Of a DNA stretch of 64,000 nt, positions 1-64,000 are shown piece after piece. This stretch comes from Collybiopsis luxurians FD-317 M1 (taxonomy: Eukaryota; Basidiomycota; Agaricomycetes; Agaricales; Omphalotaceae), in contig KN834771.1 in the NCBI GenBank assembly GCA_000827265.1, positions 670,708-734,707 of the forward strand, given 5' to 3'. Made by a program: the position numbers and the translations under genes. The notes beneath the pieces are model-generated. The model saw only the letters and a list, made by a program, of their open reading frames with translations, made no database searches and had not been told where the DNA came from. Every line of letters starts with the position of its first letter. The stretch's first letter is position 1.

Positions 1-13
1 ACTCATCTGCCAG

Positions 14-1050
14 GTATAGACCATAGAGACAAAGGGTGGACTGTATCGCATGGGTTCTTTGTACTCATGGGTGGATTTGCACGGTACAGAGGGGACCGCC
101 TAGTTTGCGTTCTAACCTATAATGGCTTAAACTCCAGGGAGAAAGAGTTTGTCAGCGGGATGCTAGAGCGTGAAATAAAGGATCGCAGTCACAGAGATGG
201 TCTCGGAAAGCTCATAGCAGTATGGCAAACAACCTGGTTCATAGTTCAGCTTTTGGCTCGCTTGGCTCAGCGCCTGCCTATCACAGAGCTTGAAATTATG
301 ACTGTTGCTTTTGCAGCCATGAATGTGCTGGTATACTTCTTTTGGTGGAATAAACCTCTGGGAGTCAGCTGTCATATTCGTATCCAGGATGAGAGTGCAG
401 CTGCACCAGAGCCTCAGATTGACCAGATGACATTGTTTCCAGATGAAATGGATCAAAGGAAACAAGTGCAGCAAACTGTCATTTCCATTGTCAAGAATGT
501 CTCTGAATATTTGTGTGAATCATGGGGAGATTTTCTCAGTGATTATAGTACGGAGTGGGATACCATCCGTATTGCGGGAATAGTTTTAATTTCACCATTC
601 TGGCTTCCTATCTATCTATTCAAAATCCTCATCTTTGCAAAAGATACAGGTTCTGGGGACAAAATACCATCCTTTGTACGAACTCCACACTTGGAGCCCT
701 TGAAACAACAGGACCAGTATATTGCATATGGGGCAGCCATTCTGTTTGGTGCAATTCACTGTGCTGCATGGACATTTGCATTCCCCAGTGCAGTTGAGCG
801 AGTCTGCTGGAGGATTGCTTCTGTCATTGTCACTTGTGTGCCATTATATATGATTTTTGCAGTATGGAACCATATGAGACGCCACAGCTTTGAATCTGAA
901 AGCACAGTACATTACATAGGTCTTGTTGTCTCAATTGCTTATGTCCTAGCTCGACTTGCTCTCATTGTTTTGCCCCTCTTAGCTCTACAAGATCTACCTC
1001 CCTTAGCCTTTGAAACTGTTGAGTGGATATCTTTTGTTCCTCATATATAG
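14..1050 (+). CDS. Multi-pass membrane protein, copy A (5' end outside window)
   Basis: Last exon of an Agaricomycete multi-pass membrane protein of unknown function. The splice acceptor lies at 12-13; the exon opens with two bases completing a codon, which fits the phase-1 end of the first exon seen in copy B. It reads through SHGFFVLMGGF, a conserved block of this family, then LARLAQRLPITELE and FFWWNKPLGV, a more variable loop, and several hydrophobic segments (around residues 180-195, 225-275 and 285-310 of this exon), ending with a stop at 1048-1050. The first exon is not in the window, so completeness cannot be judged, but no break is visible here. The family is widespread and expanded in mushrooms; its biochemical role is not known to me. 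Confidence 0.75.
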
Positions 1051-2127
1051 GTATCTACAGTCTCACTTCTTTACTGCATCTTTGCCTGCTATGCTTTGAA
1101 TTGATATTCTTTCTTTCAACTACCACTGTTAATCCTCTTATGCCTAGCCCTGTTTACCATACATGAATCGTGATAGACAGCTCATTAGGAGAACTCTTCA
1201 CATTGAGAGAACAATGGCCATGAGATTGCATAACAATTTTTGGACAGTGGTCGCCATGCATGAAGAGGCTAATACATGGTGAAGGCAAGAGATGGCCACC
1301 CAAAGATGGTATTTTCCGCAGTACAAATGATATGTAAGTATGTGCAAAAGCATTCTACCGCTGAATACCCCTTCTGTAGTCATAATTACAAGCACCGAAC
1401 AAGCGCTGATACAGGGACAGGATAAAAGTATAATTGCTTTCAAAGAGAGATTTACAATAATCTAATCAGCGTCATAAGTTTCCCTGCTGTTTTGTTTCCA
1501 TTTTCTTATCTATCTCACCAACAGTTAGTGGATGTTCCACATGACTCACGCTCTCCTTTCTGTTGTTACCTCTCCTCAAACCCTTGTTGTCAGTCAGGCG
1601 TGCTCCGTGCAATCCTAAAGATCGCCTGCCATTTTCTGAACTATCTAGAGACAGTGATCACTCTGGTTTTTCACCACTTCTCCTTTATTTCAATATGTAG
1701 GATTTTAATTTTATCCTGAGAGCTATGTATTTCTTTTTCCTTGCCCAACTTACAAGCTCTCATGTATAAACATCTGGCTTAGTATCTCTTGAAGGGCATG
1801 AATTCAACTATTGAATGAACAGCTCAAGATACAAAGAATTCTGTTTCTACATCGCTCAAGTAAGTAAATCAGAAGAAATGCGCATCTCTCTGGGAAGGGC
1901 ATAGAAAAATAACAAGATGTGAACAAATTTGTTCATATAAGTATGGAGAAACCACCTTCCTTATAGGGAAACCCTTATGCCAAATCGCCCATAAGAATGA
2001 CTCCTTCACTTCATTCCGGCCTCGTAATATGCACTCCCATCAAGAATTTTGAATAGGGTAAGTATTAGTAAGGGCACAGAACATAAGGAACAAAACATTG
2101 CCAGAATAATGAAGACCATTTCTATGC
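1051..2127. other. Convergent intergenic region, copy A
   Basis: About 1.1 kb between two genes that converge, presumably both 3' UTRs. I see no convincing ORF, RNA gene or repeat. Copy B's equivalent (8073-8465) is only about 0.4 kb, so copy A gained, or copy B lost, roughly 0.7 kb here. Confidence 0.5.
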
Positions 2128-3722
2128 CTATACCTCTGTGTATTCTGGAGGGACTCCCTCCAATGCAGTATCCCTAACTTCTCCCTGTGGCCCCAGACGC
2201 AGTCCACTATCAACATGAATTGGCATCATCATGCCAGGAGGGGTATTGCTTAATCCTCCATGATTACGAGCAACCTCCTGCTCCCTCCGTAGCTGACCTT
2301 GTGTCACTTCCAGTCGTTGTTGAAGTTTCAGAGTTGCGAGGCGTGTTTGTGCCAAATCGGCTCCCGCTGCCAAAGAGGACGAGGAGGCTGCAAGTGGTCC
2401 CAGCTCAGAACCAAGATGTGCCATCTTGCTGCTATTCGATGGCCGAGATATTCTGGGCGCATAAGAGTTGGGAAAAAATTCCGAAGAAGACGGAAGCACT
2501 CGGGACTTTCTTCGCTTTCGAAGTATGAAGAATGTAATGGCAAGTACCAGGAGCAACACAGCGACTCCTGTAGTCACTCCTGCGATGACTGCTTTCCCGT
2601 GATTTTTACTTCCTCCTTGTTCAGAGGGAGTTGCCGTAGCTGTCGAAGCTTGTGTAGTAGACGGGGACGAGATATTCTGTCCTTTCGATTCAAAAGAGGT
2701 GAAAAAAATATCATTGACAAACAAAGCGCCAAGAGAGATTTCATCATCAATTTGGATGGTCAGGGTATGCTCGGCCGGCGAGAGTGAGGATTCCAATAAA
2801 AGAAGTTGATTGTCGGTACTCTTGGGAAGGATTAAACTGACCGGATCATTCCCATCGATAGAATAGTGACCAAGTCCGAAGCTTCCGTTGTTCATTGCTT
2901 CTACACCAACCGATGTTCCTGTGCTCGCAATGTAAGCTAATCAACTGGCACCGAGCAAGATAAGTTTTTTGGGGACTTACCGTTGAACTTGATTGTCATT
3001 GGAGATCCACTGAGGGAACTTTGGAGACTTTCTACTACCTGACCACTTGAGTGGCCTCCAGATTCCCAACCAGGCCCGACTTGTAGGCCCTGGAATTGCG
3101 TAAGGGGCAGACAACTACCAACCTGAATGACATCATGGTTTTCCAGTGACACATTCGCAAATGGCTGGTAAACAATATAATCGATTAAAATCTGAAAGTC
3201 ATTGGAGTCGGCGGTACTATTTGCGGTGTAAAACTTGAGCACATAATTGTCAGGAATTGCAATATCCTCTCCGGCAAATGTAGTGACTAGGTATGAAAAT
3301 GAAGCTGTCATAGCGCAAATGCAAAGTGTCCTTACAAGAGCATAGAGGAGCATTCACAGTGGGAATGGAGACATCACCCTGGTATCCTTCCACAATTTTG
3401 CCTTTGGAATCCTCGATGGAACAGTTGATGAAAGGTCCATTCGTCGCATTACCAAAAATCGCCGCAGTGGGTAATCCTAATCCAATTGGGAATAATGGGT
3501 ACAATTAACTGAACAGATTCTATAAACCATTCTCTAATAGTACGAACCTTGATAACTGAAGGAAAGGAAGGAGGAAATGGAATCTGTTCCATGAAGGGTA
3601 CCGTTGTAAAAGGTCGAGTTAGGAAAATCTCCCGGGTTTGAAGCATTGGTTAGAGTCTGCCAAGGCCCCAAATAGTTAATACGAGGGTCTGCGTCGTCAA
3701 TGCGAAGGCAGAAGTCAGCCAT
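2128..3722 (-). CDS. Single-pass membrane protein with ligand-binding-like ectodomain, copy A
   Basis: Four exons on the minus strand: 3548-3722, 2981-3286 and 2128-2918, with 3336-3476 second in order; total 470 residues. The ATG at 3720-3722 starts MADFCLRIDD, the usual opening of this mushroom family (no classical signal peptide), and an in-frame stop lies just upstream. The ectodomain shows the HGT and GTSVGV motifs and repeated beta-rich segments like those of galactose-binding/jelly-roll modules. One membrane helix (about 20 residues starting VIAGVTTGVAVLLL) is followed by a basic stop-transfer stretch, a Ser-rich tail and a coiled-coil segment (LATLKLQQRLEVTQGQL) near the C-terminus. 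All phases agree. A cell-surface sensor or adhesin would fit; that is inference. The paralogue is at 8466-10069. Confidence 0.8.
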
Positions 3723-3936
3723 GGAAGAGGGATTTTACTGAGGAGTCGCCTTGCGCTAGACTGAGGTTGACGCTTTCTGTAGTGTACACAGGAAAATACG
3801 AGCATATGGTATATCCCAGGAACGCGACTGAAACAATCATGATGATAACTGTAGAATGAATGAAACCGTCCTGCAAGAGTGCAATGTAAATCAAACCTAC
3901 TCAATCGGTTGAATCACAGATATCCGTTGTCTGTTC

Positions 3937-3938
3937 TA
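3937..3938. other. Empty TA target site paralogous to the element insertion in copy B
   Basis: The sequence CTGTTC-TA-GTATCAGCG here corresponds to CTGTTC-TA-[element]-TA-TTGGTTTCAGCG in copy B (10286-10965). It is the unoccupied version of the insertion site, showing a TA dinucleotide as the duplicated target. Confidence 0.75.
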
Positions 3939-4871
3939 GTATCAGCGTAGCTAGCTACGCGCTGACAGCTTAGTGATGTATTGAACCCGCCGGAGCCGCC
4001 CATCAACCAGACTCCCCGTACTAACGCCTTGCGATCGGCCCATGGTTATAGTGGATACTCGAGGTACGAAAAGTGCATTTGAAATCCTCAATACACTTTC
4101 TCCAGTTCAATTTTTAAGTGCCCCAACATCCCCGCACTTACGGTCATGGCGTGCAAAAGTAGGCCATCGCGCAGTGCGCATGGCAAATATTACGAGGCCC
4201 GAAGCTGGATCGGCACTAAGTTGTAGTAACGGAGGTGTCAGATAAGCATCGAATGCAGGTAACGAGAGAAGGGATGAGAAAAAAACTTGATGCAATCACA
4301 ATCGAAGCTACCATCACCAGTGATGCAATCGAAAATCTCAGTATAGTCGTTCAGGTCAAGCTTCAAGCTTCAAGAGCAACCCACCGTGCCTTCCGTTTAA
4401 CTTTCAGCACCCTCGCCCCTTGGACCCCATTTATCCGCAAGAATGTACCGACCACAAAATGAGGAAGGTTAGGAAGGTTTGAAAGAATGGAATCAAGAAG
4501 AAACGGAGAGGATACCAAGCGAAAACACGACTAAACTTACCACGGTAAGAATTTCCATCCTAACTGGTCGAAACAAAAAAAAAAAAAAACAAAAATAATC
4601 AACCATCGAACCCTCTAGACGCAAAATCGAAGAAAAGATTGTCCTAGAATTGCCACCATACATACCGTACGCGTACATACATACATATATAGATGTTGAA
4701 TCTCTTCCGGGACCGGAATACACTTGAAGAATGTGCGATAGTGATATGTACGAAGTCGTTTCCACCTTTTACAACACATACAAAAAAAAGTTGAATATTA
4801 CATACAAACAACAAACAAAACATCGTCCCTCGACATGTTGGGCCCTCCCGGATAACAGTCCGTCTGCCCGG
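3939..4871. other. Intergenic region, copy A
   Basis: This stretch aligns with 10954-11984 of copy B, with indels and substitutions. It includes the 3' UTR of the dehydrogenase (pseudo)gene, an A-rich tract near 4567-4582 and a short (ACAT)-type run near 4675-4692. No gene is seen. Confidence 0.5.
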
Positions 4872-6206
4872 TTACGCATTGGCGGAGGCAAGCTTGTTCT
4901 GCAATTTAGCCTATAACAAACAAATCAGCGTCGAAAACCCAACAAAGAGCTGACCAGCACCCACATTAACAGCATCCATATAAACATCCGTAATCACCCA
5001 ATTGCTCCCTTTTCATCTCCTTCCCATAAATCGCCAACGCCAAAGCCTTCGTCATTAACTCATCCTCATCAATCACCCAATTGCTCCCTTTTCATCTCCT
5101 TCCCATAAATCGCCAACGCCAAATCCTTCGTCATTAACCCATCCTCATCAATCACCTCCACACACGCCCTCTCCAAACACTCACAAAACACCCTCAACCT
5201 CTCATTCCCGTCCAATTTTGCCCGGTGCAGCAACCACCTCGTCCACGCATAAATCGACACGACGGGGTTCGTCGACATCTCGTTGCCTTTTTGGTACTCG
5301 CGGTAGTGGCGCGTGAAGGTCCCATGTGCAGCTTCGGATTCGAGGAAGATCGTCGGGGGTGATGAGTTCCGAGGTCATCATTCCGAGGGAGCCGAAGCCT
5401 TGTGCGAGGATGTCGGATTGGACGTCGGAGTCGTAGTTTTTGCACGCCCAGACGAAGCCGCCGGAGGATTCGATGGCTTGGACGACCATGTCGTCGATGA
5501 GACGGTGTTCGTAGTAGATGCCGGCAGATCCAGAGTTGCGTTTGTATTGACTGGGCCGGGGAGGAGTGGAATGAGTATGGAGGGACAGGGAGAAGGATTC
5601 ATGACAAGCACAATTTGTAGATCTCCTGGAGAATGTCTTGGAACCGACCATCGTACATTTTAATGATGGCATTCTTTGTCGACATGAGCAGCAACATCTT
5701 TTTCGCTAGTGTCATTATGAACGACAAATGTACGCATCCTTGAATCGACTGCGTTGGGAGCAGTTTTTGTCAGAAATGAATTGAACATGAAGCACACACA
5801 CAACACACGTACCTTATCGATATCCTGTCTCAAACATGCTCATGGCAACCGCGGGTCCTCTGAAATCATATACGTTAAGCGTAGTCGCCTCAGTAGGCGC
5901 GTATACTAGGTGCGACCGTCAACCGATATTCAATATTGGCAATAATAATGGCCTTGGCCCAACCTGGGACGTGTCGAGGAATCCTGGCGAGCATATATAA
6001 AACCAAGCAAAATTGTTCTGCCAATCATGTTGCTAATCTGGTTGACGGCGTATTTCAGAATAACTTGAGAACTATTTGAATGAATATGATCATTTCTGGA
6101 GCATGGATTCTGGCTGAGGCAGCGTAGAGTCTGTTTAAGATGCTGAGTCGAAAGAATTTTTCAACAGATAACCTGAAAGAAGGCCCATCCGTCGAGCATT
6201 CGCCAT
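4872..6206 (-). pseudogene. NADP-isocitrate dehydrogenase pseudogene (copy A)
   Basis: Decayed copy of the dehydrogenase at 11985-13674. Recognisable pieces, 3' to 5' of the gene: last exon 4872-4910 (AKLQNKLASANA-stop), the large C-terminal exon, the exon containing GFAHSSF-like sequence (about 5650-5765), the exon containing GPAVAMS-like sequence (about 5830-6030), and a remnant of the start region (ATG equivalent at 6204-6206). Lesions: exon 2 and most of exon 1 are deleted (only about 150 bp separate the start remnant from exon 3); 4992-5070 is tandemly repeated at 5071-5149 (79 bp, not a multiple of three); a base is inserted in the GAGCATTGGGTG segment; and a small deletion shifts the frame after SELITPD. 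It cannot encode a functional enzyme. Confidence 0.9.
4992..5149. repeat. 79-bp tandem duplication inside the dehydrogenase pseudogene
   Basis: Units 4992-5070 and 5071-5149 begin with AATCACCCAATTGCTCCC and differ at only a few positions (for example AAAGCC/AAATCC and AACT/AACC). The unit is absent as a duplicate in the functional copy. It shifts the reading frame. Confidence 0.9.
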
Positions 6207-6316
6207 TGGCCCTTGAGAATGCTTGCAAACTTTGGCGAGAGAAGAACGTCAAATATAGTTGATCCGAAGATGGGTGAAAGGAATCAAGAAGGGTTCATCA
6301 GCATCGGGTAAGGTCC

Positions 6317-6699
6317 ATGGAAGCCAGTGGATTCAGCAATTCTGCAACTTAAGCAGAATACCAAAACCATTGGGAGGTGACGGTAAAGAAAAGAATTTTT
6401 ACAAAGACCGGAAAAGAATATACCCGCACCAGAAAACCGGCCCGATTTTTCGGGCTTGTCCAATCCCACTCTGATGGTTTTTTCCATTGTAAAATTTCAA
6501 GCGGTAGTTATGGGCCTTGTGGGAACGGTTCTAAGTATTTGAAATGGACATCTCCTTCTGCTACGCAATCTTTTTGTTGCGTAAAAAGGTTCTCCATCAT
6601 GATCACGCCCAAACAATAAGGACGACTGCAGCAGTTGATCTGTATAAATCAAGCCTTTCTATTTCACTATCCCCAACACCCTTTGACTCGCTACCAGCG
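6317..6699 (+). promoter_or_regulatory. Divergent upstream region between dehydrogenase remnant and membrane gene B
   Basis: About 0.4 kb unique DNA after the end of the duplication unit; it should contain the promoter of the membrane gene at 6700. No clear TATA box or repeat was recognised. Confidence 0.35.
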
Positions 6700-8072
6700 A
6701 TGGAAACGAATGATACTCTCACTATTACCACTAACGATTCTTGCGATAACCTCTACCACTGTCGTAGCCTTTCTCAATTAGTTTGGAGCTGCGTCAGTGT
6801 CCTCATCGCTTGTACCTGGGTCTCAGTACATCCGAATGTGCCTGCCGCAGATTCAGGCTCCTTGAAAAATCTGGGGGAAAAGATCGGGTTAATGATAGTG
6901 ACTCTTATTGCACCGGAGGTGGTGGTGTTGTGGGCAGCACGGCAATGGTTTGCGGCGAGAAACCTAGCCACAAGTAAGCATTGGATATGACCGTTCTCAT
7001 GTAATGACTCATTGAACATCAACTATAGGGTATAATATCGCATGGGTTCTTTCTAATCATGGGTGGATTTGCGCGGTACAGAGGGGACCACCTAGTTTGC
7101 GTTCTAAACAACTATCACTCAAATTATAACCCGAGGGAGAAAGAGTTTATCAGTGGGATCCCAGAGCGTGAAATCAAGGATCGCAGTCACACAGATGGTT
7201 TCGCAAAGCTCATAGCAGTATGGCAAACAACCTGGTTTGTGGTTCAACTTTTGGCTCGCTTGGCTCAGCGCCTGCCTATTACAGAGCTTGAAACCATGAC
7301 CGCTGCTTTTGCAGCCATGAATGTGCTGCTATACTTCTTCTGGTGGAACAAACCTCTGGGAGTCACCTGTCATATTCGTATCCAGGATGAGAGTGTGGCC
7401 ACATCGGAGTCTTGCACTGAGGAGATAACATCGCCGTATCCAACAATTCAAAGAGAACAGATGCAACAAACTGTTATTTCCATTGTCAAGAATGTCCCCA
7501 AATATTTGTGCAAATCATGGGAAATTTTGACCAAAAATTGTTATAACATAGAGTGGAACACTATCCGTATAACAGCCATAGTTCTGATTTCACCATTCTG
7601 GTTTCCAATCTATCTGTTCCGAAGCCTCATCCTAATAAAAGATGCAGATACCACAAACAAAATACCCTCTTTCTTCCGGACTCAAGCTTTGGAGCCCGAG
7701 AAACTCCAGGATCACTATATTGCATATGGGGCAGCCATGCTGTTTGGTGCAATTCACTGTGCTGCATGGACAGTTGCATTCCCCAGTGCAGTTGAGCAAG
7801 TCTGGTGGAGGATTGCTTCTGTTATTGTCACTTGTGCACCATTATATATGATTTTTGTGGCACCTATCATTTCTGTGCCACAGGTTGTTAAACTCTTTCG
7901 AGGCAAAAACACACTATATCACCAGCCACTACTATACTTGGGTGTTATTATCTCAATAACTTATATCTTAGCTCGAATTTCTCTCATTGTTTTGCCCTTC
8001 TTAGCTTTACGAGATTTACCTCCTGGAGCCTTTGAAACCATTGAGTGGATAACTTTTGTTCCCCATATATAG
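6700..8072 (+). pseudogene. Multi-pass membrane protein, copy B, apparently frameshifted
   Basis: Exon 1 (6700-6973, ATG start) encodes the family N-terminus with CTWVSVHPNVPA and APEVVVLWAARQW and ends phase 1 at a consensus GTAAGC donor. The only usable acceptor (7027-7028) opens exon 2 at 7029, where the long open frame SHGFFLIMGGF... to the stop at 8070-8072 needs phase 0. Copy A has about 25 extra bases at this junction (the segment encoding DHRDKGWT), and with them the phases agree. Copy B therefore has a net -23 bp change that breaks the frame just after the intron. The remaining reading frame (337 residues from 7059) is otherwise open, so the lesion is probably recent, or an unusual splice or a second start at 7059 is used. 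Hydrophobic segments match copy A. Confidence 0.65.
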
Positions 8073-8465
8073 ATATCTACAGTGTCACTTCTCTACTGCA
8101 TCTTCACTTTGGATTGATGGTATTTTTTAACTATCACTATGTGGAACATTCTATGCCTAGCCCCATTTACTATACATGATAGAAAGTTCAATGGAAGAGT
8201 GCTTGCTATTGAAATTTAGGAAAACAATGAAATTGCATTACAAATTTTTTTTTGGACAGTGGCCGGCCGCATGCTTGAAGAATTATTATAAGCTAGGTCA
8301 ATACATGATGAAGCTGTGATAAAGACAAGAGTTGGCCACCCAAAGATGGTATTTTCTGCAGTACATATATAGAACCATACGCACCCACACCAAAAGCATT
8401 TTGAATATGACAAGGATTAAAGGGCACGGAACATGAGGAACAAAATACGGCCAGAAAAATGATGA
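8073..8465. other. Convergent intergenic region, copy B
   Basis: Short 3'-UTR region between convergent genes; nothing else seen. Confidence 0.5.
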
Positions 8466-10069
8466 CTATTCCTCTGTGTATTCCGGAGGAACTCCCTGCA
8501 GTGCATTATCCCTGACCTCTCCCTGTGGCCCCAAACGCAGTCCACTGTCAACATGAACTGGCATTGTCGTGCCAGGAGGGGTATTGCTTAATCCTCTTTG
8601 ATTGCGAGCAACCTCCTGCTCCCTTTGAAGCTGACCTTGTGTTACTTCCAGTCGTTGTTGAAGTTTCAGAGTCGCGAGGCGTGTTTGTGCCAAATCGGCT
8701 CCCGTTGCCAAAGAGGGCAAGGAATCTGCAAGTGGTCTCCGCTTAGAACCAAGATATATCATCTCGCTGCTATTTAGTGGCCAAGAATTTCTCCGCACAA
8801 AAGGAGTAGGAAGAAATTCTGCGGAAGGTGGAAGCCCTCGGGAATTTCTGCGCCTGCGCAGTATCAGGATCACAATGATAAAAATCAGTAGTAATGCAGC
8901 GACCCCTGCAGTCACTCCTGCGATGACTGCTTTATTATGATTATGACGTTCATCGGGAGCCGTCTGAGTGGACGGAGAAGAGCTGTTCTGTTCTTCCGAC
9001 GCAAAAGAGGTAAAAAAAAAATCATTGACAAGCAAAGAGCCAGCGGCATCATTGTCAATTTGGACAGTCAGGATATGCTCGGCCGGCGAGAGTGAGGATT
9101 CCAGTAAAAGAAGTTGAAAGTCGGTACTGTTGAAAAGATCTAAAGTGACCGGATCGTTGCCGTCAATGGAATAGTGGCCGAGTCCGAGGCTTCCGTTGTT
9201 CATTGCTTCTACACCAACCGATGTTCCTGTGTGCGTGATGTAGACCGATCAATGAGCACCGAGCAAGATAAGCCTTCTTCGGAGACATACCGTTGAACTT
9301 GAACGTCATCGAAGATCCACTTAGGGAACTTTGGAGGCTATCTCCTATCTGACTAATTGAGCCGCCTCCAGATCCCCAACCAAGTCCGGCTTGTAGGCCC
9401 TGGTATCGTGTAAGGGGCAGACAATTACCAACCTGAATGACATCCTGGTTTCCCAGCGACACATTCGCAAATGGCTGGTAAACAATATAATCGATCAATA
9501 TCTGAAAGTCAATGGTAGTAATATTTGTAGTGGAGAACTTGAGCACATAATTGTTAGGAACTGCAAGATCGTCTCCGGGAAATGTAGTCACTAGGTGCAA
9601 AAATGAGGCTGCCATAGCGAAACTGCAAAGATATCTTACACGCGCATAGAGGCATAGTCACCGGAAAGACCTTATCCTGGGATTCTTGTGAAAAGGTGTA
9701 ATATCCCCCGAACACATTGTTGCCTTTGGAATCTTCGATGAAACAAGTGTAAGGAGTTCTATTTGTCATATCACCAAAAATCACAGCATTGGGCAATCCT
9801 AAACCAAATGGGAATAATGGATACAATTAGCTGGAAAGATTCTATAAACCATCCTAGTACAAACCTTGATAGCTGAAGGAGAGGGTGAAGGTAGAATTGG
9901 TTCCATGAAGGGTATCGTTGTAAAAGATTGGTTTCGGAAGTTCGCCTGGCATTGAAAAGACTGATGCAGGAAAATCCTCTGGATTTGAAGTATTGGTTAG
10001 AATCTGCCAAGACCCGACATAGTCAATACGAGGGTCTGAGTCATCAATGCGAAGGCAGAAGTCAGCCAT
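8466..10069 (-). CDS. Single-pass membrane protein with ligand-binding-like ectodomain, copy B
   Basis: Four exons on the minus strand: 9865-10069, 9640-9798, 9291-9590 and 8466-9226; 474 residues, all phases consistent, introns of 49-66 nt. It begins MADFCLRIDDSDPRI, carries the HGT and GTSVGVEAMNNG motifs, one transmembrane helix (starting AVIAGVTAGVAALLL), a basic RRRRN stop-transfer, and the same C-terminal coiled-coil as copy A (LATLKLQQRLEVTQGQL). Compared with copy A it has an extra segment of ten residues in the first exon and a shorter juxtamembrane Ser/Thr stretch. The 3' part of the last exon is more conserved between copies than the linker, which suggests selection on the cytoplasmic tail. 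Function unknown. Confidence 0.8.
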
Positions 10070-10371
10070 GGAAGAGGGAGGCTCGCCTTGAGCACCGGTC
10101 TGGGATTGAGGCTTTTGTAGTGTTCGCAGGAAAGTACGAGCATGTGGCCCCTCTGGAATCTGATGTTGCTGTAGTTTGAATCAAACTGTCTTGCAAAAGT
10201 GCAATATGAAATTTGAATTAGTGATGAACAGCCTCATCACTGAGACCATTCGTACTTGTCATAATGCATAGATATCTGTCAGGGTCTGTTCTACAGCCGT
10301 TTGCAAAAAGTTTTGCCCCCTCGAGTTTTCTACCTGTGTTTATTTGTATTTAGTATTTTGATAGGATTCCT

Positions 10372-10503
10372 ATATAATTCAAGTGCCGGTATGCCCGAAG
10401 ATAGCGATGGACCCATCGTCGGATGGTGGTTCCGTACGATTTGGTGGGCCTGGGCCTCGAAATGTATAGGATGAGTAAATACAGATAAACAGCTGTTGAA
10501 AAC
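10372..10503 (+). repeat. 132-bp direct repeat left of the gap
   Basis: Identical by eye to 10789-10920 and ending at the base where the N run begins. Matching contig ends of this kind suggest either an unmerged overlap or a collapsed internal tandem repeat. Confidence 0.85.
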
Positions 10504-10788
10504 NNNNNNNNNNNNNNNNNNNNNNNNNNNNNNNNNNNNNNNNNNNNNNNNNNNNNNNNNNNNNNNNNNNNNNNNNNNNNNNNNNNNNNNNNNNNNNNNN
10601 NNNNNNNNNNNNNNNNNNNNNNNNNNNNNNNNNNNNNNNNNNNNNNNNNNNNNNNNNNNNNNNNNNNNNNNNNNNNNNNNNNNNNNNNNNNNNNNNNNNN
10701 NNNNNNNNNNNNNNNNNNNNNNNNNNNNNNNNNNNNNNNNNNNNNNNNNNNNNNNNNNNNNNNNNNNNNNNNNNNNNNNNNNNNNNNN
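10504..10788. other. Assembly gap (285 N)
   Basis: A run of N inside the inverted-repeat element; any ORF across it is meaningless. Confidence 0.99.
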
Positions 10789-10920
10789 ATATAATTCAAG
10801 TGCCGGTATGCCCGAAGATAGCGATGGACCCATCGTCGGATGGTGGTTCCGTACGATTTGGTGGGCCTGGGCCTCGAAATGTATAGGATGAGTAAATACA
10901 GATAAACAGCTGTTGAAAAC
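10789..10920 (+). repeat. 132-bp direct repeat right of the gap
   Basis: Second copy of 10372-10503; it continues without a break into the right terminal inverted repeat. Confidence 0.85.
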
Positions 10921-10953
10921 TCGAGTGGGCAAAACTTTTTGCAAACGGCTGTA

Positions 10954-11984
10954 TTGGTTTCAGCGTGGCTAGCTGCGCACTGACAATAAAGCTGTGTTCC
11001 CGCTCTGAACAGTGGCTGACATCAATCCCCACAGCCTTATATGCAGTCTGTGAAAATCGGGTCCACAATAATCCACCAGCCACTCCATTGAAAACTGTAA
11101 GTTGTGTGAGTGCAGGTTGTGTAAGGAAAATGTACAACGACTCGCAGTTATAAAGAGGAGAATGTAAAATGGTCGTAAGGGCGGGGCTTAAATCATGCCA
11201 CATACCTGACTTGTCTTCGTTGAATGCCCTTTTCTAGGCTCATGGTGCATCCGTACCTACCCGCCTCATCTCATAAACGGGTTTCTTCAATTCGCGAGCA
11301 AATATGGTCTGTCTTCACAAACCCATCTGGCTGCTTCCATATACTTAAACGTCGTGAGAGATAGGACTGTTGAAGAAAGTGGGTTCGAAGTCATTGAACT
11401 TGAAAGAAGGGAACGCCCAAGACCACGACAACCTGATTTCATCCCCCCCACGCCGCCATATATGTCTCGTTGTACCACTACTTGTGGTCCAATCCGTACA
11501 CCTGTGGAAAACCCCTGAGCATTGAACTCACTACGCTTTTCGTTCCAGCATCTCGCCCCTTGAACCTCATCCGACCGCTAAGGGGGAAAGTTAGGAAGGC
11601 TAGAAGAATAGAAAGAAGAATAAACCGTGACGGAGAGAATACCATGCTCAAAGTACCAGACGAAAACACGACTGGACTTTCCATACTACTACTAGCTGGT
11701 TGAAACAATAACACAAAAATAATCAACCATCGAACCCTCTCCAAGCAAAATTGAAAAAAAGATTGTCCCATACATACCGTACGCGTACATACATACATAT
11801 ATAGATGTTGAATCTCTACTCCGGGACAGGAATACATTTGAAGAATGTGCGATAGTGATATGTACGAAGCCGTTTCCACCTTTTACAACACACAAAAAAA
11901 AAGTTGAGTATTACATACAAACAACAAACAAACCATCGTCCCTCGACATGTTGGACCCTCCCGGATAACAGTCCGTATGTCCGG
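10954..11984. other. Intergenic region, copy B
   Basis: Aligns with 3939-4871 of copy A, with many differences. Probably includes the 3' UTR of the dehydrogenase; no gene is seen. Confidence 0.5.
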
Positions 11985-13674
11985 TTACGCGTTAGCAGAA
12001 GCAAGCTTGTCCTGCAATTTAGCCTATAACAAACAAATCAGCGTCGAAAACCCAACAAAGAGCTACCCAGCACCCACATTAACAGCATCCATATACACAT
12101 CCGTAATCACCCAATGCTCCCTTTTCATCTCCTTCCCATAAATCGCCAACGCCAAATCCTTCGTCATCACCCCATCCTCATCTATCACCTCCACACACGC
12201 CTTCTCCAAACACTCACAAAACACCCTCAACCTCTCGTTCCCATCCAACTTTGCCCGGTGCAACAACCCCCTCGTCCACGCGAAAATCGACGCGACGGGG
12301 TTCGTCGACGTCTCGTTGCCCTTTTGGTACTCGCGGTAGTGGCGCGTGACGGTCCCGTGCGCGGCTTCGGATTCGACGACGAGGCCGTCGGGGGTGATGA
12401 GTTCGGAGGTCATCATTCCGAGGGAGCCGAAGCCTTGGGCGAGGATGTCGGATTGGACATCGCCGTCGTAGTTTTTGCACGCCCAGACGAAGCCGCCGGA
12501 GGATTTGATGGCTTGGGCGACCATGTCGTCGATGAGACGGTGTTCGTAGTAGATGCCGGCGGATTCAAAGTCGCGTTTGTATTGACTGTGTGAAGCCGGG
12601 AAGGAGTGGAATGAGTTGGGAGGGACAGGGAGAATGATTCGTGAACACGCACGCTTCGTAAATCTCTTGGAAAATATCCTTGAACCGACCATCGTACTTT
12701 TTCATGATGGTATTCTTCGTCGACATGAACAGAGGCATCTTTTTCGCCAATGCCATCTTGAACGAAGAATGCGCGAATCCTTGGATCGACTGCGTGCGGG
12801 GAGCAGTTTCCGTCAGGAACGCATGGCAATTTGAACACGAACCAGACAACACAACACACGCACCTCATCTGTATTATACATACTCATGGCAACCCCGGGT
12901 CCTTTGAAGTCATACACGTCAAGCGTAGTCGCTTTTGATCCATCAGTAGGCGTGTATACCAGCTGCAACTTTCCAGGTCCAGGTGCGACGAAATCCGTCG
13001 AGCGATATTGATCCCCGAAAGCGTGTCTGCCAATCACAATGGGCTTGACCCAGCCCGGGACGGGTCGAGGAATCCTGGTGAGAATTATAGGTTCACGGAA
13101 AACGGTTCCGCCAATCATATTACGAATCTAATTGACAGCGAATTCCAGGGTGGGTGAATTGAGATCTATTTGAACTGGTCAAGGACGAACGACGACGACG
13201 TACAGTTCCATTGGGACTCTTCCACATTTGCTTGAGGTTGAACTCTGTGACGCGAGCTTCATCTGGGGTAATCGTGGCACATTTGATTCCAACGCCGTAT
13301 TTGAGGATGGCCTCTGCGGATTCTACGGTAACCTTGTCGCTGGTCTGGTCCCTGTATTCGAGACCGAGGTCGTAATACTTGATATCCAGTTGGAGATACG
13401 GAAGAATTAGCTATTGGTATTGGTTATTCAGCGTGTTTGAAAAGAAAAGAAAAAAGCTGTCTCCAAGGCTTACCTCTTCGCGAATCTTTTTCCAGATGAT
13501 CCTGGTCATCTCATCGCCGTCCAGCTCAACGACCGGGTTCTCTACGACGATTTTTTGGAATTCTGGAGCACGCATTCTAGCTGAAGAAGCAAAGGATCTG
13601 TACTGGGATGCTGAAGCAAAAGAATTTCGCAGTAGATGGCCAGAAAGAAGGCCCAATCGTCGGGTGGTCGCCAT
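11985..13674 (-). CDS. IDP1: NADP-dependent isocitrate dehydrogenase, mitochondrial
   Basis: Six exons on the minus strand: 13474-13674, 13204-13410, 12864-13127, 12653-12789, 12078-12585 and 11985-12023; 451 residues. The enzyme oxidatively decarboxylates isocitrate to 2-oxoglutarate and makes NADPH in the matrix. The first 35 residues ([19 protein letters not shown]...) are basic and Ser/Ala-rich, a mitochondrial presequence. Conserved blocks include [27 protein letters not shown], the family signature region [19 protein letters not shown], and the C-terminus [12 protein letters not shown]. The ATG at 13674 is chosen rather than an upstream TTG in frame at 13689. Intron 5 uses a GTGGGT donor. 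This is the only intact copy; the paralogue at 4872-6206 is broken. Confidence 0.95.
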
Positions 13675-13780
13675 TGGGAATGCCTGCAAACTTTGGCGAG
13701 AGAAAAACTAGTCGGATATGGTTGGTCCGAAGATGGGGGAAAGGAATCAAGAAGGGTTTATCAGCGTCGGGTAAGGTCCA

Positions 13781-14417
13781 CGCGTTACTTTATGTTGCCG
13801 ATATAACCTTTCAAGCAACTCGTTTATGGTATGGGCGATGTTTTGATTGCTGATGCCAGAATTGAATTCAGCGGACAGTCACCAGTGAGGGCATACCATG
13901 TGTATGTCCCTGGTGGCCAGCAGCTACCTATCACCTCAACAGGTAACAGCTTTCCCAAGTTCCAGCCTGGTTCTGCCTGGAAAAGCTATATAAAGACCAT
14001 TCATTCCCGACGAAATACCGCTTCGAATTCTCTGACAATTGACAGTTACGCTCAGTTCGGCCGATGACAGAAAAGGGAAACAATCTGAAAATAGAAGGCT
14101 GAGTTGTCAAGATAGGGCAAAGATAACATTCTGTATGTCGCGGCGTCGGACGCGGGCCAAACTTGAATTCACCCCCGCCAAGTCCTGGCGGATCATATGA
14201 GGTAAATCTTTGCACGAATACCAGACTCCCGACGGACTACTTGAGGGCTGCTCCGCTCTACCGGAAGTCTTGAGCCGTTCATATGGTCCACTAAGCGTAC
14301 AAAATAGAGGGGATAGCTCAAGGATATCCCTAAAAACTTTTTCATTTTCTCTTCATTCAACATCTTGCCTCTGAGCTGGTCTCGGGCTTTACCTTTACGA
14401 CTTCTTCTTTCGACAAA
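13781..14417. other. Upstream region of the dehydrogenase
   Basis: No convincing ORF. It is likely to hold the dehydrogenase promoter on the minus strand. Confidence 0.35.
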
Positions 14418-15470
14418 ATGACTCCCTCCCTTCTTCTTCACCAATTCCGAGTCCCGGCGCCTCGTCAAGTTCCCTCCCTCTTCTTCGCCTTCCTCGTGAC
14501 CGCCCAAACGATAACGCTCTTGGCGACACCACCGGTATACCCGTGCCCAGCTCCCCCTCCCAGCGTTCCTGCCAACCTCACCGGTCCACGAGAAGTATCG
14601 GTGGCGCCAGCGCCAATTCCACAGACTCGGACGCCCTTCTCAATGAACGCCCCCAAACCCGTGAATGCACTTCCTCAAAACCGGGCGAAGACGAAGAAGA
14701 CCCTGATAATGAGTTTGTTGGGATTCGATACGTGGAAGAGGTGAGGTTGTCATTTTGTCGGTCATTCGTTGTGTATATCTACTGTGACTCTATACATGAT
14801 CGCAACATCGCTCCCCCATGAATGAGTATCGCTCATAAATATCACTTAACTTACTTGCAGTGGAAAGCCGAAGAATTCATCGCAAAGAAAACGCTCACGG
14901 CCATTTGAACTTCCTTTCAAGAGATCGGACCTGGGGGGGCGTATGCTTCTCCTCCTGCAGGAATGTATATGATGGGATCGCAGAGTGAGTCTTGTCTTGT
15001 CCTGTCTTCTGCGACGTGGTAATGGTGAGGGAGCACTGGGTTGCGAGTACCGACTACCGAGCAGCCTTCTGAGGGCTGGGCTACGCTAACAATGAAGTGA
15101 CATCTATGTACGTACGCGTAGTGCAGGATATCCGCTTCCAAAGCCAAAACTCCCGCTGCCTCCAAGGTTGACATCCATAGAACCTCCCTCTTTCACGACA
15201 CCGCACTAACGTCCCTCCTCTCTCCCCGCCTCCCGCCTCCCGTCTCCCATCTTACCTATAGCTCAACCCCCCATCCCCCTCTAGCGCTACATCCAAGACT
15301 CTTGGATCTTCGGCGACCGCACCACCCCAAAAACCCTCGTCCAAGTTGAATACCTCGCTGACCAATCAATCCCCCAACCCAAAAGCTTGGCGAAACCATC
15401 AATATCCTCTTCTTCAAACACCGCAAATCCAAAGACCCTCCAAAATTCAAATCGTCATCTAGTATAAAGT
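14418..15470 (+). pseudogene. Unassigned coding remnant
   Basis: Open segments with exon-like ends (a Ser/Pro-rich start region; DPDNEFVGIRYVEE before a GTGAGG donor near 14741; a TTGCAG acceptor at about 14860 followed by WKAEEFIAKKTLTAI) are followed in the same frame by a TGA and then EIGPGGAYASPPAGMYMMG. A further piece, RYIQDSWIFGDRTTPKTL, lies near 15288-15345. The in-frame stop and the lack of one joinable frame suggest a decayed gene. I do not recognise the family; an intact gene with splicing I failed to find is possible. Confidence 0.3.
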
Positions 15471-16044
15471 AACTCGAGCCACGGAGACAGACGCGTTTGC
15501 GAAATCTGGAAAGAATACGTTGGGGATCAAGGTTTCGACGAGTTGAGCAGACCTTTTTTTTTCGGAAATACAGTCTATATTTAATCGATATGGCACTCTA
15601 TATGGCTCCTAGAGGAATACGACAAGCTGAACAAGAGTGAGAAGAAAAAGCGGGAGAGGTGCGCGAAATAGCATGAATGGAATATCCCGGGTTGACCTGA
15701 GGGTTTTGTGGCTTGAAAGTCAAAGCGCGTTTATCGAGAGGGAAGGATCTTCATCGGGGCGTCCCGGTTTGGATCGCTGGTACTCTAAATTCACAACTAT
15801 CGTCGTTGATAATGATACAAGTATTTTCTCTGCAGTATATGTTAAGGGTGCCGGTGCGGCCGGATCTGGCCCTTGGCCTCAGAACGAAACAAAGACCGTT
15901 TACAGCAGTCGATTGTCACCTTATTGCCATAATATACCCCGTCAGTGTTCTACTCAAGTGTTTTCTGATGGGGCTGCACCATGACTACTTCCTTCGTCCG
16001 CAAGTCGAAGCAACATAGTTTGAGGTTGTGTGGGTAACCTTGTC
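15471..16044. other. Intergenic region 5' of the tRNA
   Basis: About 0.6 kb with no supported gene. Confidence 0.4.
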
Positions 16045-16150
16045 GGCGCTATAGCCAAGTGGTTACGGCGACAGATTAGAACCGTTAAAAGTTTCTGATT
16101 AATTCATCTGTTCCTCTTTGAGGGCGCAGGTTCGAATCCTGCTGGCGTCG
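16045..16150 (+). tRNA. tRNA-Ser(AGA) with intron
   Basis: Acceptor stem GGCGCTA pairs with TGGCGTC (two G-U pairs); D-arm GCC...GGC; anticodon stem ACAGA/TCTGT with loop TTAGAA, anticodon AGA at 16078-16080. The T-arm is GCAGG-TTCGAAT-CCTGC. A long variable arm (CCTC...GAGG) is typical of class II tRNA-Ser. An intron of about 24 nt (16082-16105) follows position 37, the canonical place. CCA is not encoded, as expected for a nuclear gene. Confidence 0.9.
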
Positions 16151-16168
16151 TACTGAGAAAGTAGAGGC

Positions 16169-16178
16169 TTTTTTTTTT
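16169..16178 (+). terminator. RNA polymerase III T-run terminator
   Basis: Ten consecutive T, 19 bases after the tRNA-Ser gene. Confidence 0.85.
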
Positions 16179-16785
16179 GTTCCGTGTATTCATTCCTCCT
16201 ACCTTAAAATTGATCTGCAGTGTGAGATATTTATGCGAAGGCTAGCCGGGACCTGTACAGGAACAGCGTAAAGAATTTCGAAGAACTCTTGGTTTTGACA
16301 TTGCAGTTGGAAACGAGGCTAAGCCGTCTAAGCGGTGCTGGCATCCCCTGCTGCCCATACATCTTGTACGCGCTACTTATAGGTTAGTATTTGCGGTTCC
16401 TACTGTGTTTCGCCAACCATACTCTAGTTCACGCCGCTAATACCACTGTCCCTCACCCATCAGGTTTATCAAGGGCAGACAACAAGCCCTCCAGTGTTCT
16501 TTGTTCCTGCGCAAAACTGAACAACGCTCAACGACCACGGCCTTAAGAGCGCAAACTACCTCAGGGTCAAATGCTCGTTGCATAGTACTCGCCTCATCCT
16601 CCTCCTCGCCTAAAACATTTGAAGGACGTTGTTTTGCCTCTTCTTGCCTTAGCTGATCCGATGGCACGATAGTAAGTATATCCGGACAAGCTGCGAGCAG
16701 AAAAAAACAGGCAGATGAGAATAGGCGGTGCTCTTTCCCTCAATGCGCCTGTTTTGCGTTTTTTTTCTTTTTGCCTTTGGACGAG
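16179..16785. other. Intergenic region tRNA to secreted-protein gene
   Basis: No supported gene; the right end is the promoter of the gene at 16876. Confidence 0.4.
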
Positions 16786-16792
16786 TATAAAA
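16786..16792 (+). promoter_or_regulatory. TATA box of the secreted-protein gene
   Basis: TATAAAA about 84 bases upstream of the ATG at 16876. Confidence 0.55.
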
Positions 16793-16875
16793 GGACCAAG
16801 TTCCTAAATGTTCTACCCAGAGCTGGTCTCTGCCATCTGGTCCCTTCACCGAATCTCCCTCCCCAAATCCTACCC

Positions 16876-17826
16876 ATGTTATTAATGCGTTTCTCGTCGT
16901 TTCTCGTCGCAGCAATATTGCTGGTGCTCGTACCGGGCATCTGTGCTTCGCCTCTTTCCAAGCTTTTACCAAAAAAAATGGTCGGCGGCTTTAGGTCTGT
17001 CCTGCTTTCATCCTCTTTGGGAACCAGCTTTCGAGGATTAAATCGCGTCTTCTTTGTTACTCTAGATACGTCACTTATGTGAGCGTCCCCTCATTCTGTA
17101 CCCATAGATGACTCTGGAGTCTGATTTATTTTCTTCCAGGATAAGGCAAACGAGTATAATTCGGTTGGAAGGTTGACGGACGTCAAGCCAAGCGGCTCTC
17201 AAATCGGCCAAGGAGCTTATACGTTTCCGCGTCCTACAAAGTGGTCGGGCGATAGCAAAGTAAGTCAACCGGTCAACCAGTTTCCCTCAACTCGACTGAA
17301 CCCTCCCAGTGCGTTTTCTGGTTTAAAGAGAGCAAGTTCATAGCGGCGCCAAAGGTGAATGAGTCCTTTCACGAGTCCAGCACGCTCTCAGCCTTTTTGA
17401 TGCAGTATTTCGTCGAAGATGAGAAGGCTTTTTTCAATCCGGCCGAGCTTCTCAAAATCCTCACAGCAGCTAAAAAGGACGTCGAAAAGACCATTCTCTT
17501 TTCCAAAGTATATGGATACGATAACGTTCCGATACAAATGTTACTTCCTCGATACTACCTCGCCGCGTCAAAGTTGGAACCCGAACGGAAGGGAGGACCT
17601 GGGGATCTTGGAATGACTATAAAATGCGTACCGAACGGTATGTCTCCCGTTGTCGCTTCAAGTCGTATGGGAAATTCAACCTGCGCATGAACTAGAGGAA
17701 GAACTTCCTATTTCCGAGGATGCCAATTGGGAAAGCTACGGCATCGATGGATGGCCTAAGGGCCTTCGCGCGCGAGATGGGCTTTCCCCTTCCAACTCAT
17801 CGCATCATTCGACGTACCAGGAATAA
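16876..17826 (+). CDS. Small secreted protein of unknown function
   Basis: Five exons: 16876-16994, 17066-17078, 17140-17259, 17310-17637 and 17696-17826; 236 residues with all phases consistent. The N-terminus MLLMRFSSFLVAAILLVLVPG is a clear signal peptide with likely cleavage near CAS-P. Exon 2 is only 13 nt (encoding YVTY) between consensus splice sites. The mature part has few cysteines, a central RPTKWSGDSK...CVFWFKESKFIAAPK region and an alpha-helical stretch (LLKILTAAKKDVEKTILF), ending with an acidic/Ser-rich tail. Similar small secreted proteins occur in Agaricomycetes without known function. The last intron (17638-17695) is chosen because it keeps the frame; without it the protein would stop at 17690. 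Confidence 0.7.
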
Positions 17827-18068
17827 AAACATAACATGACGTAACCGTAGACAATCACCACTGCCCAGAGTTTTGACGACTCGATATATATACAGCATAG
17901 CGAGGGCGTTGCGGGCATGTGTACTGCCGCGAGACGCTTTCCTCCCTCGCTTATAGAGTACGCCGTAACAGGTACTACTACATAGCTACTTACAAATGTA
18001 GTCGATTAGATTGTACAGTACTACAGTCCCAGAGTCCAGTAATACAAATTGACCCAGCAATAGAAAGT

Positions 18069-20544
18069 CTATATCGCATGAAATTCAGCAGATTCATTAC
18101 TACCGCCCAGAACATCCGAATCCCTGAACGCCTGGCCATGGCTCAAGATAGAACCATTCAGCGTCCCTTGCTCCAATTCTACATTGGAATTCCCGCCCTG
18201 TTGCGGTGGAATAAAAATAGGCTGTATGTATACACTTTCCCGCGCATAGCTCGATTGAGTGAGAGTAGGTGTCCTCCTCGGCGCTTGGCCGACACTTTTG
18301 ATTCTCCCCGCTGAACGAGATCGACGACTCCGGGAAGATCTGGAACCAGAGTTACTTCTCCGCGGTGTTGGCTCCGCACTCGGTTCCTCAGAGTAGCCCA
18401 CATCATATTCCTCCGACTCTGGTCGCTGAAACCTAGAGCTAGCGAGAGTATCCGTACTCTTCCCGCGAGTGTGTGTTTCGCTCTCGGGCGGATCATTCTC
18501 TAGAACCCAAGGCAGGTGAGACTGTACAGCACTGACATGAGCCCGGGAGCCTCGAGATGTTCGTCTTTCCATGTCGAACTTGAACGCTTCCTCGGTTATG
18601 CCCGTGGTAGGAGAAGTGGAATAGGCAGACGATGTGCGCGGAGATCCTGGAGGGTAAGAAAAATGCGAGCCAGCAGCGGCCCAGCTGTCGGCTGCATTCA
18701 GAGCGAGGCCCATTTGATGTGCATGCTCGGATGACTCCAGAAGACTTGGTATATTCATCCTACCTTCTCCTTCAAAGGCGTCGGGATCGGCAGAAGTTGA
18801 GCCGAGGACGAGAGAAGCACGGGGAGCCGGTTTTCTATTGTGCGAGTTGCTTCTTTTTGGAGGAGAGCTCGACAAAGAAGTATCGATATACAAATCTTGC
18901 CGCGCCTGCTGAGAAACCGCTGTCACTCCGGGCGGTAAATCAGTAAATTGAGAGGTCGGATCCTTGACGACGCTGTAGGCCAAGGGATTCTCCGAGTTCC
19001 AGACACCAGCCTGCGCGCCGACATTAGAGGCGTGAGTCACAACGTCTAAATTCCTCTGACGTGGAGATTCCGCAGTTCCAGTGGAACGAGAAGGCGGTTG
19101 CGCCTCTGACACTCCGATAGTCTGACGTGTCATGGTCGAGTTGGCGTAGTACGAGGATCTCTGTGAATGTGACATCAGCTCCGGTCGATTACCCATACCC
19201 TCGACGATGTCGGCAGGACTGGGCATATTAAGAGCTGAAAATCGCATCTCTAGAGTTGGTGCGCTGGCTCCCGAAGAGTCCAGAAGAACTGCGACGCGCT
19301 GTCCCGGGGACATAACAGTACGAGCGGTGCCGAGAGGAGTATCTCCTTCTAGAATAGGACTGAGCACTGCCCCTCGAGATGGCACTTCAGGCGAGAACTG
19401 TCTGAGGGCTGAGAGACGACGATCAGATACGAGAGGTCGAATACGGGAGCCGCGGAAGGATCGGTTTTTGTTTCCAGCTTGAATCTCTTCACGGATATGT
19501 TGAAAGTCTTCAGCAACGTCGAGTCTGCCGAAAGAATCCGAATTAATTATGCGACTCCGAGTTCTCTATACGAGCCACGCACCCTCTAAGCAGACCAAAA
19601 ACCAACGATCCCCTCCCTACCGCACGCAATATTCTCCTCGCAAGCGTTGTACCAAAGAATTGCGGTACAAAAGCGATGGCAGTCTCTATAGCCCCCACTT
19701 TGATACCCAGTACAATCCAAGCAGTTCCCCTTACGAGCAGCGCCTCATCAGCCTCGGTGGATTCAATCCGTCCCTGCTCGAGAAAAGCCTTTGCCAGCCG
19801 GAGAAAAGCAAACAAAAAGTGCAGTATCTGGTATCCGACGATGAAACCGATATCAAAGTCGGTGAGAAAGGTCCATAGTGTTTTGTCGTTAGGACTGCTG
19901 AAACCAACTTCAACAGTCGAGTTGATGGCTAATTGAACGGTGTTAAGGGGAGGCACATTCGTAATAATTGCTAAACTTACATCGATGTGTGATCCCGATG
20001 AAAGACGATACTGCATTCAAACCCACAACAACCGGGATGAGAACCACCATAAAAAATTTTCCAAGCCTCTGTAGCCATTGGGGGATGGCGTCCATGAGAT
20101 AAGTCCAGCTGAAAATACACAAAAAGAAAGTATAAAAAAGTAAAGGAAGGGATGAAAACGCTCCTAAAGTGTAGTGCGGTCATAAATCGGAGATAGTGGG
20201 ATTTAGCAACAAGGACTCACCAAGGACAATGTCTACGATTCTGAAGACTTCCAAATCGTCCCGCACAGCGGTAAGAATGTGTGATAGGAATTCAAGCAGA
20301 GCCAGCGCAAAATAGATCCAGCCTTCGAACATTAGAAAGAGAAGAATTCTAGGGAATGAATCAGGAAGTCGCTAAATATCTCGTTCTGATCTAGCACGCA
20401 CCGGTCAGATCTCCAAGTCCTGTAGAGCAAGGAGGAAGAGAATAAAAACTCCACACAGGTTGGAATGAAGATAGCAAGATCTTGGATTCGGGTCAAGGAC
20501 TCGCAGCGAAGAATTAGGGCTTGAGATAGACAAAGGATTCCCAT
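18069..20544 (-). CDS. Multi-pass membrane protein with long Ser-rich cytoplasmic tail
   Basis: Exons on the minus strand: 20402-20544, 20221-20348, 19981-20163, 19583-19928 and 18069-19524; 751 residues if translation starts at the ATG at 20542-20544. That ATG directly follows an AG that could be a splice acceptor, so one or more 5' exons with another helix (up to about 20920) may exist. About six to seven hydrophobic helices are visible, e.g. DLAIFIPTCVEFLFSSSLLY, IYFALALLEFLSHILTA, FFMVVLIPVVVGLNAVSSF and FIVGYQILHFLFAFL. The roughly 480-residue tail is Ser/Pro/Arg-rich with an SRSSRSRRSRS segment and looks disordered and phosphorylatable. Topology suggests a receptor- or channel-like protein; I do not recognise the family. 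Confidence 0.65.
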
Positions 20545-21080
20545 CTATTGCATGTCGTTGTGTTAATGATAAATTAAGACAGGCAAAGCATTGCAAGGGT
20601 CTGTGTCCAGCTGTATTGCCAGCCTGATTGGAGCGAACCGAGTGAGACCGATGAAAAAGAAAGGACTGGAAGCAGTTAACGAACGGGAGGAAGAGCGAAG
20701 TGACAAATGAAGGGAGACCTGGGATTGCAGTGCGAACAATGATATCCAGAAAGGAGCTACGGAATACATTATGTGGTCACTCAAATAAGGTGACCAACAC
20801 AGTAACATTGAACTGTTGCTAGAGTATTCATCAGATACCTCAACTGGCTTGATAGATGACGCGCCGGATGTAATCGCAATAGGCCAAGTACGACAGCTTG
20901 CCTGTTCGGCGTTGTCATTTGACTGAAACCGTGGTTAAGCCATTAAAAAATCAACGGACGGATCGTTCAATCAGGATTAAACCTCTCTCGATCACAAGCT
21001 CGAAAGCGTGAGAGCACAGCCGTCGGATGATATTACGGGAGCGAATAAAAGTACCTGCACTAGGTCGTATAGATCCCATA
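20545..21080. other. Upstream of the Ser-rich membrane gene
   Basis: Hydrophobic coding-like segments on the minus strand (e.g. VRTAIPGLPSFVTSLFLPF near 20650-20760, and an ATG near 20913 opening MTTPNRQAVVLG) may be 5' exons of the gene ending at 18069, but I could not join them in phase. The right end is the 3' flank of the SOF1 gene. Confidence 0.3.
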
Positions 21081-22791
21081 TTAACTCTGCTCTGCCAAAA
21101 CAGCTTTCTTGCGTTCTGCCTTTGGCTTGGTCTCGCCCGCGCGAGTGTGTTTCCTCCTCCTTTCTTCCTTGACCCTTCTCGCTTCGAGCATGGTGTTCTT
21201 GAGTTTGTTCGCAGCATACACCGGTTTGGGTAGATGTCGTTTCCTGGCAAAGAAGATAATCAATCAACCATGATTCGGTGGGATGGGGAATGAGCCACTC
21301 ACCGTACGACTTTTCCGACCTCTTTGTCCATCTTCCATCGATCCACCAGACTACTCCTGTACTCGATGGCAGCTCGTTCCCTAGCAGTGACGATACCCAG
21401 TCTTTCGGAAGCCTTTCCTTTCCATATTCGCACGTTTCCGTCATCAGAGCCGGACAGGACGAAACGTGCATCATTGGTGAACATTGTTGAAGTTACTCTA
21501 TATCCAGCGTGAATCAGTTGGCATTCAGAAGAAGCTAAGAATTCTCGAACCTCTGCATTCGCTTCGTGTGGTACACCTCCGGGGTATGCCCTTGTCCCGT
21601 TTGCCATATTCGTACTGTGCGATCCCAACCTCCGGACACAAATTCTGTTCCTGTGGGTGACCAGTCGCAACTCATCACCGCAGCTACATGACCCTTGTAG
21701 ATCATACTGGGTGCATCTAGATGTCGAATATCGAAGGTGTACAGGTTGTGATCTTCGGATGCCAATAGAATATTGGTGGGGAATGTAGGGGACCATGATA
21801 GAGCATTGGCGCGCATTTGCATGATTACTCGACGCTCTGCTTTTCCTGTCCGGATGTCATACAGGGTGAAGGTACGATCAGAGCCGACGGAAGCGAGGAT
21901 AGATGATTCGCTTAGGTTGAAGCAAATCGCCGAGATAGTTTCTGTGGAGGTTGGAAAAGTGAGATTTGAAATCGGTGCACTTCTATAAAACGTATGGGTA
22001 CCAATCAACAGGTAGCAAAAAAGAAGAATAACTGACTTGGTCTCGTCCCATACTTGGACTAGTGTTGAAGCAGTCGCAAATAATGGCGATGATCGTTGAT
22101 GGTCTATTGAGCTACCAGAGATGATCTGTTAAATTTCGTTCAAGAATATACATGGAACATTGTCGCACTTGAATGCGTATTTACCAGGGAAAACATTCAA
22201 AGGCTCGTCCTAGAAAGCTATTTAAGACCATTTGATGGCAGGACAAGGCAGGAGATACATACTGATCCAATCTTCCACAGTTTTACATTTCGGTCAACGC
22301 CACAACTAAGTATCCGAGAGTCGTCGACAAAGCACAGTCCGGTAACTTTTCCTTTGTGAGCCTGGGGCAATCGAGCTAGATGTGTTCGTTGCGATAAATT
22401 ATGAACGTATACAGCTGAGAATTAGACATTTCAGTTGAAATTTGCCAAATCCGTCGCAGAGGCGCGTACAGACCTCCGTCCCAACTTCCACTTGCTACAG
22501 TTGAAATCGAATTCCCTTGCTTCGCTAGCACCTCTACAGCGTCAATATGCCCTTCCAACGCGCCAACAAAAGGTTTTGCAAACATTCTGTCCATTTTTGC
22601 AGCATTTAACGCTCTTGTGCGTTCACGAGCCCGGGAAAAAGGGTGCATCAATGGGTTTAGATTTCTCGATACTGGGGTGGGATCTCCGGGTCTTGTTGCG
22701 GTATGAGAAGAAGGGTCATGCTGTAATACAGATATTTTCTGTAGAGGCCAGTAAGCATGAATTCCGGGAGCTTGTCAATCGGACGAACCAT
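21081..22791 (-). CDS. SOF1: DCAF13/Sof1 WD40 ribosome-biogenesis protein
   Basis: Eight exons on the minus strand: 22789-22791, 22474-22738, 22263-22414, 22169-22209, 22037-22111, 21551-21982, 21303-21497 and 21081-21243; 441 residues, the family's usual length. Sof1/DCAF13 is a nucleolar U3 snoRNP-associated factor needed for 40S subunit processing. Diagnostic parts: the N-terminal HPFSRARERTRALNAAKMDR, WD40 repeats, PISNLTFPTSTETIS, and the basic C-terminus RHLPKPVYAANKLKNTM (Sof1-like domain). The first coding exon is just the ATG; the next exon supplies KISVLQHDP. Exon 4 is 41 nt and is set by the conserved PGKYAFN-SIDH junction. Confident assignment. Confidence 0.93.
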
Positions 22792-23269
22792 GATGGGAGT
22801 TCAAAAAAAAAATACATCGAACAAAAGCGCCCAGAAAATTTGGCTGGAGGATCACGTGCTTCGTACCCACAGTTTTGACCAGGACTGTCCTGCGCGAGCC
22901 TGAGCGTCCATGTCCTGAGTCCTATCTGGTGTTCAGGACCCCCCTCAAGTCATTGCCAGTACAAACGAGATCTAAAATTGCGGTACTTCTCCCGCAAACT
23001 TGATACCCCACGCTCAGAGTCACGGCTAAGGTTGCATTCAGTCTTAATTCCTCCTTGAGTGGCAAGAAATGCGACGAGCGTCCTAGTATGGCCCACTGCC
23101 TGGTAATAAATGTATTGACGCTTCCTGAGAGTGCCTCGTCCTCGTGAGTATCGAGACAATGATCCTCATGAACGGCTGATTTGTCCCTTCTCCGGACCGC
23201 GTCTTGTATTAATATTCCTGAAAGGTTCTCGTGATAGTGCTGCATGATATCACCCGCATGAAAACGACG
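22792..23269. other. Divergent intergenic region SOF1 / GH28
   Basis: About 0.5 kb between divergently transcribed genes; must hold both promoters. No repeat or RNA gene seen. Confidence 0.45.
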
Positions 23270-23277
23270 TATATAAA
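23270..23277 (+). promoter_or_regulatory. TATA box of the GH28 gene
   Basis: TATATAAA 40 bases upstream of the ATG, implying a very short leader. Confidence 0.6.
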
Positions 23278-23316
23278 GTCACTTGCGTTACAGCTGTCCG
23301 TTCCTCTCTAAAAAAT

Positions 23317-25518
23317 ATGAAACTTGGCACTCTCAACCTCTGGGGACTCGCCGCCCTCCTTCTACCATTAGGAATAGTCGTTGCCAGCGAAAAGTCATGC
23401 ACCGTCACTCCGCTCGGACACGGACGAGGTGAGTTCAAGTATTAACTCGAATACTTTTTTTTCATCATGTACTCTGTAGACGACACTGATCAGGTCAGGA
23501 AATGAGACGAACTCAGAGAAATGAACTCACTCAGTAAGTACAGGTTTTGGCCGCAATTTCCGAATGTGGGACCAATGGAACTATCACGTTCGAGGAAGGA
23601 AACTTTAACATTACGAGGTCAGTTACATCTCAACTCACAATCAATCCGTATTTTATCCGTGTGTATATTCCTATGAACCACTCAGAAAAATGACCTGGGA
23701 CCTACACTCCGCAAAAGTCGACTTGTTTGGTTTCATGAACGTAAGTATGGACACCTTGTACCCAGATAATTCGAGCTGAAAGCATCCTTCATCTTCCCAG
23801 TTCTTTCCTGACGTTGAATTCTGGCTAAACATGTCAAACACATACCAGGTGGTATTTATTCAGGTGTGCATCATTCTACTAGTCGAAGTATCGGTCTACT
23901 GACCCCAACCACAGAGTCAATCCTCTTGGTTCGTTGTTACCGGGTCCGACTTTGTAATCGACGCGCACAATACTGGCGGGATTCAAGGCAACGGTCAAGT
24001 CTGGTGGGACTTTTTCTCCAATCGCACACGAGAAGATGGTGATGGTCGGCCAATTTCTCTGACACTCTTCAAAGTCAACGGAGGAACAATACGAAACTTC
24101 CTCATTGAAGCTCAGCCCTTCTGGTGCAACGCTGTAGCGGAGTCTCAGAATGTAGTATACGACGGGATGCTCTGTAATGCTACAAATACTAATCCCGAAT
24201 TTGCCGGTACCAAGTAAGTTTTACGGTACTGTCTGGCCACCCTACGAGTTTAACCGCACGCAATAGTCTTGTACCAAACACGGATGGAATCGATACGTAC
24301 AGAAGTGACCAGGTATCGCTTCTGAATTGGGATATTACGTGCGGAGATGATTGTCTTGTAAGTAAAATCGGATTTGCTTCTCCCTGTCCCACTTACATGT
24401 ACCTCTTCAGGCGTGAGTTGTTCTTGAATGCAGAGGCACTAAGTTTTTTTGACTCGTCTGCGCACAGCATTAAAGGCGTAAGTCTTTGATGAATCACCAC
24501 CGCTATACTAGTAGCCACACTAATGGAACTGTAGAACTCCACCAACTTGTTGGTTCAAAACGTCACTTGCCGTGGGGGCAATGGAATCGCCTTTGGTTCT
24601 CTAGGTCAATATTTCAATCTGGTGAATCGCCATCTATCTATCTATCTATCCCTACATAGACTTATCCGACAAAATAGAGCGATATCGTTGAAAACGTTCA
24701 TATGGAAGACCTCAGAGTACGCCAATCATTACCAAGCCCAACAAATTTCAGCTTGATACTCACCAAAGCCCGCAGATGATCCGTCTTCCTCCTCAAGTAC
24801 AGCCGAATATGGGAACTGGTGTAAGTTTTGTTTGGCCAAGCCTCTATTCTGCAGTCTGTTGAATTCTTCCATCTTCTCCATTGTGGTACAGGTCTATTTC
24901 AAAACTTGGACCGGACAAGTTTCTGGCACTCCGCCCACGGGAGGTGGAGGTGGCACGTTTGTCTCACTTTGATTTCTTGTTTTCAATCGTTTGCGAATGA
25001 ACAGCATGCAGGGGACACGTCCGTAACGTGACGGTCCAAAATGTTAACGTCGATCAAGTCGACCTTCCTCTCCACGTTTACCAGACAAATGGCGGCAGCT
25101 CGTAAGTCAGGCTAAAGAAGAGTTCTATAATGCATTATCTAATCATCCTTTTCCAAGCTCTCAAACACCCTCGACGCTCATGTTCAGCGAATTACACTTT
25201 GAGGACTGGACAGGAAATGCGACGGGAAATACACGTATGTCTCTATGACTTCAATTGCTGACACTTTGTTGTAAACTTTTTCTTCGAAGTTGTTGAACTG
25301 GCATGTAGCCCTGCCGTCAACTGCACTGATATCACCTTCAATTCGTTCCAAGTAAGCACCGCAGACAATGAAGCGGCGCGGTTTATTTGCCAGAATGTAG
25401 TTGATTTATCCGGATTGCAAGGTAAGTCGGGGCAGCAGTTAAAGATTTTAACGCTATATAACCCTGGTTAACCTTCTTACACTGTACAGCACCGTGCAAT
25501 TCAACTGGAGAAGCGTAG
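23317..25518 (+). CDS. Secreted glycoside hydrolase family 28 (polygalacturonase-like)
   Basis: Seventeen exons give 427 residues in one frame: 23317-23428, 23480-23493, 23544-23617, 23686-23740, 23801-23863, 23915-24213, 24267-24357, 24411-24412, 24468-24477, 24535-24621, 24678-24716, 24776-24820, 24892-24956, 25012-25101, 25158-25234, 25290-25421 and 25490-25518. A signal peptide (MKLGTLNLWGLAALLLPLG) is followed by a right-handed parallel beta-helix with GH28 motifs NTDG, GDDCL and GGNGIAFGSLGQ, plus many N-glycosylation sequons. The canonical GHG histidine is replaced (GNG), and VYFK stands where RIK is usual, so the bond cleaved cannot be stated. Three exons are 14, 10 and 2 nt. Acts on pectic polymers outside the cell. 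Confidence 0.88.
24411..24412 (+). other. Predicted 2-nt micro-exon (GC)
   Basis: The two bases lie between CTCTTCAG and GTGAGT, both consensus splice sites, with introns of 53 nt (24358-24410) and 55 nt (24413-24467). Including them turns CTT + GC + CATTAAAGGC into LAIKG and keeps the family motif DDCLAIKGN in frame; leaving them out shifts the frame. Confidence 0.7.
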
Positions 25519-25980
25519 TGCATATATATATGTAGGTAGATTGTGCACCCAAATGAATTCTGTTCAGTAACATTTTCATTTACTTGTTGAATTGCTTAAT
25601 TATGCAATAATTCCAAAAAAGACTGCCATGTATTGAGGACGGTTATAGATCAAAAGGAACAGATTTATGTATTGATTCCTTCTAACTAATAAGTAAACTG
25701 CTAGAAGCAAGCAACAGCAAAAGGAAGGAAGGAAAGTGTATTACTCGGCACGGTCTGCAGGTAGAAAAGCGAAATGAATGAATAAATAGATAAATATTAT
25801 TTAGTTCGCATAGGAACCAGGTGAGGAACTTCAAGTTCCTCTGGGCGCACTCTTTACCCGGTACGTGTTCTTAGCTTGGTCCCCTCCCTGTTTTTTCATT
25901 TTTTATTTTTCTCCTTCATCCGTTAACCTTCCAAGCTGATCTACTTCACGTAGATTTGCACCGAGTCCATGACAAATGAC
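25519..25980. other. 3' flank of GH28
   Basis: AT-rich 3' UTR and flank; nothing else seen. Confidence 0.4.
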
Positions 25981-27100
25981 CATTCCGAACCTTCACGTCG
26001 TGAATCCAAGGCTAGAACGAGGATACTATTACAACATTCTGCTCGTATCAACAGCATCTATCCTTAAACTCTTCCGCAAGGGCGTAGTTTGTCGAATTTA
26101 GATCGTCCAAGCCCTTTGAAGGAGCAGAGCTTGAAGTTGAAAGCTGTAAAACCACTGCCTGAGAACATTGAAATCCTCGACTACGACGATGAGTGCGAGC
26201 CTTCGCTCAGGTCGAGTTTGGAAACTAGTGTCACGTCGCAGTCGCACTTGCCCATGTCTCAGTCGGCCTCCGAACTCACTGCTACGTCCAACTCTGTGTC
26301 CCAAGCTTTGTCGCGGCCTGCGTCTGCATACGCGTCGACGTCGATTCCTTCTTCCTCTGCCTCTTCTTTGAGGACTTTGAATATTCAGAGCCGCACACAC
26401 ATACACGCCTCGAGTCAAAAACTCAAGAATGGACTCATTTCAACGCGTCGGATCGGAAATCTCGATCTTATATCTCTCAACCGCGGATGCAAACGCAGAT
26501 GCGGGAACCCCAGAGGTCGCGTCCACATCCACGCCGCTGAAGAATGCTGCTTCGCGATTTTAGTATCCACCTTCTTACGGCGACTACCCGGGTACGTCAC
26601 TTCTCATACTCTCATATCTTTCATCTCAAACTGACCTTCAATCGCTCAGAGAATGTGTTCATCAGCCGCACCAGGATAGGCTTTTACATGAAAACACTCA
26701 ACACAAGTCTCGTTCCATCGACAGTACTGCAAATCAGAAGCTAATCGCAGGAGCGGGAATGGGAAGAAACCTGCCAGAACCCTCTTGTCTATTTCTCCCA
26801 GTCAGAGGAGTCAGAAGAGTCAGAGTCGAGAATACTCCCTCCCTGAAAGATCGCAGCTTGGAATCTGACCGAGTGAAGGCAATCATTAGTGAATTGCACT
26901 CTACAAAATCCTGTCTAGAGGAGTGTATCCGGGAGTTAGCAGAAGAGCTGTGAGTGGCTCAGGGCAGGCGTCCGCTTCCATGGCCAAGGTGGAAGCTTTA
27001 TCCGGCAAGGTCGAAAAGTTGGAGCTGCATTTGAGTCGGTCTGAGGACTGCTTATGGGTATTAGAAGAGCGGCAGGGGGAGAAAGAATTTGTGAATTAGA
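25981..27100 (+). pseudogene. Decayed Ser-rich / coiled-coil gene
   Basis: Coding-like segments follow each other in different frames: a Ser-rich stretch with NIEILDYDDECEPSLRSS (about 26089-26420), a second frame MDSFQRVGSEISILYLSTAD ended by a TAG before YPPSYGDYPG, then LESDRVKAIISELHSTKSCL and ALSGKVEKLELHLSRSEDCL near 26850-27060. Helical, heptad-like composition at the end suggests a coiled-coil protein. Stops and frame changes cannot be explained by introns I can find. Family unknown. Confidence 0.4.
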
Positions 27101-27740
27101 TGAGGGCGGTAAGGGGTGTATTGATTACGCCTTTCTTGATTGAATCAATACTCGATATCAGTACGCTTAATGAATAATTATAATGATACACACCTCTGCA
27201 TCTTATACCATTTGAGATCCTCCCTAGTACACCCCAGAACCTTCGTCATCCTATCCAAAAACTCCTCTCTCAGACTCTCAGATTGAAAGACTTTATAATT
27301 GATATTTTGAGCAAAGTTGAACGCCAAGTGGATCATGATATTATCCTCTTCCCTAGACGAGCCTGATCCCCGCCAAACCGTGATGGTTGGCAGAACCAAC
27401 CTCCTGAAAATTCGAATTCATCTCAGTAAAAAAGAAAACACTAGCAGTACTTTACGCACTCTGAGTCCTTCTCCAACCCGGCCGACCACTCGACCTTACT
27501 CCATCTTGGGTCAATCACATTCGCCTCAATCTACATCGTGAACGTTGTCCCTGCAAGGCCACGTACATCAATCTCGTTCTTGCGTCTTCTCTAGAAAGAA
27601 CCCAGCCTAGAGAATATTTCGGGACCCGACCGCCTTCGACCAGCGTATTGTTCCAAGGCGGTTGTTCGTTGATGTTCAGAGACTCAGGAAACGGCCTGAT
27701 ACTATAAGCAAATGACATTGGCAGGAGTCTCTAGCACGCT
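27101..27740 (-). other. Possible short coding remnant, minus strand
   Basis: Two adjacent open stretches (27178-27399, containing WRGSGSSREEDNIMIHLAFNF, and 27515-27718, containing LVEGGRVPKYSLGWVLSRED) look protein-like but lack a joinable start. They could be exons of an unrecognised gene or decay products. Confidence 0.25.
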
Positions 27741-27779
27741 CACTTTGCTCTATCCTGAACCGGACGAAAGATAGACGAC

Positions 27780-30050
27780 ATTGCACGTCAACAAAAATAT
27801 TGGTCTTGTGGAAACTTGACCTAGCTCCAGAATTTGGATTGGAAACGATACTCAAGCAGAGTGCAGCTGAGGGCGAGCAAGGATGTGGGAATCCCATTAT
27901 AGAATTTGCCATTCTTAGGTAAGCAGGCTCCACGCCACTTTGGCGTCTTGTTTATGCGGCAGCCAGATGTTCGTGTCATTCGGTCCAATCCAGATGATCT
28001 GCATGGGCGATAGACTTAGATACTCTGCTCTTGTTGAATAACGAGAAGTAGACGTCAAATGATCCACTGAGCAATAGTCCTCATGCGATTTATGGATTGC
28101 AGGTTTCGCTGCCGAATCAATGCCATTATCGGCCATTGCTCCTCCCCCTCGCTCTGTGTGTCCGATACAGGAAATTTCGGATATGCAAAACTCGTAGCAG
28201 GAAATGCAACCTCTCCTATTTAATATTTTGTTGTGGGTCAATGGAAGGGAACAAGCTACAAAACCCAAAAATGGCTCACTTGTCCCGAACATGGTAAATG
28301 TCAAGGACTAATTCCCATAAGTAATAGCTCTTGCTGATGCCAATCAACTATGCACACAGAAACTCAATTTAGATGATCATCGATTCTATGTACAATACAA
28401 CTATTACACATGCTAGGTATTACCATGTGGCTGTCCATGAATGTCAAACCTGCAGACAGATAGAAGTATTTGTGTATGGTTGTGAAATCACTTTACAGAC
28501 AAATTTTGTGCCCCTGTTTAATGCTCTTCACTCCCAGTGATCACACCTGGGTTGCACGAGAAAGAGGATCCGTGATGAGATAGACCGGACTGAGTATCTT
28601 TACTTCTGATCGAGTTCACTGGGGATGCATTTGCTGGAGCAACCTGCGGTTCAGGTTTCGGAAAACAAACAGTCGTACTACTAGGCGCGTTGCTCGAAGG
28701 AATGTCAGGTACTAGGTCTGAGACTCGGCGCATACGAATGCCTCCATCTGGTTGAACACTGCGATAGTGGGTGCACGGCTCACTATCAAAGTCTCCCTCG
28801 AGGTTTACCAATCGATATATGTAGGGAGTTAGAATGGCCAGATTGGCCAATATGAGTGCCATCCCGACCTAGAGGCTTGATAAGATTAATATTTGAAAAA
28901 GAGGATGAACATTCACCTCGGTTTTGGTGACAATGAACAGCAAGTAAAGGGCTGAATCAATGAGAAATACGGCATGTATGACGGATATCACCGTGTTGAA
29001 TAGATTGGCACTGAACATGATAATCAGCATCCTGCAACACAATCGAAACACAATGTGGCCATTGCCCAATCAGCTTGGGCATTCGCATAATATCTGAAAT
29101 GATGCAAACCTTCGCTTGCTCTTTACAAGAGTGACGTGGTACAACAACCGTAGTGGTATGAATATGAGCATAATATCTGCCGCAACATACGCTAATAAGT
29201 AGTTAAGCATGGCACCTACATTGCATAGGAAGCTGAAGGGCGCACTTATAAGTTCACCTATTGCAAGCTCAGTATTCCCCAGCGAACATGTAGGGTTTGG
29301 TATTGTGTACCAGGATAAGTCGGAGGCACAGATGTAGATTTTGGGTATTAGGGTGCCCATCCACATAAAAACAAAGACAACGGATGTCACTTCAGATATT
29401 TTCCGTAGCGTGAAAAAGGGTGGGATGAGGCGAATTATTGACAATATCAGACTCATTCGAGCAGACCTATTGAATGACAGGGAATATTTTGAACAGAAAG
29501 CTTTCACTTTGACTGCTTGAAGCACGCACCAAATGGCAGAGCTGTAGGTTACTACAATGATCCTGAATTCTCAATTGAGTCTGCGAAACATAGCCAGACT
29601 TTGGTTCCTCACCAGTTTTGTACGATTCGAAGTTGACGAGATTGGGACGGGGTAGGCGCTATAATTTGAAACCAATATGAGGATCTTGAGAAAAATCAAG
29701 AGGTATGTAATGAGACTCGCATATCTGGCCGTCAGTTAGAAAATCCGCAATGATCAACAGTGTCGTTATCAGTGTTGTCAGAAGAGCGCCTCAACCAAGT
29801 GCTAATTGTAAGAGAGAAGGCACGGGAAATTGAACGACGATGGCTTACAGATATCATCCCACCACAATCGCCGATTAAGATAACGAATACATATCCTTGC
29901 TGCTATCGTACATAGGACGATCACCAGAAGCACGATGCCGAACACTATGATCAGACATGCATCTGTTCAAATTGCGATCAAGATCATTTCATTAGAACCA
30001 ACTCACCTCGATTCGCCTTCGTACTAACATGCAAGTCTGAAAGCATCACT
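27780..30050. repeat. Second tandem duplication, unit 1
   Basis: Contains a seven-TM gene and its 3' flank. The flank (27800-28080, with GCCACTTTGGCGTC near 27938) recurs at 30560-30930 downstream of the second gene, so the duplication covers more than the coding region. Confidence 0.7.
28518..30046 (-). CDS. Seven-transmembrane receptor-like protein, copy 1
   Basis: Multi-exon minus-strand gene. Firm exons: 30007-30046 (MLSDLHVSTKANR), 29849-29962 (first helix, then RRLWWDDI), 28917-29031 and 28518-28868; two to three more lie in 29110-29800, including YVAADIMLIFIPLRLLYHV. The helix pattern plus a WWDD motif after the first helix resembles the fungal rhodopsin-like/PTH11-related integral membrane proteins and their Agaricomycete relatives. 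The cytoplasmic tail (about 90 residues) shares YRSxQxDGGIRMRRVSDL with copy 2. Ligand and signalling partners are unknown. Exact middle exons are uncertain. Confidence 0.65.
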
Positions 30051-31046
30051 AAGGGAGGGCAGAAGCATCATACGAAAAGAAGGGATTCTCCCATTATCCC
30101 CAAGCAAGGTTTATAAACAATGCTTAGTTCAAGGGTCGACGATGCACGTAAAGCCACCATTCAGCTTACAAAATGAGATTGACTGGCTGAGTTTGAACGC
30201 GGTTTGCGCAAGTTTGTCCTCATTCAGTTTAGCAGTTCATTCTCAGTATTGAGCAATCAATTGACACAGTAAACTGAATTAAACCTAAATGTCGTTGCGT
30301 GGGGCTACATTCAGTGCACGTCGCGCCGAACTTTATTTCTTCCGTCCAAAAAATCAGGCCAGGTTAGGCCTGACTTACTCGGGGATTCTGGTCAGTGTGC
30401 TTTCGCGGCCTCACTGTTGAGGAGGGTGGCGCTTGATGGATGATGCTCTACAATTGTAGCTCCCGATCCAACGGTATAATAACTCTAAAATCTATATGGA
30501 CTATACAGACCTCGTCCGAACCCCGGACGCCTTGGAGACAGATTTTCGGGATTGTGGCAATTTGAGCTAGGTAGTTCCAGATTTTAAATTGGAAACGCGA
30601 CCCAAACAATGTGTAGCCGAGCGAAGCTGCTGCAGACTGAAGTTTAAGCTTTTCCGTATGCCAAGAATAAACTCATAAGCCTGGGATTATGCTAGCTGCC
30701 AGCGAGTGGAACCGTACAAGGGTTGAATGCGAACGGGGCAGAAGGAAGAGTGTGCCCCACTAAGTGGCGCCGCGGCGTGAACTGAACCTCAGGTGAACAG
30801 GTTCCCCGCCACTTTGGCGTCAGGGAGCCAGCTGTAGTCCAATCTAGATGACCTGCATGGTGAACATCGCCAGATACTCCGTTCCTGTTGACCAATAAAA
30901 AGCGTGAAGGTAAAAGTCCAATGAGTACTCTAGAAAAATAGGATCATCAATATGGTAATTAAGTATCGACTACTTTCCTTGCAGTCAATGATATATCTTA
31001 ATACATATCCTACCAAACACTAGCGAAATAAGTACAGCATTACAAG
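30051..31046. other. Spacer between the duplicated receptor genes
   Basis: Contains the promoter of copy 1 (30051 onward) and the 3' flank of copy 2. 30560-30930 repeats the 3' flank of copy 1 (27800-28080) in diverged form. Confidence 0.5.
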
Positions 31047-32663
31047 TTAGTCTCTGAAGTTCGGGATTGAGTTTTCAGATGGCAGATGCTTATTGCTCTC
31101 AAGAGGAGACTTGGGTCTAGAAGAAGAATCGAAACCTGACTGGCGTGGATCCATACCTGCCGGGTCATTTTTATTTTCCATCTCATCCGCCGGAGCCGCC
31201 TCTGGCTCTGGCTCTGGACCAACCTCTGAGAGACGAACGGTTGTGGAAATGCGACCAGTGCCAGAGGCACTAATGGATCCACGGAAAGTATTGCTTGAGC
31301 GAATGCCTGGGGCTAGATCTGATACTCGTCGCATGCGGATCCCCCCGTCTTCTTGGATACTTCGATAGTACGTGTGAGGCCTACTATCAAAGTCCCCTTC
31401 CCGGTTGATCAATCGATATATATAAGGGGTAAGAACGGCAAGATTGGCCAATATGAGTGCGAACCCTGGCTGCACCGATTGGTAAGTTTTGAGATTCCTG
31501 GGGTAAAACCGGCAGTCTCACCTCGGCTTCGTTGGCAATGGTTAACAAGGACCAAGCGGAGCCAATGAGAAACACGGCGTGGAAAACCGAGATGATACTT
31601 GTAATTAAATTGGTACTGAAAATAAGGATTAACATTCTGAAGCCATGATCCGTCAGTTCAAAGATCTACCTGGTCTGAAAAATACACTTACCTCCGTTTT
31701 TCTTTTGGGAGACCCATGTAAGAGATCAGTCGGATTGGGAGAACCATAAGCGTAAGATCTCCAATAACGGATGCTGAATCAATTGAGCAAGGCAGTGATT
31801 CAAGTGATAGGGATGGTTACGTACTGACAAGTTCACCTATCGCAAGTTTAATGTTGCCTCCTATACTACATACAGGTTTGGGGTAGTTATACCATGACAA
31901 GTCGGAGGCGCAGATATACACTTTAGGGATCAATATACTCATACATATGAAAAGAAATCCGATGAAAGCCAATTCGGATATTCTTCGCAGGGTGAAGAAG
32001 GGTGGAATAAGTCGAGTTATTGATAACAGCAGACTGATTCGCGCACACCTAGAGTCTCAACAGGGTGAGCGACAAATAGTATGCTGCACTCCAGTTATAA
32101 TTTTAAACACACTTACCAGACGCCGAAACTGTAGGTTATCATGAAGATCCTGCACATATTTGGAGTATATATTTAAATTCACGAGAGCCAAGACGGAGCA
32201 TATCGATACTTCGTACCAGATTTGTAAAATTTGTAACTGGCGTGTTTTTGTTGAGGTCGGAACTACACGGAAGACACTCGGAATCAGAATCCGAAAGGAG
32301 TTCAGATGTGTAGGAGAGACTCACGCTTCTGAATGTCAGTCAAGAAATACCCCACGACCATCAATATTGCAGATAACGCCGTCAAGAGTGCCCCTGGAAT
32401 CCAAATATTAAAGCTCAGGAGGGTGCACGAGAAAAGAGAAAGACGATTGCTCACAGCAATCGTCCCACCATAAACGTCTATGTCGATAACGAACACATAT
32501 CCTCGCGACCATTGTAAATTGGGCAATCATTAGAAACACGATGCTAAAGACTAGTACGCAGGAGACAAAGTCATAACCACGGGTGAGTTCAATAACTCAC
32601 ATTCGGTATAGAAGGAAACACACCTTGGTTTGCCTTTGAGCTGATATGCAGCTTTGAAAACAT
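30530..32663. repeat. Second tandem duplication, unit 2
   Basis: Diverged repeat of 27780-30050 in the same orientation, including the paralogous receptor-like gene. Confidence 0.7.
31047..32663 (-). CDS. Seven-transmembrane receptor-like protein, copy 2
   Basis: Paralogue of the gene at 28518-30046. It begins MFSKLHISSKANQ at 32661-32663; recognisable exons encode ALLTALSAILMVVGYFLTD (about 32330-32420), KVYICASDLSWYNYPKPVCS (about 31860-31935), SVIGDLTLMVLPIRLISYMG, a helix LILIFSTNLITSIISVFHAV (31520-31635) and a final exon with ALILANLAVLTPYIYRLINR and a 110-residue tail ending at 31047. The tail is longer and more Glu/Pro-rich than in copy 1, but keeps the RMRRVSDLAP core. No break was seen; middle exon limits are approximate. 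Confidence 0.65.
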
Positions 32664-34180
32664 TCCTTCCTAATTAGCTAACTTTGAGACGGAGAAACGT
32701 ATCCCATAGGATGCATGAGTTCAAAGTCTGAAGTGGGAATTTCGCGATATCCATTCGCTTATAAGCAATGTAAGTGACGTACTCGTGTCAAGATTTGAAT
32801 GTTAAATGAAATTTTGGAAGGGGCGAGGCAAACTGCAACCCTTCAACCCTGGTCAAAGACACGCAGCGTAGTAAATACGGTTATGTAAGACTTGTCTAAG
32901 TGCAATACTTTGGAATGCCTTCAGCAATTCCCTGGCTCTCCGAAAAGTCGAGATCGCCCATTGTTGCAAGTTCATTGTCATCAATAGCTCTGTTAGAAGA
33001 TTTTTGTTGCCTGACTACCACTCAGGGAAAGATGAACACGGAATAAAGATCACCAGTTCGGATGGTATTTCTCGTTGATTTTTGGCATGATGTAAAATGA
33101 GGAGAGAATGAGCCTTCAACTTCCGCTACTGCTTTGAAGCGTCAACGTTAATTGCCATTCACCTTTCATATACATACGCTGTCGAAACGACCGGATATGC
33201 GGAGTCGTGAGAAGCCGAGCTTGCACTAGGATACACCAAAACTAAATAGATACCGTCAACTCGAACTTCACAATAAATGGGCCGATTCTATACAGCACAA
33301 GGTCAGCGAAAGAGTACTGAATAAGGCTAGGCTAAGTTTGATGAACGGAAGAGTGAGCTGAGGCTTTCGCAGTGAATTGACGCAAGTAACAGTGGACAGT
33401 AACTTGTTAGCAGACCGCCGGAACTTTTGGTGACGTGCCAAGGATGTGTTGAAGCCCAAGTGCCTGTCTCGCTATGAAGTACAGGGGACGAGAAGGATGA
33501 AAGCGCTCAGAGCTACTGAAGCAAAGGTACCGAGGGATAATAATAGCTTTCTTGGAGTCGTACAGTAATATTGTGTGCCGTTGTTGAAGCCAACTAGAAT
33601 TTGACTTTTAATCTCGATATAAGCAAGCTGCAAGACAGCCAGACACGAAGATGTGAAAGATTGGACTGGATTCGAAGTAGACAATAGCTCAATGGTACTA
33701 GTAATGTTGAGCTATACAGTCAACGCTTACTCGCCATGAAGGAAGTCGAAAGGAACGAAAGTAGCGAAAGTTCTTGAGACATGGAATAGACGCCCGAAAG
33801 TCTGGCGCTATTTTTGGCTTATGGTGTATGTCTGTGGATGGAATGATGATTTCAAGCTTTTCAAGTTCAGAAAAAAAAGAGAAAAGAAAGAGAGTGAGAG
33901 AGATGTTTATCTTATATGTACGCACCAGACTGTCTCTTTATTTTTGGGCAAAATTGACCGCAGAGCTCGGAACCGTTCAATCTCTGGGCCACTTTCAAGA
34001 TATCAGGTTATGGCTGATGGTCCGGTCCGGATGCTGAGAAATCTCGAAATCCCATGGTCGATGCTCCCGTTTGGGCATCAGCCTTTTCAAGATGACTCAT
34101 GTTTTCCGTGACATTTCTAAGCGCCAAGGGCGTTTATTTGCGCTGTCATATTCTTCAGTCGATTTCGCTGCCTGTACACA
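32664..34180. other. Gene-poor stretch
   Basis: No gene could be supported. Small hydrophobic ORFs on the minus strand (e.g. 33472-33684) lack joinable neighbours. Confidence 0.4.
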
Positions 34181-34201
34181 ATTATTATTATTATTATTAT
34201 T
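34181..34201 (+). repeat. (ATT)n microsatellite
   Basis: Seven ATT units. Confidence 0.95.
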
Positions 34202-34529
34202 GTCTCTATAGACTATGTCACTATACCTTATAAACTGCATGTTCCTTTCCACATCAAATCCCACTGACATGCTGCTCCCCTTGATTCTGCTTTTTTGCCA
34301 ACTGGACTTCCGAAGTACGAACCTGCTTAGGTACCTGGCTCAGGTCATGTCCATAGGCACGCAGTTTTCTCCCTCCACTTCCCCGACATTCAAAATGGCA
34401 TGAGCATTGAAAATACAAGCATCGCAAGTATCAATTTCACTATCCTCAATCACTCAATCACCAGAAGCTATCTCAATTTCAACAATGAAGCTGATCTCTC
34501 AGTCAACCTTCTGCAGTGGATGATGCCAC

Positions 34530-35160
34530 CTATGCCCGAAGTATCTGAATCCACCGCCATGAGAACACAATTGATTTCAGCTCATGGAATGAAGTGAAAC
34601 TTGTCCTGTAGCTAGTTTGAGCTTTGAGAGGGAGCTGTATGTTTTCACAGCAGTACTGGTCTGTAGGTATTTTGTCGGGAAAAGATCCAGATAGGCAAGA
34701 GGTGCTGTCATTAAACATTGAGAGTGCACTGTGGGGTCAAGGGAAAGTGGTGAAAATTCAGCCGCAATTGAGCTCACACTGACAACGCAAATGGGCATTG
34801 GCCCTTTTCTTGGTTTTCCAGCAAAGCTGTGAACACCACCGTAATTATCTGAATGTATACTAATGGGAAGGCAAGAAGGGCAATGCACAAGCCTACATAC
34901 CCAGTGCCGAGATTAGATAATTCTGAGATAGGAAATGTCAAAGCATTATCAGAGGCTGTGTGGCCGATGTCCATATATGACATCGGCCATCCACAGGCAT
35001 GGTCGGTAAGCCCTATTTTTTCACGTGATGATCGGCGCTTCTTTGCACTGACTCACCACAGTGCAAAGTTGCCAGCCAAAAATTTCCCTTCTCGAGCGAA
35101 GAATACGACAGCAAGACAGAATGATGCTCCATCCTCCAATATTTCACCTACGCTGTCTAA
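34530..35160 (-). pseudogene. Membrane protein fragment
   Basis: Two segments join across an intron-like gap: ILEDGASFCLAVVFFAREGK (near 35090-35150, then a GTGAGTC donor) and a helix-containing stretch with MSYMDIGHTASDNALTF and VGLCIALLAFPLVYIQIITV (34774-34983). A possible third piece contains a Cys-rich loop (34530-34718). I found no credible start, so this may be a partial or decayed gene. Family unknown. Confidence 0.35.
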
Positions 35161-35998
35161 TGGGCGCGTACTACCAAACGGAATCCAATGACCGACACTG
35201 CCCGTCATTTCTTAAGACTTTAGACAGAGCGCGCACGTCCAAATTGTATGTTTGTGATCCTGTTATTCAAGAGTGCCGTAGTAGTACTGAATTGCATCCG
35301 GTAGTCGAAGATTTGGGAAGGATGTCAAGTAATTACTTATAGCCTTCAAAACTCCGCACGGACGATGCCGCTGCACCTTTACGGTCTACGGTACCCCAAT
35401 TGCCTCCCCCTCTCCACTTCCTGAGAAATGCGCTAGCTATGAATTTGTCGCTAGGGGAAGTTGAAATATGGCCATCTGATGTAGTAAGATATCTCACGAC
35501 AGACTCGACTGGCAAGTACGTGCGAATTGTTTTCGCCCTAGCTCAACGATATCTGAGTATGATCATGAGTAGAATCATATTATCATGTGTAGCCAAAAGT
35601 CAATTGCTTTCTTTGCGTCGGTGGCACCGCAACTTCAGTCCATGATACATCTGTCAAAACGGAATGGGATGTCTGCCTTTAGCTGGCAGGTGTAATTCGC
35701 TGTGCAATCAGCTTCGATGCCTCCCCGACCAATCACATCGCCTTCAGTGGGCCACTCCGAGAGATGTCCAATCATATCGTGGCCGTGTATATTTAGCTCC
35801 GGCTTGCCAAAAATTCCACCTCATTCGAGTTACGGGAAGAAAGTCTTAACGACGAGGGGGCAGTTAGGTATAGGAACTCCAAAAATATTCGCCGGAGTCT
35901 GCGTTTATTTTGAGCTGAAGGTCAACAAAAGGAAAGATCAAATTTCAAACGTCATTGTCTCCTTCATTCCGAATAGCCACCGGGGATTAGGCCGTCAT
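35161..35998. other. Intergenic region upstream of noxA
   Basis: No supported gene; a 60-residue minus-strand ORF (35333-35515) is probably chance. Confidence 0.35.
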
Positions 35999-36004
35999 TA
36001 TAAA
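35999..36004 (+). promoter_or_regulatory. TATA box upstream of noxA
   Basis: TATAAA about 155 bases upstream of the ATG, followed by a pyrimidine-rich stretch (CTTTTCTTTC-like), a usual fungal start-site context. Confidence 0.45.
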
Positions 36005-36153
36005 TGGAGTGGCAGTCGAGTGTGCCTTATTCTTACTGACTCTCATCCTCAACAAACACCTTTTCTTTCTTTCCCAACCAGCGGGCCTGTCTATCCTTCG
36101 TTATACCACGCAGGACGTTTAGATACCACTGGAAAGACTCAACTTCTATTTAA

Positions 36154-38334
36154 ATGGGCAAACACTCTTCTGGACTCGACTTTTCCGACCGTCTAGGTTC
36201 TGACCTCGACCATGGCAACGTAGTCTCAGATAATAACGGCCTCCGGAGGAATAGAACGGAGAGGTATCGGCTGCAAGGTCTTTGGCAAAAGTCGAAGAGT
36301 ACCGGGACCGCTGAACCGTTCAAACCGAAGAACTTTCGTCAGAAGATTGACATCTGGCTCATCAATGAAGGAGGGAAACAAATGTTCTTTGTTGTTTGGA
36401 TACTGCTCCACTTGCTGGTCATCGCATTTGGGTTTTTGAATTACCAGTTGAAGGACAATACGGTGAATGCCCGGGCAACGTTTGGAATAACTTATCGTAA
36501 GTCCTTCTATTTGATCGACATGATAATAAAAATTAATGTGCTGTCGTTTTTCAGCTATTGCGCGCGCCGCTGCTCTTGTTCTTCACGTTGACGTTATCTT
36601 TATTCTGCTGCCTGTTTGCCGCAATCTCATCTCGCTGCTTCGTCGGACACCACTCAATGATATCATTCCTTTCGACGAGAATCTCACCCTCCACAAAGCA
36701 ACTGCATGGTCCATAGTCGTGTTCACTGTTGTACACATTGTTGCACATATGGTGAATTTCTATAGGCTCGCCAAGGCAGCCCCATCGGGCTTTAGTTCGG
36801 GAAAACGCTTCCTTATTTTCCTGGAGGCCAATTTCACCACAGGCCCGGGTGTAACTGGCTGGATCATGACATTGTGCCTCTTTATCATGGTATACTTTGC
36901 TATAGAAAAGAGACGAAGGGCTCATTTTGAATGGTTCTGGTACTCTCATCACCTTTTCATTATATTCTTTCTCAATTGGCAACTCCACGGGATGTTCTGT
37001 GAGTACAAATCTGTACCTTTCGATACAATGCGCTTCATACTAAGATATTATCAAGGTATGATCCAGCCTGACAGGCCGCCGTACTGCTCTTTCAATACTA
37101 TCGGTGTCTTCTGGGTAAGCCTTGACCTCCCCTTGGAAGACTCCCACTAAATCTAACCTGTTACAGCGATATTGGCTGGTGGGAGGCGTTGTCTGGGTTT
37201 ACGAACGTATCCTCCGCGAGGTACGCTCTCGCCATAGGACCTACATCTCCAAGGTCGTGCAGCACCCATCAAATGTCATGGAGCTTCAAATTATCAAAGA
37301 AAAGACGACTACACGAGCAGGACAATACATCTTCCTTTCCTGCCCTGAAATATCGTACTTTCAATGGCATCCTTTCACTCTGACCAGGTTTGTCGTTTTA
37401 TGACTTATCGGCGACCCTTTTTTTTCTCACTTAGACACTAGTGCCCCAGAAGAGGATTACATCTCCGTTCACATTCGGGTGGTTGGGGACTTTACATCTG
37501 CCTTGGCAAAAGCTGTGGGGTGCAATTTCGACAGCAAGGAGAAGAAAGAGGCTGGGGGAATTGTTGTGGGAACCGATGCCAATCCGCCTCTCAACCGCGT
37601 CCTTCCTCGTATTATGATTGATGGTCCCTTTGGGAGCGCATCTGAAGACTTTCTCAAGTACGAGACTGTACTGTTGGTCGGAGCTGGAATTGGTGTCACT
37701 CCGTTCGCATCGTGAGTTGCTGTCAACGTTAGATCGCGCTCGATTGGGAACTGAATAACAATGCACAGGATTCTGAAGAGCATATGGTACCGCATGAACA
37801 ATTTCAACCGCGACAAGCCGACACGTCTCTCTAAAGTCTACTTCACCTGGGTAATACGTGATTTCGGAAGTGCCGAGTGGTTCCATTCTCTCCTACACGC
37901 CATCGAAGAGCAGGATACCATGAACAAGATTGAGATCAACATCTATCTGACTGCTAAAATCAAGGACGATGATATTAACAATATCGTCGTCCACGATGTT
38001 GGAGCAGAGCAGGATACGATCACATCTCTGAGAGCACCGACCCACTTCGGAAGGCCGAATTGGGACAGAGTGTTTAGCAATATTGCTGATATGCATCAAC
38101 GCACGGATGTTGGTGTGGTACGTCTTTTTTCTTTACTCTATCATCTTAGATATCGACTTGAGCCACTGTTTCAGTTCTTTTGCGGACCTCCTGCACTCTC
38201 CAAGCAGTTACACGTGATGTGCAACAAGTGGTCCGAGCCCATGGGTACTAGATTCTTCTTCGGGAAAGGTGAACGATGTTTACTTATCAGAAGGAAAGCT
38301 ATTGCTGATCATGACCCACACAGAAAATTTCTAA
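36154..38334 (+). CDS. noxA: NADPH oxidase, NoxA type
   Basis: Eight exons: 36154-36496, 36555-36998, 37056-37114, 37167-37387, 37442-37711, 37769-38117, 38175-38268 and 38324-38334; 596 residues. It moves electrons from NADPH through FAD and two hemes to O2, making superoxide; in fungi NoxA acts in sexual development and hyphal differentiation. Seen: six-helix ferric-reductase core with heme-type histidines ([17 protein letters not shown]), FAD motif HPFTLTSAP, NADPH motifs [10 protein letters not shown] and [17 protein letters not shown], and the family's terminal FFFGKENF. There are no EF hands, which separates it from NoxC. The last exon encodes only ENF-stop. The N-terminus is about 50 residues longer than I would expect for short NoxA forms. 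Confidence 0.95.
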
Positions 38335-38539
38335 AGGCGGCAAGCGCAGAGCGTAGATGATGGACCTTCGTATTTTATTGCCGAGGATGTTGTATTTTTT
38401 CCGTAGTCTGTTGATCAGCTATGAACATATATATTTATAATGATATGAGCGAAGGTCAAAGCGAGAAATATCGACAACGTAATTCGAAGCGCGATTAGAG
38501 TTTATTACAAGTTTATTAAATGAATATAAATCTATATCC

Positions 38540-38660
38540 GAGATCTGCAAAGTCTAGACCATCAGCCTGAAGATACAATTCCAGGAAGTGGCCTGAGATC
38601 TGCAGAGTCTAGACCGTGATCTGCAGAACGAGCTTCCCGAAGACACAATTCCGGGAAGTG
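38540..38660. repeat. Diverged tandem repeat between convergent genes
   Basis: GAGATCTGCAAAGTCTAGAC ... AATTCCAGGAAGTG is repeated as GAGATCTGCAGAGTCTAGAC ... AATTCCGGGAAGTG. It lies in the 3' intergenic space of noxA and TRP4, so it may sit in one or both 3' UTRs. Confidence 0.75.
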
Positions 38661-38668
38661 ATGCCTAC

Positions 38669-39806
38669 CTACTTGCTCAGCTCCCTCCGGAACGTTTCTA
38701 ATGCATCCCAAGCATTCCCTGAAACGACACTGTCGTACGCAAGTTTCACTCCCGCGGTGTACGAATCAGCTAACCCTGCAACCACCAGAAGCGCCGATGC
38801 GTTCATCAGGACAAAATCCAAAACGGGCTTTTTTGAGCTAGGTATATCCCCTCCACTAGTCAAGAGCGTCTTCAGTGTCTCAGCGTTTTCGTCTGGACTA
38901 CCACCTGCTACAGCTTCAAGCGGGTAGGCATCCAGTCCAAACGCATCTGGAGACAAAACGCCCGGGGTGATTTCTCCATCTCGAAGCTCCCACACCCATG
39001 TGGGCCCCGCACAGCTAATCTCATCGATCCCCTCTTGCCCGCATACGACGAGTGCACGCTCCACACCGCCTTCGCGCAATGCCTTTGCGAAGGGAAGGCC
39101 GAGCTCTTGTTGGGGTACTCCGAGGACCATTCCCCGGGGTTTGGCAGGGCTTATGAGAGGGCCGAGAACATTGAAAATCGTCCTGAATGGAATGGCTTTT
39201 CGAAAAGGCGCGATGGCTTGCAAGGTAGGATGGTAATGAGAGGCGAGGAGGAACGAAAATGGGATGTGAGAAACGGTTCCAAGGTGGTCCTTGTTGGATC
39301 GTGATGGGAATCGGCACCCCAGCGCATGCAGGAGGTCCGCAGAACCGGACGAGGATGTGGAGGCCTTGTTGCCATGCTATAAGAAAGCGATTAGCTATCC
39401 TCAGTTATACTGATCAGGAAACGCGTCTATCACTTGCCTTTACTACTCGAGCTCCTGCACCTGCCGCGACTATCCCTGCTGTTGTGCTGACATTGAACAA
39501 GTTGTGTCCGTCTCCTCCAGTGCCAACAATATCCACGACAAAATCTTCCGCCCCCTCGACTACAACCTCAAGGGAGCGTTCGCGAAGTAGAGAGGCTGCT
39601 GTTGCCAGTAATTCTGGCCTTCGTTCTACATGATGGAGATGGAAGGCAGTCAATAGCACTCCGACTTGCTCCGGCGAGAGAAGGTTGGGCGTGAATAGAC
39701 AGTTGAAAGCGAGACGGAGATCTTCTGATGTAAAGTCTTGAGGAGCGTCGACGAGCTTCTTCAAGGTGGTTTTGAAAGAAGGAATTTCGGTGATATAGTT
39801 CCTCAT
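38669..39806 (-). CDS. TRP4: Anthranilate phosphoribosyltransferase
   Basis: Two exons on the minus strand, 39438-39806 and 38669-39376; 358 residues. It transfers phosphoribose from PRPP to anthranilate in tryptophan synthesis. The helical N-terminal domain is followed by the PRPP-binding GTGGDGHNLFNVST and HGNKASTSSSGSADLLHALG blocks, RTIFNVLGPLISPA and a C-terminal GLADSYTAGVKLAYDSV. The single 61-nt intron falls between VVK and HGNK and has a GC donor (AAG|GCAAGT) with a normal TAG acceptor; this is the only splicing that joins the conserved KHGN motif. Confidence 0.94.
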
Positions 39807-41194
39807 GGTGAATGAGATGATGAAGTCTTGCGAGGATGGGTTTCCGGTCTTTAAATGTTTTTAACTTCAGGGACGTGGGTTTTGCACAGCGGAGCTCTTA
39901 CCACCGTCCTGTTCAGGCAATCACTCCTGAGTAGTTAGACGAGTACAAAGCCTACTAAAACGATGCGAAAATTGGGATCTCACCTCAGTTGTGCTGGTAA
40001 AAGGGCTGTCTGACTGAGGTCATACCGCCGCTGCATAGCTCCTGCGGCTGTGGGGCTCATCTAAGAGGATGAAATGATGTGGCAAACGACGAATGACCGT
40101 ACTTCCTATTATAGTACCTCACATCATCAGACGGGCGAAGGATATATGTTTCAACCCAACCTATTTATTTCTCCGTAACTTCACACGAACGAGTTCGAAA
40201 CATTACGAGAAGCTGAAGTACAGTTCCCACAGCGTCTCACAAAACCAGAGGGCACTTGGATCAGCTTGACTTGAGGTACATACTCAACGACCGAGTGAAA
40301 GGCGCTGAGTTAGAGAAGGTTTACAGCCATTCGTATCTTTTTTCAAGTAAAAGTACAGTTCGGAGTTTGCAATACTTGTTGACGAGACAACAAGGAAAAG
40401 CGGTAAATCTACATCAGGAAGTCTGGGCGGAACGAAGGAGATTTGCTCGTGCCGCATTGGGATACTCCTCAGTAATCCGGCGTTCAGATCTTGGACCGTG
40501 CCGTGTAATACACTTCCTTCCTCAAGTCTATGGAAGAGCTGCAACACTCAATATGAATCATTAAACTTCAAATTACATCCCACAGCTCGGCCGATTTGGG
40601 CTTTTCTGCTGATCAATGTTTCTTTACCAGTAATTCCATAGAACGAATATTCGTCCACTTGAGCCGCAAAATGCGATCGACGTTAGAAGGGCATTGCCCG
40701 CCTGCGTAGTCCGACTTCCACGAACTCTAATGCCATAGCCGGTTGAGCGAGTACTGGAATGAACCGGTATGAACGGCCAGTATGCTGAAAAGCACGAGTG
40801 CAGCTGTGCTTTCAACAGACGTTATTCTTTCTTCAAGGGGTTTCAACTCTTCTAGAAAAATTTAGCAATAGATTGAAGGCGAGCAGCGCATCATCGATAG
40901 ATCATCGCTTGGTATTTTCATTTCATATACCGGAGACTTTTGATGCTTGATCCTTTTCAGTAGAAAAAGCCTGAGAAGGACGTAAAGCGGTAGGAGTTGC
41001 ATCAATGGCTTCGGTAGTAGCAGGTATTTCGAGCTCGCGCGACGTTATAGTAGTTTTGTAGAGTTGCGGGGACTTTAAAACGCGTTTCTTGGTATTCACG
41101 GCACTTACTGGTGAGTCAGCCCGCACGAGTCATGCACGTTGCACGATGTGAGAAATATAATTTGTCTCAACTCCCCATTCATCTACACAAACTA
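39807..41194. other. Intergenic region TRP4 to 41195
   Basis: No supported gene. The minus-strand ORF 40923-41126 ends in a sequence related to that at 41595-41780 (see findings). Confidence 0.4.
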
Positions 41195-41471
41195 ATGTCT
41201 CGTATTCCCCTAGCAATTGCTGTCGATATCCAAACTCCCGCCTTGGAAGCTCCTCAAGAGGCTCCTACTGCCGAAGATCTCGCTGCTGCTCGCAGATTCC
41301 GCATCCAAGTAGAGAAAGCGCTCGGTATGCGAAACGGCGAGCATCAATATCTTGTTTCATCATCCACCTGAATAGAAAGATTATCCAGCGGCATCGTCCT
41401 ATGAACATTCTATCATCAAGGCGCAGAACGAAGAGAAGGGTGATCACCAAAACGATGGCAATCGTGAGTAG
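41195..41471 (+). CDS. Small hypothetical protein, 73 residues
   Basis: Two exons, 41195-41324 and 41380-41471, joined by a 55-nt GTATGC-AAG intron that preserves frame. The protein begins MSRIPLAIAVDIQTPALE and is charged and Ala/Glu-rich; no signal peptide, helix or known motif. A GTGAGT overlaps the last codons, so a further exon is possible. Coding status rests on splice consensus and phase only. Confidence 0.4.
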
Positions 41472-41867
41472 TGGGGTGTAATTTTGATTTTGCTTGATCA
41501 GGTGCGGACGCCAATCTTGCTTTAAGAGGTTTCAGTTCGTTTCTAAGTTGCATAATAACGATCTTTCAGAAAGAGATATTGCTTGAGGTTTGACTTGAGT
41601 GTCACGCCATCGGTATATACTGACACTCGATACTTTCGTTTCACATGACGGAGCTCTTTGAGGTTTGATCCATTTCGGTGGAAGAAACTGGAGTAGGGTG
41701 CAAAGCGGGAATACCAACGTTGTTGGGAGCAACAGGCATCTCGAACTCGCGCGCGACGTTAAAGCAAGAAAAGGGGACAATTAGATATCACGTGCTACTA
41801 CTGTTGCCCCAGTCATCGCGGTGCACGGTGAGCGTGAGCTGCCACTCCGACCATTTACTCTCTTTCA
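41472..41867. other. Intergenic region containing a repeated coding-like segment
   Basis: The minus strand of 41595-41770 encodes REFEMPVAPNNVGIPALHP...SSTEMDQTSKS, related to the minus strand of 40938-41050 (RELEIPATTEAIDATPTALRP...FSTEKDQASK). No complete gene could be built from either. Confidence 0.4.
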
Positions 41868-44116
41868 TCAAAGCGCTTCAAGCATGCAGTCCACCACAGC
41901 GCACCGCTTCTCCTCAGTAACAACCCTCACAGCTTCCGCCAGTGTTTCTTTCAAAATATCCGATGCTTTACCGTTAGCCGACGTATTCGCTGCGCCATTT
42001 CCGAGGTGAGATTCAGATATCGATACCCTCTTCCCCCAAGCCCAGCCGTCTGTAGCAGCTACAGCGATTTGGGCGTAGTTGGGGGATATCCTATCTGGAG
42101 GGGCCGAGTCGGAGGCAGACGGAGAGTCGGATTGGAAACCGAATCCGACGGAAAGTTGTTCTCCGGAAAAGGCACTTGAGCCGTGGCCTTGGGGGTGTAC
42201 ACCGAGCATTGATAGTTTGGGAGACTGCAGGAAGAGAAGTTGGTATAGGGCAAAAAGGGAAGAGGAGGCTGGCAGGAACGGATTTACACACCTTCCACCC
42301 GCCGTTATTGAGTACGATCGTCAAGAAAGGCTTGATAAAAGTAAACTTGATCAGCTAAGGGGATCTTAGCGAAGATTGTCTGCTAGCTCACCGCTTCGTA
42401 CCGCCTCGCAACCCAAAACGCAGAACTAGGAACTCCGAACATGAAAGAACCGTCACCTACAACCGTAGTCACCAAATCATACTCCTGTTCATCACCTCGA
42501 GCCCGGTCTCCCAGAATCGCACCGACACATGCAGCGAGTGCATAACCTAATGAGGATCCTCCTGAAGTCAGAAAGCTTCCAGGACGCTCCACACGGGCAT
42601 GCTCCCAGACAAGACCATAGTTGGATATAGCTTCGCTGATGATGAGTGATTTCGACGAAACAGGAGCAGTCACTTCCCGTAGCGCGCGCATGAGATGCGG
42701 AATGGTGATATAGGATTTTCCTCCTTTCGTAACGGCCCCGGCAGCTTCGTCTTCGTCCAAACGGGCAACCCATTTCTCATGAACCGCCAGCGCCGCTTGT
42801 CTTCTCGTCTGGATTCGCTCCCGAAGCTCGTTGGTGACAGCTTCGAGTGTATCCGAACCACCTTTGATGCTCTCTCTGACTAGTTCGAGTATTTGTCCGA
42901 TGGCGGTTTCGGTGTCGGCCCGACAGATCAGCTCTACTCCGCGATGCAAGGCTGCGTCCCAGGTTCCCATTGCCACGTTGGTTTTGAGTGGGTCTCCACC
43001 GTCAATGATGAACACGCTGGCTGATCCGTCTTCCCTGGGTGCACAGCGAGAGGGGATCCACGGGACATCCGAGTCGAGGACTAGGACGACATCAGCCGCT
43101 CGGAGATGCTCTCTGAATGAATCTGAGGTGTTTGGGGTGATGTAGGTGATCCCAGATAGGTATGGATGGGAGAATGGAACGTTCACGGTGGACGGACAGG
43201 TGGAAAAGATGGGAATTGCGAGGAGGGTTGAAAGTGTTACGAGAGATGATACAGCGTCGATGTTACGACCGAGATGGGAAGTTATGATAAGAGGGTGGAG
43301 AGATGTAAGAAGAGTATTGGTAATAGCTAAGGTGTCAACAGGAGACAAACCCGCCGGAGAGACGGGGATTGGAAGTTTCATGGATAAGGAATCATACAGG
43401 GTATACGGAATTTCTTCTTCCATAACTTCTCGACGTGCCCAGAGGTAGACCGGGCCTTTAGGTTCCGTTGTAGCACTGGAACAAATTAGAACGAGGAAAA
43501 CAACTGAACAGCAGTTAATTACATTTGTAAAGCACGTTTTACAACCTGGACAACATTCCTTCCAGTGTTGATCTGAGCTGTATACCTCATGTACTGGCGG
43601 ACGATGGCGGACTGGTCCGGGACGTCTAAAACCTATTCAGTGCGGCTGTCATTTCAGCTAGTCCAGGTTGCATACCTTGAAGCCACATTATCCATTCATT
43701 ACGCCCCCCCTTCATTTCGTTTCGACTCGTGAACGGAGAGGCTCCGGCATAAATAAGAACCGGCACCCTGCCACGATCTACATTGTGAATCGCACCAGCA
43801 AGAGCCTTGGTAACAAGAAAGTATTGAAACGATGATTCCAGCGAATCACGAGTACACGTACCTGAGTTCCGACGTCGACATGAATGATTACTGCAGCAGG
43901 TTTACCTGTAGCCTGTGCGTATCCCTGTGCAGCGGAAAGTGCTACCATTTCATTGGGGCAAGTGACAATACTAGGAGAAGTTGCTCCCCCTTGCACTCGC
44001 TGACGCTGAAGCTCCTCCAGCAAGGCTGGATGGTCAGAGCCCCAGTTGACGAATACATGAGTTATACCGGCCAAAGAGAGCGCCTTGAGGAACAGGGAAG
44101 AGGTAGTATAGACCAT
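41868..44116 (-). CDS. Thiamine-diphosphate-dependent enzyme (acetolactate synthase / decarboxylase superfamily)
   Basis: Six exons on the minus strand: 43862-44116, 43676-43805, 43523-43625, 42392-43475, 42292-42330 and 41868-42224; 655 residues. The ThDP fold is clear: an N-terminal PYR domain with the catalytic glutamate region (CPNEMVALSAAQGYAQATG), a central Rossmann-like domain, and a C-terminal PP domain with the cofactor motif GDGSFMFG...NNGGW. Exon 5 is 39 nt and carries the NN of that motif. It is fungal-type and unlike the conserved ILV2 acetolactate synthase; candidates include 2-oxoacid or benzoylformate-type decarboxylation. Substrate cannot be read from sequence. No obvious targeting peptide. 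Confidence 0.85.
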
Positions 44117-44501
44117 AATGGGGGTAAGGAAGCAGGGACCGTGAGGAGCGGTCGCTCATATAACTGTCCGTGTGTGCCCTTGAGAGACCAAAACATCAAA
44201 TCAAATTGAATGTTGGTCAGGAGACCAAAGGCCTTATCAGCCATGGAGAATTGGAAGGAGCTATTGTTGAAAAGTTAAGTAGCCAATGTCATGCTCATTT
44301 TATTTCTGCAAACCTCTATGTCAGACCGGTGAGCGAGCAGTTGAGAGAGCACGCGTTCGAGGTAGGGTCGCGTTTAGACGCCAGGTCACATATTAGGCGC
44401 CTATGGTCACGTGGATTAGCATCGTCAAGCGCCCAAGGGCCAACGCTTCTTGGCTCCGTAATTCCAACAGCTGCGCTCGCGTTCACCGGCTCGGCTACAC
44501 A
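44117..44501. other. Divergent intergenic region
   Basis: Shared upstream region of the ThDP enzyme (-) and VPS26 (+). Nothing else seen. Confidence 0.45.
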
Positions 44502-45710
44502 ATGGCTGGCTATTTCTTCGCGTCACCCATTGATATCGATGTTAAATTGGAGGGTGAAGATGTTCGGAAGATCGTAGAGACCAAGGGCGACAAGGAGAAG
44601 ACTATTTCGTGCCCAGTTTATTATGACGGGGACAGTGTCAGCGGTCAGGTAAATCGAGCTCGTCACTAGTCATGAAACTATGCTAGAGATTTCCTTTAGG
44701 TATCTATTCGTACAAGGGATGGTAAAAAGGTCCAACACGACGGTATCAAGGTGGAATTCGCTGGAAGCATAGGCAAGAATCCATTCAAACATCCTGTAGT
44801 TTATTCGTCGTTGAACAGATCCTCCAGAACTGTTCTATGACCGTGGACACCATCATGAATTCCTTTCACTGTCACAGGAGCTCGCAGCACCGGGAGAGAT
44901 GCGGCAAGCACAGACGTATGATTTCAGCTTCAAGAACGTAGAGAAGCAGTACGAAAGCTATCAAGGTATCAACGTCAAACTAAGGTACGTCGAAACCAAA
45001 CTCTGAGAGTACTGGTGCCTATCAAGCTTTACAGATACTTTGTCCGTGTCACAATATCGCGGCGAATGTCGGACGTAGTGAAGGAAAGAGATATCTGGGT
45101 ACATTCCTTTAGAATGCCGCCAGATAGCAACAACTCTATCAAGATGGAGGTCGGAATCGAAGATTGTCTGCATATCGAATTTGAGTATAACAAGTCCAAG
45201 TACGCTCTTGAACCTCACTCTCGCTTTCCGTATCCAACTCTTTTTTCTGCAGGTACCATCTAAAAGACGTTATCGTTGGTAAAATTTACTTCCTGCTCGT
45301 ACGGATAAAAATCAAGCATATGGAATTGTCTATTATTCGACGAGAGACCACAGGTGCTCCTCCAAACCAGTACAACGAGAGCGAGACTATCACCAAATTC
45401 GAGATAATGGATGGTGCTCCCGTAAGAGGTATGTAAGCTCCCTGTCCCCTCTTGCTGCTTACTACATCTCTCCTAGGCGAAACCATTCCCATCCGTCTCT
45501 TCCTCGGAGGCTTCGACCTAACACCCACGTTCCGTGACGTGAACAAAAAGTTCAGCACACGATATTATCTGAATCTGGTTCTCATAGACGAGGAAAACCG
45601 GAGATACTTCAAGCAGCAGGAAATTACCGTTTTTAGGATACCGGAGGTTCGTCCCGTCCTTTGTTCCTTTTTTCCTTGCCACTAATTCGCTTCGTTCGCT
45701 CTAGAATTAA
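44502..45710 (+). CDS. VPS26: Vps26 retromer subunit
   Basis: Seven exons: 44502-44648, 44700-44772, 44828-44984, 45035-45199, 45253-45428, 45477-45646 and 45705-45710; 297 residues. An arrestin-fold subunit of the retromer that recycles cargo from endosomes to the Golgi. Conserved: MAGYFFASPIDIDVKLEGE, SCPVYYDGDSVSGQ, DGKKVQHDGIKVEF, ELFYDRGHHHEF, NVKLRYFVRVTI, and GETIPIRLFLGGFDLTPT. The second intron begins GCAAGA (GC-AG), needed to join GSI to ELFYDRG. The last exon is only AAT-TAA, giving a C-terminus shorter than in many homologues. Confidence 0.92.
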
Positions 45711-47753
45711 TTTATGCCTCATGTGTTACACATCCATGTACAGTATATTATATCGCTCTTTTACTGCAAGGAATTCATGGTCCTCACAACTCCGAGCTGT
45801 CCTTTGTTGCAAGAAGTCCTCTGCGGGTTTCGAAAACCCAAGGCCGGGCGTTAAAAGCTGCGTCGATTGCGGGATGATATGGCCGGGGATGGCCGGTTTG
45901 ATGCAATATCATCCAAGACAGCACAGACACACCTGGACCGACGTCTATGGGGGTACGAACCGCGTTCTGTCACCAAGCCAAAAATCCCAAGCTGAACACT
46001 CGACGATCCGGACCGTTACATGTTACAGTCGCTGATCTCGTTCCGGTAGGGCGTGGGTTACCCTAAAACATGGTTGAGGGAAACGGTGAAAAACACTCGT
46101 GTTCGGAATCTAATGTGGTGATTCTGTTGAAACCTACTCCCCCGGAAATTCATCCAGAAGGAAGTAACGGCGCCGGGGTTTGTCGTACGGATTTAAAAAT
46201 CACTTGTGGACGGCCTTTGCAAGGGGATGCTGCGTGCTCATATGTCCCTACTATGCAGGCGGGCTATATTCCCCATTTACACCGCTTTGTGGTTACTCGC
46301 CACGTCCTAGGCGAAAATCCCAGCCACACCTGCTCCGCAGATTTTTTCGCCGAAGAGGACTTGTTCGACCCGACAGGGAATATGAAGATGGAGTAGATTG
46401 AGGCTGGCCAGGCTGACAGGTTACTACCGGCTTATAACCAACCATCGAGGTCTTTGCCTCATAGACTTAAGTGGCTGTCCGAATTCCTTCCCAAAGTTTG
46501 AACCGGATACGTAGCACCGCTGAGCCCAATGTGGTCTTGCACTGACATATCCAATTTCGTCTTCACTTCGTTCGGTGCATTTTGGATCGTATCTTTTAGT
46601 TCTAATATAAGTAGAAGAGCGCTGAGACAGATGAATGAAGATCGAACGTGGGTATGGTAAGAGAATTTCCGAGACTCGCTGGGAAGTTCAAAACAATTGA
46701 GGAAGCCGCTGAGCTTGTTTTCGAGTCGTGCCTAATGATGGCCGATGGTAGAGGCAATCTGGGCGCAAGTAGGATCCGAGTCGGATCCAGATCAGCATCG
46801 GGGCTTGCATTGAAGTAGATAGTGCGCGCGCCCCACAAAGATTCAAGTAGCGACTCCGATACGCTGAGATGCGAAGGGTATTGAGATTGAAGCACAACCT
46901 CGCCTGGCATATCAATGAAACAGGACTTCCGTTGCAATAGCGAGCATCATTCTTACATTCACTTGGAAACTTGAGTTTTTGACAGGTATGAGAGGAAAGA
47001 TACTTCCACCACTAGTACTTACCGTCCGTATAGCGTATTCAGGCTATAGTTGATGAACCTTTCTAATGCTAGTCGAACTTTTGCCACCTTCTGACCCTAC
47101 TATGTTGAACCCTATCTCGCGCCGGAGATTTAGGCCTTTAGAGTTTACACAAATAGAACGGATTTAAACGTTCATGTCTCCGGCGCGTGATGGTTACAAG
47201 GTACGAAGCGGGACGAGTACAGTGCACCCGACTTTCTCATAGAAAACTATTTACACAAACCTATACTTAGTCTTACTCCCGAACTTAGAATCACCTGAAC
47301 TAGCTTCATCTGTCAATATTTGAGAGGTGAATCCTGCAGCATCTTTGCCGCCGGTTGCAGTATTTTTGAAGTCTCAGAAGGCTGCATGATACTAGGTCCT
47401 GAGGTATGCTTTAGTATTCGTGGAAAACCTATCTATCTTCTAGCCTCAGCGAGAGAGTACAAGAACTAGATTGCGTTGGTAAAGTCCAAGTGTAAGATTC
47501 AACCGATGATATACCTCTTCATCATGTATCCATGTGCGACATGAAAACAGATCGATAAGTTTACTACGTACCAAGAGTGGCTATTCCTTGTTCTAATTCT
47601 GATTGATTCGAACATGGATTCCCAATCACGGTCATTCTCCAAGAATGTCAGCTGCTACAAATATGCCGTGTGTCTGCATATAAAGGAACCAAGAGTCAAA
47701 AAAGCCACAGCCTTCAAGCAACCTTCGAGAGTGGATACACCTGACTCTCCGAA
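45711..47753. other. Gene-poor 2-kb stretch
   Basis: Contains single-exon ORFs (46070-46396 plus; 46602-46937 minus) without recognisable motifs or splice partners; I see no firm gene. Confidence 0.4.
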
Positions 47754-49106
47754 ATGACTCCAGAGGACCAAGCAATATTGCCAGTGTATGGCCAAAATCT
47801 TTTTTTTTTGGCTTTGCAAATCATTATTTTTGTAACAGGATACGGTAAGTCTTCTGGAACAACACAAATCGGGGACTCTGTGAACTGAGAAAATTCAGGA
47901 ATTTTTCTAGGAATGTTTATGGTTCTTTACTTGGCATTGTAAGTCTGCAGCATTTGCTCGATATTCACGGCTTCACAAGATGCCTTGAAGGAGAGGTTCC
48001 GGAGGCAAACCGAACAGAATGATGGTTCTATGTTTGGCCGGAATTTTCATTGGCTTCACTTGGACGAACATCTGCGCTGCTGGACTTCTGTTAGATCCTT
48101 TAGGTCACGCCAATGTTGAATTTAGCAAAAACACTGGGAAGAGTCTTGTTGCAGAGGCAGAATCGGTAGTGAGCAAGGGTGTGCTTTGGAATGATATGTC
48201 GATCTGGTCTGAAACCATGAATGTATGTGGTGTACCAGCATTTTCAAAATAATCAATTTACTGACAGGAGATTTCACATATGTCTGCCAGATTGTGCTCA
48301 GTGACTTCATTGTAGTTTGGAGGGCCTGGGTATTGTTCCGGAGCAAAAGACTGTGGAAGGGGATCCTTACCATTCTCATGGGCGCAAACACAGGCATGCA
48401 GTTTTTCATCCAGTTGCACACCACTCCTTAGCTCTGACTCAATCTTATTTCTTCTATTTGTAATTCCAGTTATGAACATTATCGACTGCATATATGATAG
48501 TGCCCGAAAGGAGAATCAACCCATGCCAACAAGAACCAACATTGTGGATGCAATTTCTATTGGAATCTCTTTGGTGACCAATATTTTTGCAACACTCTTA
48601 ATCGTGGTCAAGGCTCTGTGAGTACATTCATCCATACGAAATGAGCAGTGAGCCTGAGAACCGACCATTTGTAGAACACACTTGCGCTTCCTTCAGGTAG
48701 CTTCTGACAGTTTACGGCATCAAAGCAAGCCTTTGCATATGATGCTGCTTTTGATTGAATGCGGAGCAGTGTTTTGTGCATTCCAACTCCTTGGTGTTGT
48801 TGCTTTTGGATTGAACACGCTTCCTGGAAGTTTCGGGTTTGTCACATTCTTAACAGCTGCACAGTATCTCTTCAATTTGGTTTCGGTAAGTGGCAATCTC
48901 ACTGCAAACTTTCTCCTGATTCTCAGTTCATCAACTATGGTCTTCTTCAATTACAGGCACTGTACCCCGTTATAGTATTCATTTTGATACACACTAACAA
49001 TTCCCCCGTGAACCGGAGCACTTATTCGACTGCCAATCCTGAATATCATGCAGACCCTGTTACTGTGTCCACCAATTACATTACTGAATCCCAGTTTGAT
49101 GCTTAA
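47754..49106 (+). CDS. Seven-transmembrane-like protein
   Basis: Multi-exon plus-strand gene. Firm exons: 47754-47844 (starts MTPEDQAILPVYGQNLFF), 47899-47938, one beginning at 47991, and a last exon from about 48957 to the stop at 49104-49106. Hydrophobic segments include FFLALQIIIFVTGY, MFMVLYLAL, MMVLCLAGIFIGFTW, VDAISIGISLVTNIFATLL, LIECGAVFCAFQLLGVVAF and ALYPVIVFILIHTNNS. The ALYPxIVxILI ending and helix spacing match a basidiomycete 7-TM family of unknown function. The junction near 48220-48280 needs either an unusually short (38 nt) intron or another solution, so middle exons are provisional. Confidence 0.65.
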
Positions 49107-49547
49107 TCTGCGGAATGTTTTACTGAAGCGTAGTTACAAGACTCTTCCATTTAGTCCACAATATTCTGAAGTGTGTACCACGAGCAGTTATCTCAGAGAT
49201 TTAATTTACTCTACATTCCGTATCTATTGACTAACAGGTGGGAATGTTTATTAAGTAACTCGTGCCCTGCCAATTTTCGGGGGAACAAATAATGATTTGT
49301 GTAAACTATGGACTATTTATATGTACGATGGAAGCAGATTCGAAACAACCTTTTGCTTCTACTCAACCTAGGTACTACGTAGACCCAGGGGACGGTAATG
49401 CTAGGGTCTCCGATATCAACCATGTTACTGGAGCGCGGAATACTCAGTATTCTGTAGTATGAATACTAGGTGACAATCCCAAGGAATTCAGGTCACGGAT
49501 ACTCGTAATGCACCCTGCAAGATGTATCTGTTAATATAATGTAGCCT
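49107..49547. other. 3' flank of the 7-TM gene
   Basis: No gene seen. Confidence 0.4.
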
Positions 49548-50026
49548 GGTAACCAAGCCCTCGACGAATTGTTGCTGCTAAACAGGAAACCTCGTTAGAG
49601 GCTTGGGAAACCGGAAGCAAATTGTCGCGGAGACTTTTGACCTGCCGATTATAGAAGGTGCATCCACCTTCCTTATATATTTTTAGATGGGAAAGTTGAA
49701 CTTCGTAGAATTTTACTTACGTACTTCGACGATGCGACGCGATAACGTATATTATTTCATGAAATCTTATCCTCTCCCACTTGAAGATGAACTAGATAAC
49801 ATTCAAAGTGAATCTCTGTAGATTCTACAGAAAAAACTGCTTCAAATGGATCCAGCAGCCCGAAGCAAGATTCCACTCTCATTCATTCATTCTCTCAGAA
49901 ACAAATCAAACCTCGGCTTTGCGACCCTGTCTGCTTGTTTATTCTGCGACTCAAGGCTACGAGATATCAAAATCTCTCCAATGGTTTCCTGTTTAGCAGC
50001 TACAACCCGTCGAGGGCTTGGTTACC
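49548..50026. repeat. 44-bp inverted repeat pair enclosing about 390 bp
   Basis: Arm 49548-49591 (starts GGTAACCAAGCCCTCGACGA) is nearly the reverse complement of arm 49983-50026. The arms differ at a few positions. No target duplication or transposase was seen, so this may be a non-autonomous element or hairpin remnant. Confidence 0.7.
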
Positions 50027-52441
50027 GGGCTAAATATAGTGAACTTATTACGCATTTGGTAAAATTTAAAGACCCGGACCCACCTGAAAAAGATATCTAA
50101 TGAGAAGCACCTGGCTTCCGAACACTGATCAATTTCGTCGCTCATTTTCAGGGTACAAGTTACACCAAAGTTACACCCAGTCAATTGTTTCACTTCGTCC
50201 TTCGTTTTTCTTCTTTTATTGCAAATTTAAAGATTCGGGTGTTGGATTAAACTCTAGAATCCAGTTTATAGCAGAATCCCGTTGCAAACTCGCAACGGTT
50301 CATCTCATTCAATGTAGTATAAGTACCAAATGAAACAAAGATAAGGTATTTGTAAATGATAAGAAAGCATATGGAATGATAGGAATAAAGGTTTAAGTTG
50401 CGGAATATGTGTCGGGATTCGCGGAACAATTGGAACTAACCCGATATCTCCAACATCGGGTTCTTCTTAACAAAGCATTGTTCTTTCTTTCATTCGTTTT
50501 CCAAGCAATAAGCGCCACATACAATCTGAATACTCAATGAAACAGCACTAGCCGCATCAATATGCGACGCTTTGACATTCCATACATAGTAATTTGAGGA
50601 CGCGGATCCCCAAGGTCCATCATCCTCAAACACTTTCTTTTCAGCTTGGGCTATAACGCAGTAATGGCCGGTAATCTGTTAGCGAATTTATTCTATAGCA
50701 AGTAAGGTAGATTCGTCGAAAGGTCGTGCTTGCACCAAGATCTTGTAGCCCTAGTTCGTCTTTGTATGGATATGCAGAACGGGAGGCGGAATGGAATCCC
50801 GGCCCCTGCTCACATTTAAGAATGCGCTACCTCCATAGCACATGCTATACAGTCTTCGACTCTTGGCTTACCTCTATCGAATGGATGACACAACCCCGAA
50901 CCTTTGGCCGATTTGCGCCGGTAAAGCGTGATCCATTGTAATATGTACCTATCGGCGGGGAGACCGAACTCCCGCCAAGTCGGTCTTTTGCTGCATACCA
51001 TGGCCTTTCCTCGTCCACATGAGCCGTAGAGAGTCGGTACTATTCATTGTTCACATTGTTACCGTCCAGCCTTTCCCAATGCCCCACTGCCAGCCGGAAA
51101 CAATAATCCAGGGTGTTGTCAACGATCCGAACGAGGCTTAGAACATGGTCGGGATCGATAATGGCCGAAGAATAATACTGGAGAAGTTTTGAGGACTCAA
51201 CTGCGAAGACGAGGTCCGGTGTTACAGTAGCACTGAAGAAAGAGAAAATTGAATGTTCGAAGCTGTAACTGTTTGAAATTCTTGTCCATCCGTTGATCTT
51301 ATGGAGGTATTGCGATGAATGTGTATGATGTCCACTTCGGCTGATGGGCTTCAACCATCTGTTTTAAAGTGATATTCTGGCAGCTATGTGCTGTCTTAAC
51401 CACATAGCCATTCGGTCCAGATTAAAAACGGCGATGCCGACTGAAATTTTAGAAGCTGAGTGCAACTTTGGGGGGTACCAGGCAAGCTCGTGAGCCGTAA
51501 GCTGCACCAGGTAAGTATCTTAATAAGACGCTATCAAGACTATCAAGACTCTATTTCTTCGGATCAAAGTACCACAGTTTGGTTGCTAATGTAGATGAAC
51601 GAAAAATTTTTTTTAGTTCACGTCGTCCAGTCCAAATAGAAAGATCAGTACATTCTTTTGTTGGCTCCATACACTGGTGACGGCATTGTTCAAAAAATAT
51701 ATGTTGCGGGTGCGACTTTGAAGCGGAAAGTTTATTCTTGTTACGTTCCGTTTATAGAGTAGTAAGGACCTCGAGGTTCCATCTGCAGAATGTTCTGCGA
51801 CTTCTCGAGGCACCCTCGACCGCTTCGAGTCTCTTTTTTTACGCTTGACGTCATGTCCGAAGCGGCGGGCTTGGGCGTCAAACTGCTGAATCCAGCACAA
51901 GATCGGCGCGGCACGTTTTACGGAATTACCGGAGTTACGGGGATTATAGCTGCTTGGATTGCAAGATGTTACTAGCACAGACCTCTGTACAAAGGCTAAC
52001 CGTTCCCGCCAAGTTCCCGCCTCATTCGGCCACAGGTTTGCCAATCCCAGGGTCCACGTAGCCGTTGCCCGCTCGGATCCCAAAATTCATTCGCCCTATT
52101 TTTCGGTGTTCAGTGAGAATTTACAGTAACCCGGTTGATCAGTTGCTCAGTTGGTCATGATTAACTGCGGGATCTACTAATGATCTGCAAAATGCAGCGA
52201 ACCAGTGTGCAATGGGGTTGGTAGGGTGGGTTGAATGATCACCATACGTACATACAATCGTTGTCGCTCCTCTCTCCACTGTATCCTGCGCAAGTCATAA
52301 TCGGAATCAGAAGCACAGTCCGATAGCGTATAGACGCGTAACCTTTTCAGGTGCTTACTTCCGCATGGGTACAGTTTTTAGTAAGTATGTATGTAGGCCC
52401 ACGCAATTCCGGGTCGGGCAGGCGGGCTCCCAGCCAATGCT
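50027..52441. other. Gene-poor 2.4-kb stretch
   Basis: Several ORFs of 60-156 codons on both strands lack motifs, splice partners or good starts. I see no supported gene. Confidence 0.4.
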
Positions 52442-52447
52442 TATATA
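52442..52447 (+). promoter_or_regulatory. TATA box of the beta-propeller gene
   Basis: TATATA about 80 bases upstream of the ATG at 52525. Confidence 0.45.
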
Positions 52448-52524
52448 GGTAGGTTAAGACTGGAAGTATCATTGACGGTTCGCCCAATCCCCCCTTCGCT
52501 TTCTCTTAAATTAACGCCCCAAAG

Positions 52525-53627
52525 ATGCGCGGAGTCTTTCGAACAGCTGCTTTCTTGGGAAGCGCTATTGGCTTGACCTTCTCAGCGACTGTCCCTCAGA
52601 GACGAGGTACGTACCGCCTGACTGAATAGTATTGAGTTTCTCAACCTCCTCCTTCCATCTAACCACAGCCAGCGAAGGCACCGTCGAGACCGTCTACACC
52701 TTTTCCAGTGGAACCATCATGGAAAACCTCGCAATCCGCTCCAACGGCCAAATCCTCGGTACCATCATCACCGCACCCAACCTCTACCTCTTCGACCCCC
52801 AAGTAAACTCCTCCGCAACCCTCGTCCACTCCTTCGACGCATACCAAGTCATCTTCGGTATCGCCGAACTCGACACCGACCAGTTCTACGTCGTAACGGG
52901 GAACGCCTCTGTAGCCAGTCTCACTAGCGAAAAGGGAAGTTGGTCAGCTTGGAAGGTCGATATGTCCTTATTCGATAACTCGTCTTCCTCGGATGAATTC
53001 ATCACCAAAGTCATCGACTTTCCCGACGCCCTCCTCCTAAATGGCATAGGCGTCTTATCAAAAGAAAACGGCCTACTATACATCACAGACTCCTTCGCAG
53101 GATCCGTCAGCGTCCTAGACCTCAACACCGGAAAGAACTACGTCGCCATCAACAACACCTACACAGTCGTACCCGAATCCGCCTCGTTCCCTTTTGGCGC
53201 CAACGGCGTACACACGTACCAAAATACCTCGTCAGGCGCGGCAGACGACACGCCGTACGCATTCTTCACCAACTCTGCGCAATCCGTGCTCGTGCGTGTA
53301 CCTATCGATTTGACGGACGGTATGCCTACGGGTGATTCGGAGGTTGTGCTCTCTGGACTTCAGATGGACGACTTTACGTTCGATAGTCAGGGAAACATTC
53401 TTACGGCCGTCGTGGGTTCGAACGAAATTATCAAAATCGATCAGAATACTGGGGATTATACCGTCGTTGGTGGAAGCGTTAACGGTACGGCGCTGGTTGG
53501 CCCATCAGCTATCCAACTGGGACGATTGCAGAGCGACAATACGATGGCATACATCACTTTGAACGGAGGTTTCGGTACGGTCCCTGGAGCTGTGAAGCAG
53601 TTGGATTTGGGTCCTGCCTTGGTGTAA
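52525..53627 (+). CDS. Secreted six-bladed beta-propeller protein (SMP-30/strictosidine-synthase-like)
   Basis: Two exons, 52525-52606 and 52669-53627; 346 residues. The N-terminus (MRGVFRTAAFLGSAIGLTFS) is a signal peptide. The mature protein shows repeated propeller-blade motifs such as NLAIRSNGQILGT, GLLYITDSFAGSVSVLDLNT, and DFTFDSQGNILTAVVGSNEI, and many N-glycosylation sites. It resembles the SMP-30/gluconolactonase/LRE-like group, which includes lactonases; the exact substrate cannot be deduced. Codon use is strongly C-ending in its first half, often a sign of high expression. Confidence 0.8.
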
Positions 53628-53787
53628 GTTGTCGGAAGGAAAAGGATATCTTTATTACCGCGTATATTATCGACCAGACATAACGAATATCCCCCCAACT
53701 TTAACTGGATACATTTGTAGATTCAATCCTGTATTTTTTTTAGCAAGCATTGCCTTTTAGTACATTGAAATTGCATATTTTCTTCGT

Positions 53788-55628
53788 TCAACTTTCCCTA
53801 ACGACCTCTCTTACACTCTCCGCAAAGATATCGCATCCCTTCTTCATATCCTCCTCGGAAATGTTCAACGGCGGAATAAACCTCACCACTTCATACACGC
53901 TCGTCGTCAACAGGAGCATTCCTTTCTCGATACACTTTTTCGCTACCCGACTCGCCATGCCTTTCTTCACCGATAAGCCTTTGGGCGTGGAGGGGTCAAA
54001 AGCGGCCCCAGGTGCCTCGGAAGACGCGAATTCCATTGCGACCATCAGTCCGCTCCCACGTACGTCGAGAATATAGGGAGCAAGGGTTTGGTCGTCCTTT
54101 AATCCATCGAGGGCAGCGAACAGCTGTTTCGATCTGAAAAGTAGTTTAGGACAGCGATTTCGCCCAACGAACCATATACACACCGAGCTTGGACATTGTC
54201 CAAGATTTTTTCTTCACGGAAGGCGTCAGCTACAGCACAAGCGGCTGCGCAGGATACTGGGTTTCCAGCGTAGGTGCCGCCCTAAGGAAACGCATCAACT
54301 TGATGGCACCGATGACGAATGAATGAGCTCACCATTGACCCTGGCGCAAGTTTGTCCGTCAGCTCCTTCCGGCTTACTATACCGCTAAGAGGGAATCCGT
54401 TTGCAAGACCCTAGCAAGGGATGAGCATCAGGTAATGTGAATGCTAGTCTGGCCAATCATACCTTGGCCATCAAGAGGATATCAGGCTTAACCCCACTCT
54501 GCTCGATGAAGAACCAGGAACCTGCCCTTCCGAAACCAGACTGAACCTCGTCGATAATTAACAAGATTCCATATTGGTCGCACACCGCCCGTAAACCCTC
54601 CAAGAACTCTTTCGGTGCAGGAATGTATCCACCTTCACCCAGAACAGGCTCGACGATGATTGCTGCGGTATCCTTGGGCGAAGTTTGCTGGGAAAGGAGG
54701 AGATGTAATTGGTACAGGGATTGTTCGGTCAGGACCGAGGGTGGAGCGGAAGGTGGAAGTCCGTGTTGATGCCAGAAGGGGAAGGGGATGGAAAATACTC
54801 CAGGCTATAGAAAAGTCCATACACGATTTAATTGAGAATTGTCGTTGAAGAACATACCATCAATGGAGCTTGCCTATCCGAGTAACTAGTCTTGCTTTTG
54901 GTGAGAGCCATTGACCCATAAGTACGTCCGTGGTATGCACCTACAAAGCACATTCAGCGATACGGTACATATCTATAAAGCTTCACCTACCTTGCATCGA
55001 AATAATGTTCTGTCTTCCGGTCAAAATCCTAGCCATTTTGATCGCGCCTTCAACTGCTTCGGTCCCGGAGTTCCAGAAGAAGAACGAGTCGAGCGAGGAA
55101 TGGGGCATAGCAGGGAGTAATTTCTCGATAAGCCGGAGGTAGGGCTCGCTGAATGCAATGCTACACTGTGAACGGTAGGCATCCATTCGATGATAGTAGG
55201 ACGCGACTTACCTGAGCGTGTACAATATTCATACACTGATCAGCCGCAGCCTTGCTCACTTTCGGGTGACAATGACCTAGGATAAGCTGTCAGGATCACC
55301 GTTCATTCGAGCTGAATGAACTAATTTATGTACCCAGGTTTGTAACGCCAATTCCACAAGTAAAATCGAGCATCTTCTTTCCGTCTAGGTATTCAACATA
55401 TGAGCCTGATCCTTTAGCCATAACGCCCTCGGTGATTCTCCCCAGCCCATTTGTAACGTGGTGTTTTCCAAAGTCGTTCAAGGCTGCAGCAGAAGATGTA
55501 TATCGAAGTCCACCGCGTTGAAGGAGAGGGGATCTGGCAGAATAAGTCAACCAAAACTAGATATTCAACCGAAATAATGAGCATGCTCACCGCACAAGAC
55601 GGCCAGAGCGAGCTAGAATGGGCAGCAT
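53788..55628 (-). CDS. Class-III aminotransferase, 4-aminobutyrate aminotransferase-like, mitochondrial
   Basis: Nine exons on the minus strand: 55591-55628, 55334-55533, 55212-55276, 54991-55165, 54858-54940, 54463-54804, 54333-54410, 54184-54281 and 53788-54133; 474 residues. PLP enzyme that probably moves the amino group of GABA (or a similar omega-amino acid) to 2-oxoglutarate. Seen: an Arg/Ser-rich mitochondrial presequence ([20 protein letters not shown]), the PLP phosphate site [27 protein letters not shown], the [13 protein letters not shown] aspartate motif, and the Schiff-base lysine in [15 protein letters not shown]. The C-terminal ARFxPPLN-type region is [13 protein letters not shown]. 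Substrate is inferred from family resemblance only. Confidence 0.9.
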
Positions 55629-57425
55629 GATGACTCGAGTTCGTTGATTGTGACGAGCTCGACGTTTCGTTAAAGGCAGCGACAGAACGGGCTCGGGAGG
55701 GTCATAGGTCACGTCAGCTTACCTAAGTCAAGTTGGCGGAAGCGGAACATCCGCGGAGCCTCCGCTCCGTACCTTAGGTCGAGCAGAACTATCCTTTGCC
55801 AGACTAGCTTCAAAGATCCAGAGAAGGCGAAAATATTTACGTGTTCCGAGCTTCACCTCCGAGTCTATATATGATTGAATGTTCCAAGTTGTTCGGAACA
55901 TCTCGCGCGTGCAGTCATAAGTCTAATGTCAGGGGGATCAGGTTATGATATCTTTGCTACGAAAACTTCGAATCTGAAGCAACATCGAATACTTATGTCG
56001 TGCTTGCTTCAGATATAAAATCGCGCAAATTATAATCTTAAAGCACTTTGGACAATCAGAAACAGTTCCTGACCTTTTTGTCCACTCGTACAGACAAAGT
56101 TCTAGGCGCTCTGCAAGCTAAGCGCTGTCTCTCGTCGATGCTCCCTTGCTCGACTCTGACCGATTGTAGTTAACCTTAACTGGTGTCAAATTGCGCTGTA
56201 AACAGGCTGCAGCTGTAGCTCCTCTCTATCACCAATGGGTTACTAATAAAGGTCATCAATATTTGCGAGTATCAACGCGGTAAGATGTTTTGATAATGAG
56301 CAAGTAATGGCTCGGGGCTCTCATGCTCTGGCTCTGTTCTAGGTTGACCAGGATTCATGCATCGATCGCTCTCAATCGGATTGCACCTATAAATATTCTT
56401 CCCCGCATATTTCCTACTAGCACGCATGTTAGCTACGACTAGATATAGAGTTCTTCGAGGCACCTGCCTGGGTTATCTTCACTTCTGAGGAGCAGGTCAG
56501 GCCTCATCGTTCCCGTTGGACAATGCTTATCCACTCATTCTGAAGTTTGTTTTCGTTTACTGCTGCCATTGGTCCCACACAGCCGACCGTGCGTTATCGC
56601 TATTAGTATACTGTCACCAACCATAGTACAGAGAATATTCGCTAAAGTGCTCCTTGCCTACTTATAATTCCGATTCCTTTGATATTTGCTTGTCGGACAC
56701 GAGACGGATGGACGAGAATTTTAATTTTTCCCCGGATCGTTCTGAGTCATTATTTTAGGGTTGTTCAGCCATTCATCGACGATATTGGTTCTGTATATCA
56801 GACAAGGACGTCGCTTTGATGCAATGCTCGACGCGTTTCGAATTATTCCATACACAGCGCGGATACATAACTGGAAGGGGTCGGCGGCAACCGAATTTCC
56901 ATTTCCTGCAGCCCTCACCATCGTCTGGCTATTGAGTACTCTGAGTTTGATCCAAATTCAGCTTGGAAGCCGTTAAATATTGCACTGGCTTCCAAGTATT
57001 TGGTTCTGCGTTTCGCGAAGCAATTTTTTTACTTCCGATATCCACAAGATAAGTTGATCCAGGAAGAGACAATCGATTCTCAGTGACTGCGAAGCACGAC
57101 TACGCAATCCTCGGCGAAGGCGCACTTATGCTTCCTAAATGTCATAATCCAACAAAGACCGATGTTGACTGGGCTCAGACCACTGTAAAAAACTGGGTAA
57201 GATACTAATATCCATCTTGTCCATTCCGTTCTGACACTGACTTCGAGCTGGTCCTCATGTTACCTTCATTGCTGTCGAGGCTTAGTTTTCACTTTCGTGA
57301 CTGATTCAGCCAGATAGTATTTTCTCGTTCAATGCAGTGAACTTCAATAGCAACCGTCTATTATCCATAAATTCCATAATTATCATCATGGTTTTATCCA
57401 AAATTCACCAAACACCTTTTGCATC
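55629..57425. other. Gene-poor 1.8-kb stretch
   Basis: No supported gene; small ORFs have no motifs. Confidence 0.45.
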
Positions 57426-58217
57426 TCATTTACTCTGATGCTTATCTCTCATGTGTCGCTGAAGGGTGTCCTCCCTCAAAATCTCCTTCTGGCATTCACT
57501 GCAGGTAAATTTCTCCCGTATGTTTTTGTCAACATGAGTTTCGAGGTGCTCGAGCAGTTTTTGGCGGCTGATCATTGTGTCGTTACACCCCTGCCATTGG
57601 CATTTGAATCTTGTACCGGCTTTGAATGACGGGTGGCCTCCAAAATGCGCCTTGTAGTTTTCTTTTCTCAAATCCTCGTTACATATCTGACCACCTTGGA
57701 TAAGAACAAGGCATATCTGCGAGCCAGTTGGATCTCCCATTTGGGTCCATTGACTGACACTTAGAACGTGACAGCAGCTTTAAATGAGCTTTTCTTAGTT
57801 TTTGAAAAATAGGCGGCTTACCTGTCTTCAATAGCCAGCCAGTCCGCATCAGAGATCTTATTTCTATAATCGTACAGTCTGTTGTAGACGGCCTAGTCTA
57901 TTATAGTGACTTACTGTTGAGTCGATTTTTTACCCTCGACATTCGAGTGGGCGACCATTGAAGCAGAGTAAGCTGCTTGTAGGTCTGAGGGTGAAAAATT
58001 TGAACAATCTGTGCTTTTTATCAACGTACCTCCCCCAGCCTCTTTTAGGGGCTGAAGATCTTGCCTGCCAACTGAAGAGCTGCGATGATGTACATCAGTT
58101 CTGAAACATTCTTTCAAAATTGGTGGCTTACCGAGTGTCATTGTCAGGAGCTTGCTGGCCATAATTCCGACATACATTGTCATTGGTCTGGGCAGAATTG
58201 TTTGTTAAAGTATACAT
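57426..58217 (-). CDS. C2H2 zinc-finger protein
   Basis: Five exons on the minus strand: 58132-58217, 58030-58100, 57915-57984, 57822-57878 and 57426-57759; 205 residues with consistent phases. It begins MYTLTNNSAQTNDNVCRNYG. Two adjacent C2H2 fingers sit near the C-terminus: CQWQGC...HLETH (C-x4-C...H-x3-H) and CSECQ...HMRDKH (C-x2-C...H-x4-H). The remainder is polar, with few hydrophobic blocks. A nucleic-acid-binding regulator is likely. The first exon ends at CG|GTAAGC; the start ATG was chosen as the first in the joined frame. Confidence 0.7.
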
Positions 58218-58563
58218 TGTGAGCAGACTTCAAAGCTGATAAGATTGGAAACTCTGGATTTATACACTTTTTGCTTGTTAGAGCGGTTCAATCTATGGTT
58301 TACTTGCAGTTGTTTGTCCACATATCTGCTTGGAATGTTGCATGAGGAATTTCTGGCAACAGAGAGAGGTTTCCTTGGAGGCTAAGCTGCGGTGGTTTGA
58401 TCGGGCCAATGCTCTATCAAACCATGAGCTATCAAAACCGCAGAATATCAGGAATTAGGGGATACAGAGAGCGGTTCAAAACTTCAATTAATGGCTTCGC
58501 TGCAGCAGCTTGAGTGGCCGAATGTCAAGACTCAACTCAAGATCAAGAATTTGAGAGATCGAG
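58218..58563. other. 5' flank of the zinc-finger gene
   Basis: Contains diverged GGTTCAATC-TGGTTTA motifs related to the repeat that follows. Confidence 0.35.
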
Positions 58564-58680
58564 GTCCATTTGTTCAAGAGGTTCAATTCGTGGTTTAGTT
58601 CCAGTGGTTTGAACTTGTGAGAACAACGTCCATTTGTTCACGAGGTTCAATCCGTGGTTTAGTCCCAGTGGTTTGACCTT
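58564..58680 (+). repeat. Short direct repeat (53-bp units, 64-bp spacing)
   Basis: Units 58564-58616 and 58628-58680 both begin GTCCATTTGTTCA and contain CGTGGTTTAGT-CCAGTGGTTTGA. Related, CG-to-TG changed copies lie at about 59768-59800 and 59925-59955. Confidence 0.75.
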
Positions 58681-59399
58681 TTCGGTCCGAGTGTCGGATG
58701 TGATCATTTTTCATCTCAATCGCGGTATTCCAGACCTTTGCGGTTCATACACTACCCGTGTAGGCAAATATGTAAAGGAATATGGAACATGAAAGAGATG
58801 AGGGAAATTAGGGAGCAGAATGGTTTGGATTAGGCTTGGTTAAAGCGACTAGAGTATAATCGGCTAGGTACGGCATTTTTAAGCGCCCTACGGCGCCTGA
58901 TTGGGCTTAAACTCCCGTGGTTACCGGTCCGGTAAATGTCGAAAGGCGGCATAACGGCGCAAAAGAAGTGCCATTTCTACACAACAGATTCTAAGTTACA
59001 AGGACGGAACGAAGTGAAGGAGTCGTCCTTGTCGGGGAGTTGTTGTCACGCCATGATGTATTTCTTCCCTGATTGGGCTGAATATGACGTAGTTTTTCCT
59101 TATACAATTGTGACCATTATGTGACAGGGAAAGAAGAGAAGAGACAGAAGCCGAAGAAGAGAAGAAGGAAAGAACCTGCCTTCTCTGCGGCGATACAATG
59201 CCCCTCACGTTTCATGCTTTGCCAGCATTTAAAGGAGGGGAAATTTGATGTCAAAGTGACGGCAGCTTCTGAGAATCAACTGAAGTCCGGTATCTTTGCT
59301 AACCCTCACTGCCTCCCCTCCGTATCCTAATATATGTTCTTCAGAGAGCTAGTTCTGCTATCACAAGAAAGACAGTACCCCTGGCATATGATTAGGACT
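58681..59399. other. Transition zone
   Basis: No supported gene. CpG is still at ordinary frequency up to about 59.3 kb. Confidence 0.4.
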
Positions 59400-60849
59400 G
59401 GCGAGTGTTGTGAGCTATGCCTTTACTTGACAGTTGCTGGACACCTTTGTTGCGACAATACCTCTCATTGCATTGGCATTTTTGCCTGGATGCATGCCTG
59501 GTCTGCTCTGATCTTGCTGAGTTACTGTTGTGAATCTTTGCATATTGTTTCTCAACTGCTGAAGATATTGATACTGCTCCTGTATGATATCTGAGTCTCA
59601 CTGGCAAACTTTCACTAGTTGTGTATTAGATGTTGGCCTATTTGCCTCATACATTGTCTATGGACACATCATATATATGTATCCTAGATGCATAAAGGAA
59701 TGTACAGCAATCATTCTGTCCTTGTATTTGCTGTGCAATTTGTTGCAGCGGCCTACTCTCACAAGTGGTTCAATTTGTGGTTTAGTTGTGTGGTTTGATA
59801 GTCTGATTGTCATCCATAAGAAATGCCATAAAAACAGCTGAACATCAAGAAGAAAATGAAGAGTGGTTCAAATGTGGTTTCATTGATACTCAGAGTGTTG
59901 TCAAGAATCTATGGCAGTTTTTTGATTCGTGGTTCAGTTACAGTGGTTCCACCTCTAGAGATAGTCTGAGTAGATATGCTATTTCACTTGTAGCATTTGG
60001 TGCATCCATTTGTTTGTTGTATTTGTCCCTGAGCCCCCTTTTTTTTTTTTCCTCTTGTAGAATATTTGTTGAGTTATGACAAAACTACAGCACAGCTGTC
60101 CCATTCCTACCTAATGTTTGCAGTGCTATTGGACCAAAGAGTTTTGAGGCTGTATAGAGCCTTCCATTTATGAACAAAAACATTATGCACAGGGCCACTA
60201 TGGTACAGACACTCAACCTTTTCTCTTCGAGTCTTCCTCCTCACAGTGCTTTTGCTGGACTCCTGCTCCCGATCTGCATCCCTACTGGTCCTCGTCCAAT
60301 TCTCTTTGCAGAGTCAATCTATGATTTACTTCTTGCCTTTTGACACAGCAAACCCTTGCACATGAGTGCTCTTTCAGTTTTGACTTTCCATGCTCTCCCT
60401 GCATTTAAATTCCATCAGACAAGATTTTGCTGCTGTGGGAAGGAATTGTGATCATAGTGTTGGAAGACATGGTCTGTAGCAGGTCAGTATGCCCTGCTTT
60501 GCCATTTCCTTTTCTATTCACTGTACTTACTTTATTCCTTCTTTGTACTTACTTTACTCCTGTCTCTATGTTTCATTTTTTGTTTCCTTGATTACATATA
60601 TGGTTACAACCTTACTTATATTCAGCATACGCACTTGCTGCACCTCAGTTGTTTCCTTTACCAACTGAGGTGAGTAGTACAATTTATCCTTTACATTCCT
60701 ATAGTTTACTTACAATCTACCTAGTATTCACTTTGTTTAACAGGTAGATAGTTCAATAGAGTTGTTTCCTTTACCAACTGAGTATTCACTTTGTTTAACA
60801 CATAGAACTCAGTTCATATTCCTTGATTGCAGAACATTAGGAAAAGTAC

Positions 60850-61060
60850 CTTAAGCCCAGGCAAATGCAGGAAGCCTGAGGATGCCCAGGAAAATGGCCA
60901 AATCCTAGGACCCCTCAGGCACTCTCAGGTACTTCAAGTTGCTTAGGTAGCTTAGGCTTCCCAGGTTTTGGGCCAATTCCTAGGCTCCCTGGAAGATGTT
61001 TGAAAATAACCTGAGAGTCCCTGAGGGCATGCTGGGGCTCCCTGAGGATCCCAGGAGCAG
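60850..61060. repeat. CCTGAGG/CCCAGG-rich repeat, left arm
   Basis: Dense in CCTGAG, CCCAGG and CTCAGG words, with ACCTGAGAGTCCCTGAGGGC near 61010. A related segment in opposite orientation is at 61555-61725; the two enclose an AT-rich core. Confidence 0.5.
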
Positions 61061-61554
61061 AAATATTCTAAATGCTACAAATTATACAAAATTAGATTGC
61101 AAATATATAGTTATGCATTATTGTTGTGTAAATGTGCAACCAGAACATTTATTTGGTGAGAATTATACAGAGGTTTTCACTTTTTTATGAATCACATGAT
61201 GAGCTCACTGTGAACTGTCTACAATCAAAAAAATTTTCCCATGGTCCAAACATGCACAATATTATTATAACTTATTGTATATATACTATGTACATATGTA
61301 TAGGCTTTGTACTACATGAATATACTGTGGTCAAGTATGCTAAGTCAATACAGAGCTTATATTAGTATAATAAATTGTACTTAAAGTATAATAACTGACT
61401 AGTAAAACTGAAGTAATAGGTAACAATAAACCATTAGAGCTATATAATAAAATACAATACTACAGTATATTAAAAGCAATACAAGAGTAGGATATATAGA
61501 GTAGAGTAAATAGAAGGACAGATGAAAGTATATTTTATTATTTCACATTTATGT

Positions 61555-61725
61555 ATTGAAGCCTCAGGACGCCTGAAAGATCCCCAGGGACTCTCAGGCT
61601 CCACAGGATTTGGGGGGTGTCCCTTGGCATCCTGGGCAGTCTATATAGCCCAGGACTCCTGAGAAGCCTTAAACTATCTGAGGACAACCCATAACAACCC
61701 ATATGTGCCCAGGCTATAGGGCATT
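61555..61725. repeat. CCTGAGG/CCCAGG-rich repeat, right arm (inverted)
   Basis: Its reverse complement carries CCTGAGAGTCCCTGGGGATC, resembling the left arm near 61010. Imperfect. Confidence 0.5.
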
Positions 61726-62589
61726 TTTCCTGATGAAGTAGCAAGCATAAATTGTTATGGCACTTGACTTTGTTCAATTTGGAATCTTCAGAGCTTTCAC
61801 TTACTGCTCATTAGAACTCATGTAAAAATTAATATAAATTTGAGCATTTGGCCAACAAAAAATCCTGAGGTCCCATGCTAGTCAGACATGTGTATGTCTA
61901 ACATCATTTAGGTGGTTAAAGTGGTGCAGGAGATTGTGGCCAAGGGGTGGCTAGATACTAGAAGCAACAGTGCAATGGATAATATCTCATGAGCCAACAA
62001 CACTAAGGAGCTGAATATCCAGTATCCAAAGATATCTTGCCATATATATGTCCATCACACATCTGGATAATCCAAGTAATACCCCAGCTCTGTTCACTGA
62101 ATATCCACCACTTTAACTGCATACTCTAAAATGGAACAGATTTTTGTGGCCGATGAAAGCACCAGGATTCAGAAAATTCTCCCATGTGTACTCTTGGAAT
62201 ACAACACTCACAAGCAAAACTGGAGCCTGCAATTTGAATGGCTCAATTTGCAAACTGCCCAGTGACTGGTAGATCACCTACAATTGGCAAGTCCTTAGCC
62301 CAATACCAGCTGGTCTGTAGAAATGCTGAAGCATCCATTTTGACATACTAGATCTTGGATTCTGAACAGGACAATTCAAAGGACCACAAAAAGTACTTTA
62401 GCATTTTTTGCTATCTCTCAAGAAGATTTCAAATTTTACCTTCATTGCTGATAATTCATAACATCAAATGAGAGGGACAAAATCTAGTCACCGGCAGTGG
62501 TTTTTCAGTTAGTGCCATTTGATTTCTGTAGCATAATAGATGCTGTGTTAACCGATAACCGATAGGATATATAGTGCAGAAGCTTGAAT

Positions 62590-63580
62590 GAAAAGCCTGT
62601 ATGTTTGAAAGTCCTGCAGCTTACCGTTGAGCAAGATGGAAAGGCTTGCCATGAAATTTGTCAGGTTGGTCAATTCATGTACTTTCTTGAATCATTGCCT
62701 TAGAAGGCTCCTTTATTTCAGCAATTCTGCCACAAACTTTTGGTCTGGTGCCAGTTATACCATCCCAATATTCTTCCTATATTCAGGGTCAATATAGATC
62801 TCTTCGATCCATCATTTCATCTCATTTCACCTTGGATGGACAATGGGTATATTGTTGCATTCCTGAAGCAAAATTGACAGCACAGCCTACCTTCCATTGT
62901 ATGCACATTGAGATTATTCCACATTCAAAATGATAATCATGGTGTTCTGTAGCTTTCACAAAGTAGCAGCTGGCCTCCATTATCTGCATTCTAGAGGCCC
63001 CCCCTGTGATCCATGGTGATATATGCAGGGTGTGCACACCGCTATCTTGATTGATTATTTGGTGAATGATGCCTTATTTCAGGGTAATATCCTGGTCAAC
63101 AATATCCTTCACTGTTGCCTGGCTGACTTTAGTTTAACACTGGTCACTCCCTGCTCACAAGTGTGGTCACTTATAACTTCCTTGAACACCAGCAAAGGTT
63201 CTGTGCATTGGTTGGCAGCTGAATAAATTTTCAGCTCAGCTACATCAATTTCTAATCACACATCCAGAGATGTATGTGCATTCAGCTGCACCATTGTCAA
63301 GGTATGTATACTTTTGTCTCATTTCATTCTTCAGTTGATGTCCAATTTATGTCAGGTACTCACTCAGAAGTTGCCCTGTCATGACTGTAACACTGAGGCC
63401 CTTATTATGTTCCACTTGATGAATGGCAGCAGACCTATTAGTACAAGGCCCTAGCATGTTTGGTGTCCAGATAGCCTCTGGGATCTTGTCACACATTTCT
63501 GGGCTCAGAATGTAGAAGATTGTCCCTCAGCCCAAGAGATACATGAGATTCTGCAGTCTGCACCTAATGCATTGAAATGA
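62590..63580 (+). pseudogene. Decayed protein kinase gene (Agaricomycete TKL-like)
   Basis: Kinase subdomains appear in order but in shifting frames: CLKVLQLTVEQDGKA (lysine strand region), HPNILPIFRVNIDLF (62758 onward), LISPWMDNGYIVAFLKQ, VAAGLHYLHS (about 62960), VIHGDI catalytic loop (about 63005), NILV...HCCLADFSL (DFG changed to DFS), GSVHWLAAE (APE changed to AAE, 63197-63223), DVCAFSC and WDLVTHFWAQNVEDCPSA. A frameshift lies in a run of C at 62998-63004, and stops interrupt several blocks. HGDIKGANILV-type kinases are an expanded family in mushrooms. CpG loss in Arg codons (e.g. HRD/RPS-type sites) is consistent with deamination decay. Confidence 0.8.
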
Positions 63581-64000
63581 AAGAGGGATGACAATGGTGA
63601 TGAACCACCCTGTCAAGCTGGATGAGGTACCTTAATGATGAATCAAGAATGCTCAGATTTTCATCCTGGTGCTGACAATGCTTCTGCTGAGTGATTGACT
63701 GAATCTACTTGACTGTAAGTCTATGTTATTTTTGTGTATGGTTGTAACCAACCATTGATGATAGGGTGTATAGTAATGAATACACCCACATCACTCATCC
63801 CAGGTACATGAGCTACAGTTGTATTTCCCCTGAGGGGTTGACTGTATCTTCTCAACAGCAAGTCTTTGTCATTTTCAAGGCTTGGTTGTAACTAATTGTT
63901 GATGATAGAAGTAACAAATACACCTACTTTGCTTGTCACAAACACAATCAGGAAGATACCTGCCCAGGTCTCCAAGCTTCTAATGCAATGGGCACTAATG

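What the first reader, a model, noticed from the sequence alone, without database searches (positions are those of the whole stretch)
24358..24467. Predicted 2-nt micro-exon in the GH28 gene
Seen: the bases GC at 24411-24412 sit between a consensus acceptor (CTCTTCAG) and a consensus donor (GTGAGT), with introns of 53 and 55 nt on each side. Only with GC included do the exons 24267-24357 and 24468-24477 join in frame and recreate DDCLAIKGN, the GH28 active-site region. One single intron across the region shifts the frame; a CAGAG acceptor would insert 11 extra residues in the catalytic motif. Two-nucleotide exons are at the limit of exon definition and would need intron-defined or stepwise (stwintron-like) removal.
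Basis: partly seen in the sequence, partly recalled or inferred. Interest (0 to 1): 0.78.

Follow-up and report, generated by a model that had tools for sequence, protein, structure and literature searches.

The report
Two-base exon in a mushroom pectinase
A mushroom gene for a pectin-digesting enzyme appears to contain a coding exon only two bases long, inside its catalytic motif and kept in a sister gene; it is an extreme but not unprecedented splitting of a gene that automatic annotation can miss.

Summary
The window carries an intact 17-exon GH28 gene (23317-25518, 427 aa) of an omphalotaceous mushroom, most likely Collybiopsis luxurians. GC at 24411-24412 lies between good splice sites, with introns of 53 and 55 nt, and supplies two bases of the Ala codon of GDDCLAIKGN. 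Of 191 one- and two-intron splice forms enumerated across the junction, exactly one restores the motif, and it uses the 2-nt exon.

The best new evidence is a paralogue on contig C119 (73% aa identity) with the same 91-nt / 2-nt GC / 10-nt exons at the same positions and phases, although the two flanking introns align no better than shuffled sequence. The public C. luxurians protein matching that paralogue contains translated intron at this place.

No RNA evidence was available. I judge GC a constitutive 2-nt exon, spliced stepwise by intron definition. It is not a stwintron: on the sequence either intron can go first. One-nucleotide exons are published for Arabidopsis and, with RNA reads, for Fusarium (2026), so this is a new member of a known kind. 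Side result: exons 8 and 9 total 12 nt, so skipping both keeps frame and loses only AIKG.

The parts
23317..25518 (+). GH28 gene, 17 exons, 427 aa plus stop (start and exon boundaries predicted)
   Evidence: Hand model translated without internal stop; PF00295 138.4 bits against a cut-off of 22.9; internal exon boundaries returned independently by a spliced alignment of Lentinula P0001
24267..24357 (+). Exon 7 (91 nt), ends ...GGA GAT GAT TGT CTT (GDDCL)
24358..24410 (+). Intron 7, 53 nt, phase 0, GTAAGT...CTTCAG, CTTAC with A 15 nt before the 3' end
24411..24412 (+). Exon 8: the 2-nt exon GC, first two bases of the Ala codon
   Evidence: Sole solution among 191 enumerated forms; same exon in the C119 paralogue
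24413..24467 (+). Intron 8, 55 nt, phase 2, GTGAGT...GCACAG, TTGAC with A 15 nt before the 3' end; retained, it gives GCG TGA
24468..24477 (+). Exon 9: 10-nt micro-exon CATTAAAGGC
   Evidence: also 10 nt in the paralogue
24478..24534 (+). Intron 9, 57 nt, phase 0
24535..24621 (+). Exon 10 (87 nt), starts AAC TCC (NS...)

Best explanation
GC at 24411-24412 is a constitutive 2-nt exon of a working GH28 gene. Each flanking intron (53 and 55 nt) carries its own donor, branch-like motif and acceptor and is recognised across the intron, so exon length does not limit recognition. The acceptor of intron 7 and the donor of intron 8 are two bases apart and can hardly be occupied by two spliceosomes at once, so the introns are removed one after the other, in either order. 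The product is CTT-GC-CATTAAAGGC, which restores GDDCLAIKG beside the catalytic aspartates. Shown here: the sequence, the frame, that the solution is unique among the enumerated forms, and its conservation in a diverged paralogue. Inferred: that splicing happens so in the cell, the stepwise removal, and the fate of mis-spliced RNA.
For: Sole solution: 1 of 191 forms in the window and 1 of 100 in the paralogue give the motif. Paralogue C119: exons of 91, 2 and 10 nt, CTT|GTGAGC..TTAG|GC|GTAAAT..CTACAG|AATCAAAGGC|GTGAGT, same positions and phases, while interiors of introns 7 and 8 align no better than 100 shuffles (z -0.1 and 0.5). Of 133 homologous proteins listed, 129 have GDDC[LIVM]A[ILVFM]KGN and 131 have the Ala. 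The P0009 model of the C119 protein carries VSLRNFSNP, the translation of the first 27 bases of that intron 7, in place of AIKG. Intron sizes fit: the other 14 introns of the gene are 50-71 nt, the merged stretch would be 110 nt. The sites are good: donors GTAAGT and GTGAGT, acceptors CAG, YTNAY motif with A 15 nt from both 3' ends. Strict-site coincidence in 6 of 200,000 shuffles.
Against: No RNA evidence. Conservation is shown in one paralogue of the same genome only; no DNA of other species could be had. In pre-mRNA the intron 8 donor has C at the last exon base (GGC|GTGAGT, 5 of 9 matches to CAG|GTAAGT), one of the poorer scores in the gene (range 4-8), and the paralogue's intron 8 donor GTAAAT is weaker. 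Most annotated relatives show an intact AIKGN (129 of 133), which gene finders would seldom get right across a 2-nt exon, so the exon may be confined to this lineage. My aligner does not penalise tiny exons: with GC forbidden it chose another 2-nt exon (24418-24419) for 13 of 13 queries, and P0007 gave a spurious 3-nt exon at 25099-25101.
Confidence: 0.92

Rival explanations
1. The two micro-exons are not used: one 177-nt intron (24358-24534) joins exon 7 to exon 10, giving DDCLNSTN without AIKG.
For: In frame in both genes, because 2 + 10 = 12 nt.
Against: The intron would be 177 nt against 50-71 nt for the 14 other introns. It deletes a tract present in 129 of 133 homologues, and none of the 133 listed proteins reads exactly so. 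Splice signals of all three small introns would be idle in both paralogues.
Confidence: 0.03
2. A single intron uses the GAG acceptor ending at 24435, giving L-ALSFFDSSAHS-IKG.
For: In frame and open (stop at 438 instead of 428).
Against: Net +10 residues next to the catalytic aspartates; GAG acceptor directly behind a CAG. The nearest like form in the paralogue (donor 1709, acceptor 1815) inserts a different sequence of another length, CQYAYR in place of A, so it is not conserved.
Confidence: 0.01
3. A stwintron or recursive splice site: intron 7 is removed and the next intron starts at the junction itself, with GC as a GC-AG donor (24411-24467), leaving no exon.
For: GCGTGA could be read as a weak GC donor (one search lists it as such).
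Against: The product equals skipping GC, CTT-CAT-TAA, a stop at codon 238. A near-perfect GTGAGT lies two bases on. No splice element of either intron is interrupted by the other.
Confidence: 0.01
4. Assembly error or pseudogene: the frame problem is an artefact or decay.
For: No reads were available to check the assembly.
Against: The remaining frame is open through 17 exons, the protein is 81% identical to Lentinula over 98% of its length, and the same arrangement stands on a second contig.
Confidence: 0.02

Closest known systems
1-nt exon of CYP621A P450 genes in Fusarium (PMC12940212, 2026; parts 1 and 2 of 3 read)
   Same: Ultra-short exon inside a conserved motif in a fungus with short introns, needed for frame, mispredicted in public models.
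   Different: 1 nt, ascomycete, P450; 20 orthologous genes in the abstract and 18 RNA reads. Here 2 nt, basidiomycete, GH28; two paralogues and no RNA.
1-nt exon of APC11 in Arabidopsis (PMC4674806; abstract and Discussion read) and 1-nt exons of APC11 and VPS55 across plants (PMC8831610; passages read)
   Same: Constitutive, frame-keeping, conserved, missed by annotation; the authors argue for intron definition with stepwise removal.
   Different: Plants; tested by constructs, RT-PCR and RNA-seq.
Spliceosomal twin introns (stwintrons) of ascomycetes (PMC6616335; passages read)
   Same: Adjacent short introns removed by consecutive reactions under intron definition.
   Different: In a stwintron the internal intron interrupts a splice element of the external one, so the order is fixed and no exonic base is kept. 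Here two exonic bases are kept and the order is free.
Microexon of Xlr2 in Trichoderma virens (PMC11121469; abstract and passages seen)
   Same: A microexon in a filamentous fungus.
   Different: Regulated inclusion in a transcription factor; no sign of regulation was tested here.
8-nt exon in P450 CYP5141A1 of Phanerochaete chrysosporium (mentioned in PMC12940212)
   Same: Basidiomycete micro-exon in a conserved motif.
   Different: 8 nt, P450.

Membership tests
Ultra-short (1-2 nt) constitutive micro-exon | Flanked on both sides by complete introns with their own donor and acceptor | tested here: met
   Donors GTAAGT and GTGAGT, acceptors CAG, YTNAY motifs
Ultra-short (1-2 nt) constitutive micro-exon | Needed for the reading frame and a conserved motif | tested here: met
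   1 of 191 forms restores the motif; skipping stops at codon 238
Ultra-short (1-2 nt) constitutive micro-exon | Conserved in homologous genes | tested here: met
   Met in the one close paralogue examined, C119; orthologues of other species could not be tested, no DNA held
Ultra-short (1-2 nt) constitutive micro-exon | Included in mature RNA | not testable with these tools
   No RNA data
Stwintron | Internal intron interrupts a splice element of an external intron | tested here: not met
   Donor and acceptor of both introns are whole in the unspliced sequence
Stwintron | Obligatory inside-out order of excision | tested here: not met
   By sequence, removing either intron leaves the other's signals intact; not tested in RNA
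Glycoside hydrolase family 28 | Match to PF00295 above the curated cut-off | tested here: met
   138.4 bits against 22.9, residues 89-412
Glycoside hydrolase family 28 | NTDG and GDD active-site motifs (recalled as the catalytic motifs) | tested here: met
   PNTDGIDT and GDDCLAIKGN in the spliced protein; aligned to solved GH28 chains such as 4c2l
Exo-polygalacturonase (galacturonan 1,4-alpha-galacturonidase) | Exo-acting activity | not testable with these tools
   Only the database names of relatives

The most novel reading that the evidence does not exclude
Exons 8 and 9 form a 12-nt in-frame cassette kept in both paralogues. The order or completeness of stepwise splicing decides between active enzyme (AIKG included), an immediate stop (intron 8 detained: GCG TGA in the window gene, GCG TAA in the paralogue) and an in-frame enzyme lacking AIKG beside the catalytic aspartates, so that micro-exon splicing works as a switch on pectinase output.
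Probability: 0.05. Interest if true: 0.75.

Novelty: new member of a known kind. Interest (0 to 1): 0.42.

Why it matters
It extends 1-2 nt exons to a basidiomycete carbohydrate-active enzyme and shows one outlasting a gene duplication while its flanking introns turned over. Three introns separated by 2 and 10 nt are a compact natural substrate for asking how intron definition copes with overlapping splice-site footprints. In practice, gene models can break such motifs: the public model of the paralogue's protein lacks AIKG and carries translated intron in its place.

Tried and rejected
Introner or intron-copy origin: the stretch 24340-24500 has one match in the genome, itself (that search skips simple repeats and very common words).

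Other GH28 genes of the genome as outgroups for intron position: 14 regions fetched, C119 treated apart, the other 13 scanned for a contiguous GDD-type motif. Six GH28-like motif sites on five loci read straight through the place of introns 7 and 8. Two further pattern hits were not GH28-like and were dropped. On eight loci the pattern found nothing, which says nothing either way.

So the age of the 2-nt exon outside this genome is open.

Odd motifs in other proteins: P0004 (Lentinula raphanica, GDDCLACNTTN) and P0121 (Mycena latifolia, GDDSRNITC) deviate at this place and may be splice mispredictions; P0089 (Panaeolus papilionaceus) has extra residues between IKG and N, at the place of intron 9. 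Without their DNA I draw nothing from them.

The window gene's own product was not among the 120 of 659 hits listed, so its public model could not be compared.

Label slip of mine: the forms labelled 'CAG 24435' and 'GAG 24437' are mis-named; one search gives the true sites (AG ends at 24433 and 24435). In the same call the last exon was one base too long; one search has it right (25518).

Both ends of the C119 model are unsettled: the alignment started at residue 19 of the query and the modelled last exon ends without a stop. Its structure was found with the window protein as a guide, and again with 13 other proteins over the micro-exon region.

Full report
What is there. The window lies in a 64.3-Mb, 200-contig genome (G000; window = C23:670708-734707). 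Its GH28 gene runs 23317-25518 in 17 predicted exons and gives 427 aa plus a stop; PF00295 matches with 138.4 bits. The best homologues are Lentinula (79-81%), Tetrapyrgos, Rhodocollybia, Gymnopus, Stygiomarasmius and Collybiopsis. The predicted protein of the paralogue on contig C119 is identical to P0009, Collybiopsis luxurians FD-317 M1, except at three places where the public model splices differently and for one residue before its Met. The genome is therefore most likely that species (Omphalotaceae), although the contig lengths differ (119,035 here, 132,012 for P0009), so the assembly or strain may be another.

The 2-nt exon. Exon 7 ends GAT GAT TGT CTT, exon 8 is GC, exon 9 is CATTAAAGGC, exon 10 starts AAC TCC; together GDDCLAIKGNS. 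A spliced aligner that I wrote, given only Lentinula P0001, returned all internal exon boundaries of the hand model, 24411-24412 included. With 13 homologues picked from 133 it chose the 2-nt exon in 13 of 13 runs on the window gene and in 13 of 13 on the paralogue. This is weaker than it sounds, because the aligner does not penalise tiny exons: with GC forbidden it chose a poorer 2-nt exon at 24418-24419 in 13 of 13, at a cost of 26 of its own score units, and P0007 also gave a spurious 3-nt exon elsewhere. The stronger test is enumeration. From 24337 to 24477, with GT or GC donors, AG acceptors and introns of 30 nt or more, there are 191 one- or two-intron forms, 45 of them open in frame; exactly one gives GDDCLA[IVL]KG. 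In the paralogue it is one of 100, 27 of them open. Forms with no intron, three introns, or both micro-exons skipped are outside that count; they were looked at. By shuffling, a GC between strict sites at legal distances arose in 6 of 200,000 sequences and between loose sites in 41 of 50,000.

Conservation. The paralogue (G000:C119, minus strand; 73% identity over 411 columns) has exons of 91, 2 and 10 nt at 89383-89293, 89235-89234 and 89168-89159. Its 15 modelled introns match the window's introns 2-16 in position and phase; the window's intron 1 is absent there. Interiors of introns 7 and 8 align no better than shuffled sequence (z -0.1 and 0.5 against 100 shuffles each; the gap-free columns show 78% and 72% identity, as the aligner places gaps freely), while 3 of the 15 introns keep some similarity (z 2.3 to 3.1). 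The 12 larger exons that could be compared keep 60-76% nucleotide identity. So the AG|GC|GT arrangement has been kept while the two introns round it changed. In the paralogue the intron 8 donor is GTAAAT, short of the strict consensus. Six other GH28-like motif sites of this genome read straight through this place without an intron.

Annotation error as a footprint. P0009 reads GDDCLVSLRNFSNPNSSN. VSLRNFSNP is the translation of the first 27 bases of the paralogue's intron 7, and AIKG is missing. Of 133 homologous proteins, 129 have the intact motif; the exceptions are P0004, P0009, P0089 and P0121. I hold DNA only for P0009's gene. The many intact models cut the other way too: they suggest that most relatives do not have the 2-nt exon, which I could not test.

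How it works. Both introns are short (53 and 55 nt; the gene's other 14 are 50-71 nt), and each has its own donor, a YTNAY motif with A 15 nt from the 3' end, and an acceptor (the motif as branch-site consensus is recalled). Recognition across the intron is therefore possible without an exon of any size. The sites facing each other across two bases can hardly be bound at once (inference), so removal should be stepwise; the Arabidopsis authors argue the same for a 1-nt exon and the plant survey says that such exons are too small for both flanking introns to be processed at the same time. Unlike a stwintron, either order leaves the second intron whole. Mis-splicing is costly: in the window gene skipping GC or keeping intron 8 stops at codon 238, keeping intron 7 at 281, skipping exon 9 at 260; in the paralogue model the stops are at 274, 220, 237 and 226. 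Keeping both introns is open in the window gene but stops in the paralogue. Skipping exons 8 and 9 together removes 12 nt and stays in frame in both, an isoform worth looking for.

Comparison. A 1-nt exon with read support is published for Fusarium CYP621A (PMC12940212, parts 1 and 2 of 3 read); its introduction cites 2-5 bp exons in Arabidopsis, Drosophila and human. 1-nt exons of APC11 and VPS55 are known in plants. I saw no report of a 2-nt exon in a basidiomycete or in a GH28 gene in nine searches of the held open-access library (listings with abstracts only, apart from the six papers opened). Subscription papers are mostly not held, so absence from print is not shown.

Verdict. The finding is real on sequence evidence and its interpretation is supported; RNA is the missing piece. 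It is a new member of a known kind.

Noticed in passing
window 24468-24477 and 23480-23493: The same gene has two more very small exons, 10 nt (exon 9) and 14 nt (exon 2); exon 9 is also 10 nt in the C119 paralogue.
   Followed up: partly
L031 (G000:C119:87600-91000), minus strand: Paralogous GH28 gene with the same 2-nt exon; its public model P0009 disagrees with mine at three places (near FAGM, at GDDCL, and at the C-terminus), so that record probably needs correction.
   Followed up: yes
   Followed up: no
window 24358-24467: The 110-nt stretch including both introns is open in the reading frame of exon 7 (net +36 aa if fully retained); in the paralogue the same retention hits a stop, so it looks like chance.
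   Followed up: yes
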